DNA from: Spiroplasma platyhelix PALS-1
GTDB lineage: Bacteria; Bacillota_I; Bacilli_A; Mycoplasmatales; VBWQ01
Length of the DNA: 64,000 bases
Reading direction: 5' to 3'
Assembly (NCBI RefSeq): GCF_021496725.1
Contig: NZ_CP051215.1
Span: 558,001 to 622,000 of the forward strand
In this document: piece after piece, positions 1 through 64,000 of the stretch
Numbering within the stretch: the stretch's first letter is position 1
Layout of the letters: each line of letters begins with the position of its first letter
Notes under the pieces: model-generated
Database searches by the model: none
Seen by the model: only the letters and a program-made list of their open reading frames with translations
What the model was told of the DNA's origin: nothing
Program-made: the position numbers and the translations under genes

Positions 1-1013
1 AAATTCTTGCCTTGATGCTGTTCAACAAGTCTTAAAACTGCTTTCTTTGTCTTATCATTAAATTTATCACTAACTCAAAATCCTCTTAAAGTTAAATCTT
101 CATCACTAAACAAAGTATCAATCTTACATGAACAACGCAAATCAGGCTTATCACTACCATATTTAGCAATTGCTTCTTGATACTTTAATCTTGCTAGTGG
201 AAAATCAATTTTTTCTAGTTTTAAATCTTTTCATAATTGTTCTAGCATTTTTTCTACTAACTGCATCACATCATCTTGGCTAACAAATGCCATTTCCATA
301 TCTAATTGTTGGAATTCAGGTTGGCGATCAGCACGAAAATCTTCATCACGAAAACATTTAGCAATTTGATAGTACTTATCAATTCCACTAATCATAAGTA
401 ATTGCTTATAAAGTTGTGGTGACTGAGGTAAAGCATAAAAAGCATTCTTTTTAATTCTTGATGGAACTAAAAAGTCTCTTGCTCCTTCTGGAGTTGATTT
501 TGTCAGCACAGGTGTATCTATTTCTAAAAATTCTTCACTATTTAAAAAATTGCGAACACTACTGATCACTTGATGTTTGAATTTGATACGATCAAACATT
601 TGCTTTCTTCTTAAATCTAAATAGCGATATTTTAAACGTAAATCTTCTAACGCAGTAAAATTGTTCTCATCATTGATCACAAAAGGAATTGCCTTAGCAA
701 CACTTAAAACTTTCACTGCTTGGCCAACAACTTCAATTTCTCCTGTTTGAATTTTTAAGTTAGCAACCTTTCTTTCAACAACAAGACCAGTAACTTGAAT
801 TACTGATTCATTCTTAATTGTTTTTAAAGTATCAAAATTTGCATCCTCTTTCTTAACAATAATTTGTGTTAGACCATAACTATCACGCAAATCAAGAAAT
901 ATAGCAAACTTTTTTATTCTAATGTCGTGCACTCAGCCACTTAAAGTGACAATTTGATTCAAATGTTTTTTATTTAAATTGCCACAATTGTGGCTACGAT
1001 ATTTATTTAACAT
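1..1013 (-). CDS. aspS: Aspartyl-tRNA synthetase, 3' end outside window
   Basis: Class II aminoacyl-tRNA synthetase that charges tRNA-Asp in the cytoplasm. The start at 1013 gives an N-terminus with the family pattern RSHNCGNLN followed by an OB-fold anticodon-binding domain (about residues 1-105). The class II catalytic core follows with FLEIDTPVLTKSTPEGARDF, a motif-2 region RCFRDEDFRADRQPEFQQLD, and further on YGSDKPDLR. A TGA near 231 is read as Trp, so the frame runs uninterrupted to the window edge. hisS lies 13 bp upstream in the same direction, the hisS-aspS order of Bacillus, so the two are probably co-transcribed. The C-terminal motif 3 is not in the window. Identification is secure. 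Confidence 0.96.
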
Positions 1014-1026
1014 TGTTAGTCCTTTC

Positions 1027-2295
1027 TTAACCTAAAAGTTTAACAACTTTTTGTAACAATTCTGCTTCACTTTGATAACTAACTGTAACCTTTTGCTCTT
1101 TAGTTAATTGATATAAAGATGCTTGTCCTTGTTTTTCTAAAATTAAAAGGTTGTTACAATTTTTAAGATTTTTAATTAAATTACTTTTTTGCTTATCGTT
1201 AAACAAATCAAAAATTCCATCAACAAAATATTTTGTTTTTCTCAAATTACTTACTAACACTAAAATCTCTGCTAGTCCTGCTTGATAGATAGAAGCAACA
1301 AATAAATCTAATGGTTGAATTAAATTAAATTCTGGTTGCTTTTCTAAAAGTAACATCAATCTTTCAATCCCAAAAGCAAACCCAATTGCTGGATACTGAT
1401 AAGGTACTCCTAAATCTTGTGATAAGTTATCGTATCTACCACCACCAATTAAAGTGTTCTGACTTTTTCCTAACACAGAGCTATCACTCATAAACTCAAA
1501 AATAACACCATTGTAGTAATCTAGACCACGAACTAAATAAGGATCAACTTTAAAATTAATTTCTAACTTAGTTAAGGCTATGCTAAGCTCTTGAAAATAT
1601 TGCTTTTCTTCTGTGCTATAGAATTGTTCAATTAATGGTAAGTTTAAATCTAATTTTTGACAAGTCTGACAATCCAGTACTCTTAATGGATTTTTTTCAA
1701 TTCTTTTCTGACAATCAGCACATAACTTATTTTTCTCTTTCATTAAGACAGTCAAAAGGGCATCATTAAACTTTTTCTTAGTTACTTCAGAACCAAAGTA
1801 ATTTAAATGTAAATCTGCATCTTTAATTGTTAGTTCTTCAAGCATTGTATTTGCTAATAAAATTACTTCAACATCTAACAAAGGACTCTTTGTTGCTAAA
1901 ACTTCAACTCCAAATTGATGAAATTCACGATTACGACCTTTTTGAGGATTTTCATAACGATACATCGTTCCATAATAAAAATACTTTTGCGTTTGCTTTT
2001 GATTAGTATACAATTTGTTCTCAACAACTGCTCTAATCACTCCTGCTGTTCCTTCAGGTCTTAAAGCTAACATACGATTACCTTTATCTAAAAATTGATA
2101 AATTTCTTTTTCAACAATATTAGTTGTGCTACCAATGCTACGCAAAAATAACTCTGCTGATTCAATCACAGGAGTAATAATTTCTTGATAGTTAAATTTT
2201 TTTGCAACCGCTATTAAACGATTGATGATATTGCTGTAAAGTACTACTTGCTGATTATATAAATCTTCTGTACCTTTAGGTCGCTGAAATTTCAT
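1027..2295 (-). CDS. hisS: Histidyl-tRNA synthetase
   Basis: Class II synthetase charging tRNA-His; 422 residues, the usual bacterial length. Visible motifs: N-terminal FQRPKGTEDL; motif 1 near residues 35-60; LRPEGTAGVIRA (about 78-89); motif 2 with YRYENPQKGRNREFHQFGVE (about 112-131); the histidine-binding LVRGLDYYNGVIFEF (about 254-268); and motif 3 with AIGFAFGIERLMLLLE (about 302-317). A CxxC...CxxC set (CADCQKR, CQTCQK) lies in the insertion domain. The C-terminal anticodon-binding domain is present. It sits 13 bp upstream of aspS and 63 bp downstream of relA on the same strand, an arrangement ancestral to Firmicutes. Complete and intact. Confidence 0.97.
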   Translation of the reverse strand: MKFQRPKGTEDLYNQQVVLYSNIINRLIAVAKKFNYQEIITPVIESAELFLRSIGSTTNIVEKEIYQFLDKGNRMLALRPEGTAGVIRAVVENKLYTNQKQTQKYFYYGTMYRYENPQKGRNREFHQFGVEVLATKSPLLDVEVILLANTMLEELTIKDADLHLNYFGSEVTKKKFNDALLTVLMKEKNKLCADCQKRIEKNPLRVLDCQTCQKLDLNLPLIEQFYSTEEKQYFQELSIALTKLEINFKVDPYLVRGLDYYNGVIFEFMSDSSVLGKSQNTLIGGGRYDNLSQDLGVPYQYPAIGFAFGIERLMLLLEKQPEFNLIQPLDLFVASIYQAGLAEILVLVSNLRKTKYFVDGIFDLFNDKQKSNLIKNLKNCNNLLILEKQGQASLYQLTKEQKVTVSYQSEAELLQKVVKLLG

Positions 2296-2358
2296 TTTCT
2301 CACCTTAATTATATTTTACAAATATTTCCAACAAAATACTTTGATATACTTTAAAATC

Positions 2359-4587
2359 TTACATGATTATTCTTGTTATCTCAATGATATCAGGCACTTT
2401 TTTTAAAGAAGACATAATTTGATTCAAACGTTCAATGCTTGGAACTTTAATAATTAGTTTTAATGTTCCTTGATGATTAATTAATTGATTGTTGGCATCA
2501 ATATTTTGAATTGGTGTTTTTAAGTGATTTAAAAGATTGATGATGTCTGCTAGCAATGCTGGACGATCAAGATAGTAAATTTTAACGGCTGAGTTATAAA
2601 GTTTATTTTCTGTTGCTGTTACATTTCAAACTGTTTCTAAAGTTCTTTCTTTTCTTTGCTCGTTGACAACATTAGGACAATCAATGCGATGAACTCTAAT
2701 TCCTTGCCCTTTGCTAATGTAACCAATAATTGGTTCATCAGGAATTGGCAAACAACAACGTGCTAATTGTGTTTTAATTGATGGTGAATTTTCAGCAATC
2801 GCATCATTTGAAACATGAGCATGTGCTAAAGAATGTTTTTTATTTGGCTTTAAAGATTTGAATTTTGGTGAATCACTAAATAAAATTGAACTAACAGCAT
2901 CTTCAATTGAATAAGTTCCATTTGCAATATCTAAGCAAAAATCATCATATGTGCTGTATTTTAAGAACTTCAAGCGTTGTAAGATGACAGCAGTGCTAGC
3001 AATTCTTCAACGTAATTTATTATCTTGAATATACTTATCAATTTTTTCTTTTGTTATTTGAATTTTCTTTTCGTTCTCTGAAGTTTTTGTTTTTGTTTCA
3101 GGAGTTTCATTTTGTTTGTTTAAATATTTTTTAATTTTGTGGCGAGCAAAATTTGTCTTAGCAATTGTCAACCAATCATAATTTGGTTTGACAGTTTTGG
3201 CAGTTTTGATTTCAACGACATCACCAGTTTTTAAAACAGTATTCAAAGCAGAATAAGTTCCGTTAATTCTTGCTCCCATTGCTGTTTCACCAATCTCAGT
3301 GTGAACTTTATAAGCAAAATCTAGCACTGTTGCTCCTAATGGCAGTGTTAGCACCTTACCGTTTGGAGTAAGAACATAAATCAACTCACTAAATAAATCT
3401 TGCTTAATCTCAGCTTCTAAATTACTATTTTTTTCATCATCATTAAAATTGTTGCTGCTATTCAAATCTAAAATTGTTTGAAAAATATTTAGTTTTTCAT
3501 CAATCTCTTCTTGTTTCTTTTTTGCGCTTACTTCTTCACCATCTTTATAGCGTCAATGTGCAGCAGCTCCAACTTCAGCATATATTTCCATTTCTTCCGT
3601 ACGGATTTGCAATTCATAAATTTCATTTTTGAAAACAATTGAAGTATGCAACGATTGATACATATTATTTTTTGGTGTCGCAATATAGTCTTTAAATCGT
3701 CCTGGTAGTGGAGTGAATCTTTGATGAATGTAACCTAAGATAGCGTAACAATCATCAACTGATTGACTAATGATTCTAATTGCTAAGATATCATGAATGT
3801 CTTCTAAATCCTTCCCAAAATAGTACATTTTGCGATAAATCGAAAATAAATTCTTACTACGACCATAAATACGGAATTTTAAATTTTCATGCTTAACTAA
3901 TGTTTTACTGATTTCTTTAATTGTGTTGTTAACTAAATTTTCTCTTTTGTCTTGATCTTTTTTGATAATCATACTAATTTTTTGATACTCAACTGGATAG
4001 AGCACAGAAAAAGAACGATCTTCTAACTCTGATTGCAATTCTCGCATCCCCAAACGATGAGCAATTGAAGCATAAACTTCTAATGTTTCTTTGGCGATAA
4101 TTCTTTGCTTTTCAGGTTGCAAGAATTCAATTGTTCTGATGTTGTGCAAACGATCAGCCATCTTAATGATAATAACTCGAATATCATGAGCTAAACTAAG
4201 ATACAATTTTCTTAAGTAGTCTGATTTAATTTCTTCACGATTTTCTTTTGCAAAATGACTAACTTTTGTTACTGCAAGAACCAACCCAGCAATCTCTTCA
4301 TCAAATTCTTTTGTTAGTTCTTCATAAGTAGTTGGTGTGTCTTCTAAGATATCATGCAAAAGTCCTGCTTGAATTGTTGCAGGATCTAAATGTCATAAAG
4401 TTAAGTTGTATGCAGTTGATAGCAAGTGATACAAATAAGGATCACCATTCTTACGAAGTTGACCTTCATGTTTAGTTTTTGCATATTGATAAGCTTTTTC
4501 AATTTTATTTAAAAGTATTTCACTGCCAATGTAAGTTTTTGCTTCAGCTAGTACTTCATTAAAATCTTTACAAGTAATTTTAATCAT
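2359..4587 (-). CDS. relA: Bifunctional (p)ppGpp synthetase/hydrolase RelA/SpoT (Rsh)
   Basis: Long RSH enzyme of 742 residues that makes and degrades (p)ppGpp in the stringent response. The frame is continuous once TGA is read as Trp. Order of domains: N-terminal HD hydrolase (YLYHLLS, LLHDILEDT near residues 51-84, then KMADRLHNIRT); synthetase domain (GRSKNLFSIYRK, GRFKDYIATPK, YQSLHT, YELQIRTEEM); TGS domain (VYVLTPNGK-type stretch after residue 370); a region with RCCLPIPDEPIIGYI and HRIDCPN; and a C-terminal ACT domain. Hydrolase HD residues and synthetase core are both retained, so it is probably bifunctional. The start chosen (4587) lies 4 bp after the apt stop; an in-frame codon at 4602 would overlap apt. 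Expected to act in the cytoplasm and associate with stalled ribosomes. Confidence 0.95.
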
Positions 4588-4591
4588 AATT

Positions 4592-5113
4592 TTAAATCTC
4601 AATTAAATTTAAATAAGGAACATCATTAAAGTTTTGATGATCTTTAAATTCTGACAGCGATATTAGTGACGCAATTCCAGCAACTTGTGCTTTAGCACAT
4701 TGAACCAATTCAATGCAAGCATGAATTGTACCTGCTGTAGCAATTAAATCATCAATAATAAGAACTCGATCTGTTGGAACAAGAGCATCTTGATGCATCT
4801 CAAGTACTGCTGTGCCATATTCTAATTTGTACTCAACTTGAAAAGTTTTAAAAGGTAACTTCCCTGCTTTTCTTGCTGGTATGAACTTAACATCTAAATG
4901 AAAAGCTAACGCAGAACCTAACATAAATCCGCGTGATTCAGGTGCTAAAATTGCTGTAACTTGCTGCTTCTTAGCAAACTCGGCAAAAGTTTCTATCAGA
5001 TAATGAAATGCTTCTGGGTCACTTAAAACTGGTGTGATATCTTTAAATTGAATTCCTGGTTTAGGAAAATCTGGGATATTACGAATCATTGCTTTGATAC
5101 TATCTAAATTCAT
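4592..5113 (-). CDS. apt: Adenine phosphoribosyltransferase
   Basis: Purine salvage enzyme converting adenine plus PRPP to AMP; 173 residues, the normal family length. Characteristic N-terminus IRNIPDFPKPGIQFKDITPV, mid-region ESRGFMLGSALAF and the PRPP-binding loop RVLIIDDLIATAGT (about residues 119-132, acidic pair followed by TAGT). It lies directly upstream of relA (4 bp gap) and 43 bp downstream of secDF, the apt-relA adjacency found in Bacillus and many Mollicutes. As Mollicutes lack de novo purine synthesis, salvage of this kind is expected. No irregularity seen. Confidence 0.97.
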   Translation of the reverse strand: MNLDSIKAMIRNIPDFPKPGIQFKDITPVLSDPEAFHYLIETFAEFAKKQQVTAILAPESRGFMLGSALAFHLDVKFIPARKAGKLPFKTFQVEYKLEYGTAVLEMHQDALVPTDRVLIIDDLIATAGTIHACIELVQCAKAQVAGIASLISLSEFKDHQNFNDVPYLNLIEI

Positions 5114-5156
5114 TCTTTTTTCATCCTTCCTTTTTGAATCAATTCACTAATAGGAA

Positions 5157-8120
5157 CTAATCGTTAATTCCTTCAATGATATATTCATCTGGACCAACAA
5201 AATGTTTTTTAATTTTTTCGGCACGTTTTTGATAACGTTTAATTCTTCTTTTTTCAAAGAAAGTTCACAATCAAGGAGCAACAAAATGAGTTGCAAGAAA
5301 AGTTACAATTGTTCCAAGAATCAGCGCTAAACTAACTGATCAAAAACTTGGAAGGAAACATAAAACAACCAAGGCTGTTACAATTATAATACTATTCACT
5401 GCTAATGTTCTTGATAATGATTTTTTAACTCCATCATTACTAATCGCAATAATTTCAGCTTTTTCTAACTTATCTCGCTTTTCATGATTATTTAATTTAA
5501 TTTCTTTAATGTTGTCAAAAATAACAACACTATTAATTAGCACTAAAATCACTAAGGCCAGAATCACGCCAATTGTCATAGTTGAGATTGTAATTTGCAA
5601 TAAAGCAAGTAAAGCTAATGTTAAACTAACAGCAAACACAATCGCAGCAATCAACGGAATTGTAAAAGTCATTTGGAATCTAACAATCACATAAAGGAAA
5701 ATTGTAATTAAAGAAATTGCAATAACAATCAACATATCTTTAAATAATTGATTTCCTGAAAGTCCATTAATATTTGAAGAAAATCATGATAGTGACGGAA
5801 CTTGAAATTCTAAAAACTCACGAAACTCAAGTGCTGCAGAATCTTTGACATTAGTTTGAACAATGATTCTAATCACATTTTTACTTGCTCCAAGTGAATC
5901 AAGAATTAATGAAGCATAAACTTTTTCATATGATTTATTAGCATCTTCTAAAGCTTGAACAACTTCACTTTTCTTCTTATCAGCTTGTTGTCACAAATTA
6001 AAGTTAGGATCACTAGGAGTACCTTCTGCTGCTGTTTCACCAGTAAAATCAATTCTACTATCAAATCCAGCTCCAAAATTTGAACCCGTTGCTAAGTATA
6101 CAACACCAGATGAAAGTAAAATTACTCCAAACCCAGCCATAATTCATTTTGTTGTTTTGTATCAGAAATTTCATTGACTAATATGTCAAAAATTAGGTTT
6201 TTTGTCTAACTTTATTTTTTGAACAAAAGTTTGTTTGATTACAGCTAACTTAACCTTAATCTTCTTAGTCTTACTTGTTTTCTTTTGAGCAACAAGATTT
6301 TGTTCAGGCATTACTTCAAGGTCTGCCATTTGCACTTGAACACTACTTCTAGTCTTATCTTGAGTTAAAGATAATAATTCCGGTTTGCTTTCAAAAGTAT
6401 TATTTTTCAACATTAAGTAAATAATTAATCTTAAAAATAAAATTCCTAAAAGCATAACACCAAAAGTTGAAATTGAAGTCATGATGGCAAATCCTCTAAT
6501 TGAACGTGAACCAAATCAAAAGATTGTTAGACTAACAATTAAAACAATAACACTACAATCAAATGCAGAAACTAATGATTTTTTATTAGCTGATTTAAAT
6601 GCATCAAACACAGTCTTACCTGTTTTATATTCTTTTTGAATTGCATTGAATAATCCAACAATAGTATCTAACAATAATGCAAACCCAATAATTAAAGCAA
6701 TTCCTGTCTCTGGAGCCACAACATTATTTAAGAAGCTAAAGGCAACTAAAGTTGCAACTAAAAATAAGATAATGATGAATACTGCACTCAGACCAAGTAA
6801 ACGATAATTAAAAATCATGGCAATAGCTAAAAAGATCAATGCAACTAGTAAGCCAATCATCGCTACTTTTAAAGATTGTGCTCCTAAAGTCGGATCAATA
6901 TTTAAAATTGCTTCAACAGTAAAATTATTTTTTTGCAATCCAGCATTAAGAACATTAACAATTTGTTGAACTTTTTCTTTATTAAAAGTTTCATCGTTAA
7001 TAGTAATTTGAGTATTACTGCTAATACCTGCAGTTCCGATATAATATGGTGCATATTTATAGTTGATAATTGATGTCTCTAAAACGTTTGAAATTTCAGG
7101 CAAAATAATTAAATCTTTGATGTGAGGTAATCAGGCATTCATTGGTGAACTTTTATCTTTAGTTGGATCAAAAGGGTTAGCTGGATCAAAAACACTTGCC
7201 TTATCATTAGTATCAACAGACAAAGGAAAAATACTATCTACATTATCATTGTACTTTCAATTAATCATGTAAACACCATTTCTTGATTGATTCAAGAGAT
7301 TAATTAGTTCTCGATTTGATGATTTAACAGCAGCATACATTTTTTTACCAGAATCATCATCTAGACCTGCTGTATTATTTGCTAATAAAGCTTTCAAACC
7401 TAGTTGCTTTGCTGAATCAGTTTCTTTATCTATCACATCAATTAATTCTTGCAAACCAGTTCAAGTATTACGAATATAATTTAACAGTCCCCCAATATCA
7501 GAATAAAAATAAATTGCTTCATTTGTTTCTTGCATAATTTTTTGGATAGTAGTTATTAGTTCTGAACTAGTATCAAAAATTACTTCTGGTTGACCAGAAT
7601 TAAAATTAGTAGAATGATAAATACTACTAAAAGCTTCATTTGTAGTTAGTCTTTCTTCTTTAGCTGTTCAGTTTTTATCATCACTAAAATTATTTGCTAA
7701 CAAATCATGACCTTGCTCATCTAATAAATAAACATAGCCACGACGAGCAATATTATTAACAAAAATTGATCAATCCACACCAGCAGACTTACTAATTGAA
7801 ACATTATAATAGTTACCTGTTCGAGTACTTTTTTCAATATTGATATTACTTGTTCCTAAAGGATCAACACGATTTTCTAATAAATCAACAACATTGTGAG
7901 TTTTAGAATTCTCTTCATAAACACCTTCATACTTAACCTGCGCTTGATAGCCCCCAGCAAACTCAATACTTAAATTGCTATTGCTATCTAAATAATTAAT
8001 ACTAAAAACTGCACTAATGATAATCGTTGCAGCTAAGATAAATAAGGTAGTCACTCTAGTAAAAAATGATAAGTTTTTTGCTTTTTTCTTGTTTTTTATA
8101 GTTGATGATGATTTTTTCAT
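5157..8120 (-). CDS. secDF: SecDF protein-export membrane protein (fused SecD-SecF)
   Basis: Accessory Sec subunit that uses the ion gradient to assist preprotein export. A single frame of 987 residues spans the SecD and SecF halves when TGA is read as Trp; the stop is TAG at 5157. The N-terminus has a basic stretch and one membrane segment (about residues 22-44), then a large extracytoplasmic part with LSIEFAGGYQ (SecD D1 motif). A block of five or so hydrophobic helices follows with ALIIGFALLLDTIVGLFNAIQ, corresponding to the SecD transmembrane domain, then a linker with charged KKTSKTKK residues, then the SecF half with another extracytoplasmic loop and helices containing ALVILVLINSVVIFDNI. 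The ancestral ruvA/ruvB-...-secDF-...-apt-relA order is preserved. The gene is intact. Confidence 0.92.
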
Positions 8121-8235
8121 TATTAAAAATCACTTCCTAAAACTTTAAAAATATCTGTTATAAGAATATCAATAAAAAGCATAAAAAACAATTAATTTTT
8201 TTAATAACATGCTTACTATGTTTTTTAGTATTTTG

Positions 8236-8625
8236 CTAGCAACTATTTTTAAAATGTTTAAAAATGGCAGATGCTAATTTATTTGTGATCCCTTTAACTT
8301 TTGCTAACATGCTAACATCACAATTTTGAAGCAAAATTTTAAATTCTGCCATACTAAAAAAATTAAGAATTCTTAAACTAAGTTTTGGACCAACATAGCT
8401 AATGCTAATTAATTCTAAAAAATATTGTTTAGTTTCTTGATTCAAAAAAGCAAAATATTCACTAATCGGTAATCGTTGATAAAAATAAATATATAGTTTT
8501 ATTTCTTGATTTAACGGTAGTAACTCCAAATGAACACCTTGAAAAATAAAACCACGATTATTAGATTCAAAAATAATTCTTTCTGATTGATATTGTCTAA
8601 CAACACCAATTAAATATTCATCCAT
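8236..8625 (-). CDS. ruvA: RuvA-like Holliday junction protein, short
   Basis: Probable RuvA, which binds Holliday junctions and loads the RuvB motor. Only 129 residues against about 190-200 for the family. Residues 1-60 fit the OB-fold domain I (EYLIGVVRQYQ...). Two helix-hairpin-helix motifs follow: LISISYVGPKLSLRIL (about 72-87) and LAKVKGITNKLASAIF (about 107-122). Domain III, which contacts RuvB, is absent. The acidic-pin region that normally reads like IREDA is here FYQRLPISEYFAF, so the pin acids look lost. No ruvB lies between it and secDF (110 bp gap), unlike Bacillus. Position between yebC and secDF supports the call; ruvB could lie elsewhere. Confidence 0.8.
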   Translation of the reverse strand: MDEYLIGVVRQYQSERIIFESNNRGFIFQGVHLELLPLNQEIKLYIYFYQRLPISEYFAFLNQETKQYFLELISISYVGPKLSLRILNFFSMAEFKILLQNCDVSMLAKVKGITNKLASAIFKHFKNSC

Positions 8626-8684
8626 AGTCTTCCTCCTATATTAAAATCGCTACTTTTAATTAGCAAAGAAAACTATAAATTCCT

Positions 8685-9416
8685 TTATGACTTTAAATTA
8701 GTTTCAACTAATTGCACATCTTCATCTTCTTCTAATAAATCAAAAAGTTTTTGAAATAAATTCAAATCACTATCACTGTTGACATCATCAGCTGTGATAT
8801 ATTCTAAAGGAATATTTCTAATCTCGTTAGTGATGAAGTTTTCAAATCCAGCTTGGCTTAGTATATTAGTAACATTCAATAAATCTTTGACATCAACTTC
8901 TAAATGCACAACATCTTCATTTTTTGTTACCTGGTGAACATCAAATTCAAGTACTAACTCCAACACTTCATCGGCACTTAAATCACTAACAAATTCAATC
9001 ACTCCTACTTTTGAAAAAAGATATTGCACTGAATTTGTTGTCCCCAACTTAGCATTACATTTATTAAAGTAACTTCTAATGTTACTTGCAGTACGATTTT
9101 TATTGTCAGTTAGACAATGAACAATAATCGCAATTGTTCCTGGTCCATAACCCTCATAAGTTATTTCTTCATAATTAGTTGTGTCACCTTGACTGCTTGC
9201 CTTTTTAATTGCTCGATTGATATTTTCTTTTGGCATATTCAAACTACGAGCTTTTTCTAAGATTGTTCTTAATTTTGGATTGTTTTCAATATTAGGACCT
9301 GATAACTTAACAGAAACATAAATTTCTCGTGAAATTTTTTGAAAAATTTTGCCACGCTTATTATCTTGTGCATCTTTACGATGCTTAATATTGGCAAATT
9401 GTGAATGACCTGACAT
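8685..9416 (-). CDS. yebC: YebC/PmpR-family protein
   Basis: Conserved protein of the YebC/TACO1 family, described as a transcriptional regulator or, more recently, as a translation factor easing synthesis of difficult peptide stretches. At 243 residues it has the standard length. The diagnostic N-terminus is present (MSGHSQFANIKHRKDAQDNK), followed by KARSLNMPKENINRAIKKAS and YEGYGPGTIAIIVHCLTDNKNRT. The acidic C-terminal domain ends with LLEEDEDVQLVETNL. It sits 11 bp after nadE and 59 bp before ruvA; Bacillus keeps its homologue (YrbC) in the same neighbourhood. Intact. Confidence 0.95.
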   Translation of the reverse strand: MSGHSQFANIKHRKDAQDNKRGKIFQKISREIYVSVKLSGPNIENNPKLRTILEKARSLNMPKENINRAIKKASSQGDTTNYEEITYEGYGPGTIAIIVHCLTDNKNRTASNIRSYFNKCNAKLGTTNSVQYLFSKVGVIEFVSDLSADEVLELVLEFDVHQVTKNEDVVHLEVDVKDLLNVTNILSQAGFENFITNEIRNIPLEYITADDVNSDSDLNLFQKLFDLLEEDEDVQLVETNLKS

Positions 9417-9427
9417 GTGCTCTTGTC

Positions 9428-10171
9428 CTAACTACGATTTCATTTTGGTGCTTGAGGAACTAAATTACGTTTATGTTCTGTTGCTTGATTTAAATTTTTA
9501 ATTCTTTCTTGCACTTTATGTGAAAGATGCTCAGTATTGCCTAATAAATATTGATCTAATTCTTGATAGCTAAATTGCATTTCTTGCTCATCAGTTTGAC
9601 CTTCTCATAAACTAGCAGTTGGTGTTCGAACAATAATCTCATCATTAACTGCTAAAATTTTTGCTGCAGCAAAAACATCTTGCTTTAATAAATGAACAAT
9701 TGGGAGTAAATCAACGCCACCATCACCATACTTAGTAAAGTAACCAATATGTCATTCATCTGCATTATCTGTACCAACAACTAAGTAATCATGATTTTGG
9801 CCATAAGCATAAAGTGTATTCATTCTTAATCTTGCTTTTAAATTTCCAAGCACTATTTTTGATTTTTCTGGCTTAAGATCTTGATCTAATATTTTTTTAA
9901 AACTAATAAAAGCATCATCTAAGTTAACTACTTCTGATTTTAAGTTATGTTTTTGTACTAATTTTGCTGCATAATCTAAATCAATTTGTGGTGAAAAACA
10001 AGGCATGACTAAAGTTAGATAGTTATTGGGAAAAGCTTTTTTAATTAATAAAGCAACAACTGCTGAATCAATTCCCCCACTCAAGCCAACAATTAACCCC
10101 TTAGCATTAGCTTTCTTCACTTCATCTTGTAAGAATTTAATTATTTCTTCTAAATACTGTTCTAATTTCAT
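9428..10171 (-). CDS. nadE: NH3-dependent NAD(+) synthetase
   Basis: Amidates deamido-NAD to NAD using ammonia and ATP, the last step of NAD synthesis. 247 residues, typical of the short ammonia-dependent form without a nitrilase domain. The PP-loop ATP site is GLSGGIDSAVVALLI (about residues 28-42), with YGQNHDYLVVGTDNADEWHIGYFTKYGDGG further on (seen as GTDNADEW then IGYFTKYGDGGVDLLPI). The C-terminus has PTASLWEGQTDEQEM. One apparent stop at 9752 is a TGA Trp codon. It begins 13 bp after obgE ends and is followed 11 bp later by yebC, so it belongs to the same transcription unit. Confidence 0.95.
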
Positions 10172-10184
10172 ATCATTCTATCCT

Positions 10185-11474
10185 CTAATTTTCTTCTTCT
10201 CAAATCATATCATAATTAAATATCTTGACACTGTCACCTTTTTTTATTCCTTTTTTTCTTAGTTCTTGAAAAACTCCTAAATCTTGTAATTTAATTTGAA
10301 ACAATAAAATATTTTGATGAGTATTTAAAGGATTTTTTTGTGCCATTTTTTTAATTGTTGCACCAGTAACTTCTCACTCATGAGCAGCAACTTTTTTAAC
10401 AACTACTTCTAATTCTGATTTATCTTTTGTTTGATACTTATATAAAGTATGCTCTTGCATTTCTTGGGCTATTTCTTCTTTATCAATATCTGCTTGCTTC
10501 ACTAAGCGATTAATTTCTTCAAGCAAAGGTTTTAAATCAGTTTTGTTCAAGGCAGAAATTGCAAAAACTGGTTTTTTTAGTTGCTTTTCTAATTTTTTAA
10601 CAATTGATGAATCAGAAATTTTATCAATTTTATTAGCTACAATAATTTCTGGTTTCTTTAAAATATTTTTATTATACTTACTTAACTCTTGAATAATTAA
10701 TTGATAAGTTAAAAAATGATCACTAGAATTATCGCTAACATCAATCATATGAACTAAAACCTGACAACGTTCAATATGTTTTAAAAACTGTAATCCTAAT
10801 CCCTTACCATCACTTGCTCCAGCAATTAAACCTGGTAAGTCAGCAATCACAAAACTATCATCATGCACTTTAACTACTGCTAATTGTGGATCTAAAGTTG
10901 TAAATGGATAATCAGCAATAACAGGCTTAGCAGCAGAAACTACTGATAAGAAAGTTGATTTTCCAGCATTAGGTAGACCAATTAAACCAGCATTAGCCAA
11001 CAACTTCAACTCACAAATAATCTCAAATTCTTCTCCTAAAGTACCATTCTCAGAAATTTTTGGCACTCGATTAGTTGATGAAGCAAATTTTGCATTCCCT
11101 CGACCACCAATTCCACCTTTAGCAATAACTGCTTCTTGCTTATGCTTAATAATGTCAGCAATTACTTCATTAGTTTTAGCATTCTTCACAATTGTTCCTA
11201 AGGGTACTTTAATCAAAACACTTGTTCCATTTTTACCATGCATATTCTTTGGTTTACCATTTTCGCCTGCTTTAGCAGTAATCTCTCTAGTCTTTCTTAA
11301 GTCTAATAAAGTATTTAATCCTTCATCACCAACAAAGACAACACTACCACCGTTACCACCATCACCACCACTTGGGCCACCTTTTGGAACATATAACTCA
11401 CGACGAAAAGCGATGATCCCATCACCACCTTTGCCTGCTTTTACTTTTAACTTAATTAAATCAATAAATTTCAT
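10185..11474 (-). CDS. obgE: GTPase Obg/CgtA
   Basis: Large-subunit ribosome assembly GTPase linked to (p)ppGpp signalling. 429 residues. Domain order: glycine-rich Obg fold (1-158) with AGKGGDGIIAFRRE and GGPSGGDGGNGGSV; G domain with G1 GLPNAGKSTFL (about 166-176), G2 YPFTTLDP, G3 DLPGL, G4 ANKID and G5 SALNKT; then a C-terminal OCT domain. The OCT domain is revealed only when a TGA at 10374 is read as Trp (AAHEWEVTGATIKKMAQK to MIWEEEN). The start at 11474 has an AAGGAAA ribosome site about 7 nt upstream. It follows coaBC by 20 bp. The same rplU-prp-rpmA-...-obg neighbourhood is found in Bacillus. Confidence 0.96.
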
Positions 11475-11494
11475 TTGAATTTTCCTTAATAATT

Positions 11495-12667
11495 TTATTT
11501 CACTAAATTTTTGCTAAGAATTTGCACAATTTCTTTTGCTACTTCTATTTTACTACCCTTAAACTGATAACTATTATTTTTAAAATAAAATTCTACTTCT
11601 GTTTGCTCTTGATTCATGACACTAATGTTATTCATAACAATACCATCACAATTTTTTTTAATCATTTTTTCTTTTGCAATTATTGCATCTTGACTATCTT
11701 GAGCACTAAATCCAATTAATAATTGCTTTGTTTTTTGAGCTCCTAAACTTGCAAGAACATCTAAATTAGCAATTAAATTTAGTTTAAGAGTTTCATTTTG
11801 TGACTTGCTAATTTTACCTTTTCATTGTTCTGCTATTTGATAGTCATTTAAAGCAGCCACACAAACAACAATATCTGCTTGAGCAAAATATTTATTCATT
11901 CCTGCAAAAACCGTTTGATTAGTATTGGCTCTGATAATTGTTAAGTTTGGATCTTTAATTAATGGAATGCTAACATCACCAACAACAGCAATCACCTTAG
12001 CATTTTTAGCTAAAAATGCTTGAGCTAATGCTTGCCCCATTTTTCCTGATGAATTATTTGTTAGATAACGCATGTCATCAAGATAAGATCTTGTTGCTCC
12101 ATAATTAATCAACACTGTTTTATTAGTTAGTTCTGTGCTTTCTTTTATGAACTCTTGAATCATCTTAAAAGCAACATCTGGTTCTTTAAGTCTACCATCA
12201 CCACTAATTCTAGTAGCAAGCAAACCATAATCTGGCTGAGTAACGCTCACACTGGCATCTTGAGCTAAAAGCGCTAAATTTCTTTGCATTGCTTGATTGT
12301 GATACATATTATGATTCATAGCTGGAAAAATAATCTTGTTAGCTTTACTTGCAAAAAATGTTGCTAGGGGTAAGTTGTCACAAATTGCTAAAGCTGCTTT
12401 ACTAATGAAAGTCATAGTTGCTGGATAAACAACAATCAAATCATGACTATAAGCAAACTCAATATGATTAATTTTATCTTCTCTTTGATAGAACTCTTGA
12501 TCTAAAAAATCATCATGAACTTTTATATTTTCTGGAAATCTAACAAACTTTTTTGCACTAGGAGTTACTAAAACTGTAACCTCATAACTTTGCTTTAATA
12601 AATTATACAATTCTAAGGCCTTTGGCGCAGCAATACTTCCTGTGATAATTAAAATTACTTTTTTCAT
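11495..12667 (-). CDS. coaBC: Bifunctional phosphopantothenoylcysteine decarboxylase/synthetase
   Basis: Makes 4'-phosphopantetheine from phosphopantothenate, cysteine and CTP on the route to coenzyme A. 390 residues. The N-terminal flavin-dependent CoaC half starts KKVILIITGSIAAPKALEL and carries the AMNHNMYHNQAMQRN segment (family PAMNxxM motif) with the HN pair. The C-terminal CoaB half has INYGATRSYLDDMRYLTNNSSGKMG (seen as YGATRSYLDD then LTNNSSGKMGQAL), the family's NTP-binding start. The start at 12667 was chosen because AAGGTGA lies about 7 nt upstream; an in-frame ATG at 12682 has none. A TGA at 11822 is Trp. It heads the run that continues into obgE. CoaBC is not universal in Mollicutes, many of which import later precursors. 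Confidence 0.88.
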
Positions 12668-12776
12668 AAGTGTCACCTTCAAAATAAATCATACCTTGAA
12701 AAGTCTAATAATAAAACATATATCATTTTTTCTATATAATAAAGATAGAAATTATTAATTCATTGGGGTAAAGTTA

Positions 12777-14120
12777 ATGGCAAAAAAAAGAAAAAAACAC
12801 ATTAAAAAATCAAGAAAAAAAGAGATCAAAAAATCAAAAAGAAAATTAATCAAAAAACCAATCATTAAGAAACTACATCTTAAAAGAAAAAACATCAATA
12901 TTAACGCAAATATCTTATTAAACAAATGAATTTGAATCTCATTAGGAGCAGCCTTTCTTGTTTCAGTAGCAATGTTTATTACTTTTTTCATGCTGAAAAA
13001 TAAAGGTCAAATCACTTTAACATACACTGTACTAACAATAATTGCTTTAATTCCTTTTGTTATTTTTATTCTTTACTGAGGAGCAATTGCCATTGCATTT
13101 CGTTTAATTTTTAAAGCAATCACAAAAGATATTGAAAGAGATGCTGTCTTTCCTATTGTTACTTCTTTTTTAATTCAAGAACCAGAAATCTCAGTTAAAA
13201 AATATATGGAAAAAGGAAATCTTAATAAAATTAAACGCTATAAAACAGCAGCTTCAAAATTACTACTTTACACAATTATTATTGTTGTTTTGTTTATTGT
13301 TTTCAACTTTATTTTTGTTGGATTAACACAATTAAATGTTATCGCAGTTTCAACATCATGATTATATTTATTTGGTTTACTATCAAATGTTATCTCGCTA
13401 GTTTTATCTGCTGTCTTTGGATTTATGGTAAGCAACATCATCAATGCTCCAGCAAAATTTGAAGAAAAATATCAAGGAATCAAGACTAAACTTTACAACT
13501 TTAAAGTTTTCTTAAATGTCAACGAAATCAAAAAAGTTGATTCGCAAAAATTAAAATATCGCTTTATTGACTTTCTACCACTTTACTTCTATCAGTCACT
13601 TTTAATTTCTGAAATCAAAGAAGAACAATACATTCAAGAATTAGAAAATTGAAAATACTATCTTACTTTATCTTCTTACTTGAATCAATTTAGTTGACTA
13701 CTATTTCTTCACTATGCAATTAATAAAGATGAGCAACTAAAATTAATTAAAAAATCAAAATATATGACTAAACTAGCAAATCAAATCCAAAAAGTTCATA
13801 AAATTTTATTTCACACTACTAATGAATATATCTATTTCAACAATGACTATAATGCAAAAGAACTAGAAACAGAATACAACCAACTAATCAACATTGTCAT
13901 TAGATATCAAAATCGTTTTGCTCTACGAATGATTACAGCCTCATTACAAAAAAATGGTCTTAAAATTGCTGAAACTATTAGTGAAAATAAAGATGAGAAC
14001 ATCATCGACGAACGAGATGTTGACATCAATTTCTTTCAATTAAATTATTTAGAATATTTATTCTCAATTATTTTCACTACTGATAAAGATGCTAAAAGTA
14101 AAGAACACTTCAAATACTAA
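12777..14120 (+). CDS. Membrane protein with very basic N-terminus, function unknown
   Basis: A 447-residue protein I do not recognise. Residues 1-40 are extremely Lys/Arg rich (AKKRKKHIKKSRKKE and onward, about half basic). Four hydrophobic helices follow: roughly 56-78 (ISLGAAFLVSVAMFITFFM), 90-112, 165-186 (LLLYTIIIVVLFIVFNFIF) and 196-222. The remainder is a cytoplasmic-type region rich in Lys, Glu, Tyr and Asn. Six or more TGA codons fall in Trp-like positions, so it is a single frame. It is the only plus-strand gene in the first 15 kb, inserted between coaBC and rpmA (divergent and convergent respectively), where Bacillus has no equivalent. No enzymatic motif is visible. Confidence 0.85.
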
Positions 14121-14131
14121 AACTAATCAAC

Positions 14132-14166
14132 AAAAAAAGTTCTATTTTTTAAATAGAACTTTTTTT
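14132..14166. terminator. Bidirectional rho-independent terminator
   Basis: Perfect hairpin with arms AAAAAAAGTTCTATTT and AAATAGAACTTTTTTT, sitting between the convergent 12777-14120 gene and rpmA. A-tract on one side and T-tract on the other allow it to serve both strands. Confidence 0.85.
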
Positions 14167-14185
14167 ACTATTAATTATTAAGCAA

Positions 14186-14473
14186 TTAATTTTTTGCTTC
14201 TAGAATTTCAACTTTAGTTTTATTCTTAGCAAATTTAACATACTTAACAATTCCAGTTTTTAAAGCAAATAAAGTATCATCACCACCACGACCAACATTA
14301 GTTCCAGGATGAACTTTTGTTCCTCGTTGACGATAAATGATTGAACCTTCATGAATTAATTGTCCATCACTTGCTTTTGCTCCTAAACGTTTAGAATGAG
14401 AGTCTCTACCATTACGAGTTGACCCAACTCCTTTTTTAGAAGCAAAGAATTGTAAATTTAATTGAAAACGCAT
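14186..14473 (-). CDS. rpmA: 50S ribosomal protein L27 with Prp-cleaved leader
   Basis: Large-subunit protein near the peptidyl-transferase centre; 95 residues. The start at 14473 is set by a strong AAGGAGGT site 7 nt upstream, located inside the end of prp. The N-terminus [20 protein letters not shown] carries the Firmicutes-type extension QFF-ASKKG, which the Prp protease removes after the FF pair before L27 can function. The body continues [17 protein letters not shown] and [22 protein letters not shown]. It is the last gene of the rplU-prp-rpmA operon. The longer upstream open frame (to 14518) has no ribosome site and would bury the cleavage motif. Confidence 0.97.
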
Positions 14474-14474
14474 T

Positions 14475-14789
14475 TTAGTAAACCTCCTTGATTGAAATAT
14501 TTTTAACATATTGATCACTAATAGTTTTTAACTGTCATAACATTGTTTTTAAAATCATTTGGTTATCATTTGTTGGTTTTAGAACAGTAATAACTATTCT
14601 ACCATCTGATTGAGCAATTTTAACTTCTGCTTGACTAACTAAGTTATCAAGCGCATTTAAACTGCCAAACACAACTGCAGAGATTCCTGCACAAACAATA
14701 TCTTTTCCAACTTGATCAAAATTACTATGACCTTCAACTTCAGCTCTAACAATATTGTTTGTTTGATAATAAAAACTAACTTTTACCAT
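14475..14789 (-). CDS. prp: Ribosomal-processing cysteine protease Prp (YsxB family)
   Basis: Cysteine protease that trims the N-terminal extension of L27; 104 residues, the usual size. The catalytic pair is visible in [20 protein letters not shown]: His about residue 21 and Cys about residue 34, spaced as in the family. The last 20 residues ([20 protein letters not shown]) are read through a TGA Trp codon, so the gene ends at 14475, one base before the rpmA start; the ribosome site of rpmA is inside it, implying coupling. It lies between rplU and rpmA as in Bacillus (ysxB). The matching cleavage site in the neighbouring L27 makes the assignment firm. Confidence 0.94.
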
Positions 14790-14796
14790 AATTAAA

Positions 14797-15267
14797 TTAT
14801 TTCTTTGTTGTAGTTTCTACTATTTTTTCTTCAAGATTGTTTACTGTTGTTTTTTCATTGGTTGATGAAGTAGGCTTTGCTACCTTCTCTATTTCTTTAT
14901 TTACTTCTGTTGTTGTTGGTTTTTCATCTTTCTTAATTGCTGCTTCTTTTTGTGCTTTATCTTTAGCACTTAAAAAGATATCAGTAATTTTAACCTTTGT
15001 ATAAGGTTGACGATGACCATACTTAGATTTAGAGTTTTTCTTTGGTCTATATTTGAAAACAATAACTTTCTTAGCCTTGTCTTGCTTAATAATTGTTGCA
15101 TGAACTTCAGCACCTTTAATTAAAGGTTGACCCACTGTTCCATCAATCATTAATACTTGATCAAAGATAACATTGCCATTAGCTTCACCAGCTAACTTTT
15201 CAACAAAGTATTCTTTACCAACTTCAACATTAATTTGTTTACCGCCTGTTGCAATAATTGCAAACAT
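14797..15267 (-). CDS. rplU: 50S ribosomal protein L21 with C-terminal extension
   Basis: Large-subunit protein binding 23S rRNA. The N-terminal ~100 residues match the family: FAIIATGGKQINVEVGKEYF, GQPLIKGAEVHATIIKQDKA, VFKYRPKKNSKSKYGHRQPY. About 55 further residues form a charged low-complexity tail rich in Lys, Glu and Thr (TTTEVNKEIEKVAKPTSST...), so the total of 156 is half again the usual ~103. GGAGGTG is upstream of two adjacent ATGs (15270 and 15267); the second gives better spacing and a standard N-terminus. First gene of the rplU-prp-rpmA operon behind a structured leader. Confidence 0.95.
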   Translation of the reverse strand: MFAIIATGGKQINVEVGKEYFVEKLAGEANGNVIFDQVLMIDGTVGQPLIKGAEVHATIIKQDKAKKVIVFKYRPKKNSKSKYGHRQPYTKVKITDIFLSAKDKAQKEAAIKKDEKPTTTEVNKEIEKVAKPTSSTNEKTTVNNLEEKIVETTTKK

Positions 15268-15270
15268 CAT

Positions 15271-15358
15271 AACACCTCCAGTTTAGACTCGCCTCGTAGG
15301 TGGATTTATCATCACTTTCGTACCCATAAGAAGTGCGGTTGAAACTGCATAAACAGTC
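15271..15358 (-). promoter_or_regulatory. Ribosomal protein L21 leader RNA
   Basis: Untranslated leader between the promoter and rplU. Read on the minus strand it contains CCGCACTTCTTATGGGTACG followed by AAAGTGATGA and a CCACCTACGAGGCG element, with complementary segments (CGCACTT pairs with AAAGTG). This layout fits the Firmicutes L21 leader family thought to mediate autoregulation of rplU-ysxB-rpmA. Family assignment is from memory of the consensus; a covariance search would settle it. Confidence 0.65.
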
Positions 15359-15364
15359 TTAGTA

Positions 15365-15393
15365 ATTATAAAGATAAAGATATTAAAAATCAA
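15365..15393 (-). promoter_or_regulatory. Sigma-70-type promoter of rplU operon
   Basis: On the minus strand TTGATT (15388-15393) and TATAAT (15365-15370) are separated by exactly 17 bp. Transcription would start near 15358, just before the structured L21 leader. Confidence 0.85.
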
Positions 15394-15409
15394 GTATTGT
15401 TTCAGCAAT

Positions 15410-15490
15410 GATAGAAAGAATTTTTTGGTAGATTGTGTGGTAAAAAATATTATTCAGTTTGGATAACTGAATTTAACGAGCTTTAAATTC
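15410..15490 (+). repeat. Island-flanking repeat copy 1 (gene-end remnant)
   Basis: This stretch aligns with 22920-23003 over about 80 bp: shared blocks include ATTGTGTGGT, AAAAATATTATTCA and AATTTAACGA-CTTTAAATT. Translated, both end in the same peptide family: here KEFFGRLCGKKYYSVW then ITEFNEL and a stop. Most differences between copies are silent or conservative, so they look like 3' ends of two homologous genes rather than a recent duplication. It lies directly upstream of the rplU promoter and directly before the TraG relic. Confidence 0.6.
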
Positions 15491-16876
15491 TTTTAAGTAT
15501 TATTATATTTATTATTCTAATTTATTTAGCTTTAACTTTGATTAGTTATTTTGCCGTTGCTTTGATTTATTCTTTTTTTGTTTTTGAAGACATACAAAAT
15601 TTTGATTAGCTTTAAAAGAAAACAATGTGGTTAGTTACACTTTTGCTTTAAGCACTATTTTATTGATTAGATTATGTCTTACTTGAATTTGATTTAAATA
15701 TAAAAATCCACAAGCAAATAAAAAGATGAGTTAGTACTATTAAATAAAAATATTGGCCTAGTAAAAAACAAATTAAATCAACATACTTTGTTAATTGGTG
15801 CTACAGGTAGTGGCAAGACAACAACAGCCTTATTAATCGTAAAACAATTAATTGAACGTTTAAATCAAACAGTTATTATTATTGATGGTAAGGGTGATCA
15901 TGACTTAATCGATAAAATAAAACTGATTGATTCAAATGCTTTTATTTGAACGATTAGAGGAATTAAAGAATACAATCCTCTTGCTACAGATAATAGCGTT
16001 ATTTTAGTTGATAAGATAATGTCTTTATTTAATTTTTCTGAAGCTCATTATGAAGCTATTGCACACAATTATTTATTACTAATTGTTAAGAGTTTACAAA
16101 ATGCTAAAATTCCAACAACGTTTCATAACATTGTTAAATATTTTTCTTTAAGTTCTTTAAAAAAAATAATCAAAAAAGATAGTATTGAATATGATCATTA
16201 TTTAAGCTTCACTAATAATGAAAAAGATATTAATGGTTTAATGCATCGACTTAGCGTGTATATGCAAAACTTAGGAACAAGTGTAGGAAAAAATAACTCA
16301 TTAAGTTCTTTAGTTAATAATCATAAAATAATCTTATTTAGTTTGAATTCCTTAAATTATCCACAACTAGCAAGTAATGTAGGAAAACTTATCGTACAAG
16401 ATTTAAAAGAATTTGCTAGTCTTAAACCTAAAGAGCAACGAATCAACGTAATTCTTGATGAATTTAATGTTTTTGCTTCTGACACTATCATCAATTTAAT
16501 TAATAAAACTCGAAGCTTTAACTATCAAGTCTTCTTGTGTTTTCAAACTTTAAATGATCTAAAAATCAATCGCACTAATTTAACTGATACCATCTTTGGT
16601 AACTGTGGCAACATTATTGCCCACAATCTAAAAGACCCTAATTCTGCTGAATATATTGCTAAAGTTTTTGGTACTCAAACAACAGATAAGCAAACAAAGC
16701 AAACTGATAAAACAGAAAAAACAGGTAAGGGATCAACCAGGGAAGTTGAAGAATACATAGTTCATCCTAACGAACTAAAGAACTTAAAAATTGGCGAGGC
16801 GTATTGTAAAATACTACTACCAAGTTCTAAACAACTGATCTATAAGATAATTATTAAAGAAGATAAAAAGGCCTAG
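15487..16876 (+). pseudogene. TraG/VirD4-type conjugative coupling ATPase, frameshifted
   Basis: Relic of the ATPase that couples DNA substrates to a type IV secretion channel. Three frames in succession encode it. 15487-15600: hydrophobic segment (IIIFIILIYLALTLISYFAV). 15600-15722: second membrane segment ending FKYKNPQANKK. 15722-16876: the ATPase, with Walker A LIGATGSGKTTTALL (about 15790), Walker B NVILDEFNVFAS, the motif FQTLNDL and the region FGNCGNIIAHNLKDP typical of TraM-recognition domains. Both breaks need a -1 shift at A-rich runs (CAAAATTTT and AAATAAAAAG). No ATG precedes Walker A in the ATPase frame and no start codon is visible for the membrane part, so it is probably inactive. 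It marks a former conjugative element. Confidence 0.85.
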
Positions 16877-16890
16877 TAGTAGGCCTTTTT
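16865..16890. terminator. Bidirectional terminator between TraG relic and 16873-17406 gene
   Basis: Hairpin with arms AAAAAGGCCTA and TAGGCCTTTTT and a 4-nt loop. The stop codons of both converging genes lie inside it. Confidence 0.85.
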
Positions 16891-17406
16891 ATACTTTCCT
16901 ATATCATTCAAATTTAAAATATTATTTGTCTGTTTTATTAACTTTTTAATTAAACTATTTGTATTCGTATTTTGTTTTTTATGCTTAATATTTTTTCTAT
17001 TCTCTTTTTCATAATAGTCATAAAGTTCTACAAAACAAAGATTTTTAACTTCTTCATTAACACTTAATCCTATAAACAAAACATAAATATCAAATATTGG
17101 TTTATAATATGGTTTTTGTTCTAAAAACTTACTCATTTCCTTAAAATCTGATGGAAATCCTATGTTACTTATTTTGTTATTTGCTTCAATTTGATTAAGT
17201 TTATCATTGTTTACTTCGTCAATAATGTCTAATATTTTTTCTAATGAATCAAACTGATTAATTATATATTTATTTTCAACTTGATTTTTATCCTTTAATT
17301 TTAAATCAAGATAGTTAATAACTAACTTATACAATAAATCAGTTTGAACATTATTAATTATCTTTTTCTTCTGTTCCTCTTGCTTCCTTGTAAAAATTAG
17401 TTTCAT
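16873..17406 (-). CDS. Hypothetical charged protein in island
   Basis: 177-residue protein, unrecognised. Lys, Asn, Glu and Ile make up most of it, with no signal peptide or membrane segment. Predicted mostly helical, with a Lys/Glu-rich start (FTRKQEEQKKKIINNVQ) and a basic C-terminal tail (NIKHKKQNTNTNSLIKKL). Its start overlaps the end of the preceding gene by 53 bp in another frame, so either the two are translationally coupled or a frameshift has split one longer protein of about 325 residues. Its stop codon lies in the terminator shared with the TraG relic. No function can be assigned. Confidence 0.55.
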   Translation of the reverse strand: MKLIFTRKQEEQKKKIINNVQTDLLYKLVINYLDLKLKDKNQVENKYIINQFDSLEKILDIIDEVNNDKLNQIEANNKISNIGFPSDFKEMSKFLEQKPYYKPIFDIYVLFIGLSVNEEVKNLCFVELYDYYEKENRKNIKHKKQNTNTNSLIKKLIKQTNNILNLNDIGKYKKAYY

Positions 17407-17803
17407 CTGTCTCGTTCTCGATTCTTTTAATTTCTCGCTCTTCTTCTGTATCTTCTATTTTATCATTATTTGTTGTTTCAATTTTATCAATTTTTACAAA
17501 TTTGTCATCTATATGCAATTTTGTAACTTGATCTACTGTTTCAACTTCAACAACAACTTTTCTTGTGGTTGAATCATTTTGATACTCTGCTTTTTTTCTT
17601 TTATATGCAGCTGAATTTTTTTTAATTAAGTCGTCTCCAAAAACTTCACTTAAAAAATTCATAGATCTATCATCAAACTCTTTTGCTGACTGAGAATCAT
17701 GTTTATTATTTTCCTCATTAATTTTATACTCAACTCTATTTTTGAGTCACTTATCAAATCACTTTTTCGTTTCTTCAATTTTTTTCTTGCATCATTTTTT
17801 CAC
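17354..17803 (-). CDS. Hypothetical highly charged protein in island
   Basis: 149 residues from a GTG start at 17803, which has GGGGA 8 nt upstream; TGA codons in the first 25 residues (KKWCKKK, KKWFDKW) are Trp. The N-terminal 30 residues are basic, and the C-terminal 50 strongly acidic (DKIEDTEEEREIKRIENETD). An ATG at 17662 (NFLSEVFGDDL) is an alternative start but has no better ribosome site. No membrane segment and no recognised domain. It overlaps the following gene by 53 bp. It sits between the TraG relic and the DUF2971 gene and may be part of the same mobile cargo. Function unknown. Confidence 0.5.
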
Positions 17804-18073
17804 GTTTTATGTCCCCTATTCTACCTCCTAATTGAGATTTTTAATTTCTGGAACATTTCTAATCTTTAATTAATTTTCAAAACTTCGCCCTAATTTCATC
17901 ATATTTTTTTAATTTGCTTTAATGTGTTGCAAAACTAATTAAAAATAAAACTTATTCCACAATTATTGTAGCAAATAAAAAACTATTTACAATTAAAAAA
18001 GTATTAAGCATAAAAAATTATATGTTAAAAGATTAACGGAGTATAAACACAAATTAATAAAAAATTACAAGTA

Positions 18074-19162
18074 TTAATCAATTCAAAAATCTTCTTCAAA
18101 AGGCATATTAGTAAATAATATTTCATAAGTATGACGATCAGGGCTTGCATATGAAAACTTTACATCTTCGTTAGGAAATAGACTAGTAATTTTTTTAATA
18201 TTACTTGGGCTACAATTATTACCAAAATAAATTCCTGAAACCTTTAACCCTAAATCTTTTGTACTTAAAAACTTATCAGATGATTCATTTTCAGGCATAT
18301 AAAATATTCTTCACTCTTTCTCATAATTTCAATGTTTTGATTTTGCACAAAGGGGAAGAAAATCAAGTTTATCATTTGAAATAATTTTAGGCCTTTCTTC
18401 TAAGTAGTGGACTTTAAAAAAAGGAGATTCCTCATTAGTCACATATTCTATACATATTCCTTGACCTAACTTGGCATAATGAGCCCACATAGAAGCAGAG
18501 TCATTAATTTCTGAAAAACAAGCAATATGAATTACTTCTCTTAAAACTCTAGGTGGAAAAAGTAATGGTTTGGTAATTTTACGATAGTCTATAGGTGGAT
18601 ATAACTCAAACATATCATTGAGTTTCTTTGCATTATTAAAATAAATTTGATTTTTTGTTAAATTTTCCAAAGTATATTTATTTATAGGACAATATTTATA
18701 AACCTTTTTAGGTATTTTTGTTCTATCATTTAAAGCTTCCGTATACTCCTTTTTTATTTTTGTAATATCTTTTGCATGAGCTTTACTTAATTTATCTAAT
18801 AGTAAAATTTTATGCTCAACACATACATTTATATTTTTTTCTTCGGAAGAGGTTGTTCGAAATCAAATTTCTTCTGTTTTTTTACTTAAACATTCATCTG
18901 TACATGATTTCATCTTAAGTACAAAACATTCCGGACATTTTGAATGATTGCCCCATCTAGGTTCAGATTTAGAAATATGATCATTTTCTCAATTTGCCCA
19001 TTCTCTTTTATTAACCATATACTCTTTTCATTTTGGATCAACAATATCTAAGTTTCCTAAAATTACAAAACTATTAAATTCACTATTTTCTTCTCAAGAT
19101 AAATTTAAACCATTTAATTCTTTTTCAATTATTTCATTAATTTTTGTTTTGTCTACAATCAT
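18074..19162 (-). CDS. DUF2971 protein with Cys-rich N-terminal region
   Basis: 362-residue protein. From about residue 153 it matches DUF2971 as I know it: KVYKYCPINKYTLENLTKNQ, IYFNNAKKLNDMFE, ACFSEINDSASMWAHYAKLG, GICIEY and WNYEKEWRIFYM appear in family order. DUF2971 proteins are common in bacterial accessory regions; their biochemical role is not established. Residues 1-150 are an extra region with CPECF, CTDEC and a later CVEH, which could bind zinc. The start at 19162 has AAGGAG 9 nt upstream. It uses three TGG alongside about eight TGA Trp codons, more TGG than most neighbours, which fits recent acquisition. The Cys-rich gene 19182-19529 lies 19 bp upstream, so they are probably co-transcribed. 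Confidence 0.8.
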
Positions 19163-19181
19163 TTTACTACTCCTTAATTTA

Positions 19182-19529
19182 TTAATTAAATTTGTATTCT
19201 CCACAAATACTACATGGTAATCCGCCATAATATTTATCATCACAAGTTTTGCAAGTACAAGTAACACAGTGTAAACACATATTTTTAATTTCTACCATTC
19301 CATTACTATATAAACCATATAAAAAATCATAGTGTTCTCAATGTTGTTCACAAATAGAGCCTTTATCTTCTAATATTTTTGCAAAGCTGAGAGGAAACAT
19401 ACACTCAAATTCTTCTCCAGTTTCTTCATTAATTATTTTATTTTTACAAATATGATTTTTTATTTTGGTTTTATAATTTTCATTAACAATAAGAAAACCT
19501 TTATCTTTTATTTTTAAAAATTTTGTCAT
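19182..19529 (-). CDS. Small Cys-rich (zinc-ribbon-like) protein
   Basis: 115 residues, start at 19529 with GAGG 9 nt upstream. The C-terminal third is packed with cysteines: MCLHCVTCTCKTCDDKYY, then PCSICGEY, eight in about 35 residues, in CxxC spacing typical of zinc ribbons. Two more Cys and a His lie in CEQHWEHYDF and near ICKNK and ECMF. A TGA at 19338 is Trp. It has no membrane segment. It precedes the DUF2971 gene by 19 bp in the same direction, and that protein also has a Cys-rich N-terminus, so a joint metal-dependent or nucleic-acid-binding role is possible. Not assigned to any family. Confidence 0.65.
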
Positions 19530-19801
19530 TTTAAATCCTCATTTTAAATAATTTTTTACTAGAAGCATGGTTTAGACGCCAGTTATTAAAATAAACAATA
19601 ATTTAGTTATTTCAAATGATATGATCATTTTCATTAGTTCAAATGTCATTAATATTTTCTTTTGATATTTTTACGCTTTAGTTATTAAATATTATTATTT
19701 TCTGCTTGTGAGCCTTTATTTAAATCCATTACTCCGCTATTCAATAATAAAATTATATTTTTTATAAAGAATAAAAAACAAGTAAATATCATCTTTATTT
19801 T
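19530..19801. other. 272-bp region without intact gene, decayed coding debris
   Basis: No complete reading frame. On the minus strand a short frame reads KISKENINDIWTNENDHII and then, after a stop, VYFNNWRLNHAS; another encodes MDLNKGSQAENNNI. These look like decayed coding sequence but are too short to assign. No promoter or hairpin is evident. Confidence 0.4.
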
Positions 19802-20097
19802 ACACTTTTGGGTTTTATATTTCTTTTTAATCCAACAATACCCTTTTTCTTATGATGATGTCTTAAATAAATAGATACTGCAATAATGATTATTGAACCT
19901 AATGCTGCTGAAGATGATTAGAATTAGGGTCAGGTGCTTTATTTAAATCTTCTCATGAAATAATATTTATATAATCAATTCTACTTTCAGCACTAGTTAC
20001 AATTATTTGGGAAAATCAATAATCTAAAAGATAAGGACTGCTTTTAATTTCTTCTCTTATTTTACTATATATTAATAATTTTAATAATTTGGGAAAT
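19802..20097 (-). pseudogene. Frameshifted remnant of a membrane-anchored protein C-terminus
   Basis: Two minus-strand frames join to form the end of a surface-type protein. The first (about 19907-20097) encodes LELFPKLLKLLIYSKIREE, then SSPYLLDYWFSQI, then RIDYINIISWEDLNKAPDPN. One base out of frame it continues SSSAALGSIIIIAVSIYLRH then HHKKKG and a stop at 19802. That is a proline/asparagine/serine spacer, a single membrane helix and a basic tail, the layout of cell-surface or phage adsorption proteins. A plectrovirus-derived origin is possible in a Spiroplasma-like host, but this is a guess. No start is present. Confidence 0.5.
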
Positions 20098-20101
20098 AAT
20101 T

Positions 20102-21652
20102 CTAATTTATTTCATTTACTGATGAGTCAATATAATTATTTATTTCTTTTTCTTCATTGATATCTTTTTCTTTCAATGTATTTTTAACACTAAAATAATT
20201 TTCAATATTAGATTTCAAAGTTTTCTGCAAACTATCTAAATTAGATAGTACTGGTTTATTAGAAGGATCAGTATTACTGTTATTAATAAATAAATTCATT
20301 CTTGTCATATATTGTTTATTATTTTTATTTAAATTCAATTTATATTCTAAATTTGGTTTAAATTGAAAAGAATTAAAATCATTTAATAAACATTCATTAC
20401 TTAATAATGAGTTAATTTGATTTCAAAAACTATTTCATTCATTATTCTTCTTTGTTTTTGATGAACTAATATCACTATCATACACTGTATATATTTTTTT
20501 ATTAAATAGTCTTAATAAAGTCAGTAAAAATGGAATTTCAAATTTTCCAAAACTTTTTAGAATAAATACATTAGTTTCTAAAAATAAAGAATTTAAAATG
20601 TATTCATCATTAAGTCCCTCGCAAATTATTATTTTGTTATAAAATAATGAATTCATAAATTCATTTTTTATAGGTCAATGATGAAATCATTTGCTTATCC
20701 CTTGCTCATAAATATTCATTAGTTGATTTAAGCTGACAGAACGTTCTTTTATTTTATTTTCTGTTGAAAAATTGAATTTTGTAGTAATCTCTATCATTTT
20801 ATTGAAAATAGGATTTGATACATTTAAAAATAACTTTTCATTATACTGTCAAAATTCATGAAAGGCTTTCATTAAAACTATCTCACTTAAATTATTTATA
20901 AAATTATTAACAAAAACAGCAGAATGACTTATGCAAATTATTTTTATAATTTTATTATCAATAGACTTAAGCGAATTTGCAATTTTTATTATTAATTCTG
21001 GATGACACAAATTTTCTGGTTCATCAATTATAAGATATAAATAATTTCCTTTAGTTTCTGAACAAAATTCCAATATTTTATTAATAAGTTTTAGAATTGT
21101 ATAGAAATATTGACCAGTTCCAGCATCTTCTGATATTGAATTAAATATACTACCCATATTTATTTTTTTATGATAATTTAATTCAAAAATATTATTGTTA
21201 ACAAATTTAGGTCTATTAACATTAATTCATTTTAAATCTGGATCTGTTTCATCAACTTGTAACTTTTTATCAATAAAATTGTTATCCATTCATTCTTGAA
21301 CTTTAGTTAAATTTAATTCACTTTTTTCACAAAATTCTTTAAAGCTTTGATTTTCTTTAAAATATTTAGATAAATCATCTTCATTAATTTTATATACAAA
21401 ATTAGTTAATTCATTTAATAATAAACCAATTTTTTGTAAATTATTATCTTTTGCATTTTTTAATTCTTTATCTATATTCAAGTCCGCTTTAATAAAATAA
21501 GATTTTATACCTTTAGATTCTAATTTTTCTGTTATTTTTTGAGTAAAGGTAGTTTTTCCTACACCATTTTTACCAATAATAACTAATCTATCAAAACTAA
21601 CATCAGAAATTTTATCAATTAAATCATTTTCATCTATTTTAAAACTATCCAC
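20102..21652 (-). CDS. OLD-family-like ATPase with Toprim nuclease domain
   Basis: A 516-residue protein in one frame after reading TGA as Trp. N-terminal ATPase: Walker A VIIGKNGVGKTTFTQKI (about residues 24-40), a signature-like stretch GTGQYFYTILKLINKI, Walker B YLIIDEPENLCHPELI and a switch motif ICISHSAVF. C-terminal Toprim: IIICEGLNDEYIL (Glu) and TVYDSDISSS (Asp-x-Asp), then FKPNLEY. ABC-ATPase plus Toprim is the OLD nuclease layout, used in phage-defence systems such as Gabija GajA. No UvrD-like partner lies next to it. The GTG start at 21652 has GGTGAT upstream; another GTG is at 21661. It is transcribed away from a terminator whose arm overlaps its likely promoter. Intact, unlike its neighbours. 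Confidence 0.8.
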
Positions 21653-21668
21653 AATAATCACCAAAATT

Positions 21669-21695
21669 ATTATACCCGATAAAATGGAAAAACAA
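21669..21695 (-). promoter_or_regulatory. Probable promoter of OLD-like gene
   Basis: On the minus strand TATAAT at 21669-21674 is preceded, with a short 15-bp spacer, by TTGTTT (21690-21695), which is also the distal arm of the upstream gene's terminator. The start codon follows within about 20 bp, so the 5' leader would be very short. Confidence 0.45.
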
Positions 21696-21727
21696 CAGAA
21701 ACCCTTCCAATAGGATTTCTGTTGTTT
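21690..21727 (-). terminator. Rho-independent terminator of 21835-22836 gene
   Basis: 12-bp stem AAACAACAGAAA / TTTCTGTTGTTT with a 14-nt loop, followed on the minus strand by TTTTT. It separates the membrane protein gene upstream from the OLD-like gene. Confidence 0.8.
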
Positions 21728-21834
21728 GTACAAATTAATTATATCATTGAAAATGAAATCATACTAAAATATTTATTTTTTAATTTACTTAATGATTTCT
21801 TGTTTAATTAAGTCAATTTAAATTGCGTTAATTT

Positions 21835-22836
21835 TTAAACATTCATATTAGTTTCTGCTAGACGATTTTTTGCGGTACTAGTATGCTCATATTTTCCAAT
21901 TGTTACCGTTCCATCAACTGATCATAACCCTGCCATTGTTTTAGTAGTAATATAAATAACCATACCAACATATGTGATTGTGACTACTAGATTTAATAAA
22001 GCAAACATCATTCTAAATAATCCACCTCTTTCACCAGCTCTTAAGAAATCAGAGAAAGCGGCGATTAAACGAAAGAATGAAAAAATAAGAATAAATACTA
22101 ATTCGATTGTTAGAATGCTCATTCAGATTGTTGAGATTAATTTAAATAATTTTGAATTACTATTGTTATCAAAATCATTTTGTATTTTGTAGGGTAGAAA
22201 TAAAGTTCATGTCATTAACCCCAAAGCAAATACACTGACGCTAATTGTTAAAACTATAATTGAAATTACGCCCATTGTAGAACTTGCATCAAAAATATAA
22301 TTTTTATTGGCAATTGCATTTGTTCCAACAAGTAATGGTAAGAAATAAGAAAGAGCAAAGATGGGAAAACCAACCATTGTACAAATTGCCATAGTTTTTG
22401 ATAGAAAGTAACGTGGTTTAATAGTTGAAGTTGTTGCAACATTCGGGAATGCTGTCACCAAAAATGGTGTAAAAAAGCCACCAACTCCTAAACTTAATGC
22501 TGAAATAATATAACGATTAGCACATAACTCTTCATCTGAAGATCTTTTTGCTAAGCGAATGATAATTAATGCCGTATAAATGCTTCTTCAAACAAAATAA
22601 ATAATCAGTGCTAACATCAGAGACACAATTGCTTTATTTGTTAAATCATCACTAGCTAAAGCATTATATATATCGTTCATATAAGATATATATACTATTA
22701 ATCCAATTACTGAAAAAACAGTTCCAAAAATTTGAGCCATTACCAATCAATTTCTGGGAACAGCGCTATAAGGATTATAGCCATTAGCGTTATTTGGGTT
22801 ATTATAATGGTTATAATCATTGTTATTGTATGCCAT
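21835..22836 (-). CDS. Polytopic membrane protein with Asn/Tyr-rich N-terminus
   Basis: 333 residues, start 22836 with AAAGGAGA 7 nt upstream. Residues 1-30 are an Asn/Tyr repeat-like tail (NNNDYNHYNNPNNANGYN), followed by about eight hydrophobic segments: 33-55, 68-90, 105-120, 138-158, 180-202, 230-250, 262-282 and a final one ending TYVGMVIYITTKTMAG. The C-terminus is soluble and short. Eight or so Trp positions are mostly TGA, as in host genes. I recognise no transporter family. It lies just inside the right-hand flanking repeat, so it may be island cargo or a host gene next to the boundary. Confidence 0.75.
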
Positions 22837-23307
22837 TTTTTTCTCCTTTTATTATTTTAAAATAATAAATTTTATAATATTGAATTGTACTTTTTTTAAT
22901 AAAAAAAGCAAATAATTTAGATAGATTGAAAGAATTATTTGCTATATTGTGTGGTGAAAAATATTATTCAACTTACATTTCTTAATTTAACGATCTTTAA
23001 ATTATAAGGAGAAGATTAAAAAAAATAGCAACTAGAATGATCCAATCTACGGATAAAATAAACTGCTAATTAAAATAAAATTGTCCAGTTTATTAAACTA
23101 AACACAACAAATTAGAACCCTTTCAGGACTCTTTTTTTATAAATCACAACAATTTAATTCTTCATTTAAATAACTTAATAATAAAAATCTAACATTTATC
23201 TGATAATGTCTATAAAATTATTTTATAAAAGTTTTTTTAATAGAACAAAATTATCTATCCAATTGTTATCTTTGTGATAGTCTTAATAAAAAGAAACGAG
23301 GCTTTGG
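22837..23307. other. 471-bp intergenic region with repeat copy 2
   Basis: Divergent gap between the 21835-22836 membrane protein and the EamA-like transporter. It contains the second flanking repeat (22920-23003), an AAGGAGA sequence directly after it that looks like a ribosome site for a lost gene, and AT-rich sequence with no other frame or clear hairpin. Confidence 0.6.
22920..23003 (+). repeat. Island-flanking repeat copy 2 (gene-end remnant)
   Basis: Same orientation as copy 1 (15410-15490). In-frame translation reads RLKELFAILCGEKYYSTYIS, a stop, then FNDL and a second stop; copy 1 has ITEFNEL at that place, so one codon has become TAA here. The frame extends upstream only to about 22890. 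It is followed by AAGGAGA, as if another gene once started here. Confidence 0.6.
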
Positions 23308-24444
23308 ATGCTCAAAAAAAATACCAATTTTTTAATTGCTGGTGGATTTGGAATAAGTGCAGCAATGTTCTATTCACTAACTCCATTATTTGTGTTTTTC
23401 TTTGCAAGCAGTTCATTGCCGATAACTTATGCAATATTTTTGGCAACAATTCAAGAATTCATGTCTTTCATTCTTGTCGGAATTGTCATCGGATTTTATC
23501 ACTGAAAAGAAATTCAAACGCCAAAAACCTATTGAATGAACTATACACTTTTAATTCCTTTTGGCTATATGTTTGGTGTTGGAATCTACAGTAACTTTCT
23601 TGATTTAATAAATAAATTAAAAAATGGCCGTGTCTGAATTATGGCAGCAGTAGGCGTACTTGCTGGACCAATCTCAATGTCACTATTGATGATCGCAGCT
23701 TTATATTTAAATGATGGAACTTTAAATAATGTTATTTTAAACACTGCTCCAATTTATTGTATGATTTTAAGTCGCTTTGTTTTAAAAGACAAAATTAACA
23801 ATGTTGGGCTGATTGGTATCATCATCACTAGTTTACTTACTTTTGGAATGTTGTTTAATTTTTTCTTTATCAAAGACACAATTGATTGAAAAGCAATTCT
23901 TGGAGTTGGCCTTTCTTTCATTGCTGCTCTAGCATATGCAATTGAAGGAACTGTTAGCGATTATTTTCTTCACAACAACAAACTTCATCTAACAAATTAT
24001 GAAATCGTAACAGTTAAATCGTTTGTTAGCTTTTGAATTATGCTAATTATTGCTCTACCAGTTGCTTCAGCAATTGATTCTCAACCTTTATATAATGGCT
24101 GAACAATTTTCAAAACTAGTTTTGATGCCTACGGCTGACAAGCACTTCTAGTATATGCATCTGGAATCACTATGGGTACTGGCCGCTTACTTTACTTTGA
24201 AACTGTTAAACTAGCATCAGGAACATATGCTCTAGCAACCCAACTAACAATGTTAATCTGAACACCAGTCTTTCAAATTCTTGGAAACTTATGAATCCCA
24301 GAAATTCATACTGATAGATTGCAATGATTCTACTGACTGTGAGCAGGACTAATCTTGCTGAGTTTATTTATTGTAACCTTCAACGAAGACATTTATAGTT
24401 GGTACCTAAAGCATGTTAAATCAAAGTCAAAAAAACATAAGTAA
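23308..24444 (+). CDS. EamA/DMT-superfamily-like transporter
   Basis: Integral membrane protein of 378 residues with about ten hydrophobic helices in two halves of five, the drug/metabolite transporter layout. The first half contains GGFGISAAMFYSLTPLFVFF and, after a stretch with conserved Pro, TLNNVILNTAPIYCMILSRF followed by VLKDKINNVGLIGIIITSLL, which resembles the EamA motif around helix 4. The second half begins WKAILGVGLSFIAALAYAIE. Substrate cannot be deduced. The start is ATG 23308, preceded by a weak CGAGG. Ends at a bidirectional hairpin. Many in-frame TGA Trp codons. Confidence 0.8.
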
Positions 24445-24445
24445 C

Positions 24446-24481
24446 AAAAAAAGATTAGCGTATCTGTGCTAATCTTTTTTT
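24446..24481. terminator. Bidirectional terminator
   Basis: Arms AAAAAAAGATTAGC and GCTAATCTTTTTTT, 8-nt loop, between the convergent transporter gene and the 24469-24924 membrane protein, whose stop codon lies inside it. Confidence 0.85.
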
Positions 24482-24924
24482 ATCTTTTTCTTACCACGAA
24501 CAACAATCAACAATACCATACTTGCTAAAAATATCCCAACAACAGCACAAGCAAATGCAATGATAAAGCGAATTAAAAAGTAATGATAGTCCAACCAGTA
24601 ACTAGTTAGATACAATCCGATAATAAAGCAAGCAAAAGGAATAATATATGTAAATTGATCTAATTGATGTAACTTAAGTTTATAAGTAACAAAAGTTGTG
24701 CTAAGAGCAAACAACAATAAAGCAAGTGATAAAACAACCATCAATCATAATGGTAGTTTAAAAGTAAAATTAAAGTCTTTTGATGTCAAGAAAAAAAGTA
24801 GTAAGCCTGGAACCAACACTTGACCAATTAAGTAACAAAAACTAACAAAAAAATTAGTTCTCTTTAAAGGTTGCGATTCAAAATTACTATTTTCTGTCAC
24901 TAGTTCAACATTATTTTCATTCAT
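24469..24924 (-). CDS. Small polytopic membrane protein, unknown
   Basis: 151 residues with about four hydrophobic helices (29-48, 61-80, 90-110, 117-141) and a basic C-terminal tail RGKKKIKKD. The start at 24924 has AAGGTG about 10 nt upstream. One TGA is Trp. The N-terminal 20 residues are polar (NENNVELVTENSNFESQ). No family recognised. It stands alone between a terminator and a tRNA-Gly gene. Confidence 0.75.
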
Positions 24925-25021
24925 TATTTTCTACACCTTACTAGTTTTATCAATCAACTTATTATAACATTCATCAAAAAATAAAAAAGATGTTTACAAA
25001 AACATCAGTTACTTAATAATA

Positions 25022-25096
25022 TGGAGCGGGTGATGGGAATCGAACCCACGTCTTCAGCTTGGAAGGCTGTAATAATAGCCACTATACGACACCCGC
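25022..25096 (-). tRNA. tRNA-Gly (anticodon TCC)
   Basis: Minus-strand cloverleaf: acceptor GCGGGTG pairs with CACCCGC, T-arm GTGGGTTCGATTCCCAT, anticodon loop CTTCCAA giving TCC. CCA is encoded at 25022-25024. In code-4 genomes with few tRNAs this species may read all Gly codons. Confidence 0.95.
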
Positions 25097-25169
25097 ATTC
25101 AGACAAAGATATTTATATCAATTATTAGATTTAAAGTCAATATCAATTTATCAATTGCTACTAAACATT

Positions 25170-25625
25170 TTAATTTGATTTATTTTTTTTGACATTAGTT
25201 TTATTAAGATAATAAATACTAAACAAAGCAAACATGACATTGCAAAGTGCTAGTAAGTTAACAATCAGTCATAAAATTCATAAACTATTAACATTTAAGA
25301 AAACTAAAAATACTAAACTTAATAAAATAAACAACAATGATAAGAATAAGAAAATTGACAATAATTCAAAACTATTAGTAACTCACACTGGCATAATGAA
25401 AACAAAAAGCAACATCAAACTAATCGGCCAAATTGAAGCTTGCAATGGCCAATTCATAATGACTGCTGCTAAATTGTCATCTGATTTAGGATAAAAGTTC
25501 TTTGTAAGAAACATCAATCAAATTAAAAATAATAAAGTTCCAGAAACTGTAATGGTAATACGATCAAACATAATTAAACTTTTAGGATTAATTTTTTTTC
25601 ATCTTGCTTTAATTGATTTTTTCAT
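25170..25625 (-). CDS. Small polytopic membrane protein, unknown
   Basis: 151 residues, four predicted helices (about 27-45, 58-80, 88-113, 116-137), and a basic N-terminal stretch KKSIKARWKKINPKS. It uses both TGG (two) and TGA for Trp. The C-terminus is Lys/Asn rich. The start at 25625 follows a weak TTGATG context; no strong ribosome site. It lies just downstream of the tiny protein gene 25656-25784 and the SNF symporter, so it may be part of that transcription unit. Family unknown. Confidence 0.7.
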
Positions 25626-25655
25626 ATTACATCAAGCCTCTGGATAAAAAGATTT

Positions 25656-25784
25656 TTATTTTCTTTTCTTTACTTTTGGTTTGTAGTTTTGATCTTTCTT
25701 GACATCCATGATAATGAAGAAAATAAAGCCACCAATAAAGAATAGTAATAACACTATTAAATAGATAATAGAACCAACTGACAT
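25656..25784 (-). CDS. Single-span small membrane protein next to symporter
   Basis: 42-residue protein: one membrane helix (about residues 5-25, IIYLIVLLLFFIGGFIFFII) and a basic tail KPKVKKRK. It begins 4 bp after the symporter stop with GGGTAAAATAATG context, so it is coupled to that gene. Several bacterial SNF symporters are followed by a tiny MetS-like single-span protein; this may be an equivalent, but the sequence is too short to prove it. Confidence 0.65.
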   Translation of the reverse strand: MSVGSIIYLIVLLLFFIGGFIFFIIMDVKKDQNYKPKVKKRK

Positions 25785-25788
25785 TATT

Positions 25789-27315
25789 TTACCCTACTTT
25801 CTTCTTCTTGTTGAATAAAAGGCGAATTTCCTTATGAAACATCAAGATTACAGCTACAATTAATGGAATTAAGAATCCAACAATCAAGCCAATCAAACCA
25901 TGAATAAAGGCATTGTTTGAAATACCAACACCAACATCATAAAATGCTGCAATAATATTAACAAAAATAAGAATTGGTGCAACAATTAAGATAAAGCATC
26001 CAAACACTTTTTTTCATTTAATTCAGGAATATTTATTATTATATTCTTTTAAACTAGGATAGAGTTTTCAACCTAAAGGACCAATTCCTGCTAGTAGACC
26101 TAGTCCGATAATTAGTAACCAAATTTGAGCAATTCAATTCCCAACCCCATTAATTAACGCAGGTGAGTTATTGAAAGTAAATAGGATTGATAGAATCATT
26201 GCAAAGCCTGCAGAAAGCAGTAAAGCTGCAATTCTTGGGATATTAACATCATATTCTAAACCATTAACCATCGACTCTACTTGGCCAATTAACGACGACA
26301 TTCCGGCAAAAAATAACGTTAAGAAAAAGACGACTGCAACAACATTCCCAAAGCCAGGAGCAGTTTGATTAATAATTGCAAATAGTTGTGGGAACACTTG
26401 GAAAATTAATGCTGGTCCTCCACTACCAAAAACCTCATCAAAATCCTTCCCTTGCGCATGAGCAATATTACCAATAGCACTGAAAACAATCATTGCTGTA
26501 AGTATTCCTACAAGACTAGTTCCTAATCCAACAACAAAGGCATGATTAGTACTATCTTGATTTTTTGGTGCATGAGCTGAATAAATATAAATTGTTCCTG
26601 TACATGTAGAGAGCATAAAGAAAGCCTGACCAAAAGCATCTTTTCATAAACCTGGTTTCAACATCTCTTTTGCATCAAACTGCATCATACGATTTAATCC
26701 CGTACCAGCTCCCGCTAGTGTACTAGTGTAGATTACTAAAAATAGAATCATCACAAATAAAGATGGAATAAAAACCTTATTTGCCTTATCAATTCCTTTA
26801 TCAACACCACCTAATAAGATTACAATTAAAATAATTCATACCACTAATGTAGATAGTAAAACTTTTCAATTTAAGTTACCTAATGCTAGAAAACTAGTAG
26901 GATTTTCATTAGTAACATTTAAAATTTGATCATAAAAGAAATTATTTTGATTCAAACCAGAAGTAAAACTGATAATGATGTTAATTAAACATCAACCAAT
27001 TAAGACACTATAATATGTACTTAAAATTAGAACTGTACTTGATTGCAATCAAGCAAAGAAAGCTCCTTTCTTACCAGCTTGTTCAGTAAAAAATTCAATA
27101 TGATTTTTTCTTGACTTGTTTCCAATTGTCATTTCAATAAATAGTACTGGAATTGCACAAATGATCATTGAAATAATAAAAGGAATAAAAAAGGCCCCAC
27201 GGTGTAAATATACTTGTGTGGGAAATCCTCAAATTCCACCAAGACCAACTGTTGCACCAATCACTGAGACAAGAAAACCAAATTTATTTATTGTTTTCCT
27301 CGATTTTGTTTCCAT
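25789..27315 (-). CDS. Sodium-dependent SNF-family (LeuT-fold) symporter
   Basis: 508-residue neurotransmitter:sodium-symporter-family transporter, expected to import amino acids with Na+. The diagnostic start is present: VSVIGATVGLGGIWGFPTQV followed by GGA-like HRGAFFIPF, the unwound helix 1 that binds Na+ and substrate. About eleven or twelve helices follow; helix 6 region reads FGQAFFMLSTCTGTIYIYSA, with SAL/SG-type conserved serines. The start at 27315 has GGAGGAT 9 nt upstream. In-frame TGA codons are Trp. It is divergent from the polysaccharide deacetylase and followed 4 bp later by a 42-residue single-span protein. Substrate not predictable. Confidence 0.92.
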
Positions 27316-27532
27316 AGTAGATCCTCCTTCATAAATTTTGCTATTAAATTTTAATATTATTAATATCATAAACTATTTTTTATTTTTTTGACAATGATAT
27401 TAATAAAAACAACAAAAATAAAATAGATTCAATCAGGTTTTTTAAGCTTTTTTATAAATTACTTTTTTACTTATTATCTCAATATAACTAGTATAATTAA
27501 TAAAAATGCAAGAAATGGTGGATTATTTTTTT

Positions 27533-28321
27533 ATGAAAATAAAAACAAAAAAATTATTACTCTTATCACTAGTACTATTTTCCTTTTTTTTATTAATTCT
27601 CAATATTTTTGTTAGCACTCGCATTATCTATCACTATCAAGTTAACAAAATAAGTACCAATGAAAAAGTTGTGATGCTGACATTTGATGATGGTCCTCAA
27701 ACTACTGCAGACAACCAAATTCTAGATATTTTAGAAGCAGAAAATGTTAGTGGGACATTTTTTCAAGTTGGAAAAACAATTGAAGAAGGACTAAATAATT
27801 TTAATCAAGCAGTAAGCGATGAATTTTTAAGTTTAGAAAAAAGAATTCTTACAGGACCATCATTTTCTTGAATTGGAAATCACACCTATTCTCACAATCG
27901 CTATGTCAACAAACAAAAACTAGCAGTAGCAGAATTAAATAAAACACACGCAATATTAGAAAAAATCTATCAAGATATTTTAGATCTTTCAATCAATCAA
28001 GAATTAGTTCCAACTCGTCTTTCATACTTACAATATTTTAATGGCATGGACTACATTAGTGAAAAAACTAACAATAAATATTTTATTCGTGGCTATTTAG
28101 GACATGACTATAAAGAAGAAGAAACAGGAAAGAAAAAAATTCTTTCTGAATATTTGTCACATTTAAAATCTGGTCAAATTTTTGTTTGTCATACAAGAAA
28201 TTATGCTCAAGAGTGACTTGGTGAACTAATCCATACATTAAAAGATAAGGGCTATAAATTTGCTTCTTTTAATCCTGCTAGTCCTAGTTACTATAAAAAC
28301 TTTGGAAAGTTGGTGCCTTAA
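27533..28321 (+). CDS. Polysaccharide deacetylase (CE4/NodB family), membrane-anchored
   Basis: 262 residues with an N-terminal signal anchor (about 6-30: LLLLSLVLFSFFLLILNIFV) and an extracytoplasmic CE4 domain. Motif 1 is MLTFDDGP (catalytic and metal Asp, about residues 50-57), motif 2 GNHTYSHNR (metal His pair), and a late motif IFVCHTRN with the catalytic-type His. The third motif, normally RxPxG, is degenerate (PTRLSY). CE4 enzymes remove acetyl groups from peptidoglycan, chitin or capsular sugars; without a wall, a capsule or a host/arthropod glycan is the plausible target. The start at 27533 was chosen for GGTGG upstream; ATG 27506 lies too close to the -10 at 27492-27497. Confidence 0.85.
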
Positions 28322-28323
28322 TT

Positions 28324-28680
28324 ATGCTTTCAGGATGAGAACTTACTTACACAATTTTAATTTTTCTAGCTTTTATTATTCTTTCTAGTTTTAATGGCTT
28401 TTTACTTGCTAAAATCCTAAAAGACCAAACAATCGAAAAAAATTTATTTTGAATTTTCATCTGCTTAATTTTCTTTGATGAATTTCTAATTTTAGTTGCA
28501 TTTGTTTTTAAGATTCTCTCTTTTAGCCTTGCTACTGATCTCTATCATCTAGAAATCACTCTTGCAAATTGAATTGCCTTTATTGCTTTAATCTTAGCTA
28601 TCATCATACTAATTTTTCTACCTCTACAAACAAAGAACACCAGTACTAATTCAAAGTTAGTAAAAAAAGAACTGAATTAA
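28324..28680 (+). CDS. Small membrane protein downstream of deacetylase
   Basis: 118 residues with three hydrophobic helices (about 7-28, 43-64, 82-102) and a polar C-terminus ending KLVKKELN. It starts 2 bp after the deacetylase stop, so it is co-translated with it. Three TGA codons are Trp. No recognised family; a partner or export helper of the deacetylase is possible but unproven. A terminator follows directly. Confidence 0.75.
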
Positions 28681-28694
28681 ATTCAGTTCTTTTT
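28666..28694 (+). terminator. Rho-independent terminator
   Basis: Stem AAAAGAACTGAAT / ATTCAGTTCTTTT with a TAA loop (the stop codon of the preceding gene), followed by T-rich sequence. Confidence 0.85.
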
Positions 28695-28710
28695 CTATGT
28701 ATGATTTAAT

Positions 28711-28768
28711 AAATTATCTTATTGTAAGAAAGCAAATTTAATTTTAAATTCTTACAATAAGATAATTT
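28711..28768. repeat. Perfect 20-bp inverted repeat beside tRNA-Leu
   Basis: Arms 28711-28730 (AAATTATCTTATTGTAAGAA) and 28749-28768 are exact reverse complements around an 18-nt AT loop. The right arm ends at the encoded CCA of tRNA-Leu(CAA). There is no long T-tract. It may be a 3'-end processing or termination structure for the tRNA cluster, or a mobile-element scar. Confidence 0.75.
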
Positions 28769-28849
28769 GGTACCCAGAGTGGGACTTGAACCCACATGAT
28801 TTCTCGGCAGGTTTTGAATCTGCTGCGTCTACCATTTCGCCATCCGGGT
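28768..28849 (-). tRNA. tRNA-Leu (anticodon CAA)
   Basis: Long-variable-arm type: acceptor ACCCGGA / TCTGGGT, TGGCGAAATGGTAGACGC D-arm, loop TTCAAAA giving CAA, encoded CCA. The anticodon stem has an A-C mismatch at its last pair (GCAGA / CCTGC). Last gene of the seven-tRNA cluster. Confidence 0.93.
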
Positions 28850-28908
28850 ATTTCTTTAGAAAAAAAGAAAGATTAAATTTCTCTTTCTTAAATATCAAAA
28901 GTTACTAA

Positions 28909-28996
28909 TGGTGCCCAGAGCGAGACTCGAACTCGCACAGCCGTTAAAAGCTACCGGATCTTAAGCCCGGCGTGTCTACCATTTCACCATCTGGGC
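28909..28996 (-). tRNA. tRNA-Leu (anticodon TAA)
   Basis: Acceptor GCCCAGA / TCTGGGC, anticodon stem CCGGG / TCCGG around CTTAAGA giving TAA, long variable arm, encoded CCA. Confidence 0.95.
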
Positions 28997-29016
28997 AAAC
29001 TTATTGATTAAATTAA

Positions 29017-29091
29017 TGGTGCCCCCGGCAAGGCTCGAACTTGCGACACCCCGATTAAAAGCCGGGTGCTCTACCACTGAGCTACGAGGGC
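29017..29091 (-). tRNA. tRNA-Lys (anticodon TTT)
   Basis: Acceptor GCCCTCG, D-arm TAGCTCAGTGGTAGAGCA, anticodon loop CTTTTAA giving TTT, T-arm CAAGTTCGAGCCTTG, encoded CCA. Confidence 0.95.
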
Positions 29092-29108
29092 ATAATATTT
29101 ATTTAAAA

Positions 29109-29183
29109 TGGCTGGGGTGGATGGGATTGAACCATCGCATGTAGGAGTCAAAGTCCTATGCCTTACCGCTTGGCTACACCCCA
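29109..29183 (-). tRNA. tRNA-Gln (anticodon TTG)
   Basis: Acceptor TGGGGTG / CACCCCA, anticodon stem TAGGA / TCCTA around CTTTGAC giving TTG, encoded CCA. Confidence 0.95.
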
Positions 29184-29194
29184 ATCATAAATAA

Positions 29195-29281
29195 TGGTGG
29201 AGGGGGAGGGATTCGAACCCCCGAACTCAAAGAGATCTGATCTACAGTCAGGTGCAGTTAGCCAGGCTTTGCTACCCCTCC
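29195..29281 (-). tRNA. tRNA-Tyr (anticodon GTA)
   Basis: Acceptor GGAGGGG / CCCCTCC, loop CTGTAGA giving GTA, long variable arm as expected for bacterial tRNA-Tyr, encoded CCA. Confidence 0.95.
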
Positions 29282-29282
29282 A

Positions 29283-29359
29283 TGGTGCTGGCGACAGGAA
29301 TCGAACCTGCAACCCCCTGATTACAAATCAGGTGCTCTGCCGAGTTGAGCCACGCCAGC
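29283..29359 (-). tRNA. tRNA-Thr (anticodon TGT)
   Basis: Acceptor GCTGGCG / CGCCAGC, anticodon stem CCTGA / TCAGG around TTTGTAA giving TGT, encoded CCA. Confidence 0.95.
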
Positions 29360-29381
29360 CTATTTAATTTTAAACTTAAAA

Positions 29382-29455
29382 TGGTGGAGCATAACGGAAT
29401 TGAACCGCTAATACTTGCTTGTAAGGCAAGAGTTTTACCATTAAACTAATGCTCC
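29382..29455 (-). tRNA. tRNA-Val (anticodon TAC)
   Basis: First gene of the cluster. Acceptor GGAGCAT / ATGCTCC, anticodon stem CTTGC / GCAAG around CTTACAA giving TAC, encoded CCA. Confidence 0.95.
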
Positions 29456-29492
29456 AAAAGATTTTTAGCCTTGTAGTTTAAAAACCTTATTC

Positions 29493-29521
29493 ATTATAAT
29501 AGATATTTTTTAGTTTTACAA
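29493..29521 (-). promoter_or_regulatory. Promoter of the tRNA cluster
   Basis: Minus-strand TTGTAA (29516-29521) and TATAAT (29493-29498) with a 17-bp spacer, about 40 bp upstream of tRNA-Val. Confidence 0.8.
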
Positions 29522-29607
29522 TTATTTTTAAGTAAGATTTTAAAAAATATCTTAAAGATGATAGTGATATAATTAATTATATTAATTAGGTATGGTGAAA
29601 ATAGATA

Positions 29608-29925
29608 ATGAAGACAATAAAATTAAAAAGCAATTGAAGCAAATTTCCAACTTCAGAAAAAGCAATGATTATTTTATTTTTAATTGGATTAGTTTTTTTA
29701 ATTGCTGGAACAATTATGCTGCTTACTGTTAGAGTTAATACTATCTTCAATGGCTTTAATTTAGTTGGTAATATTGGTGTGATTGAAAGTTTAAAATTTT
29801 ATGAATCTAACAATCTTGCTAATTTAATCTTTATGAAAATGGGCATTATTCTAGTGATCTTCTTAATGCCTGTAATTTCAGGAACTAGTATCATTTGATT
29901 CATCATCAATCGTTTATTCTTTTAA
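29608..29925 (+). CDS. Small two-span membrane protein, unknown
   Basis: 105 residues: a basic N-terminus (KTIKLKSNWSKFPTSEKA), a helix at about 20-42 (MIILFLIGLVFLIAGTIMLL), an extracytoplasmic loop with NTIFNGFNLVGNIG, and a second helix at about 78-103. Two TGA codons are Trp. The ATG at 29608 is preceded by GGTG 12 nt away. It converges with pgi on a shared terminator. No family recognised. Confidence 0.7.
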
Positions 29926-29944
29926 AAAATAAAGAAATTATTAT

Positions 29945-29976
29945 AAAAAAATAGCAATTTTACTTGCTATTTTTTT
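29945..29976. terminator. Bidirectional terminator
   Basis: Hairpin AAAAAATAGCAA / TTGCTATTTTTT between the convergent 29608-29925 gene and pgi; the pgi stop codon (29967) lies in the right arm. Confidence 0.85.
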
Positions 29977-31274
29977 CCTAATAATTCAAACATATTCTTT
30001 TTGTAAACTTCAACACCTGGTTGATTAAATGGATTAACTTGCAGTAAACTAGCACTCATTGCACAAGCACGCATAAAGAAGTAAGCTGCAAAACCAAACA
30101 TTTCACTATCCATTGTTTCTCATTGCAACACAATGTTAGGAACATTTCCCAATTGATAGCCACTATGAGCAGCAATCGTTGCTTCACATGCTTTAAGATT
30201 GATATCATGTAAGGAATATTTTGTTAAGTAGTTTATCTTATCTTCATCATCTTCTAACTCAGGAATTGGCACATCATGATTAGGTTTCTTAACTGAGATT
30301 ACAGTTTCAAAGAAAATCTTTGATCCTTCTTGAATGAATTGTCCCATTGAATGTAAGTCAGTTGTGAAAACAACACTTGCTGGAAATAAGGCTTTATTAT
30401 CTTTGCCTTCTGACTCACCAAATAGTTGCTTTCATCACTCGCAAAACATTTGTAGTTGCAATTCATAAGTTGCTAGCACTTCAATACTTTTATTTTTTTC
30501 TTGATATAAATGATAGCGACTAACTGCATATTTATAAGCTGGATTAACTAAAATCTTATCAGTCTTACATTCTTGATAGGCCTTTTGTGCACCAATCAAA
30601 ACTTTTTCTACATCAATCCCTGAAACAAGCATTGGAAAAAGTCCAACTGGTGTTAGCACTGAATATCTGCCACCAATATCATTAGGAATGACAAAAGTTT
30701 GATATCCTTCTTCTTTAGCTAAATCATGTAAGATTCCTTCTGCACTATCTGTAGTAACGATAATACGATTCTTCACAACTTCTTTTGATTTTTTTTGTTT
30801 AATTAATAAATTTCTAAATAAACGAAAAGCAATTGCTGGTTCAGTAGTTGTGCCAGATTTTGAGATGACATTAATTGCAAATTCCTTATTTTCTAAATAA
30901 TCTAACAATTGTGCAGTGTAAGTTGAACTTAAAGTATTACCTGCATAAATAACTTCTACTGGTGATTTTTTATTATAAAACCCTTGAACCATATCAACAG
31001 CTGCTCTTGCTCCTAAGTAAGATCCCCCGATCCCAATAACTAACAAAACATCAACTTCTTTTTGAATTCTTGAAGCAACAGTGTTCATTGTTTGTCAAGC
31101 AGCTTGATAATTTAAATCTCTTTCATATTTTAAAGGCATATCAATTCAACCACAAAATTCATCTTCGTGAATTAAATTAGCATCTAATTTTTGATGAATT
31201 AAAGTTACTTGTTCTTGATACTTTAATAATTCTTCATCTTTAATCTGAGCATTTTTTAAATCAACTTGTATCAT
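29967..31274 (-). CDS. pgi: Glucose-6-phosphate isomerase
   Basis: Interconverts glucose-6-phosphate and fructose-6-phosphate in glycolysis; 435 residues, matching the short Gram-positive type. Visible motifs: [20 protein letters not shown] (phosphate-binding, about residues 75-95), [20 protein letters not shown] (about 143-162), [19 protein letters not shown] (about 202-220), and further [12 protein letters not shown] with active-site His region, and a C-terminal [16 protein letters not shown] (the Gln-Pro-Gly-Val-Glu-x-x-K signature with the catalytic Lys). TGA Trp codons break the raw frame twice. The start at 31274 has GGAGATAG about 12 nt upstream. Single-gene unit with its own terminator. 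Confidence 0.97.
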
Positions 31275-31317
31275 TAATTTTACTATCTCCTTTTTAACAA
31301 ATTATTAATTATTGTAA

Positions 31318-31348
31318 GAAACAGCAACTTTCTATTAGTTGCTGTTTA
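31318..31348 (-). terminator. Probable terminator after S1-domain gene
   Basis: Stem AAACAGCAAC / GTTGCTGTTT with a 9-nt loop, between the S1-domain gene and pgi. On the minus strand it is followed by a weak T-rich stretch (CTTACAAT), so termination may be partial. Confidence 0.55.
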
Positions 31349-31380
31349 TTTAAGAATTTAACTTTATTTATTACTTTACC

Positions 31381-31728
31381 CTAATTTTGTGAATTATTTG
31401 ATTCTAAGTCAAATTCTTTTGTACTCAAACTTAACTTCTTAGTTTTTTCGTGAACTTCAATAACTTTAGCAGTAAAAGGTTTTCCAATTGTAAAGTATTC
31501 AGAAACGTTCTTTACAAACTTAGTAGTAATTCTACTAATGTGTACTAATCCAGTATAACCGTTTCCACAGTCACAAAAAACACCATATTCTTTAAATCCA
31601 GTAGGTGTAACCTCAATTTCTTGATTTACAGAAAAGCTAACTGGTTTTGTGTTGTTTTCTTCAATAACATCAGTCATTGAATTATCTGTTGTATTACCGT
31701 CAACAGAGTTATCGTTATTTTTAATCAT
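31381..31728 (-). CDS. S1-domain RNA-binding protein (GSP13/YugI-like)
   Basis: 115 residues with one S1 RNA-binding domain at about 35-105: VNQEIEVTPTGFKEYGVFCD then TGLVHISRITTKFVKNVSEY and GKPFTAKVIEVHEKTKKLSL. The N-terminal 30 residues are Asn/Thr/Asp-rich and probably disordered. Size and single S1 domain resemble Bacillus YugI/GSP13-type small ribosome-associated regulators. It stands just upstream of pgi on the same strand but with its own hairpin between. The exact family member cannot be fixed. Confidence 0.8.
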   Translation of the reverse strand: MIKNNDNSVDGNTTDNSMTDVIEENNTKPVSFSVNQEIEVTPTGFKEYGVFCDCGNGYTGLVHISRITTKFVKNVSEYFTIGKPFTAKVIEVHEKTKKLSLSTKEFDLESNNSQN

Positions 31729-31895
31729 AATGATTTTTTCCTCTTTCTTTTGATAAAAATATAACTATTAATTATTAAATTAATACTTGATTTTATTATA
31801 CCATCTTATTAATTTTAAAAATATCTAATTTTAAGAATTATTTTTAAATTTAGGATTTAATTTTACTGGCTTGAATAAACTAAATGATTTTTATG

Positions 31896-32456
31896 CTAAC
31901 TATTAGTGATAAGAGCATCAAAAGTAACATCTCAATTATCAACAAAAAAAACATCAAGTTGAATTTCTTGAATTTTATAAGCCAATGCTAATTTTAAAGC
32001 TTTAAAATTAGGAGTGCTTAAAAAACGATCATAATAACCTCGACCGTGACCAAGACGATAATTTTTTTTATTAAAGCCTAATAAAGGCAAAATAATTAAG
32101 TCCAAATCCTTAGTTTCAACAACTTGATTAGTATCTTTAGGCTGATGAATTTCTCATTGATTATCAACTACTAACTCATCAAGACTATTGATGTAATAAA
32201 ATACTAAGTTTTGTTCTGTCATTCTTGGCAAAGCAACTTTTTTCTTATTCTCTAACAAAATTTTAATAATTTTAGTTGTTTCAACTTCATAAGGCAAAGA
32301 AAAATATAAAGCAATTGTGTTAGCTTCATGAAAGTACTTACTATTAATAAATTGTTGCAAAATACTTCCATCTCATTGTTCTTTTTGTTTGCTATCAATA
32401 TTTTTTAAAATTTTTAGATATTGCATTCTTAATTGTTGTTTTATTTCACTACTCAT
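31896..32456 (-). CDS. 5-formyltetrahydrofolate cyclo-ligase
   Basis: Converts 5-formyl-THF to 5,10-methenyl-THF with ATP (YqgN/MTHFS family, also called fthC or ygfA). 186 residues, the family norm. Motifs: IALYFSLPYEVETTKII (about residues 50-66), KKKVALPRM, LDLIILPLLGFNKKNYRLGH (family PxLAFDxxGxRLG) followed by GRGYYDRFL, the signature that binds phosphate. The stop is TAG at 31896. Its ATG overlaps the sufU stop codon by one base (TAATG), so it is translationally coupled to the sufS-sufU genes upstream. Folate one-carbon metabolism role inferred from the family. Confidence 0.92.
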
Positions 32457-32902
32457 TATTTCTTACCTTGCTTAACTAACAAAATCTCATTAATTGATTC
32501 ACTAATAATTAAAGCACATCTAATTCTATTAGGTTGCTTTAAAACATTTTTAAAAGCAAGCAAATCTTCAAGAATATTTTCTTGATATTTTTTTGCTGCT
32601 AGCATATTTTGATAATTTTCATTAATTGTTAGTACTTCAGCAATAGTTTTATTAATAATTAATGAAGCAAAAATGTCAATTGATGCAGTTGAGATTGCGC
32701 AACCTATTCCTTCAAATTTTGCATTAGCAACTACATTTTTATTAAATGTTATCTCAAAATAAAAATCATCAACACATGAATTACTATAATGATGAAAAGT
32801 CAAACTCTCTTTAGTTTTTAATATTCCTTTATTAATTGGGTTACTATAATGATCAACAATTATTTGACGATAGTAATTGTTGTCTTTAATTAAAGAATTC
32901 AT
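32456..32902 (-). CDS. sufU: Iron-sulfur assembly scaffold/sulfur carrier SufU (IscU-like)
   Basis: 148 residues. The three conserved cysteines and aspartate are present: NSCVDDFYFE (Cys-x-Asp, about residues 42-51), GIGCAISTAS (about 65-74) and RIRCALI (about 127-133). In Firmicutes SufU takes the persulfide sulfur from SufS with the help of a zinc ion. It overlaps the sufS end by 17 bp, so both are coupled, and the cyclo-ligase follows with a 1-base overlap. No sufB/C/D are nearby. Mollicutes often keep only this SufS-SufU pair, and a tRNA-thiolation supply role is possible as well as Fe-S assembly. Confidence 0.93.
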   Translation of the reverse strand: MNSLIKDNNYYRQIIVDHYSNPINKGILKTKESLTFHHYSNSCVDDFYFEITFNKNVVANAKFEGIGCAISTASIDIFASLIINKTIAEVLTINENYQNMLAAKKYQENILEDLLAFKNVLKQPNRIRCALIISESINEILLVKQGKK

Positions 32903-34166
32903 TTAAAAAATCACCACCATCGTTAAATCCTTTTTGCAATGCAGCAATCAAATGATCAACATCTTGCTTATTGTTATAAATTGAAAAACTAACTCGCAAA
33001 CTTGAAGCACAATTGATTACTTCAGAAAGTAATTTAGCACAAAAATTACCACTTCTTAAAGCAATTTTTTGATGTCCTAAATAATTAGCAACATCTTCTG
33101 CAGCAACATTAAGAACATTAAATAATAAAATTCCTGATTCTTGATTTTCATTGTAAACAACAACTTTATCACCTAAATGTTTTTTAAATTGCTCAAGAGC
33201 ATATTTTTTTAACTCTCTTTCATATTGAGCAATATTTTCTATGCCTATTTCCCTAACATATTTAATTGCTGCTTGCAATCCAAAAATTCCAGCAAGATTA
33301 GGAGTACCTGCTTCAAAACGATCGGGTGGATCTAATAAAGTAAATTTTCCATCCTTATAAATACGACCATTCATCCCTCCACCTAAAATTAATGGTTGCA
33401 TCAAATCCAATCATTTTGCTTTTGCTCATCAAACAGCTATACCTGTTGGTCCAAATAGTTTATGAGCTGAAAAAGTAAAGAAATCAATATCTCATTGACT
33501 AACATTTGTCATACTATGACTGATTGATTGAGCTCCATCAATTAAAACTAAAACTTTTTCAAATGGTCAGTCTGCTTGTGATTTTTTTTCAATTTTAAAA
33601 TTCTTAACTATCTTTGCTAATTCTCTAACATTATTAATTGTTCCTAATGAATTATTCATACTAGCAAAAGCAACAATACGTGTTTTTTTTGTTAGAATTT
33701 TTTTTAAATTTGTAATTGTGATTAAGCCATCAGTGCTAACATCAATAAATTTTAGTATTATTTTTTTTTCTTGCGCTAAACGATAAAAAGGCAACAACAA
33801 AGAACTGTGCTCACAAGTTGTCAACACAACTTCATCACCTTCTTTTAAATATTGACCTAAACTATAAGCAATTTGATTTAAAGCAAAAGTTGTTGATGGA
33901 CAAAAAATTACTTCATTTTTTTGACTATGAATAAAATCTGCTACATCTTGACGACAACTTTCATAAATATCTTTTGTTTCAATTGCTAAAGGAAAATCAA
34001 GATTATGAGTATTAGTACTATAATTTTGATAGTATTTGTTAACTGCATCAATTACCACTTTCGGTTTCAAACTAGTTGCTGCACTATCAAAAAAGACTAA
34101 GTTACGATTTTTTTTAAAAAAAGGAAATTCAGACTTAATGTCAGAAAAAGTCTTGTTATTATTCAT
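32886..34166 (-). CDS. sufS: Cysteine desulfurase SufS
   Basis: PLP enzyme that removes sulfur from cysteine as a persulfide. 426 residues, complete once TGA codons are read as Trp. N-terminus FPFFKKNRNLVFFDSAATSL (substrate site, about residues 15-33), then LTTCEHSSLLLPF, LIDGAQSISH (PLP pyridine Asp), FTFSAHKLFGPTG (Schiff-base Lys, about 220-232), RFEAGTPNLAGIFG and the late catalytic segment ALRSGNFCAKLL with the persulfide Cys (about 372-383), type-II spacing as in SufS. It is first of the sufS-sufU-cyclo-ligase unit. Confidence 0.95.
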
Positions 34167-34389
34167 AAAACATTGCTCCTACTATTAATTAATAATTTGT
34201 ATATAAAAATTATAATTCATTCTTAAGCTATCATTAATAAAAACTACTAAATTAGAAAAATTTTAAGTTGATACATAAGGAAATTATTTTAACAAAATAA
34301 TCCAAAAATATCAAAAAAGTATCTTCATTAATAATTTTTTTATGTTAATATAATTTAGTAAAATTGTTTTATAACAAAGATTTTTGCGA

Positions 34390-36444
34390 ATGGAAGTGAA
34401 AAAAGTGCGCAATTTACTAGCCTTACTTGCGGCTTTCACATTGTCGACCTCATCAGCAGTTACTGCTGTAGCTTGTGGAACAGCCGACCAAACAACAGTA
34501 GTTATTTTTGATTGAAATGGCGTTATCAACGGTGAACAAAATAAAACAGCCGATGATATGTACAAATTCTTATTAGATAATACTGATACCGGAATTGGAC
34601 AATCTTTATATAAAGATATTGTTGATTATATTAGTCTTTCAATTTTAAAAACTAATTCTACTTTTGCAGAAGACTATGAATTTGCTAAGCAATCAGTAGA
34701 AAATCAAATTAAAAACATTCAAGATTCTTTAAGATCTAAATATGGTCGCAGTTGAGAAACACAATGAAAAAACTTCTTAAAAGATCCAGCACAAGGTGGA
34801 GATGGTGCAACTGGTAGTTACCAACGCTATTTTGATGTGCTCTTAAAAGGTAAAGCAAACACAATCGTAAGCCAATATTATGTTGGTGATAACTATCATA
34901 ACTACGAATACTATAATACTACTGAGATAACTATCTGATTAAATGACATTTATAAATTTGTTCATCCTGGTGGAGAATTAGCTGAATATATAAATACTGG
35001 AACTTATGGCGATAAAGTATGAATCGTAGCTAAAAGTTTTAATCAAACTGATCTAGCACCTTTTGCACTTTTACAAACAGCAATTAGAGAATCTTCAACT
35101 CCAAGTAATATTAAGTTAGCTTTTAAAGTTGCAAAAACTAAAAATGATGAACCAAAGCAACCTGGCGATGATTATTTAGTTGACCCTTCAAGTACAATCC
35201 AAGGTTTATTAAGTAATCAACAAGCAAAAATTGCTCAAGTATGAATGAAAAATCAAGGCCCAATTTGAACTAGACAAATTGTTGTTCCTTTTAAAGATAC
35301 AGAAAAAAATAATGCTTTAAAAGATAAAATCGAACTAAGCAACTTTAATGAAACTGAACTATCAACAGTTATTAAAAATATTAATAATCCTAGCCTTGGT
35401 TTTCAAGGCGCATTAAGAGAACAAATGGATGAAATTAAAAGTGTTACTACTTCTTCAACAACTGGTGACTTAGGATTAGTTACATTAAATAGTGACCCTG
35501 CAAGCATTAAACCTTCTTTTTCATACTACTTATATCGCTACGTAACAAGTGCTCAAGGTGTTGGTCAACAAAGTGCAACAACTCTTCAATATAATTTATC
35601 TGAATACACTGCTGATGCTAACAATTTACAAACACTAATTGATGTGATTGATAGAACTACAACTGAATCAACAGCTACACATACAAGTAACTACAAAGAC
35701 CTAGTCTGAATGAAAGATGCTGATCCAGATACTAATTTACATAGTGGTAGTGATGGAAATAAAGTAGCAGTGTTTATTGATACAGATGGAATCCATTTTG
35801 TTCAAACGCCTGGTATTACTTATAGCTCAACAGTAGAAACAACAACGCCAATACAAGACATAATCACTGACTATACTCAATTACTTTCAGATCCAATTAA
35901 AAGAGAAAATGCGACTTGAGATGATGTTAAAAAATTAGCTGACAGACCTGGCGGACTTACTAATACTCCTTATCTTGATTACTTACAAACACAATACTTA
36001 TTATGAAATACTAAAGGTCTAACAACTTTCTTTGATTTAAATGAAAGTTTAAATAAATTTACCAGTGGTTCAAGTGACATCTCTAGTGACATTTGATGAG
36101 ATTACATTTTGTACTTCAACAACAATATCGACAACATCCATTGAAATGTATCAGTTCTATTAGATGATGATATTAATGCTTCAGATGATCGAATTTACCA
36201 ATTTATTGATTCAATGAAAACATGATTCTCATCAACATACAAAAGACGATGAAGTCTACAACAAGGAATTGTTAGCAACGATACTTTAATAAAAAATATT
36301 ACCGATCTAAATGAAACTTGAGAAGGCAAAGATTATGCTAATGGTCCTGCTGCTCGATTAGACCCAGAAGATATCAAAATTTATTTAAATAATGTTGCTG
36401 CTCAAACTATTTGATATTACGATCCAAATAGTATTCAAAGATAG
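34390..36444 (+). CDS. Lipoprotein, Spiroplasma-like, unknown function
   Basis: 684 residues (679 if GTG 34405 is used, which has GGAAGTGA just upstream). The signal peptide ends at a lipobox with Cys: ALLAAFTLSTSSAVTAVACG, so the mature protein is membrane-anchored through diacylglycerol. No catalytic motif is visible in the mature part, which is rich in Asn, Asp, Thr and Tyr with Trp as TGA. The segment FDWNGVINGEQNKTADDMYK has a faint likeness to the neighbouring lipoprotein's FDFVGVNYSVSAKSQFSSAF, so they may be diverged paralogues. Ends 11 bp before the next lipoprotein, so the two form an operon. Confidence 0.85.
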
Positions 36445-36455
36445 AAGGTGAAATA

Positions 36456-38204
36456 ATGAAAAAAAATAAATTTTTACCACTACTAGCTTCAATCGCCTTA
36501 TTTTCAGGACCAGCAATATTAGTAGCAGCTTGTACTACTGAAATTAGTCGCTATCAAGCAGATCTATCAAATGACCTTCAAGATCGAATTCTTTTTGATT
36601 TCGTTGGTGTAAACTATAGTGTTAGCGCTAAGTCACAATTTAGTAGTGCTTTCAAACAAGGGATGGATTTTATTAAAAAAGAAGTTGAAGGAATTATGGC
36701 TCAACAAGAATTTTATAATTTCTTCCGTGAGAAATTAAATTATTCTGAAGCCGATGCTAACGCAGCCTTCACTAGAATTAAAGATAATCTTGGACTTAAT
36801 CTTTTAGCTGCTGATTATTTTAATACTGTCAACAGTGGCCAAAGTTTTGATCGTAAAGTTTACACTAATAAATTAATTTTCCAAACAAATAACTGACATC
36901 AAATGGGCACAACAAAATTTGACTATAGCAAGAGTCCATTCTACAGTCAAGATAGTCCCGATGGCAACCCTGACTTAGTGAATAATCCAGACGAAGTCTT
37001 TACTTCAACTCATTTATATTCAGACGAAAATTTAGCTAACCCTAAAATTGATGAGCAAATTCAAAGAATTGCTAAACATGCTGATGAAAATTATAATAAA
37101 GAACTTAACTATTTAACTAATGGAAATCCAATCTGAGATAATCCAGGACCAGAAGAACAACTACCACCAACATTAGAAAACAACAATGTTGTTAAATATC
37201 AAAAAAGTTTAGAACGTTTTAAATGATGATTACGTTTTAGATACCAACAATACTACTATTCACAAATTTTGCCACAATTAAATGAAACACTATTTACAAT
37301 GGCAAATATCTTAAATTCAATTTTAAAAATTAATAACAATAGTAATTCTGCTACTATTCAAATTGATAACACAAAGTATGCTGCTCAACTACAAAATTGA
37401 GGTCCAAATTCTGTTTGAAATTCAAACTATAAACTAGTATGAGATTACACTACTAGTATAAGTAATGCTCAAAATCTTGAAAGTGCATGAACTAGTGCTA
37501 CACCTTCATTACCTGAATTAATCACAGGTGGAACAAGTGCAAGTGACCCACTAACTTTAAATCCACTTTTCTTAACTAGATTAGCAGGTAGTGATCAAAA
37601 AATAAAAAATACTGTTGATCCAATCTTAGGACTTAATGCCTATGTTAGCGACACTAGCAGCAAAGATTACAACGGCGCAGTTACAAATACCGATGATAAA
37701 AGTAACAATAAAATCAGTGGATGAAGAATTAACACTAATGATGATACCCACTATTGATCTAAAAATAATCGCGGTAGCTTTGCTTATTCAGCACCAATTT
37801 ATTGAATTGATGTTGTTCAAAATCTTGACTTCAATTACTATAGTTCAACTGATGAATCTCTTACTATCAATAAAGATGAAGATTATGGGAGCTTTATTCA
37901 ATACTGAAATATTGGAGAAAATAGTAAGATTTCAAGTTCTAATTTCTCAAAATACATGCGTGGTCCAGATGTAACAGCAACTAATCCAGACGCTGATCCA
38001 AACTATGAATACTATCAAAATATGAAATGAAATACTTTCTGACAAATGATTTATTTCCTTGCTTCACAAGCAGAAACAAATCCTAATAAAGAAGTTGCAG
38101 CAACTAACTTTACTTTAGCTGCCAAAGTTCTTTATCCAAAATTTATTAGAAAAGAAAATATCTACAATATCGATTTCTGAAACGCAGTGAAGGAATACTA
38201 TTAA
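36456..38204 (+). CDS. Lipoprotein, second of tandem pair
   Basis: 582 residues. Signal peptide KKNKFLPLLASIALFSG to PAILVAAC, with Cys at about residue 26 as the lipidation site. GAAGGTGAAATAATG gives a clear ribosome site. The mature region is polar, Asn/Asp/Ser rich, with many aromatic residues and TGA Trp codons, and begins with a helical stretch containing SDRILFDFVGVNY-like residues. It follows the first lipoprotein by 11 bp and is closed by a terminator. Function unknown; an adhesion or nutrient-binding role is only a guess from the class. Confidence 0.87.
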
Positions 38205-38209
38205 AGCTA

Positions 38210-38238
38210 AAAAGACATGGAACACATGTCTTTTATTT
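38210..38238 (+). terminator. Rho-independent terminator after lipoprotein pair
   Basis: Stem AAAAGACATG / CATGTCTTTT, 5-nt loop, followed by ATTT. Confidence 0.8.
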
Positions 38239-38291
38239 ACTTATAATTAGATTTTTTTTAAATAAGTTATAATTAGAACGAGGTGTAAAAT

Positions 38292-38726
38292 ATGCAAGAA
38301 AAAGCTGATTGCCTTTTTTGTCAAATTATTAAAGATAATCGAGATCTAATCTATCAAGATGAAAACACAGCAGCTTTTCTTGATATCTTCCCGGTAGAAA
38401 AAGCTCATATTCTCGTAGTACCAAAAAACCATTCTGACACCTGAATTGAAACTAGTGAGACAGACATTTGTGCAACTAACATTACTGCACAAAAAATAGC
38501 TAAAAAACTACTGACAATCTTCTCTAATCAAATCAAAGGATTCAATATCATTATCAACAATGGTAAAGCAGCTAACCAAATGGTTTTTCATTTTCATATC
38601 CATGTCATCCCAAAGTTTAATGTTGATCAAGGATTTCAAGTCAAACATATAAAAAATGAAAATGAAATAAAAAATCTATCAGAAACAAGAAAACTACTAC
38701 AAGAAAATTTAAATAGAAAGGAATAA
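38292..38726 (+). CDS. HIT-family nucleotide hydrolase
   Basis: 144-residue histidine-triad protein. N-terminus DCLFCQIIKDNRDLIYQDEN with a Cys pair (CLFC) and the triad HFHIHVIPKF at about residues 103-112, carrying the nucleophilic middle His. HIT proteins of the HinT type cleave adenosine phosphoramidates and related nucleotides. AGGTG upstream of ATG 38292 is a fair ribosome site. It is followed by a small membrane protein gene 7 bp later and precedes yhaM on the other strand; in many Firmicutes hit lies near yhaM as well. Complete. Confidence 0.93.
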
Positions 38727-38733
38727 ATAAATT

Positions 38734-39111
38734 ATGAAATCAGGTACAAAAAATTGATTAAAAAAACAATTTACAATTTCTAAAATATTAATGGCTATCG
38801 GAGCTTTATGAATTATCATCTATGGTATCCTTGTTGCTTCTAAAGTTATCGACAATAAAATTTATGGATGAAATGCTTCTTGACAATTATTGATTTTAAT
38901 TGGTCTATTCTACATTTTAATTCCATTTTCAACAATGCCAGGTTGATGATCAAGAATATGAGCTATTTGCCTTGCTGCACTATCACTTATTATTGTTATT
39001 GGGTTTTTTGTGGGAGAAGGAGTCGACTACAAGTCAGCTTGAACATATCTAAATCCACTGCCTCATATTTTAATGGCCATTGGATCAATCTTCTGAATCC
39101 TTCAAGGTTAG
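38734..39111 (+). CDS. Small polytopic membrane protein after HIT
   Basis: 125 residues with four hydrophobic helices (about 17-36, 48-66, 75-93, 104-123) and a basic start (KSGTKNWLKKQF). Nine Trp are all encoded by TGA, typical of host genes. It starts 7 bp after hit and is transcribed with it. No family recognised. Confidence 0.7.
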
Positions 39112-39120
39112 TTAGAAATA

Positions 39121-39153
39121 AAAAAATGATGAATTAAAATCATCATTTTTTTT
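39121..39153. terminator. Bidirectional terminator
   Basis: Stem AAAAAATGATGA / TCATCATTTTTT between the convergent 38734-39111 gene and yhaM. Confidence 0.85.
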
Positions 39154-40114
39154 ACTTTTTTTTCTTTTCACCTTCATGCTTGTAGAAAATACGACCTTCT
39201 AAAGCTAGTAGACGATTAGTTGCCATTCCAGAGTTAAGCGGTTTCAAAGCATCATCAATAATAGTGATCTTAGCATCTAAATTATCAAGTTGATGGAGAA
39301 TCTCAGCTTCTAAAACCTTTGGTAGCACAGGTGAACCAAACTCATACTTACCATGACTTGCTAGCACTAAATGTTGCAATAAAAGAATAATTGGCTCTTG
39401 CTCGTTAATTTTTAATGTTCGACAAGCTAAACCAATTTGCTCACTGCCCAAAACAATATGTCCTTGCATATTTCCTTGTAAGGTGAAGTTAGTAATCAAC
39501 TGTGAACTTAATTCTCAAATCTTGCCAAAATCATGCATAATCACTCCTGCATAGAGCAAGTCTTGATTAATCTCACGATCATGATAGACCTTGACAATTT
39601 CTTTTGCTGTTTTCAACATTGTTGCTGTGTGTCATAACAATCCACTTCTAACATTATGATGCATTCTAACTGCAGCAGGTCTAGTAGTGAAATCTTTTTC
39701 ATTTTGCTTTAATAAATGTAGAACAACTTTCTTTAAAATTGCATCATCAAAATCTTCAACAGTTTTAAGTAAATCTTTTCATTCTTTTTCAACATTAATT
39801 GGAGCACTGATAACTAAATTTTGATAGTGCTTCTCGGCTTCTTTTCCTGATAGCACTTGATAGTCATTAATTTTTAATTGTAACTCATTATTATAAAGTA
39901 AACTATTAGCACTAATAGTCACAACTTGTCCAGCAACTAATGCTTCGATATCAGTAGCTGAAACATCTCATAACCTTGCATTAATAATTCCTGTATTATC
40001 TTGTAAAATTAAAGTAAGATAGGGATTATTATTACTTGCTACTCCTTGTAAGGCACGTCTAATAATTACTGTTAGTTTTATGTTGGTGGTGTTGGCAATA
40101 ATATCTTTAATCAT
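39152..40114 (-). CDS. yhaM: 3'-5' exoribonuclease YhaM (OB plus HD domain)
   Basis: 320 residues. N-terminal OB-fold (about 1-95) with LTLILQDNTGIINARLWDVS, typical of nucleic-acid-binding OB domains in YhaM/CBF1. Then an HD phosphohydrolase domain: AVRMHHNVRSGLLWHTATML (His residues) and YAGVIMHDFGKIWELS (His-Asp pair), with VLASHGKYEFGSPVLPKVLE later (His for the metal). YhaM degrades single-stranded RNA from the 3' end. The gene begins inside the last 8 bp of the phosphoglucomutase gene, so they are coupled. Ends at a terminator. Confidence 0.92.
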
Positions 40115-41804
40115 CGTTTAACTGCTCCTTTGTCACAGTAAGTTTTAAATAATTTTCTGCTAAATCATGATACATATTATGCATCTTAGCTTTTGCTTGG
40201 GCAATACTGTTATCAATACAAACAAAATAGAACTTAATTTTTGGTTCTGTTCCACTAGGTCGAACAGCAAATCATGAACCATCTTGAAAATAAAATTTTA
40301 ATAAGTTTTGCCCTGGCATATTATAGAGACCATTTAAATAGTCTTCTTTTTTTTCTAAAACATTCTGTGCTAGTGATTTAATATCTTCTTTTCTTAAAAT
40401 ATCAATCATACTAGCAATTTGTTTTTGACCACTTTGACCTTTTAAAACTAAATTAACTGTATAGCAATAATAATAACCAAATTTCTGATAAATTCAAGTT
40501 AAAACATCAATTAAAGTCTTAGATTGCTGCAAATAGTATCAACAAGCTTCTGCTAGAACCATTGCTGCTTGAATTCCATCTTTATCTCTAGTGATATCTT
40601 TAATCACATAACCATAAGCTTCTTCAAACCCAAAAACAAAGTTGATTCCTCGTTGCTTTTCTTTTAAAATTTCTGCACCAATTCATTTAAATCCCGTTAG
40701 AGTTTTAATTACTTGACAATCATAACTCTTAGCAACTTGATCTGATAGCGTTCCAGTAACAAAAGTATTATACATTACAGGATTTTTAGGCATAGTGTTG
40801 CTTTTTTGATAGTGACTTAAAAGATATTCTAATAAGATTGGTGCTGTTTCATTACCATTTAATAAAACATACTTTCCTTGATGTTTAACGGCAATTCCAA
40901 TTCGATCAGCATCAGGATCGTTTAAAATTACTAAATCAGCATCATTCTCTTTAGCATATTTAATTGCTAACCCAAAAGTTGCTTTTATTTCAGGATTTGG
41001 CGAAACAACTCCTTTAAAATCAGGATCATAATCCGCTTGTTCTTTGACTATGATTACTTCATACCCACACTCTTTTAAAATTGGTAGCACCCATTCTCTT
41101 GATGTTCCATGTAAGTTAGAAAAAACAATTTTGATGTTACGCTTTTCATTAGGATAAAATTGTAAACTTTTAATATCATTACGGTATTGTTCTTCAATTG
41201 CTAGCGGCACTTCTTTAATTAAAGTCTCATCATAACTAAAATTAAACTCAAATTGATCTTTTAATTTCAACATATTATCAGCAATAATATTAGTTACATC
41301 TGGTAGAAACTGACAACCATTTTGATCATAAATTTTATAGCCATTATATTCTGGTGGATTGTGACTGGCTGTGATGACAATCCCAGTAACCGCATTTATT
41401 TTTCTAATGCTATATGATAGCACTGGCGTTGGACGCAAATCGTTATCTTTAAATAAATAAGCTAAGACACCTTGATGCGCTAAAATTTGTGCTGTCAACA
41501 AAGCAAATTCTTTTGAGAAATGACGATTATCATGAGCAATTACAACACCTCGTTCTTTCAGTTCTTCTTTTGAAAATTGTGTTTTTAAATACTCAACCAC
41601 AGCAGTAGTTGCCTTAATAATTGTAACCTCATTAATTCTACTTGTTCCTGGACCAACTGTACCTCGCATACCTGCTGTACCAAATTCTAAATTACTAGTG
41701 AAGGCTTCAATAATTTCTTCTCGACTCATTTGTGCTAGTTGTTCTGCTAAATGTTTTGGTAGCATTTGTTTTTTTCAAATTAGATAATTTTCAGGCAAAT
41801 CCAT
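40107..41804 (-). CDS. Phosphoglucomutase/phosphomannomutase
   Basis: Alpha-D-phosphohexomutase of 565 residues, the length of bacterial PgcA/ManB-type enzymes. Catalytic phosphoserine loop GIVITASHNPPEYNGYKIYD (about residues 137-156), Mg2+ loop NDPDADRIGI (about 284-293), and a sugar-specificity region FGFEEAYGY (about 385-395), with RPSGTEPKIKFYF (phosphate-binding loop, about 515-527). A substrate could be glucose-1-P or mannose-1-P, feeding glycolipid or capsule synthesis. The start at 41804 has GGAAGGA about 8 nt upstream; two Trp TGA codons break the raw frame. Confidence 0.92.
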
Positions 41805-41892
41805 TATTATTTTCCTTCCATAACTACTATATTAATTATATCTAAGTTCTTAGCAAGAATAAATTATCTATTATTTTAATTATTAATAATTA

Positions 41893-42495
41893 TTATTTTA
41901 CAAGTTCATTAACAGATTGAATAAAAAGTAAATATGATTTAGTTTCATTATTATTTGTCTTTTTATCTTTATAAATTTCTCTTAATTCATTTCACAAATC
42001 AACACCTTTTATTTTTTTCAAATTTTGTCTATAAGTTTTATACTCACGAATTGTTTCTCAAGAATATTTGTGTTCATTATTTGTTTTATAATGTTTTAGT
42101 ATATCTGCTTTTAAAGTTTTAAGATTTTGTTGTACAATAGCAACATCATAAGAATAATTATTATTTTTCTTTTTAATAGTTATTGCTGAAGTTGAATCTT
42201 GAACTTTTCAATTTTTAGTTTCAAATTTTTTTTGAAATAATTTCATGAAATAATCTTTTATTTCTTTAGCACTTTTATTATCTTTATTATTAGTGATTAA
42301 AAGTTGATAATCAAAATCAAAAGAAGGATTTGGAATATCTTCTCTAATTAAAATCATATTTCTTTTACTACTACCAACCAAAGTAAAACAAATAGAGAAA
42401 TCATTTCTTGCCAGTTTTATTATTTCATTTGCTTTATCAATAAATTCTTTTTTATATAATTTAGTTTCTTTTTTAACTAAATATTTCAATTGCAT
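41893..42495 (-). CDS. Minimal nucleotidyltransferase-like protein (putative antitoxin)
   Basis: 200 residues. A pol-beta-type nucleotidyltransferase signature is visible: LVGSSKRNM (Gly41-Ser42) followed by SFDFDYQLLI (Asp60 and Asp62) and a third acidic position in NYSYDVAIV (Asp117). This is the layout of minimal nucleotidyltransferases that modify a HEPN toxin in HEPN-MNT (type VII) toxin-antitoxin systems. The start at 42495 has a strong GGAGGA 7 nt upstream and comes right after the HEPN gene stop, with zero spacing. AT-rich with many Lys/Asn codons. An alternative is an OAS/CCA-adding-like nucleotidyltransferase of an abortive-infection system. Confidence 0.7.
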
Positions 42496-43119
42496 TTATA
42501 ATTCCTCCAATTTATAAGATTTTTCTAATAAAAGTTTTTTCTTACAATTATTAATATCTTTAATGAAATTGTTTTGATAATCTTTTGGCAAATATTTTTT
42601 TAACATTAAAATGTTATCTTTTAATCAAACAATTCTAGATTGAATTTTCTTTTTTTCTTCATATTTAAGCAATAAAAAATTATGATGCATAACTTTATTT
42701 CTAAAATCCTTAATTTTTCTAAAATCCTTAATTTCTTCTTTTTTAGCCCCTTCTATTTCTTCCAAAATTATAATTAATTTTGCTAAATCATAACTTTCTT
42801 TAGTATTAATTTCTATAAATGAACTATGATCAATTTCTTCACTTAATTGAAATTTTTTATTAACAGAATAATTTGTTTTTTCATAAATTAAAGTTTTTAA
42901 ATAATCTTCAAAAGTACCTAAATAAACATATAAATTATCTTTTAATCTTTTATCATATCTAATCAAATCTTTTACATAACAATAGTTAAGTTTAATATCT
43001 TCTTTGTATAAATATTTGCCTATGAATAAATATAATTGCTGTCCTCTAATTTGAGAATATTTATCATAATCTTGTTTTTCATTTAATTTAAAATCTATTA
43101 ATTCTTCAATTTTTTTCAT
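42496..43119 (-). CDS. HEPN-domain (Abi-like) protein, putative RNase toxin
   Basis: 207 residues. The conserved HEPN R-x4-H signature occurs as RNKVMHHNF (Arg140, His145), preceded by helices containing DLIRYDKRLKDNLYVYLGTF and EDYLKTLIYEK, as in Abi_2/AbiD-F-like HEPN proteins whose active site cuts RNA. It is immediately followed, with no gap, by the nucleotidyltransferase-like gene, forming a two-gene operon in HEPN-MNT order. A 6-residue tandem duplication (KIKDFR twice) precedes the motif. ATG 43119 was preferred over TTG 43128. It lies between metK and phosphoglucomutase, where host neighbours do not need it, consistent with acquired cargo. Confidence 0.7.
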
Positions 43120-43174
43120 TATCAACAACTCCCTTTATATTAATAAATGATATCAAAGAAATATTAAGTTAAAT

Positions 43175-43207
43175 ATAAAAAATGGAATTTTAATTAAAAT
43201 TCCATTT
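43175..43207 (-). terminator. Terminator of metK
   Basis: Stem AAATGGAATTTTA / TAAAATTCCATTT with T-rich sequence after it on the minus strand, between metK and the HEPN gene. Confidence 0.75.
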
Positions 43208-43239
43208 CGTTTTAAAATTATAATTTTAAATTGAAAAAC

Positions 43240-44436
43240 TTATTTGATTAAATATCTTTTTAAAGTTTCAACTTTATCTAGTTTCTCTCAAGCTAAATTT
43301 AAATCTTCACGACCAAAATGACCAAAAACTGCTAGTGGCTGATACTTTTGATCTAAAAGTTGCAAGTGATCAATAATACCTTTAATACTACAATCAAAAT
43401 TCTCACAGATTATTTTGATTAAATCTTTTTCAGTTAACCCTTGCGCAACTGTACCAGAAGTGTCAACAAAAACCGATATTGGGTTAGGCATTCCAATCGC
43501 ATAAGCAAGTTGAACCTCACAAACCTTAGCTAGTTCTGCAGCAACAATATTCTTAGCAATATATCTAGCAAAATAAGCGCCACTACGATCAACCTTGGTT
43601 GGATCTTTTCCAGAGAAAGCACCACCACCATGAGGTGCCTTACCACCATATGTATCAACAATAATTTTTCTTCCTGTAAGCCCCGTATCTCCAGTTGGAC
43701 CACCAATAACAAACTTCCCCGTTGGATTGATTAAAATATTAAAATCAAGGTTCAATTGATATTTCTTAGCAACAAAAAACATAATTTCTTCTTTAATAAA
43801 TTTTTCAAATTCTTCTTTATGGCAATCAGGAGTATGTTGAACACTCATCAACATTGTATGAATTTGTAAATTATTCTTATCTTCTTGATCAATTGTTACT
43901 TGAGCTTTCATGTCAACTCTGGCATATTTAAATAATCCTTTTTTTCTTAATTCATTAGCTCTAATTAGTAATTCATGTGCTAAAACAATTGCTAAAGGCA
44001 TATAGTTTTTAGTTTCTAAACATGCATAGCCAAACATAATTCCTTGGTCTCCAGCACCAATTTGATGATTAGCTTGTTCTACTGCATGAAGAATTTCTGG
44101 TGATTGCTCATGAATTAAAACTTTAATTTCACAAGTGTTAGCATTAAAGCCAATTTCATCATTGTCGTAACCCAACTCAATTAAAATTGCTTTAGCAGTT
44201 TTTTCTGCTAGTTCTTTAATATTGATTGTTGCTAATTTGGTGCTATGAACTTCACCACCAATTAAAAGAAAATTTGTTGTGATAAAAGCTTCACATGCAA
44301 CTTTAGCATTGCGATCAATTGCTAAAATTGCATCTAAAATACCATCTGAAATTTGATCACAAATCTTATCTGGGTGACCAGGAGCAACTGACTCACTAGT
44401 AAATAAATGATGATTGAGATTTTCTTTTACTGTCAT
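43240..44436 (-). CDS. metK: S-adenosylmethionine synthetase
   Basis: Makes S-adenosylmethionine from methionine and ATP; 398 residues, the normal length. ATP loop and motifs: SVAPGHPDKICDQISDGILD (about residues 15-34), GAGDQGIMFGYA (about 120-131), GGPTGDTGLTGRKIIVDTYG (about 240-259), GGGAFSGKDPTKVDRS (about 264-279), and a C-terminal AVFGHFGRED. The last 16 residues lie past a TGA Trp codon. AAAGG about 12 nt upstream of 44436. No SAM riboswitch is upstream; the hydrolase gene lies 22 bp away on the same strand. Intact. Confidence 0.97.
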
Positions 44437-44458
44437 TTTTTTTAAAACCTTTCTTTGT

Positions 44459-45421
44459 TTAAAGTAAATTTTTTACTCATGGTTGAATCTCTTGAGTAAA
44501 AACATCTTTTATTTCCGGTTCATTAATTAAAGCATGTTTGCCACTAAAAATAAAGTGATATTTTTGATGTGACTTCCATTTTTTATTTAAAACTTTTAAT
44601 TGATGAAAATCACTAAAAACATCATCGCCACTTTGTAAAATTAAAGTTGGTTGCTTTAAATTACGAATAACTTTTGGTGCTTTTTTATTGATTTGTTTTA
44701 ATTGACTTAAAAATTTTAATGATCAATCTTGCTTTAAAGTGTATCTTTGATTCATATTAGTTAGATAAGCCTGATTACTTGAAATATCTTCTGGATCAAT
44801 ATCAAATGGCAATTTGATGTTACTAGTAAACAAAAAACCAATTAAAAAACGAATATATAAACCTAAAGAAATTGGATACAAATTACTTTTAGTGATTAAG
44901 TTACTAATAATCAATCCGTCAACATTTTTGTTGTTCTTACTTGCATAACTAGCAATTGCTGCTCCAATTGCTTCACCAAATAAAATAATTTTATGATTAG
45001 GATACTTTGCTCTAATTGCAGCAACAACATCTTTTGTATCATTGATGTCAGTATTTAATGAACGAAACTTTCATTCATCACGATTCTTTCCAACACCACG
45101 ACGATCAAAAGCAATTAAAGATCATTGCTCTTGCTTACAAAGTTTACTTAATAATTTAAAATCATCTTTTTGGCCTTGTAAGTTATGAACACCAACTAAG
45201 ATGATTGAACTTTGTTGATTTATTTCTTTATAGATTTTTAATTCATATTGATCTCTAGTCAAAACAAATTTATCACGTAACTCTGCTGCTTGAACAACTT
45301 CAACTTTATCTTTGGGAATTTTTTTGATTTGAACAAAACGCAAAGTAAAAAGCAGTACTACTAAAATTACTGCAAAAATAATTAAATATAATCCATTGTT
45401 AGCAAGAAAAAAATCTTTCAT
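44459..45421 (-). CDS. Alpha/beta hydrolase-like protein lacking the nucleophile serine
   Basis: 320 residues: an N-terminal membrane anchor (about 9-30, LYLIIFAVILVVLLFTLRFV) and an alpha/beta hydrolase domain of the monoacylglycerol-lipase/serine-aminopeptidase kind. The nucleophile elbow normally G-x-S-x-G reads FGEAIGAAIA, with Ala where Ser is expected. The Asp (LQSGDDVFSD) and His (SGKHALINEP) of the triad remain. HNLQGQKDDF and AFDRRGVGKNRD fit the domain. As sequenced it should not hydrolyse esters by the usual mechanism, so it may be a binding or regulatory protein. It lies just upstream of metK, with the metallophosphoesterase gene before it. Confidence 0.8.
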
Positions 45422-45442
45422 TTGAAAATCACCTAAATCTAA

Positions 45443-46273
45443 TTAATACAATACTATTTGATTGCTATCTGGCTTAATAAAAATTCGTTCTAATTTTAGT
45501 GCTTTGTTAGTTGTATCATCAATTGTTAGTACTACTGCACAAAACTGCCCTTTACCTGAAGCAGGTTGAAATTTAGCTGGAAGAGCAGTTCTTTCACGAT
45601 AAATTACTTCTTCAGGCTTAGCTCCAATAATTGAATCGTAAACTCCTGTCATCCCAATATCACTAATGAACGCAGTTCCTTTTGGCAGTAAACGATTATC
45701 TGCTGTTTGCACATGAGTATGTGTCCCAACAAGACAACTAATTTTACCATCAAAATATCAAGCATAAGCTATCTTTTCTGCTGTTGCTTCAGCATGAAAA
45801 TCAATAATATGAATATCACTGCGTTCTTTTTTATTATTTTTTTCTAAGTCTAATAGTGTCTCTAACGCAAAATAAGGATTATCAGAACGATCCATAAAAG
45901 TGCGACCAATCATATTAGTAACACGAATCTTTTTCTTATTCTTAGTAACTAAAACTGTTCCATTTCCTGGCTGGTAGGGATTGTAATTTAATGGTCGTAA
46001 AAGATCTTTATGATCATCAATATAACTAACAACATTAGTTGTTGGAGCAAAAATATGGTTTCCAGAAGTAATCACATCAACACCAAGTTTTTTTAATTCT
46101 TTATAGTGTTGCAAAGAGATTGACTTACCATGAGTGATGTTTTCTCCGTTAGCAATAATAAAATCAAGCGTTTGATTTTGTTGAGCTAAGTAGTCCTTAA
46201 TCTCAGGAATTCATTGCTTAACCATTGTTCTGCCTTCAGCACTATAAATGTCACCAATAATTAAAAATTTCAT
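45443..46273 (-). CDS. ymdB: YmdB-like metallophosphoesterase
   Basis: 276 residues of the TIGR00282/YmdB calcineurin-like family, a 2',3'-cyclic-nucleotide phosphodiesterase in Bacillus and Mycoplasma. Metal-binding residues in order: IGDIYSAEGR (Asp), IANGENITHG (Asn), TSGNHIFAP (His), IIDFHAEATAEK (His), and VGTHTHVQTAD (His pair). The start at 46273 has AAAGGAG 8 nt upstream. The gene follows ylxM by 26 bp and precedes the hydrolase by 21 bp, all on the same strand, suggesting one operon of ftsY-ylxM-ymdB-hydrolase-metK. Confidence 0.9.
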
Positions 46274-46299
46274 AGTTGCTCCTTTCTATATATATATGA

Positions 46300-46617
46300 T
46301 TATATTTTATCAATTTCTTGTAGTTTAAGTACAAATTGAGAATCTAAATGTTTATCATAAATCTTTTTTCGAGCTTGATATTTTTTATATAAATGTAGTT
46401 TTTTTTCATACTCATCTAACAACTTCATTGTTTTTTGTAAACTATCTGAAACAGCATTCCTTGATACTTTAAGCGACTTTGCTATTTCTTGTAAAGAAAG
46501 GTTATTTAAAAAATACTCACGAAAATATTTTTGTTGTTTGTCAGTTAGTAGCGGGTGATAAAGAGCAAAAAGGCTGTAGTAATGCTCAACTTTTTCTAAA
46601 TGTAAACTATTCATCAT
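46300..46617 (-). CDS. ylxM: YlxM/p13-like signal-recognition-particle-associated protein
   Basis: 105 residues with a helix-turn-helix fold: LTDKQQKYFREYFLNNLSLQ then EIAKSLKVSRNAVSDSLQKT (about residues 25-64). YlxM stimulates the SRP Ffh/RNA GTPase and is usually encoded next to ftsY or ffh. Here it overlaps the end of ftsY by 11 bp. Two adjacent ATGs (46617 and 46614) are possible; GGAGCAG precedes both. Complete. Confidence 0.9.
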   Translation of the reverse strand: MMNSLHLEKVEHYYSLFALYHPLLTDKQQKYFREYFLNNLSLQEIAKSLKVSRNAVSDSLQKTMKLLDEYEKKLHLYKKYQARKKIYDKHLDSQFVLKLQEIDKI

Positions 46618-47593
46618 CTGCTCCAGTAAATAAATCTCTTGTTAGATTGTAAAGGTACTGCTCTAAATCAAATTCTTCTAAATCAGTAGCTTGTTCTCCA
46701 AGACCAACTAACTTAACAGGTAAATCTAAATATTCTTTAATTGCTAAGATAATTCCACCTTTGGCTGTTCCATCCATTTTTGTTAGAACAATTGCTGAAA
46801 CAGGAACAATTTTTTCAAACTCTTGCGCTTGAATGATACCATTCTGACCTGTTGTTGCATCCAAAACTAAAAGTACTTCATCAGGTTCATGACCTAACTT
46901 TTGCTTGATAATTTTATTAATTTTATTTAATTCTTGCATTAAATTAACTTTATTTTCTAATCGCCCTGCTGTATCAATTAGCACAACATCATAATTATTT
47001 TTTAATGCTTGCTCAAGTCCTTGAAAAACTACACTTCCTGGATCTTGCTGTGGTTTTATTGGCATTTGAATTGCTACATCTAATTTTTCAGATCATAACT
47101 TTAATTGTTCAACTGCACCAGCACGAAACGTATCTGCTGCAACTAATAATGGTTTCTTACCTAAATCTTTTAATTTATAAGCTAATTTTGCTAGTGTAGT
47201 TGTCTTACCACTACCATTCACGCCAACAATTAAAAAGCATGTTAGCCCTTTATCATTAAAATTAAGTTTTGTTGAAACAACTTCTTCATCAGTATAAATT
47301 GCAAATATTTTATCTATGATGATGTTGTTAATTTCTGCTGATTGACTAATTTTTCTTTTTCTAGCTTCTTGATTAATTTCACTCACAATTTTTGAAGCCA
47401 TCTTATGACCAACATCAGCACTAATTAAAATTTCTTCTAACTCATCAAAATATTCTTGATTAACTATTTTATGTTTAGAAGATAAAGCTTTTAATTTTTG
47501 GGTAAACGACAAACGAGATTTTTTTAATCCTTGATCATACTTATCATTTTTCACACCAAATAGTTTTGCTTTTAATTTTGCAAAAATTGCCAT
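46607..47593 (-). CDS. ftsY: Signal recognition particle receptor FtsY
   Basis: SRP-receptor GTPase docking ribosomes to the membrane; 328 residues. NG domain: helix bundle (1-110) with [17 protein letters not shown], then G1 [20 protein letters not shown] (about 122-141), G2/closing [12 protein letters not shown]3 [10 protein letters not shown]4 [10 protein letters not shown]. Reading a TGA between 47066 and 47092 as Trp joins the two halves. The start at 47593 was chosen since an AGGTGA lies 6 nt upstream and a short basic N-terminus without the acidic A domain is usual for Mollicutes. It overlaps ylxM. Confidence 0.95.
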
Positions 47594-47651
47594 TTTATTC
47601 ACCTACATGTACTACATCAATAAACATAATTATACAATAAATAGAAAAAAT

Positions 47652-47681
47652 AAAAAAACATCTTTAATTAGATGTTTTTTT
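47652..47681 (-). terminator. Terminator of the large permease gene
   Basis: Stem AAAAAAACATCT / AGATGTTTTTTT with a 6-nt loop, directly following the permease stop (47680) on the minus strand. Confidence 0.85.
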
Positions 47682-50600
47682 ATTCATCTGACTTCAATAA
47701 ACCAATCAGATTCATTTTGTTCAATTGATGATTATTAATGATATATGTTGAAAAATAAATCAGAGCGATGATTCCAAAACTTAAAGGAATAATTCATCAA
47801 ATGAATGAAAAAGGAAATGCCAATCCAGCAAATCGCGTAATGATTTGAATGAATCCAAAGACTGATAAGAATCCTAATCCATACCCAACTACATAGCCAA
47901 CAAAAGCTCATGGAGTAAAGATACCTAAAGTAAAGGAGTTAATTTCTTTATTAGTGTAACCTTCTGCTTTCATTCTAGCCATAAAGATACGAAATTGATC
48001 AGTGAATGAATCAGTAATCATTATGACAATTAGAATTGCACAAATAACAGTCGTGACAATAAACAGTAAACTCGCACTTAAAGCAATCTCTGCCATCTTA
48101 TTTAGCATTTCTTTTTTTCTTAGTAGCAAGTCACTATTAGCAACAATTGGCTCTTCAACGTTACCTCTAAGTCCAGACATTGAATAAATACTATAGTCAT
48201 CAGCATTCCGTTTAAAAGCCATCCTTCCTACAATATCATAAATATCATCTGAAGCACTAAGTTTACCACTAAATCATTGATAGATTCCTGGAGCATACAT
48301 TGGATCTTTTGCTTCAGTACGAACATCATAGTAACTGTAACCAGCAATTAAATTAGCTCACTTTTGATCAATATATGCTTTTGGTGTGTCATAAGAATCT
48401 TGAATTCCAATCACACGATAATTAGTAACTGGATTTGAACCAACAATACTTGATCATCATTCTGGCATATTAGTTTCAATCTCTGAAGCAAAATTATCAT
48501 GTAAATTATAGTCCACCACTAAATTTTCTTGATCTAACATTGCACCATATCATTCAGGAATTCTAGTAAGTAGTAAACTAGTTGGATCAATGTCTTCATT
48601 GAAATATTCATCAGCAACATGATAAGAAAAAGGTTGAACTCATCATGTATCTCCATCTTGAACGCCAATATTAGAAACTTTAAATGGTAAATTTTTTGAT
48701 GTATCAGAACTTCTAAGTGTTCCTGATTTAACAGCTCCAGTAATATCAGCAGGAAGTTTTAATCAAACATTATTAGTATTATTTCAATCTGTTGGATCAT
48801 CATCTAATTCTCTTTCCCCTTTGTTATTGTAAACACCATTGTATTGATAGCCATAAGTATCAGAATAGTCAGTATCTTCAATATTTTTTCTACCACGAGC
48901 ATTTCATTTATTGGCAGACTTATTTCAAATTGATTTTGCGCCATCATCTGATGCACCAACTGGATTGGCACCATAGTATCAATTATTTTTTGGAATTGGA
49001 CGTAATTTTCCTTGATTATTCTTATAGTACAATGTTTTAACTTTTGGATGACCGTTAAACTGATCACCAACACCTAAATTAAATCTTGCTGCAAAAGAAC
49101 GATTGATGACCATTGGAATAGTGTTGGCTGTACTAGCATATTTTAAATTTTGCGCTAAACCTGATTTCATAACTAACATTTTTGTTTCTGGATTAATACC
49201 TTCAATATCAAGCAAACCTCGATTAACTAAATTACTATCTGCTGACGCTAATTGAAACTGAGTTACTAGTTCTTCTTCTGGGCCTGCAACTTCAGTACTA
49301 TAATTTGGATTATAAGCAATTGAATTATGACCAATAGCAAAATAATCATAAGCATTAGGACCTTTACTATCTAACACTTGACGCATAAATCCTGGTAGGG
49401 TTTGCTTTAAAATTTCAACAATTGCATCTGGACTTGGTGGAACTCCTGGATTAGAAACTCCAAGAATTCCTGGTAGGACAAGAGTAGCAAAAGTAATCAA
49501 ACTATTAGAAAAACTCTTATCATCACTTAAATCTAATTCAGCTAAATCCTTAATCAAAGCATTGCTAAAAACTCTACCTCCCATTCAACTATAAGATCAA
49601 CTTAAAAAGTTCATATCTAGTGCACCAGTTTTTGATATTGCTTCTCCTACTTGATTAATAATTTTAGTTCTTTCAGCTGTATCGGAAGTAAAAAACTTAA
49701 CAATTTCAGCAAAATTGTTGCTATTTCCTGTTTTTTGATACTCTAATGGATTGTATCAAGCTAAATTAGTACCATCAGAACCATTTATGATGACATCTTC
49801 AGGCCAAGGCATACCTCCTGAAACAGGATAGTAAGGTTCATCAGTTGGTTTATTAAAATTATTTCAAGCATACAGACCGTACTTGCTTAATGGCATATTA
49901 GAAACTGGCGTTTGATACTGATAGTAATTTTTATATTTTTGAGTCTTAAAATAATTAGCACTCATACTATTAATCGTTGCAGGAACTGAAACAGTAGCAG
50001 TAATTGCTAAAGTAGCCACTGCTATTACTACTGAGGTTATTGTAATTTTTTTTCAACTAGTTCGTGATAGCGATAAAATAAAGCGAGATTTAAATTTATC
50101 TTTAAATTTCTCTTGCAATCAACCAATTTTATTTTTATTACTTACTTCAATATCACTATCTTTTTTCATTAAAATCAATGGTTCTTTTTGCAACATTTTG
50201 TAACCAGTAATTAAAGTAGTGATCAGCACAAAGCCACAAATAAGAGCAATTGAAATGAATAAAGGCACAATATTAAAATTTAAAACATTATAAGGCAAGA
50301 TAAAAAGAGTATTAAAAATCTCAGTAAAATAAATCTGAATTGCTAGACCAACAAATCAACCAATTGGAATCGCAATAAAAAGAACAACAAGTGGATAAGC
50401 CAAATAAGAAACAATAATACTTCAAGTTGAATAACCAGAAGATTTCAAGATTCCCATTGAAACCTGACCTTTTTGAATTGCTTTTTTAATAATCAAATAA
50501 GTAATAAAGATAACAATTAGCACTAAAAAGACTACACCAATGTACACAAGATACTTAAAGCCAAGTAAAACTGAACTAAGCATTGTTCTTCCTCTTGCAT

Positions 50601-52383
50601 AAACATCAAATTGACTATCACCTTGAACAACTACTAAATTAGCATTAAGTTGATACTTACTTTGATAGTCTGGATTGTTTCTAATATATTTCTCAATTAA
50701 ATATTGATCATAATCATATTGAGAACGGTCATTAAGTTTGTTATCAGAAAAAATTGTTCTTTGATAGTAATCATTAAAATAATTAGTATCAAATCCTGGT
50801 ACAGGAACATTTTTTCAAGGAAGAAAATACATTAAACTAACATCAGTCTTATCCTTAGCTTCAATTCAAGTACTATCATAAAATGAATCTGGTCGAACAT
50901 AAGCAATAAATTCATTTCTTGTATTAGGAATTGGATCAAGCGAATTAATAAGTGGGTAAATATTATAAGCATCTCCCCCAATTCCGCTAACAATAAAAGG
51001 TCGATTACTAATGTTGATAGTATCTCCTGGTTTAATACCATAAGTTCTAGCATATTGTGGAGAAATTGCTATTTCATTACTACTTGATGGATAAATTCCT
51101 TCAAAAATTTTCAAGTTAACATCATTATGAATTTTTTTTAATCCTAAGTTAACAACCTTAACACTAAGCGATTTACCTGTGTTTGCTTCAACTCCAGATG
51201 TTGTTACAAATTGATTAACAACATTAATTTCTCGATTTTGTAAAGCAGCTGCACCTCGAGCAAAAAAAACTGAGTAGACACTAGGATCATTACCATCATT
51301 AAGCAAATTATAATTGCTTGGTGACTTGTATTGATTAGCAAAATCTTTAATGACATCAGAATTTGGTTGTGGATTCATAGCAAAATTACGATAAATAATC
51401 ATTCATTGACCATTCATCCCAAAATCTTCACTGCCTCTTTCTGTTAGCCTTGGATTATCGTCAGTTTCTTGAACAATTTTATCTCTTAAAACATTAGTAG
51501 TGTCTGTTGCAAGATTTACTTCATTAGGAATTCTTAAATCTCTATTTGGATCAGCAGAACCACGATAATTAATCTTATTCATTAATAAAAAAGTTGTAAA
51601 TTCATCATCAGATTGATCCAAAATAGTATCAGTACTATATTTTGTAATTCATTGTTCAAAATAAAGTCGTACTGAAGCTAAAATTTGTCCAGCAGAATAA
51701 TTAACAAATAAGCTGTTATATAAATCTGAAGCAGCTCTTAAATAATTATTCTTTAATTCTTTATTATTAGTTTGACTAGCTTTAAGCATTAACTGGCCAT
51801 ACATACTACCCTTAACATTAGCATTATTAAGATTAAATTCTAATGGTTGACTAAGATTATCTCATTGAAAGGTTTCAATCCCAGTAATATGATTGTTGCT
51901 ATCTCTAATATAAGTTATTTTTAAATCTCTATTACTTAAAGGTTGAAGTTCTTGACCAATAATCGTGTTGTCAAAATAAACAGCAACTGAATCTTCAGAA
52001 TCTACTTCTTGATAGTAAAGTCTTCCAAGTTTTAAACTAAAAGCTTGATTTGCAATTTGACTAACAGGTTGACTAGCCTTACTATAAGTAGTAGGCAATA
52101 CAGCATCAAAATTTGCATCAGATAGTTGTAAAGTGTTTTGTCCCTCAACAATTCTTTGATAAGAAATCCAAGAACCTGTAACTAAAGAAGTCGCAAAAGC
52201 AGTTAGTAATAATAAAATTACTAACTGTAGTTTAGTTTTTCACGCTGTAATTAAAGTTTGCTTTAAAAGTAAAGAATGTTCTCAAAAACGTCATTTATTC
52301 TTTTTTTTAATATTATTAGTAATGTTATTTTCTTCTTGATTAAGGAGAATATTTTGTTCATTATCACTTTTATTTTTTGCCAT
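47680..52383 (-). CDS. Giant ABC-transporter permease, FtsX/MacB type
   Basis: 1567 residues, in one frame only when about thirty TGA codons are read as Trp; start 52383 has GGAGC. An N-terminal membrane helix (LQLVILLLLTAFATSLVTGS, about 53-72) is followed by a large extracytoplasmic domain of about 550 residues. A first FtsX-type helix triplet follows (GFKYLVYIGVVFLVLIVIFI, and the next two ending LFISIALICGFVLITTLITG), then a further helix (ITITSVVIAVATLAITATVS), a second extracytoplasmic domain and a final FtsX triplet (EIALSASLLFIVTTVICAIL and two more). This double-FtsX layout is typical of Mollicutes permeases that pair with a separate ATPase; none is adjacent. Two lipoprotein genes lie divergently upstream. 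Substrate unknown. Confidence 0.85.
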
Positions 52384-52558
52384 AATATGCTCCTTTTAAA
52401 ACCAACTAGATAATCTATTTTACATAATAACATATTTTATTTTTTAAAAGAGTCTTGATTATTTTGTCATTAAATTTTATCATTAAATTATTTTTTATTC
52501 TGTAAAAATTAATAATTCAAGTAAAATATTTATAATCTGCGAATTGAAGGAAAAAATT

Positions 52559-54706
52559 ATGAAAAAAATCTTTAACAAACTAGCAATCATTTTAGCAACT
52601 AGTAGCTTAACCTTACCGTTAACTGCTTGTGTTTACAATTTTTACGTTAACTCAGCTACTAGTACAGTAGTTAAAAGTTTTGCTGATCAAAGCTCTGCTG
52701 TTATTAAATCTTTAGTGTTAGGAAAAGAAAAAAGCACTGATACAGCACAAACTATTCAAGATATGCTTTCAGGTTACCCTAATTCTAGTATAAAAAATCA
52801 AACTCTTGATACTAGTTTAAATACATGACAAGAATTTGTTGATCGTTGAGGATTTAATAAAAACATCAACCTTACTGGCTTTAATCCTAATGAAGAAAAT
52901 TATTTTCGTGCCACAGGCTCAGGATCACTAACTCAACAAGTTAACACTTACAAAACTGTAAACACTGTACTTAATCAAATTGGTTTAGTTTCTGGTTTGA
53001 ATGTTGCTAATAATCGTATTGTTTATAATTTAATTAAATCTGGTGATATTAAAAATACAATTGTAAATTTTTTAAATGGCACAAAAAAAACCGATAAAAA
53101 TGAAATGGATACTATTACAATTTTATTAAAAAATATGGTTATTGGAAAAGATTGAACCGCTCCTGATAATCAAGCTTTCACAAAAACTATCACCAACCCT
53201 TTAACTTCGCTTTTAAATTACTTAGTTGATGGAAAATGAACTGCAACTGATTCTACTCCGACAGATAAGAATGCTTTTAAATCTTTCATGGATAATTGAA
53301 AAGATCCAAATGGTCATGCTTACAGTCAATGAAATACTGATAATGGATGAGAACTAGATCAAGATGTTTATGAAACTTGAACACCAACTGATTATAATTT
53401 TTATCGTAGTGGCGTTTTGATTAATCATCTTTTTTATCAAATTGGTAAAGACTATCAAATCATTAATCCTAAACCTCCTGCAGAAGGACAAGATCCTGCT
53501 GCTTATAAAGATCGTTATCTAGGAACTATTATTGGTGACCATATTAGTATGTCACCTATTGGTTTAGATGAATATTTAATGCCTGATATCCAACAATATC
53601 TCCCGCATCTATTAGAAGATCCATCATATATTATTACTTTAGTAGAAGCAGTAGTACCAATAATTAAGCAATGAATATTGGAAATGAATGATATCACTCA
53701 AGGAGCAAAAAACTTGACATTTGGTAAAATTTTTCCAACTAATAAAAATACAAATTCTTTTAATGTCGCTGATATTTTAGATACAATTAAAGATCTTATT
53801 TTTAATCCCGATAAAATTATCGAAATTGTGCGAAATTTACTTAATATTAATGAAAATAATGATAGTCCAATAGGAAAATCATTTGCTTATGATATTAAAG
53901 TTAAAATTGAACTTCTTGGTCAAGAAGTTCCTTTACCAGTATTGCTTAAATTAGTTAGTGCAATAGACCCTAGTATTGTTGAAAATATCATTAATACAAT
54001 TAAAAGTTTACTTGAGACTCCTGATGTAAAAAATGCTGTCAACAATATTTTAAATATTTATAATCAATGAATTAAGCAATATGATGATAAGAATACTGGA
54101 ATTAATTTTGATTTAACACAATTAAAAGATTTCTTATTAAATGATACTAATGGACTAATAACAATTATTAATAGAGACTTAATGCCAATTTTATATAATA
54201 TAATGACAACTGCAGACCCAGTTACTGATGAGACATACTTTGAATTTTATCAAAAACTTGGAGGACAACTACCAAATGGTAATGAACTTGCACCATTAAG
54301 TTTCAGAACTGATTCAATATTAGATCTTTTAAAAAGTAATATCAGCAACCCTGATATTCCACTAGGTCAACTAAGTTTAATTCTTTTAGGTAATAGTTCT
54401 GATGATAATGCTGGTCTTTTCTCATTTGTTATTGAAAGTAACAATCAATGACTTGCAGATAACTATACAAATTTCTTTGATGTTACTAATAAATCAAAAG
54501 GTCATGTCTATAATCAGATAATGACAGTTAGTGATGATGGAGTTCAAACTTCAAACACTCTAACATATAACTTTGCTTATAAAATTAATAATAAAACTTA
54601 TTATTTCTGAGTTAGATGCAAGTCTTTGGACTTTAATGATAACTTTATTGGAACAAAAAACTTTTATTTCACTGATATTCAATTAAAAGAAATAAGAACA
54701 AACTAA
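52559..54706 (+). CDS. Lipoprotein, Spiroplasma-like, unknown function
   Basis: 715 residues. Signal peptide KKIFNKLAIILATSSLTLPL then TAC lipobox (Cys at about 23). A GAAGGAAAAAATTATG context favours the ATG at 52559 over an in-frame TTG at 52544. The mature protein has repeated helical stretches with Asn/Asp-rich loops (DITQGAKNLTFGKIF, FNVADILDTIKDLIFNPDKI) that resemble parts of the next lipoprotein (NVKDILKIVEDILLSKDGF), so the two are likely paralogues. TGA Trp codons are frequent. It ends at a strong hairpin. Possibly a partner of the giant permease on the other strand, by proximity only. Confidence 0.87.
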
Positions 54707-54734
54707 GCTTAGTAGAATCTACTAAGCTTTTTTA
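54705..54734 (+). terminator. Rho-independent terminator
   Basis: Inverted repeat AGCTTAGTAGA / TCTACTAAGCT with T6 after it, immediately behind the 52559-54706 lipoprotein gene. Confidence 0.85.
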
Positions 54735-54851
54735 ATACTGGCAACAATAAAGTAAATAATTGGATTTTTTGCTTTGAAACAATTATAATAAACAAGATTA
54801 AAATAAACGAATTTATTTTAATAAGGTCTACTTACATAAGGAGGATAAAAT

Positions 54852-56798
54852 ATGAAGAAATATATAAGTTTAATTGGTGCACTCGCACTTGGTGCAACAA
54901 GCAGTCTAACTGTTGTTGCATGTGGAAATCCTGAAAATGGTCCAACTCCTATACCAGGAAAACCAGCAACAGAAAATATTAAATTATGAAGTAACCAAAC
55001 AAGTAATATCGCTAAATCATTTATTTTAAGTAAAAATGGTAATTTTAATACTAATCGCTTATTAAATACAGCTTTAAATAGTACTGAAAATAATATTGAA
55101 AAAAATAGCAATAACAATAGCGGTACAAGCTATGAAACCTTTAAAAGCATTTGAGGATACAAAAATAATATTGCAGGTGTAACAAAAGCAGATTTTAATA
55201 ACGATAGTGATGAAACAATTGATAACACTCAATTTGCAACTAAAACTGAAATTACTGGAACTATAAATGAAATTCAAAGTCAACTTAAGTTAATTTCTAT
55301 TTTACCTCCTGCTATGATTACTAATAAACTTTTAGCTTCATTAATTAATGGCGCATTAAAAGATACTTTTAGTAATATGCTTTGAGGTCTTAACGAAAAC
55401 CCAGAAACTCTTGATATGATTAAAGGTTTAGTTCCATTAATCACAAATTTAATTAATAATTTTGCTGCTTTTGATCCAGAAAACGTTCTTGGTGAAGATT
55501 TTAAAGGTGAAAAAGAAATTGAAAAATCTTTATTTGGTGAAAATAATAATGGTTGATTAGCCCACTATCAAACAAGTACAGGTTTTAGTAGTGATGCTGT
55601 AGCAAAACAAAGTTCAATTTTAAAACCACAAAATTTCACAAATTGAGATCAAGTTGCTTTATTTAAAACTAGTGTTGATTTAAATGGACTTATTTACAAT
55701 TTAAGTGATAAGCAAACAACATTTGGCGACATATTTAATAATGCGATTACATATGATGGCGAAAAAGCAACTGATTTTGATTTAAATAAATTTGCTACTG
55801 AATTTCAATCAATTGTAGCTTTAACTCCTGAAAATATTATCAATTTAATTTCAAGTTTAATTCCAGTGATTAAATATCAATTTTTTGGGATTAATCCAAC
55901 AACAACATTAACAAAAATTACAACTAAAGAGCCAACAAATGCAACAAAAGGAATTATTAACGTTAAAGATATTCTAAAAATTGTTGAAGACATACTACTA
56001 TCAAAAGATGGATTTACTAATTTTATTGCAAAAATATTCCTACCTCAATCAGAAGGACAATTTAATTTAGAAAATTATGTTACTTTTGACTTTACTTGTA
56101 AGAGCAACAAAACTTTAAGTGAAACATTATTACCAATTAAAGACAAAATAAACACTAACTTAAATGATTTTTACACACAAGTAATTGAACCAGCAATGAA
56201 AAATTCTTATGTTGCAGATATCCTTAAGAAAATTAAAGAAGATTTAGAAAATCTAACAACAGACTTTGAATTTGAATTAAGTCAATTTCAAGAAATTTTA
56301 AATGTTCTTACTGGTATTTGACCTTTCCTTGAAAAAATAACAACTTATGAAACTAAAGAAGCAATGTTAGCAGACTGAACAAACTTATGAACTACTCTTG
56401 GTCTACAAGGTAATGGAGAAACAGATTTTATTAAAGATTCAGTTCTTGACCAATTGAAGAAATTCTTAGTATCTAATCCAAATTTCTTGAAAAATGTAAC
56501 CAATGTATTAGAAGCAAGTACTACATTTATTACAGATAGCTTTGATACTATTATTGAAAAAGAAACTACAAGTAATCTTGACTTTGATAATAAAAACTTA
56601 TGATCAACTGATGCAGCAACATTTAGTTATGATGCTAATCTTGATGAAACAACAATTTCTTATAATTTAATTGATAAAACTCAAGAAACAAGCAAAACTT
56701 ACAAAGTAACTGTTGTTGTTAAAGGTAACGCTGATACTCCTTTATTAGATGCAGATACAAAACAAGTTTGATTAAAATCATTAACTGAAGCAAAATAA
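54852..56798 (+). CDS. Lipoprotein, paralogue of 52559-54706
   Basis: 648 residues. Signal peptide KKYISLIGALALGATSSLTV then VACG, the classic Spiroplasma/Mesoplasma lipoprotein start; GGAGGATAAAATATG supplies a strong ribosome site. A proline-rich linker (GPTPIPGKP) follows Cys. The mature domain has helical segments (LISILPPAMITNKLLASLIN, NVKDILKIVEDILLSKDGF) shared in type with the preceding lipoprotein, and a C-terminal beta-rich part (TTISYNLIDKTQETSKTYKV). The preceding gene has a similar end (NTLTYNFAYKINNKTYYFWV). So both share a two-domain plan. Function unknown. Confidence 0.88.
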
Positions 56799-56945
56799 TT
56801 TAATCCTAGGATTAAAAATCTTAAATCTTGTCTCTTTTCATAAAGAAACAAGATTTTTCTTTAAAAACAGAAAAATATATTTATTTTTTAAAAAAAGAAT
56901 AAAAAATTTCCTTGCTTTTTAAATTTTATTTGTTACAATTCTTAT
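56799..56945 (+). other. Intergenic region with hairpin and promoter-like elements
   Basis: AT-rich gap after the second lipoprotein. It has the inverted repeat AAATCTTGT...ACAAGATTT (about 56824-56856, followed by TTCTTT), which probably ends the lipoprotein transcript, and TTGCTT (56912-56917) with TACAAT (56934-56939), a 16-bp-spaced promoter for the RNA candidate that follows. Confidence 0.6.
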
Positions 56946-57188
56946 AAGGATTTAAGCTTATGCATAAGTCCTTTTATAAGGTAATATGTAACTTTTTAAG
57001 AATACTTGAATAGATAACAATATATAATTAATTTAAAAAATTAATCTAAAAACCCCTAATTTAAACTCTATACCCCAATAACCTTAAGTTTTATTTATAA
57101 AAAATAAATAACCCCCCCTTTTTTTATAATCCATATTGCCTTAGATATTCTTGTATCACAAGAGTCAGAAATGACTCTTGTTTTTTTT
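56946..57188 (+). ncRNA. Candidate small RNA, about 243 nt, unassigned
   Basis: A free-standing transcription unit without a coding frame. It begins after a promoter (TTGCTT, 16 bp, TACAAT) and ends in a strong terminator (CAAGAGTCA-GAAA-TGACTCTTG then T8, 57159-57188). Near its 5' end lies an imperfect hairpin of about 14 bp (CTTATAAGGATTTA against TAAGTCCTTTTATAAG, 56941-56980). The centre has single-strand-like C-runs (AACCCCTAAT, ATACCCCAATAACC, and C7 at about 57112). It is not RNase P RNA, tmRNA or SRP RNA by any motif I know. It could be a 5' leader of polA, but a separate TATAAT sits past the terminator. Confidence 0.55.
57159..57188 (+). terminator. Terminator of the RNA candidate
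   Basis: 9-bp GC-richer stem with a GAAA tetraloop (CAAGAGTCA / TGACTCTTG) followed by eight T. Confidence 0.9.
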
Positions 57189-57284
57189 ATTTCAAAACTT
57201 TCTGCAAATTATCTTTGCATTAAGAATAAATTAAAATATTGTTTGTTATAATTAAGACAAAATAAGATAGATATTGGTGAATAA

Positions 57285-59906
57285 ATGAAAAAAGCATTGA
57301 TTATTGATGGCAATAATTTAATTTTTAAAGCATACTATGCAACAGCAAAGCATGGAGCAAGTTTACATTCTCTACAAGGAGTTCCAACCAATGCATTATA
57401 TGCTTTCATCAGAATGATCAATAAATTTATTACCTCAAATAATTATGATGCTTTATTTGTTGCCTTTGATGCAGGAAAAAATACTTTCAGAACTCAACGC
57501 TATGATAAGTATAAAGCTACTCGTAAGTCTGCGCCACAAGAACTACTATTACAAATTGATCTAGTTAAGCAATACTTAGACTTAGCCGAGATTCCTTGAA
57601 GTCAAGAAACTAATTATGAAGCTGATGATCTAATTGGTACAATTAGCAAAAATAAAGTAGCTAAAGATTACGAAATAAATATCATCAGTAGTGACAAAGA
57701 CTTATTTCAATTATTAGATGACAACATTAAAATCTTACAACCTCAAAAAGGTTTAAGTGATCTTAAAGTAATGGATAAAAATCAATTAAAAGTAGAATAT
57801 CATTTAGAACCGAAACAAATTCCTGATTTAAAAGGTTTAATGGGTGACAATTCTGATAACTTACCAGGAATTAAAGGCATTGGACCCAAAACAGCAATTA
57901 AACTGCTGCAAAAATATCAAACATTAGAAAATGTTATCGCTAATGTTGATAAACTAACAAGCAAAGAAAGTTCATTAATTAAAGAAAATAGTGCAATAGG
58001 TTTGCTAACTAAAGAACTAGCAACTATTAAATTAGATACACCATTAAAAAAAGAATTAAATGATTGTCACTACGATATTAAGTTGTTAGATAAACCCGAA
58101 TTACAAAATTTCTACAAAAAATATGATATGAAAAGTTTAATTGTCTCACAAAAAAAAATTATTGAATTTAAAGATAGCACTATTAAAGTTTTAGAATCGT
58201 GAGATGCAAAATTTAATGCAAAACTCAACTATGTGTGAACAGAAATTTGTTGAGACAACTACCATCGTGATCCGCTACTAGCAATTGCTATTAAAAATGA
58301 ATTTGGTACTTTTTATTGTCGAAAAAATATGATTGCAAATTCTAAAGAATTGCAAACTTTTTTAGTTGATAAAAAATACCAAAAAATTACTTGAGACATT
58401 AAAAAAACTATCGTTTCAATTAAAAAAAATTTTAACATTAATGCTGATGGCTTTATTTTTGATCATATGCTAGCTAGTTACCTACTATATGCCAATGAAA
58501 ATATTAATTTAGAAAATATTGCTAACATTTTGCAAGTAAAAAATAATGAAGATTTAGATGATGGTGAATTTTATGGCCGAGCAAGTAAAAAGCATATTCC
58601 AGAATCTGAAACTTTAATTGCTCAATATTTAGAATTAAAATTAAACTTTTTAGTCGAAACTTATCCAATTTTAATTGAAAAATTAAAAACTAACGATAAT
58701 TGAGAATTATATGAAAAGATTGAATTACCCACTGTCTACTCTTTAATAACTATGGAAATTAATGGTATTGCAGTTGATACAAAACAATTAAAAACTATGA
58801 CTGAAAATACAAAAATTACTTTAGACAAATTAGAAAAAGAACTTAATCAAATTGCTCAAAAAACTCTTAACCCTAACTCACCAAAACAAATTAGTCAGTA
58901 TCTTTTTGAAGAATTAAAACTAGCAAATCCTAAAAAAGGTAGTACTGCCTACGAAGTATTGATTACTTTAAAATCTGCTCATCCAATTATTCCTGTTTTG
59001 TTAGAATATCGAAAAGTTCAAAAGCTTTATGCTACTTATCTTAATGGCCTAGAAAAATATATATTCCCTGATCACAAAATTCATACAATTTACAATCAAG
59101 TTCAAGCAAGTACAGGAAGAATTTCTTCAACTGAACCTAATATGCAAAATATTACCATTCGTGATGATGAACAAAGAGAAGTAAGAAGAATATTTATTGC
59201 CAGTGCTGAAAACTTAAAAATTGTTTCATGTGACTATTCGCAAATTGAATTAAGAATCTTAGCTGACATCAGTGGTGATACAAATTTAATCAATGCTTTC
59301 TTAAAAAATCATGATATCCATGCTGAAACAGCAAGTAAAATTTTTAATGTTAGTTTAGATCAAGTTACAAAAGAACAAAGAACTAGAGCTAAGGCTGTCA
59401 ACTTTGGCATCATCTACGGCATCTCAAGTTTTGGTCTCAGTCAACAATTAAAAATTAGTATAAAAGAATCACAAGAATTTATTGATAAATATTTTGTTGT
59501 ATTTCCAAAAATTAAAGAGTATATTAATGACACAATCAAATATTGTCAAAAAAATGGTTATGTTGAAAGTCTTTTCAATCGTCGCAGAGCTGTTCCAGAA
59601 ATTAACAACAACAACAAAATTATTAGAGAATTCGGACAAAGAATTGCTATGAATATGCCAATTCAAGGGACTGCTGCTGATATTATCAAACTTGCGATGA
59701 TTAAAATTGACACTGCAATTAAAGAAAAGAAAATTAAAGCTAATTTAATTGCTCAAATTCATGATGAATTAATTTTTGAGATTGATAGCAATGATTTAAA
59801 TACAGAAATGACAAAAATTAATGAGATTATGAGTCATGTTGTTAAATTAAAAGTACCATTAATAATTAATGGTGTTTCTGGTAATAACTGATATGATTTA
59901 AAATAA
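57285..59906 (+). CDS. polA: DNA polymerase I
   Basis: 873 residues, full length with three domains. 5' nuclease (1-290): ALIIDGNNLIFKAYY, FVAFDAGKNTFRTQRYDKYK, and GLMGDNSDNLPGIKGIGPKT (helix-3-turn region). Central 3'-5' exonuclease fold (about 295-460): the DxE motif reads VWTEICWD and the other positions TWDIKKTIVS and FDHMLASYLL, so the first catalytic Asp appears lost, as in Bacillus PolI. Polymerase: SCDYSQIELRILADISGD (motif A), RTRAKAVNFGIIYGISSFG (motif B), IAQIHDELIFEI (motif C). Several TGA Trp codons interrupt the raw frame. Starts with GGTGAATAAATG. It is followed 12 bp later by mutM, so repair and Okazaki functions are co-transcribed. Confidence 0.95.
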
Positions 59907-59918
59907 AGGAAGATAAAT

Positions 59919-60749
59919 ATGCCTGAATTACCTGAAGTTGAAGTAGTAAGAAAAACCTTAGCACCACTTTTAGTTGACAGTAAAATTGTTAATGTCAAAA
60001 TTTTTCTTAATAAGATTATCAAAGATCCTGATGTTTTAAAATTTAAATCAAAAATTCTTAATCAAACCTTCCGCGAAGTGAGAAGAAAAGCAAAACTGCT
60101 AATTTTTGTCTTGGATGATGATGTTTTACTAAGTCATTTAAGAATGGAAGGAAAATATTATTATAAAAAAGCAAGCGAATCGATTGATTGAAAGCATGTT
60201 CTCATCGTTTTTGATTTAGACAATGGCTACCAACTATGCTATCATGATACAAGAAGATTTGGAACTTTTCACTTACAAGCAAAAGAAAAATATCAAGATT
60301 CAAAGCCTTACATCAATATTGGTCCTGAACCTTGAGATGAATTAGTGACAACTAATTATTTAAAAAATAAATGAAAAAATAAAAAACAAAAAGTCAAGAC
60401 TGCTCTTTTAGATCAAAGCACTATTAGTGGCTTAGGAAATATTTATGTTGATGAAACTTTATTTGCAGCAAAAATCCATCCTGAAACAATTGTCAGTAAT
60501 CTAAATGAACAAGAACTTGAATCTATCATCAAAAATGCCATCAAAATACTAGAACTTTCTGTTCAGTTAGGCGGTTCAACAATTGCTACTTATACATCTA
60601 GTCTAGGTGTTTCAGGAACATTTCAAAATCATTTGCAAGTTCATACAAGAGCAAATCAAACTTGTTTTGTTTGTTTGAACAAAATTCAAAAAATCAAAGT
60701 AAACAATCGTGGTACATACTTCTGTGCTCATTGCCAAATTAAAAAATAA
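59919..60749 (+). CDS. mutM: Formamidopyrimidine-DNA glycosylase
   Basis: Base-excision glycosylase/AP lyase for 8-oxoG; 276 residues. The catalytic N-terminus PELPEVEVVRKTLAPLL carries the Pro-Glu pair, then a helix-two-turn-helix region, LSHLRMEGKYYY, YHDTRRFGTFHL (Arg-Arg-Phe-Gly), and a C-terminal zinc finger CFVC...CAHC. The segment SGLGNIYVDETLFAAKIHPE is the Fpg/Nei hallmark. GGAAGATAAATATG gives a ribosome site. It lies directly after polA; in related Mollicutes coaE follows, but here dnaB comes next. Confidence 0.95.
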
Positions 60750-60831
60750 CTTGATTATTTTTTAATACTTGTGGAAAAATCAATAATAAAGAAAAAATAA
60801 GACTTAAATATAATTTCTTATGGGGAAAAAA

Positions 60832-60840
60832 TGTGGATAA
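60832..60840. promoter_or_regulatory. Perfect DnaA box upstream of dnaB
   Basis: TGTGGATAA (complement TTATCCACA) within the 195-bp gap before dnaB; a one-mismatch neighbour TGTGGAAAA lies at 60770-60778. A TATAAT -10 is at 60885-60890. DnaA could therefore regulate the dnaB-dnaI unit. Too few boxes for an origin. Confidence 0.5.
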
Positions 60841-60944
60841 ACTAATAAAATAATCATATTTTTTTATTTCTATTTTATTATCAATATAATTTATTCATAA
60901 GGTTTAATTAAAGCCAATTTTTTGAAGTGATAGGGGCAAAATAA

Positions 60945-62054
60945 ATGCAACGTATAATTAAAGAATCAGATACTTTTCAATTACTAGTGAAGGAAAATAT
61001 TGACAGTCAAGACTATCAATATCTTTTTATGTTGTACCAGCCAATCATTGGCATTCAAGCAACAAATTTATATCTGACCCTATTGCAAGAAAAGCATTTA
61101 ACTGATCGCATTAATTTAGATTTTAATCACAAAAGATTGATGGTGCTGTTAGATATCAATTCAATTGAATTATTAGAAGCATTTAAAATTTTAGAAGCTT
61201 ATCAACTTCTTGTTAGTTACTACTATCCTTCAAAAGCAACTTATATTTATCACATAAAAAAACCAATGAATGCCCCGAACTTTTTTGCTGATGAAAAATT
61301 AGCAGAAAAATTAATTGCACAAATTGGTACTTTACAATTTGAAAGACAAAAATACTATTTTTCAAAATATCAACCAGCAATCACACAAGATTTTATCAAC
61401 ATCACTGAAAATGAAATTATTGTTAATCAAGAAGTACAAACAACAAATAAAATTAACTTACAAGAACTAATGACTAATTTAAATAAAGCTCAAGCAAAAC
61501 TACCTGAAATCAATCCAATAATTAAATCAACAAGTAATTTTGCCCAATTAAAAGCTAACTTAGAAACACCACTAACAGTAAATATTAATAATATTGCTAA
61601 TAAAGATATTTTGAATCAAATTTCTTCAATGCAAGTGAAAACTCCTGAAGAATATCTAATTAGTCTAACTGAAAAACCACTTGATACAAAATTAAAAAAT
61701 ATTTTGCATCAATTAACTTTTAACTATCATTTGAATCCTGAAGTTATTAACTGTTTAATTGAATACGTTTGATTTAAAAACAACCAGAGAATTGAACCTA
61801 ATTATATCTTAAAAATCGCTAAGACTTTTAACGAAAAAGCAATTGACAATGTCAGCGATGCTGTAAATCATTTAAAATTAGCTTTTCAAAAAGGTAAGAA
61901 AAATCCTTATTCAACAAAGAAATATCAACAAGATGTTCTATGAACTAATGATAACTACGAATTTGATTTAAAAAAACCAAAAAGTACCAACGCTGAAAAT
62001 TTAATGAGTGAAAAAGAAATTACAAAAATTTTAGAGGAATTTGATAACTTTTAA
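60945..62054 (+). CDS. dnaB: Replication initiation protein DnaB (B. subtilis DnaB type)
   Basis: 369 residues of the Gram-positive DnaB/DnaD-like replication-restart and initiation family (not the replicative helicase). N-terminal winged-helix region (1-120) with YQYLFMLYQPIIGIQATNLY and a C-terminal DDBH-type region: LHQLTFNYHLNPEVINCLIE then YVWFKNNQRI and YILKIAKTFNEKAIDN. DnaB recruits DnaI and the DnaC helicase to the origin at the membrane in Bacillus. The gene is followed by dnaI 43 bp later. A TGA at 61770 is Trp. GTGATAGGGGCAAAATAAATG is the ribosome context. Confidence 0.92.
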
Positions 62055-62097
62055 TTTAAAATATTAATAGTCAAATTACTTACTATAGGAGTATTTT

Positions 62098-62964
62098 ATG
62101 AAAAGTAATTTAGAGCAATTCCTAAAAGAAAATGAAGGCAATAAAGAATTAATTAATTTTATTGCTGATAATAAAATTAATGATCAGTTATTTATTGAAT
62201 ATTATGATCTTTTTCAAGAATATGTTACTAGTTGTAACTTATGTAAAAAAAATGAAAATATTGTTAAATGCCAACAAAAAATTCAAGGTTACCGTTTGAA
62301 ATTAAATATCAATACCAATCAAAAAGTTATAAGTTTTTTAACTGAATGTTCTCATACAATAAGTAATTTAAAGCAAAAAGAACTTAATGATAAATTTTTA
62401 ATTCGTCATTATGATGATGCTTTACTATCACTTTCATGAAGTAAAGAATTTATTACTGCTGGTCGAGGTCGTCAAGAAGTTATTAGTTATTTAAAAACAT
62501 TTCAACTAAAAACTAGCGCTCAGGGCTTATATTTATATGGTGATACAGGTGTTGGAAAAACTTACATCTTCATTTTACTAGCAAATAAATTAATTCAAAA
62601 AAAGCATACTGTTTCTTTTATTTCTTGACCACAATTCGTCACTGAATTCAAATCAAACTTTGAAAATAAAAATGACAATATTAAAAAACTTGAGCAAATT
62701 AAAAATTGTGACTTTTTATTTATTGATGACTTAGGTAGTGAATCAATTAGTCCTTGAGAACGTGATGAATTACTATTCTCAATTCTTAATGCCAGAGTTC
62801 TACCTTTAAAAACTACTTTTATTAGTTCAAGCTACAATCTAAGTGACTTAGCACGTTGCTACAGACCACAAGCAAATAAAATTGAAGATACCAAAGTTAA
62901 GCGTTTAATTGAACGAATTAAAAAATTAACCAAACCAATTGAGCTAACAGATTTTAAAAATTAA
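62098..62964 (+). CDS. dnaI: Primosomal helicase loader DnaI
   Basis: AAA+ ATPase of 288 residues that loads the replicative helicase. N-terminal half (about 1-110) has a Cys pair (TSCNLCKKNENIVKCQ), perhaps part of a zinc-binding region as in Bacillus DnaI. C-terminal AAA+ domain: LYLYGDTGVGKTYIFILLAN (Walker A, about 142-161), FLFIDDLGSESISPWERDEL (Walker B, about 203-222), TFISSSYNLSDLAR (sensor I). GGAGTATTTTATG precedes it. Follows dnaB as in Bacillus and forms one operon. Confidence 0.94.
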
Positions 62965-63037
62965 TTTTTCTTATTCTCAGTAAAAAGAAAATCTCAAAAT
63001 TTTAGTGAAAAAACATTCAAAAAATAAGATATATTGC

Positions 63038-63043
63038 TATAAT
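63038..63043 (+). promoter_or_regulatory. Extended -10 promoter of gap
   Basis: TTGCTATAAT at 63034-63043 gives the TGnTATAAT extended -10 form, about 55 bp upstream of the gap start. No good -35 is visible, which an extended -10 tolerates. Confidence 0.6.
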
Positions 63044-63070
63044 ATAATTAATTGACTATTTTTTTGTTAA

Positions 63071-64000
<930 letters not shown>

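What the first reader, a model, noticed from the sequence alone, without database searches (positions are those of the whole stretch)
18074..19529. Two-gene Cys-rich operon: DUF2971 with a putative zinc module plus a zinc-ribbon-like partner
The DUF2971 protein carries a ~150-residue N-terminal region with CPEC/CTDEC cysteines that is not part of the usual domain, and the gene 19 bp upstream encodes a protein with eight Cys in its last 35 residues. Both sit in a mobile island beside an OLD-type nuclease. DUF2971 has no established biochemistry but recurs in accessory loci, so this pair could be an undescribed defence or addiction module.
Basis: partly seen in the sequence, partly recalled or inferred. 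Interest (0 to 1): 0.62.

Follow-up and report, generated by a model that had tools for sequence, protein, structure and literature searches.

The report
Mollicute AbiGi-like DUF2971 gene pair
A small wall-less bacterium carries, in a decaying defence-gene hotspot, an intact protein of an uncharacterised candidate phage-defence family with an extra cysteine-bearing front end, next to a cysteine-rich partner found in no other genome searched; the known part looks distantly related to the classical phage-resistance protein AbiGi, which gives a function to test.

Summary
The two genes are real under genetic code 4: P0002 (115 aa, 19182-19529, -) and P0001 (362 aa, 18074-19162, -), 19 bp apart, each with a Shine-Dalgarno. 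P0001 residues ~151-355 are an intact DUF2971 domain (all 17 strongly conserved positions kept) matching PADLOC's candidate defence family PDC-S31 (1e-35). Residues 1-150, with five Cys (CPEC, CTDEC, CVEH), match nothing. P0002 has ten Cys, seven (not eight) in its last 35 residues, and no relative in 298 order, 295 phylum or 9 family genomes, or in the plasmids, phages and viral contigs searched. Co-occurrence elsewhere therefore fails: the pair is a singleton, and no metal site could be modelled. Best reading: a stand-alone Abi-type effector with a lineage-specific, possibly zinc-binding sensor front end. Biochemistry unknown. New variant of a known candidate kind; moderate interest.

The parts
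18074..19162 (-). P0001, DUF2971/PDC-S31 protein, 362 aa, code 4 (7 TGA = Trp)
   Evidence: Shine-Dalgarno AAGGAG
18098..18712 (-). DUF2971 (AbiGi-like) domain, residues 151-355; confident model, all 17 strongly conserved positions kept
18473..18490 (-). MWAHYA signature (residues 225-230)
18308..18331 (-). W-N-Y-E-K-E-W-R signature (residues 278-285), counterpart of the AbiGi E-x-E-W-R motif
18713..19162 (-). orphan N-terminal region, residues 1-150, no relatives found
18890..18937 (-). CPEC-x7-CTDEC cysteines (76, 79, 87, 91), putative metal ligands with C114/H117 at 18812-18823
   Evidence: sequence; metal binding inferred
19182..19529 (-). P0002, orphan Cys-rich protein, 115 aa, 10 Cys
   Evidence: no relatives
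19203..19277 (-). P0002 cysteine cluster, residues 85-109 (CLHCVTCTCKTC...CSIC)
20102..21733 (-). OLD-like AAA ATPase with TOPRIM-like C-terminus, 543 aa (context, not shown to be part of the system)
15788..16876 (+). degraded traG/virD4-type coupling-protein gene (context)
   Evidence: TraG-D_C 1.3e-15; 5' end in several frames
15271..24468 (.). variable hotspot between rplU and a conserved 151-aa membrane protein gene
   Evidence: 2.2 kb in L117 and 10 kb of unrelated genes in L118

Best explanation
P0001 is a mobile-element-borne immunity protein of the abortive-infection type. Its C-terminal DUF2971 domain is the effector, remotely homologous to AbiGi. Its N-terminal Cys-bearing region acts as a built-in, probably zinc-stabilised sensor or regulator of infection by phages or incoming plasmids. 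The co-transcribed Cys-rich P0002 is an accessory, either a second sensor or a regulator of P0001. Shown: intact domain, intact pair with ribosome-binding sites, hotspot location, family links. Inferred: metal binding, co-transcription and co-function of the two genes, defence activity. The chemistry of the effector is unknown; conserved H228, Y229, Y253, K274, E281, E283 and R285 are the candidate active-site residues.
For: PDC-S31 models match at 1.3e-35 to 2e-14. All 17 positions conserved at >=85% in 51 diverse DUF2971 proteins are kept although neighbouring genes are decaying. Profile-profile match of DUF2971 to AbiGi: score 29.5, E 0.0018, versus a maximum of 23.3 in 300 column-shuffled decoys; 248 of 250 natural ORFs scored below it, and the two above are presumed extra DUF2971 copies, not checked. 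Weak reciprocal Pfam hits: one DUF2971 protein to AbiGi 0.037, one AbiGi protein to DUF2971 0.0063. Same order of motifs. Hotspot in congeners with PHP-AAA, SIR2-like and SocA/Panacea genes. Immediate neighbours of DUF2971 genes in 80 scattered genomes include AriA, Old, GajA-like, NsnB, MADS2 and type I MTase proteins; a far-gene control gave fewer repeated families. DUF2971 is also fused to TPR or HTH N-termini and occurs as a prophage cargo gene near toxin-antitoxin genes, as sensor/effector defence proteins often do.
Against: No co-occurrence of the pair anywhere searched. No structure match for the domain in PDB or BFVD. AbiGi E-values are only suggestive. Individually cloned lactococcal abiGi and abiGii were not toxic in E. 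coli (PMC3985639), and AbiGi is annotated as an antitoxin, so the domain need not be a toxic effector. The neighbour survey counts overlapping models and has only a rough control.
Confidence: 0.5

Rival explanations
1. Toxin-antitoxin (addiction) pair: P0001 is the toxin, and P0002, encoded first, is a Cys-rich antitoxin that masks it and may autoregulate the promoter.
For: Two-gene operon with the small gene first and 19 bp spacing; SocA/Panacea TA genes occupy the same hotspot in a congener.
Against: DUF2971 genes elsewhere are mostly not preceded by a Cys-rich gene (4 of 80 loci have such an ORF upstream, at least some of them overlapping other ORFs). No TA family matches P0002. AbiGi-type proteins are annotated as antitoxin, not toxin.
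Confidence: 0.15
2. Chance adjacency: an intact DUF2971 defence gene next to an unrelated orphan gene in a decaying island; P0002 has its own or no function.
For: P0002 has no relatives; the island is full of remnants (traG 5' end, a surface-protein-like remnant at 19800-20100).
Against: 19 bp spacing, separate Shine-Dalgarno sequences, both frames open, and Cys density far beyond chance in a Cys-poor genome.
Confidence: 0.2
3. A non-defence accessory enzyme or regulator, for instance metal- or redox-responsive, carried by an old conjugative element.
For: DUF2971 has no established biochemistry; Cys motifs in both proteins.
Against: Genomic setting here and in distant relatives is defence and mobile-element cargo.
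Confidence: 0.15

Closest known systems
DUF2971 (Pfam PF11185) / PADLOC PDC-S31 phage-defence candidate, single gene
   Same: Whole domain 151-355 with every strongly conserved position; mobile-island setting
   Different: Extra 150-residue N-terminus with five Cys; a Cys-rich gene directly upstream; the KYR arginine of the first motif is Cys158 and NDPFE reads NDMFE
AbiGi (PF10899), first gene of the lactococcal AbiG abortive infection system
   Same: Same order of motifs: aromatic first strand, CFSE/CFCD, H...Y..G, V-x-Y, K, E-x-E-W-R; profile match E 0.0018
   Different: Below PF10899 detection; no AbiGii partner here; P0002 matches no AbiGii model in the family scans
OLD family (AAA ATPase plus TOPRIM nuclease)
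   Same: Neighbour 20102-21733 matches PADLOC Old
   Different: Not shown to work with the pair; TOPRIM score slightly below cut-off
phrog_1762 (phage protein family of unknown function)
   Same: Aligned to residues 122-353 at 3.6e-33
   Different: No function known

Membership tests
DUF2971 (PF11185) / PDC-S31 | Pfam gathering score reached | tested here: met
   24.7 bits vs 22
DUF2971 (PF11185) / PDC-S31 | Conserved residues (ND, MWAHYA, G, Y, K, W-x-YE-x-E-x-R, G) | tested here: met
   17 of 17 positions; alignment A3
DUF2971 (PF11185) / PDC-S31 | Anti-phage activity | not testable with these tools
   PADLOC lists it as a candidate; no paper in the library reports function
AbiGi (PF10899) | Direct match of P0001 to the Pfam model | tested here: not met
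   no AbiGi row for P0001 at E<=10
AbiGi (PF10899) | Profile-level homology of the domain family | tested here: inconclusive
   E 0.0018, above all shuffled decoys, motifs in the same order, but hhalign probability only ~15%
AbiGi (PF10899) | AbiGii partner gene | tested here: not met
   P0002 matches no AbiGii or nucleotidyltransferase model
ADP-ribosyltransferase (DarT-like) | ART fold | tested here: not met
   No ART among the 50 listed fold matches of a confident domain model; sequence profile finds nothing in PDB
Toxin-antitoxin module | Toxicity of one gene relieved by the other | not testable with these tools
   needs expression
Zinc ribbon / zinc finger | Recognised zinc-ribbon profile or modelled metal site | tested here: inconclusive
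   Only chance-level Zn_ribbon_IS1595 (E 0.37); models too poor in these regions

The most novel reading that the evidence does not exclude
P0002 plus P0001 form a previously undescribed two-protein immunity system in mollicutes, in which two lineage-specific Cys/zinc modules sense infection and switch on a DUF2971 effector; DUF2971 and AbiGi together define one superfamily of abortive-infection domains with an undescribed fold.
Probability: 0.2. Interest if true: 0.65.

Novelty: new variant of a known kind. Interest (0 to 1): 0.4.

Why it matters
DUF2971 genes are widespread but without biochemistry. A link to AbiGi, a domain of an experimentally described phage-resistance system with no solved relative found here, would merge two unknown families into one testable superfamily and point at the residues to mutate. 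The mollicute version adds a naturally attached sensor-like region and a candidate partner. It also reveals a defence-gene hotspot beside rplU in this mollicute genus.

Tried and rejected
ADP-ribosyltransferase (DarT-like) reading, suggested by the LYKYR/LFHFT first strand: fold search found none; DarT itself was not found in 149 sampled genomes, so no profile comparison with it was possible. PD-(D/E)XK nuclease reading: tRNA-splicing and cap-snatching endonucleases appear only at E 0.8-5, not usable. Homology of P0002 to the P0001 N-terminus (C76/C79/C87 align with C85/C88/C96): 9-10% of shuffles score as high, not supported. Weak P0002 hit in G129 lies in a DNA methyltransferase, spurious; the G330 hit is 41 residues with two stops, 21.5 bits, not credited. 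No co-occurrence survey of P0002 was possible for lack of relatives. P0002 fold at pLDDT 33 is useless. PDB sequence searches gave nothing for P0001 or P0002. Terminator and promoter scans gave only chance-level matches.

Full report
CHECK OF THE OBSERVATION. The window lies in a 744,499-base single-contig genome. ORFs are long and coherent only if TGA is read as Trp, so the organism is a mollicute using code 4; its family is held with nine genomes, the other genus with genomes of 1.0-2.1 Mb, which suggests the Spiroplasma family (inference). Under code 4 the claimed operon is real: P0002, 115 aa, 19529-19182 (-), and P0001, 362 aa, 19162-18074 (-), 19 bp apart, each start preceded by a Shine-Dalgarno (AAGGAG, GAGGA). 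P0002 has ten Cys, seven in the last 35 residues, not eight; Cys is 0.7% of residues in long ORFs of the window, and simulations at that frequency never reached this density. P0001 has Cys 76, 79, 87, 91 and 114 with His 117 in its N-terminal part.

THE DOMAIN. P0001 reaches the Pfam DUF2971 cut-off and matches PADLOC's single-gene candidate PDC-S31 at 1.3e-35 and phrog_1762 at 3.6e-33. A pattern scan of 84,980 species genomes gave 258 relatives, the best 80 kept; all match P0001 only from residue ~101 or later, mostly 145-350. In an alignment with 51 of them, all 17 positions conserved at 85% or more are kept in P0001. AlphaFold2 gives an alpha/beta domain at 151-355 with pLDDT mostly above 90. 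Foldseek finds nothing significant in PDB or viral models, nor does a profile search of PDB sequences, so the fold is undescribed at this sensitivity.

LINK TO AbiGi. One DUF2971 protein hit the AbiGi model weakly (0.037). AbiGi proteins were collected, including the lactococcal abiGI beside abiGII, and aligned (A5). The order of motifs is the same: LFHFT/LYKYR, CFCD/CFSE, H...YG..GIG / HYA...G.C, V-x-Y, K, E-x-E-W-R. Profile-profile score is 29.5 (E 0.0018), against a maximum of 23.3 in 300 column-shuffled decoys; 248 of 250 natural ORFs scored below it. The two that scored higher (48.4 and 164.6), from loci L080 and L033, are presumably extra DUF2971 copies; this was not checked. One AbiGi protein hits DUF2971 at 0.0063. 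I read this as probable remote homology, not proof: hhalign's own probability is only ~15%. P0001 itself does not match PF10899 and is not filed as an AbiGi. In the literature, abiGi and abiGii cloned singly were not toxic in E. coli (PMC3985639).

THE ORPHAN PARTS. Neither residues 1-150 of P0001 nor P0002 has a credible relative in 298 genomes of the order, in the class (P0001, 395) or phylum (P0002, 295) samples, in all nine held genomes of the family, in plasmids, phages or viral contigs, nor is there a second copy of the N-terminus in the genome itself. The predicted co-occurrence test therefore fails by absence: the pair is a singleton in what can be searched. Metal binding could not be modelled. 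A weak similarity between the two orphan regions is not significant.

SETTING. The pair sits between rplU (14797-15270) and a conserved 151-aa membrane protein (24469-24924) followed by a transporter. In two congeners this interval is 2.2 kb (L117) and 10 kb (L118) with unrelated content; the latter encodes a PHP-like/AAA protein with PADLOC ATPase matches, a weakly SIR2-like protein and two SocA/Panacea-type antitoxin genes. Here it holds a traG/virD4 gene with a frame-broken 5' end, the pair, remnants and an OLD-like gene. So it is a variable hotspot with defence-type cargo, in which the P0001 domain has stayed intact. Immediate neighbours of the 80 distant DUF2971 genes include AriA, Old, GajA-like, NsnB, MADS2 and type I methyltransferase proteins. 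Far genes of the same loci match fewer models, with at most two members each (126 models for 123 proteins versus 365 for 148); overlapping models make this suggestive only. DUF2971 is also cargo of a tectivirus-like Vibrio phage genome beside PfiAT and ParD genes, and is fused to HTH or TPR N-termini elsewhere.

MECHANISM. Shown: intact domain, gene arrangement, hotspot. Inferred: the DUF2971 domain is the effector, the variable N-termini (TPR, HTH, here a Cys-bearing region) are sensors, and P0002 is an accessory. The chemistry is not known; H228, Y229, Y253, K274, E281, E283 and R285 are the residues to mutate. Confidence in a defence role with this layout is 0.5; in P0002 being a true partner, lower.

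VERDICT. A real, intact DUF2971/PDC-S31 candidate defence gene with a new N-terminus and an orphan Cys-rich neighbour: a new variant of a known candidate kind.

Noticed in passing
window 15271-24468; L117 6383-8606; L118 6047-16043: The interval between rplU and a small membrane-protein gene is a variable hotspot in this mollicute genus, with defence- and TA-type cargo in one congener.
   Followed up: partly
L118:9669-12014 (-): 781-aa protein with a PHP-like start and a split AAA ATPase (matches GajA, Ppl and PtuA models), possibly a TrlF-like defence protein in a mollicute.
   Followed up: partly
L118:12718-13725 and 13943-14945 (-): Two tandem copies of a SocA/Panacea-type gene with a ~160-aa partner, a likely duplicated toxin-antitoxin pair whose partner has no clear family.
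   Followed up: partly
window 15500-16876 (+): traG/virD4-type coupling-protein gene with intact ATPase part but a 5' end scattered over several frames: relic of a conjugative element.
   Followed up: partly
window 19800-20100 (-): Remnant in shifted frames ending in ...SSSAALGSIIIIAVSIYLRHHHKKKGIVGLKRN, like the C-terminal anchor of a surface protein.
   Followed up: no
L132:2941-3762 and 4301-6759: AbiGi-family gene directly beside avs4 on an E. coli plasmid, without abiGii; several other plasmid AbiGi genes also stand alone.
   Followed up: no
L094:4114-6675 (+): 854-aa TPR-DUF2971 fusion in Thalassospira: an independent sensor-like fusion of the same domain.
   Followed up: no

Follow-up and report, generated by a model that had tools for sequence, protein, structure and literature searches.

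A stretch between a gene of unknown function (end 56798) and polA (start 57285) of Spiroplasma platyhelix PALS-1 very probably harbors a free-standing, conserved small RNA (sRNA) gene restricted to the S. ixodetis/JKS002669 lineage. As far as sequence and comparison set it apart, this gene is a new lineage-restricted family within a type of molecule already known; the gene itself, its conservation, its helices and its independence of polA are all read from the DNA and its relatives. Positions refer to the window, i.e. the whole 64-kb stretch that was analyzed (558001-622000 of a genome of 744,499 bases in a single contig), and features lie on the + strand unless marked otherwise. Long reading frames open in the window when TGA is read as Trp.

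The predicted transcript comprises ~243 nt (56946..57188), with ends placed according to an extended -10 and the T-run of a terminator; homologs delimited likewise by promoter and T-run are 221-244 nt long. The promoter (56912..56939) combines a weak -35 (TTGCTT, 56912-56917) with an extended -10 (TGTTACAAT, 56931-56939), with 16 nt between the two hexamers, and the predicted +1 falls at about A56946, six bases past the extended -10. With only 3/6 positions of the -35 fitting, it escapes a simple promoter scan. The spaced promoter that an earlier note on this DNA had described is present in this form and is conserved in relatives, the identity between two genera being 0.81 vs 0.58 directly upstream. 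At the other end lies an intrinsic terminator (57158..57188) with a 10-bp stem (57158-57181), a GAAA loop and a T8 run (57181-57188), just as the same note had it; the stem is retained in relatives despite changed bases, and a terminator scan found 2 candidates vs 0.4 in shuffled sequences. After the upstream gene we also observed a long AU-rich inverted repeat (56823-56856), which is terminator-like on the minus strand.

The predicted fold of the transcript has an energy of -50.4 kcal/mol, vs -26 for shuffled sequences (z = -7.2), to which the terminator contributes a part. Starting from the predicted +1, a 5' hairpin (P1, 56946..56973) is predicted in 9/9 species, in agreement with the hairpin proposed earlier; in the nine sequences 98.8% of its cells are paired, with one pair changed on both sides and three changed on one side. 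It is followed by a long-range closing helix, P2, formed by the 5' arm UAAGGUAAUAUG (56977..56988) and the 3' arm CAUAUUGCCUUA (57132..57143), in which 99.2% of cells are paired and two pairs carry changes on both sides (nine sequences). For P1 and P2 together, 99% of pairs are kept and three have both partners changed; in a control in which one partner was slid by 1-3 columns, pairing over the whole structure falls to 26-46%. With sequences so few and so alike, the covariation is modest. Comparative folding in relatives, recommended in the earlier note, yields helices kept with compensatory changes.

The interior between the P2 arms is AU-rich and displays a near-invariant C-rich core of 46 nt, AAATTAATCTAAAAACCCCTAATTTAAACTCTATACCCCAATAACC (57038..57083 in the nine-genome comparison), with two CCCC runs, predicted to be unpaired with a probability of 0.97-1.00 for the first (57053..57056) and 0.99-1.00 for the second (57073..57076) in nine species. 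Farther downstream lies a C7T7 tract (57112..57125), whose C-run (57112-57118) is likewise predicted to be unpaired and whose length varies across species (C5-C8, T6-T10). In each of the nine predicted folds every C-run is 97-100% unpaired, so by prediction the description of these tracts as single-strand-like holds. The same applies to their conspicuousness: this is the only spot in 64 kb with three runs of at least four C inside 70 nt, and such a triplet arises in 53/5000 random placements. The earlier count of three CCCC-type runs plus a C7, on the other hand, has to be revised: besides the C7 there are two C4 runs, which makes three runs in all; the C-rich tracts themselves are real. Between P2 and the terminator is ATTCTTGT (57147..57154), identical in 9/9 sequences, which could pair with ACAAGA of the terminator 5' arm to form an antiterminator-like alternative (57147-57163).

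Analysis of the phylogenetic distribution revealed the element as a single copy, with promoter and terminator, in 9/9 sampled genomes of the S. ixodetis group, the family to which this bacterium belongs; carriers include S. ixodetis SHM, the Danaus chrysippus endosymbiont and strain JKS002669. Between two genera, the segment that holds the core (57031-57096) reaches an identity of 0.90 with gaps counted, compared to 0.68 for polA DNA, 0.44 for a linker within the RNA and 0.29 after the terminator. Among the nine genomes the 46-nt core varies only by insertions of A or C and by one A/T change. In the copy from the Danaus chrysippus endosymbiont (L009, 1485-1652, - strand) the stretch between two AACC repeats has been lost, a deletion that leaves C7T7 joined to the second CCCC run. 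In blastn searches of 40 relatives, full-length matches were confined to the family, and the 31 genomes outside it gave no homolog, only short AT-rich matches. When the family sequences served to build a covariance model, it recovered the same nine genomes, with 0/139 other genomes of the order among the matches listed; a diverged form could be missed in this order-wide search because of Infernal's stricter filters and the limited candidates. Eleven polA loci of other families, scanned with the covariance model without filters, gave only chance-level scores. An origin from a phage or plasmid was rejected, as no match was found in phage, plasmid or viral-contig collections.

No reading frame is common to the nine homologs, in keeping with the absence of a coding frame asserted in the earlier note; the frames differ between species, and none survives in the core because insertions within it break any frame. 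A small peptide as the product was therefore rejected. The search of Rfam returned no family match, and at E up to 10 only chance-level matches. The tmRNA, SRP RNA and RNase P RNA give no covariance match here and are each located elsewhere in the genome, and 6S RNA was rejected for want of a covariance-model match at the locus, the permissive threshold included. The RNA thus stays unassigned, as the earlier note had it. Elsewhere in the window, the ribosomal protein L21 leader was matched at 15275-15350 (- strand) with 36.2 bits, vs the Rfam cut-off of 36. Within the literature searched, we found no described Spiroplasma sRNA of such a kind and no paper on 6S RNA in Mollicutes. In an RNA-seq study of two mosquito-associated Spiroplasma species, highly expressed intergenic RNAs were sought, and those reported were limited to tmRNA and RNase P RNA (PMC5726471); the genus is shared, but our searches recovered the sRNA described here only in the ixodetis-type family.

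The position ahead of polA invites the view that the element serves as a leader of that gene, possibly as a cis-acting attenuator in which ATTCTTGT pairs with the terminator 5' arm and lets transcription read on into polA under some condition. Consistent with this, the sRNA lies directly upstream of polA in four genomes, with no predicted gene in between (G000, G004, G005, G007), and the invariant ATTCTTGT is complementary to ACAAGA in 8/9 sequences and to GCAAGA (through a G-U pair) in the ninth. However, the 10-bp terminator stem is stronger than the alternative of about 6 bp, and in the other five genomes polA no longer adjoins, while promoter, core and terminator are all intact: a two-gene cassette on the opposite strand intervenes in G001 and G002, insertion-type genes do so in G003 and G006, and in G008 a rearrangement has placed the sRNA and polA ~1.7 Mb apart. 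Moreover, a promoter-like extended -10 is found directly ahead of polA itself, and a similar one at polA of relatives taken as citri-type, which are without the element. Since the element has been separated from polA in five genomes and yet is intact, and since polA has a promoter-like -10 of its own, we regard it as a separate gene, which probably stood beside polA ancestrally. A general role as polA leader is rejected, given that the position is not kept in G001, G002, G003, G006 and G008, and attenuation of polA appears very unlikely. The cassette that separates the sRNA from polA in two close relatives (L099, 5415-7245; L100, 4700-6658) consists of an AAA_21 ATPase, with AbiLi as its best PADLOC match, and a partner of 200-211 aa, for which the L099 copy gave no match in Pfam or PADLOC scans; from its composition, it is likely a defence pair.

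The earlier note had suggested that the clustered C-runs pair with G-rich Shine-Dalgarno sequences. We examined this for the 54 predicted ribosome sites in the window (~9% of the genome), using 100 shuffled versions of each tract. The C-tracts bind the 54 sites better than they bind coding sequence; they are no better than shuffled tracts, falling short of the shuffled mean by ~0.8-1.1 kcal/mol, and the large majority of the 100 shuffles of every tract averaged no worse than the true one. Any C/U-containing sequence would therefore serve equally, and broad anti-Shine-Dalgarno action is unsupported. Three ribosome sites in the window contain GGGG, and two of the respective genes were compared across relatives. 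One (12777-14120) encodes a predicted membrane protein of 447 aa without a Pfam match and was dismissed as a target, as it has no homolog in the other eight family genomes; the other, dnaB, has homologs in 9/9 genomes, and its GGGG is not preserved in relatives. For the starts of polA, fpg, dnaB and dnaI, pairing across the family is not above shuffled (mean z +0.2 to +0.6), and these four genes were likewise rejected as targets. Thus, the proposed Shine-Dalgarno pairing is not borne out at the ribosome sites of the window, and no target site tested is conserved. Sites for the complement of CCCCAATAACC, with at most one mismatch, are fewer than those for the reversed pattern in each of the nine genomes, a deficit that carries little weight, the reversed pattern being a poor control for coding sequence, and that could reflect codon usage or avoidance. 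In G000 the sole such site is the sRNA itself. An average over 54 genes is compatible with a regulator of few targets, and the RNA may act selectively on a few mRNAs encoded outside the window.

Among the described RNAs, the closest in anatomy that we considered is IsrR, the iron-sparing sRNA of Staphylococcus aureus, which has three C-rich regions predicted to be single-stranded, including one of C4-C7, and whose authors argue that AT-rich genomes contain few G-rich stretches other than at ribosome sites (PMC9410917). Both RNAs come from low-GC hosts, are free-standing, and combine stem-loops with three unpaired C-rich regions and an intrinsic terminator (PMC9410917), and in both one C-run is of variable length (C4-C7 in IsrR vs C5-C8 here). 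IsrR differs in being Fur-regulated and in having its C-rich regions in or beside short hairpin loops, vs the large helix-closed interior found here; no sequence similarity to it emerged in the Rfam search, and no conserved target was found here among those tested. RsaE/RoxS and FsrA of Bacillales would share, if the pairing idea is right, C-rich unpaired motifs directed at G-rich ribosome sites, and they are unlike our RNA in length, core sequence and architecture. None of IsrR, RsaE and FsrA gave an Rfam match beyond chance at E up to 10, a result to be read with the proviso that an Rfam model of each is not assured. The sRNAs predicted for Mycoplasma hyopneumoniae and its relatives are likewise trans-encoded candidates from Mollicutes with multiple predicted targets (PMC5088518), but they are software predictions, each from one genome, vs nine-genome conservation and covariation in the present case.

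The anatomy of IsrR, together with the rarity of G-rich stretches, makes Shine-Dalgarno pairing a reasonable idea as a mode of action, and from this likeness trans-acting antisense control is our best guess. That the sRNA acts in trans through base pairing of its C-rich core has, in our estimate, about an even chance of being correct. We infer the transcription of the gene, as well as its action by pairing and its targets. The free-standing gene of ~243 nt would be expressed from its own promoter and ended by its intrinsic terminator; P1 would cap the transcript at the 5' end, and P2 would close a mostly single-stranded interior that displays the invariant C-rich core and the C7U7 tract. The exposed C-tracts may then initiate pairing at the rare G-rich stretches found in a few mRNAs, and the pairing would alter the translation or stability of those mRNAs, as with IsrR, RsaE/RoxS and FsrA of other bacteria with low GC. 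Against such pairing stands the lack of gain over shuffled tracts, both at the 54 ribosome sites and at the starts of polA, fpg, dnaB and dnaI. The 46 near-invariant bases also exceed the usual sRNA seed, and protein binding or a structured role would fit them equally well.

A protein or stable-RNA partner for the sRNA is possible, albeit on the unlikely side. We consider somewhat less likely still the specific notion of a protein-binding or scaffold/sponge RNA, in which the invariant core would be a protein recognition surface presented as a large loop by the closing helix; conceivable partners would be proteins of the cold-shock or KH type and, in a 6S-like manner, RNA polymerase. The near-invariance of the core over more than the length of a usual seed, its placement within a loop that a covarying helix closes, and the lack of enrichment of complementary sites in the family genomes all agree with a protein ligand. 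On the other hand, no similarity to 6S or any other Rfam family appears even at a permissive threshold, and the interior is nearly bare and AU-rich, while the architecture of 6S RNA is double-stranded. A bolder version, in which an abundant, lineage-defining RNA of a new functional class, limited to a single branch of a bacterial group with reduced genomes, would have its core fixed by a specific protein or stable-RNA partner and its complement avoided in the genome, strikes us as improbable. Pairing with a stable RNA can be phrased concretely for tRNA-Gln(UUG), whose 5' end is complementary to CUAUACCCCAAU, so that the sRNA would act on the tRNA or its precursor: the match covers 12 nt with one G-U pair (29174-29185, - strand), runs into tRNA-Gln at its 5' end (29183), and takes in this end plus two preceding bases. 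S. ixodetis-type genomes, however, have an extra A (CUAUAACCCCA) that would bulge the duplex, and a chance match is likely here, the G-rich spots of this genome being its tRNA genes. The complementarity of CUAUACCCCAAU to tRNA-Gln is probably fortuitous, and action on this tRNA is highly improbable.

The S. ixodetis group comprises heritable symbionts of arthropods, some of which are male-killers. Hardly any work has been done on regulatory sRNAs of Spiroplasma, and the nine-sequence model described here could found a new RNA family. Public metatranscriptome reads of S. ixodetis DCF, stranded and depleted of rRNA, exist under PRJNA658344 (PMC8025503), and the predicted sRNA could be looked for in them without delay. 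For bacteria that possess few transcription factors, a conserved RNA with a nearly fixed core would offer a concrete way into the study of their regulation.
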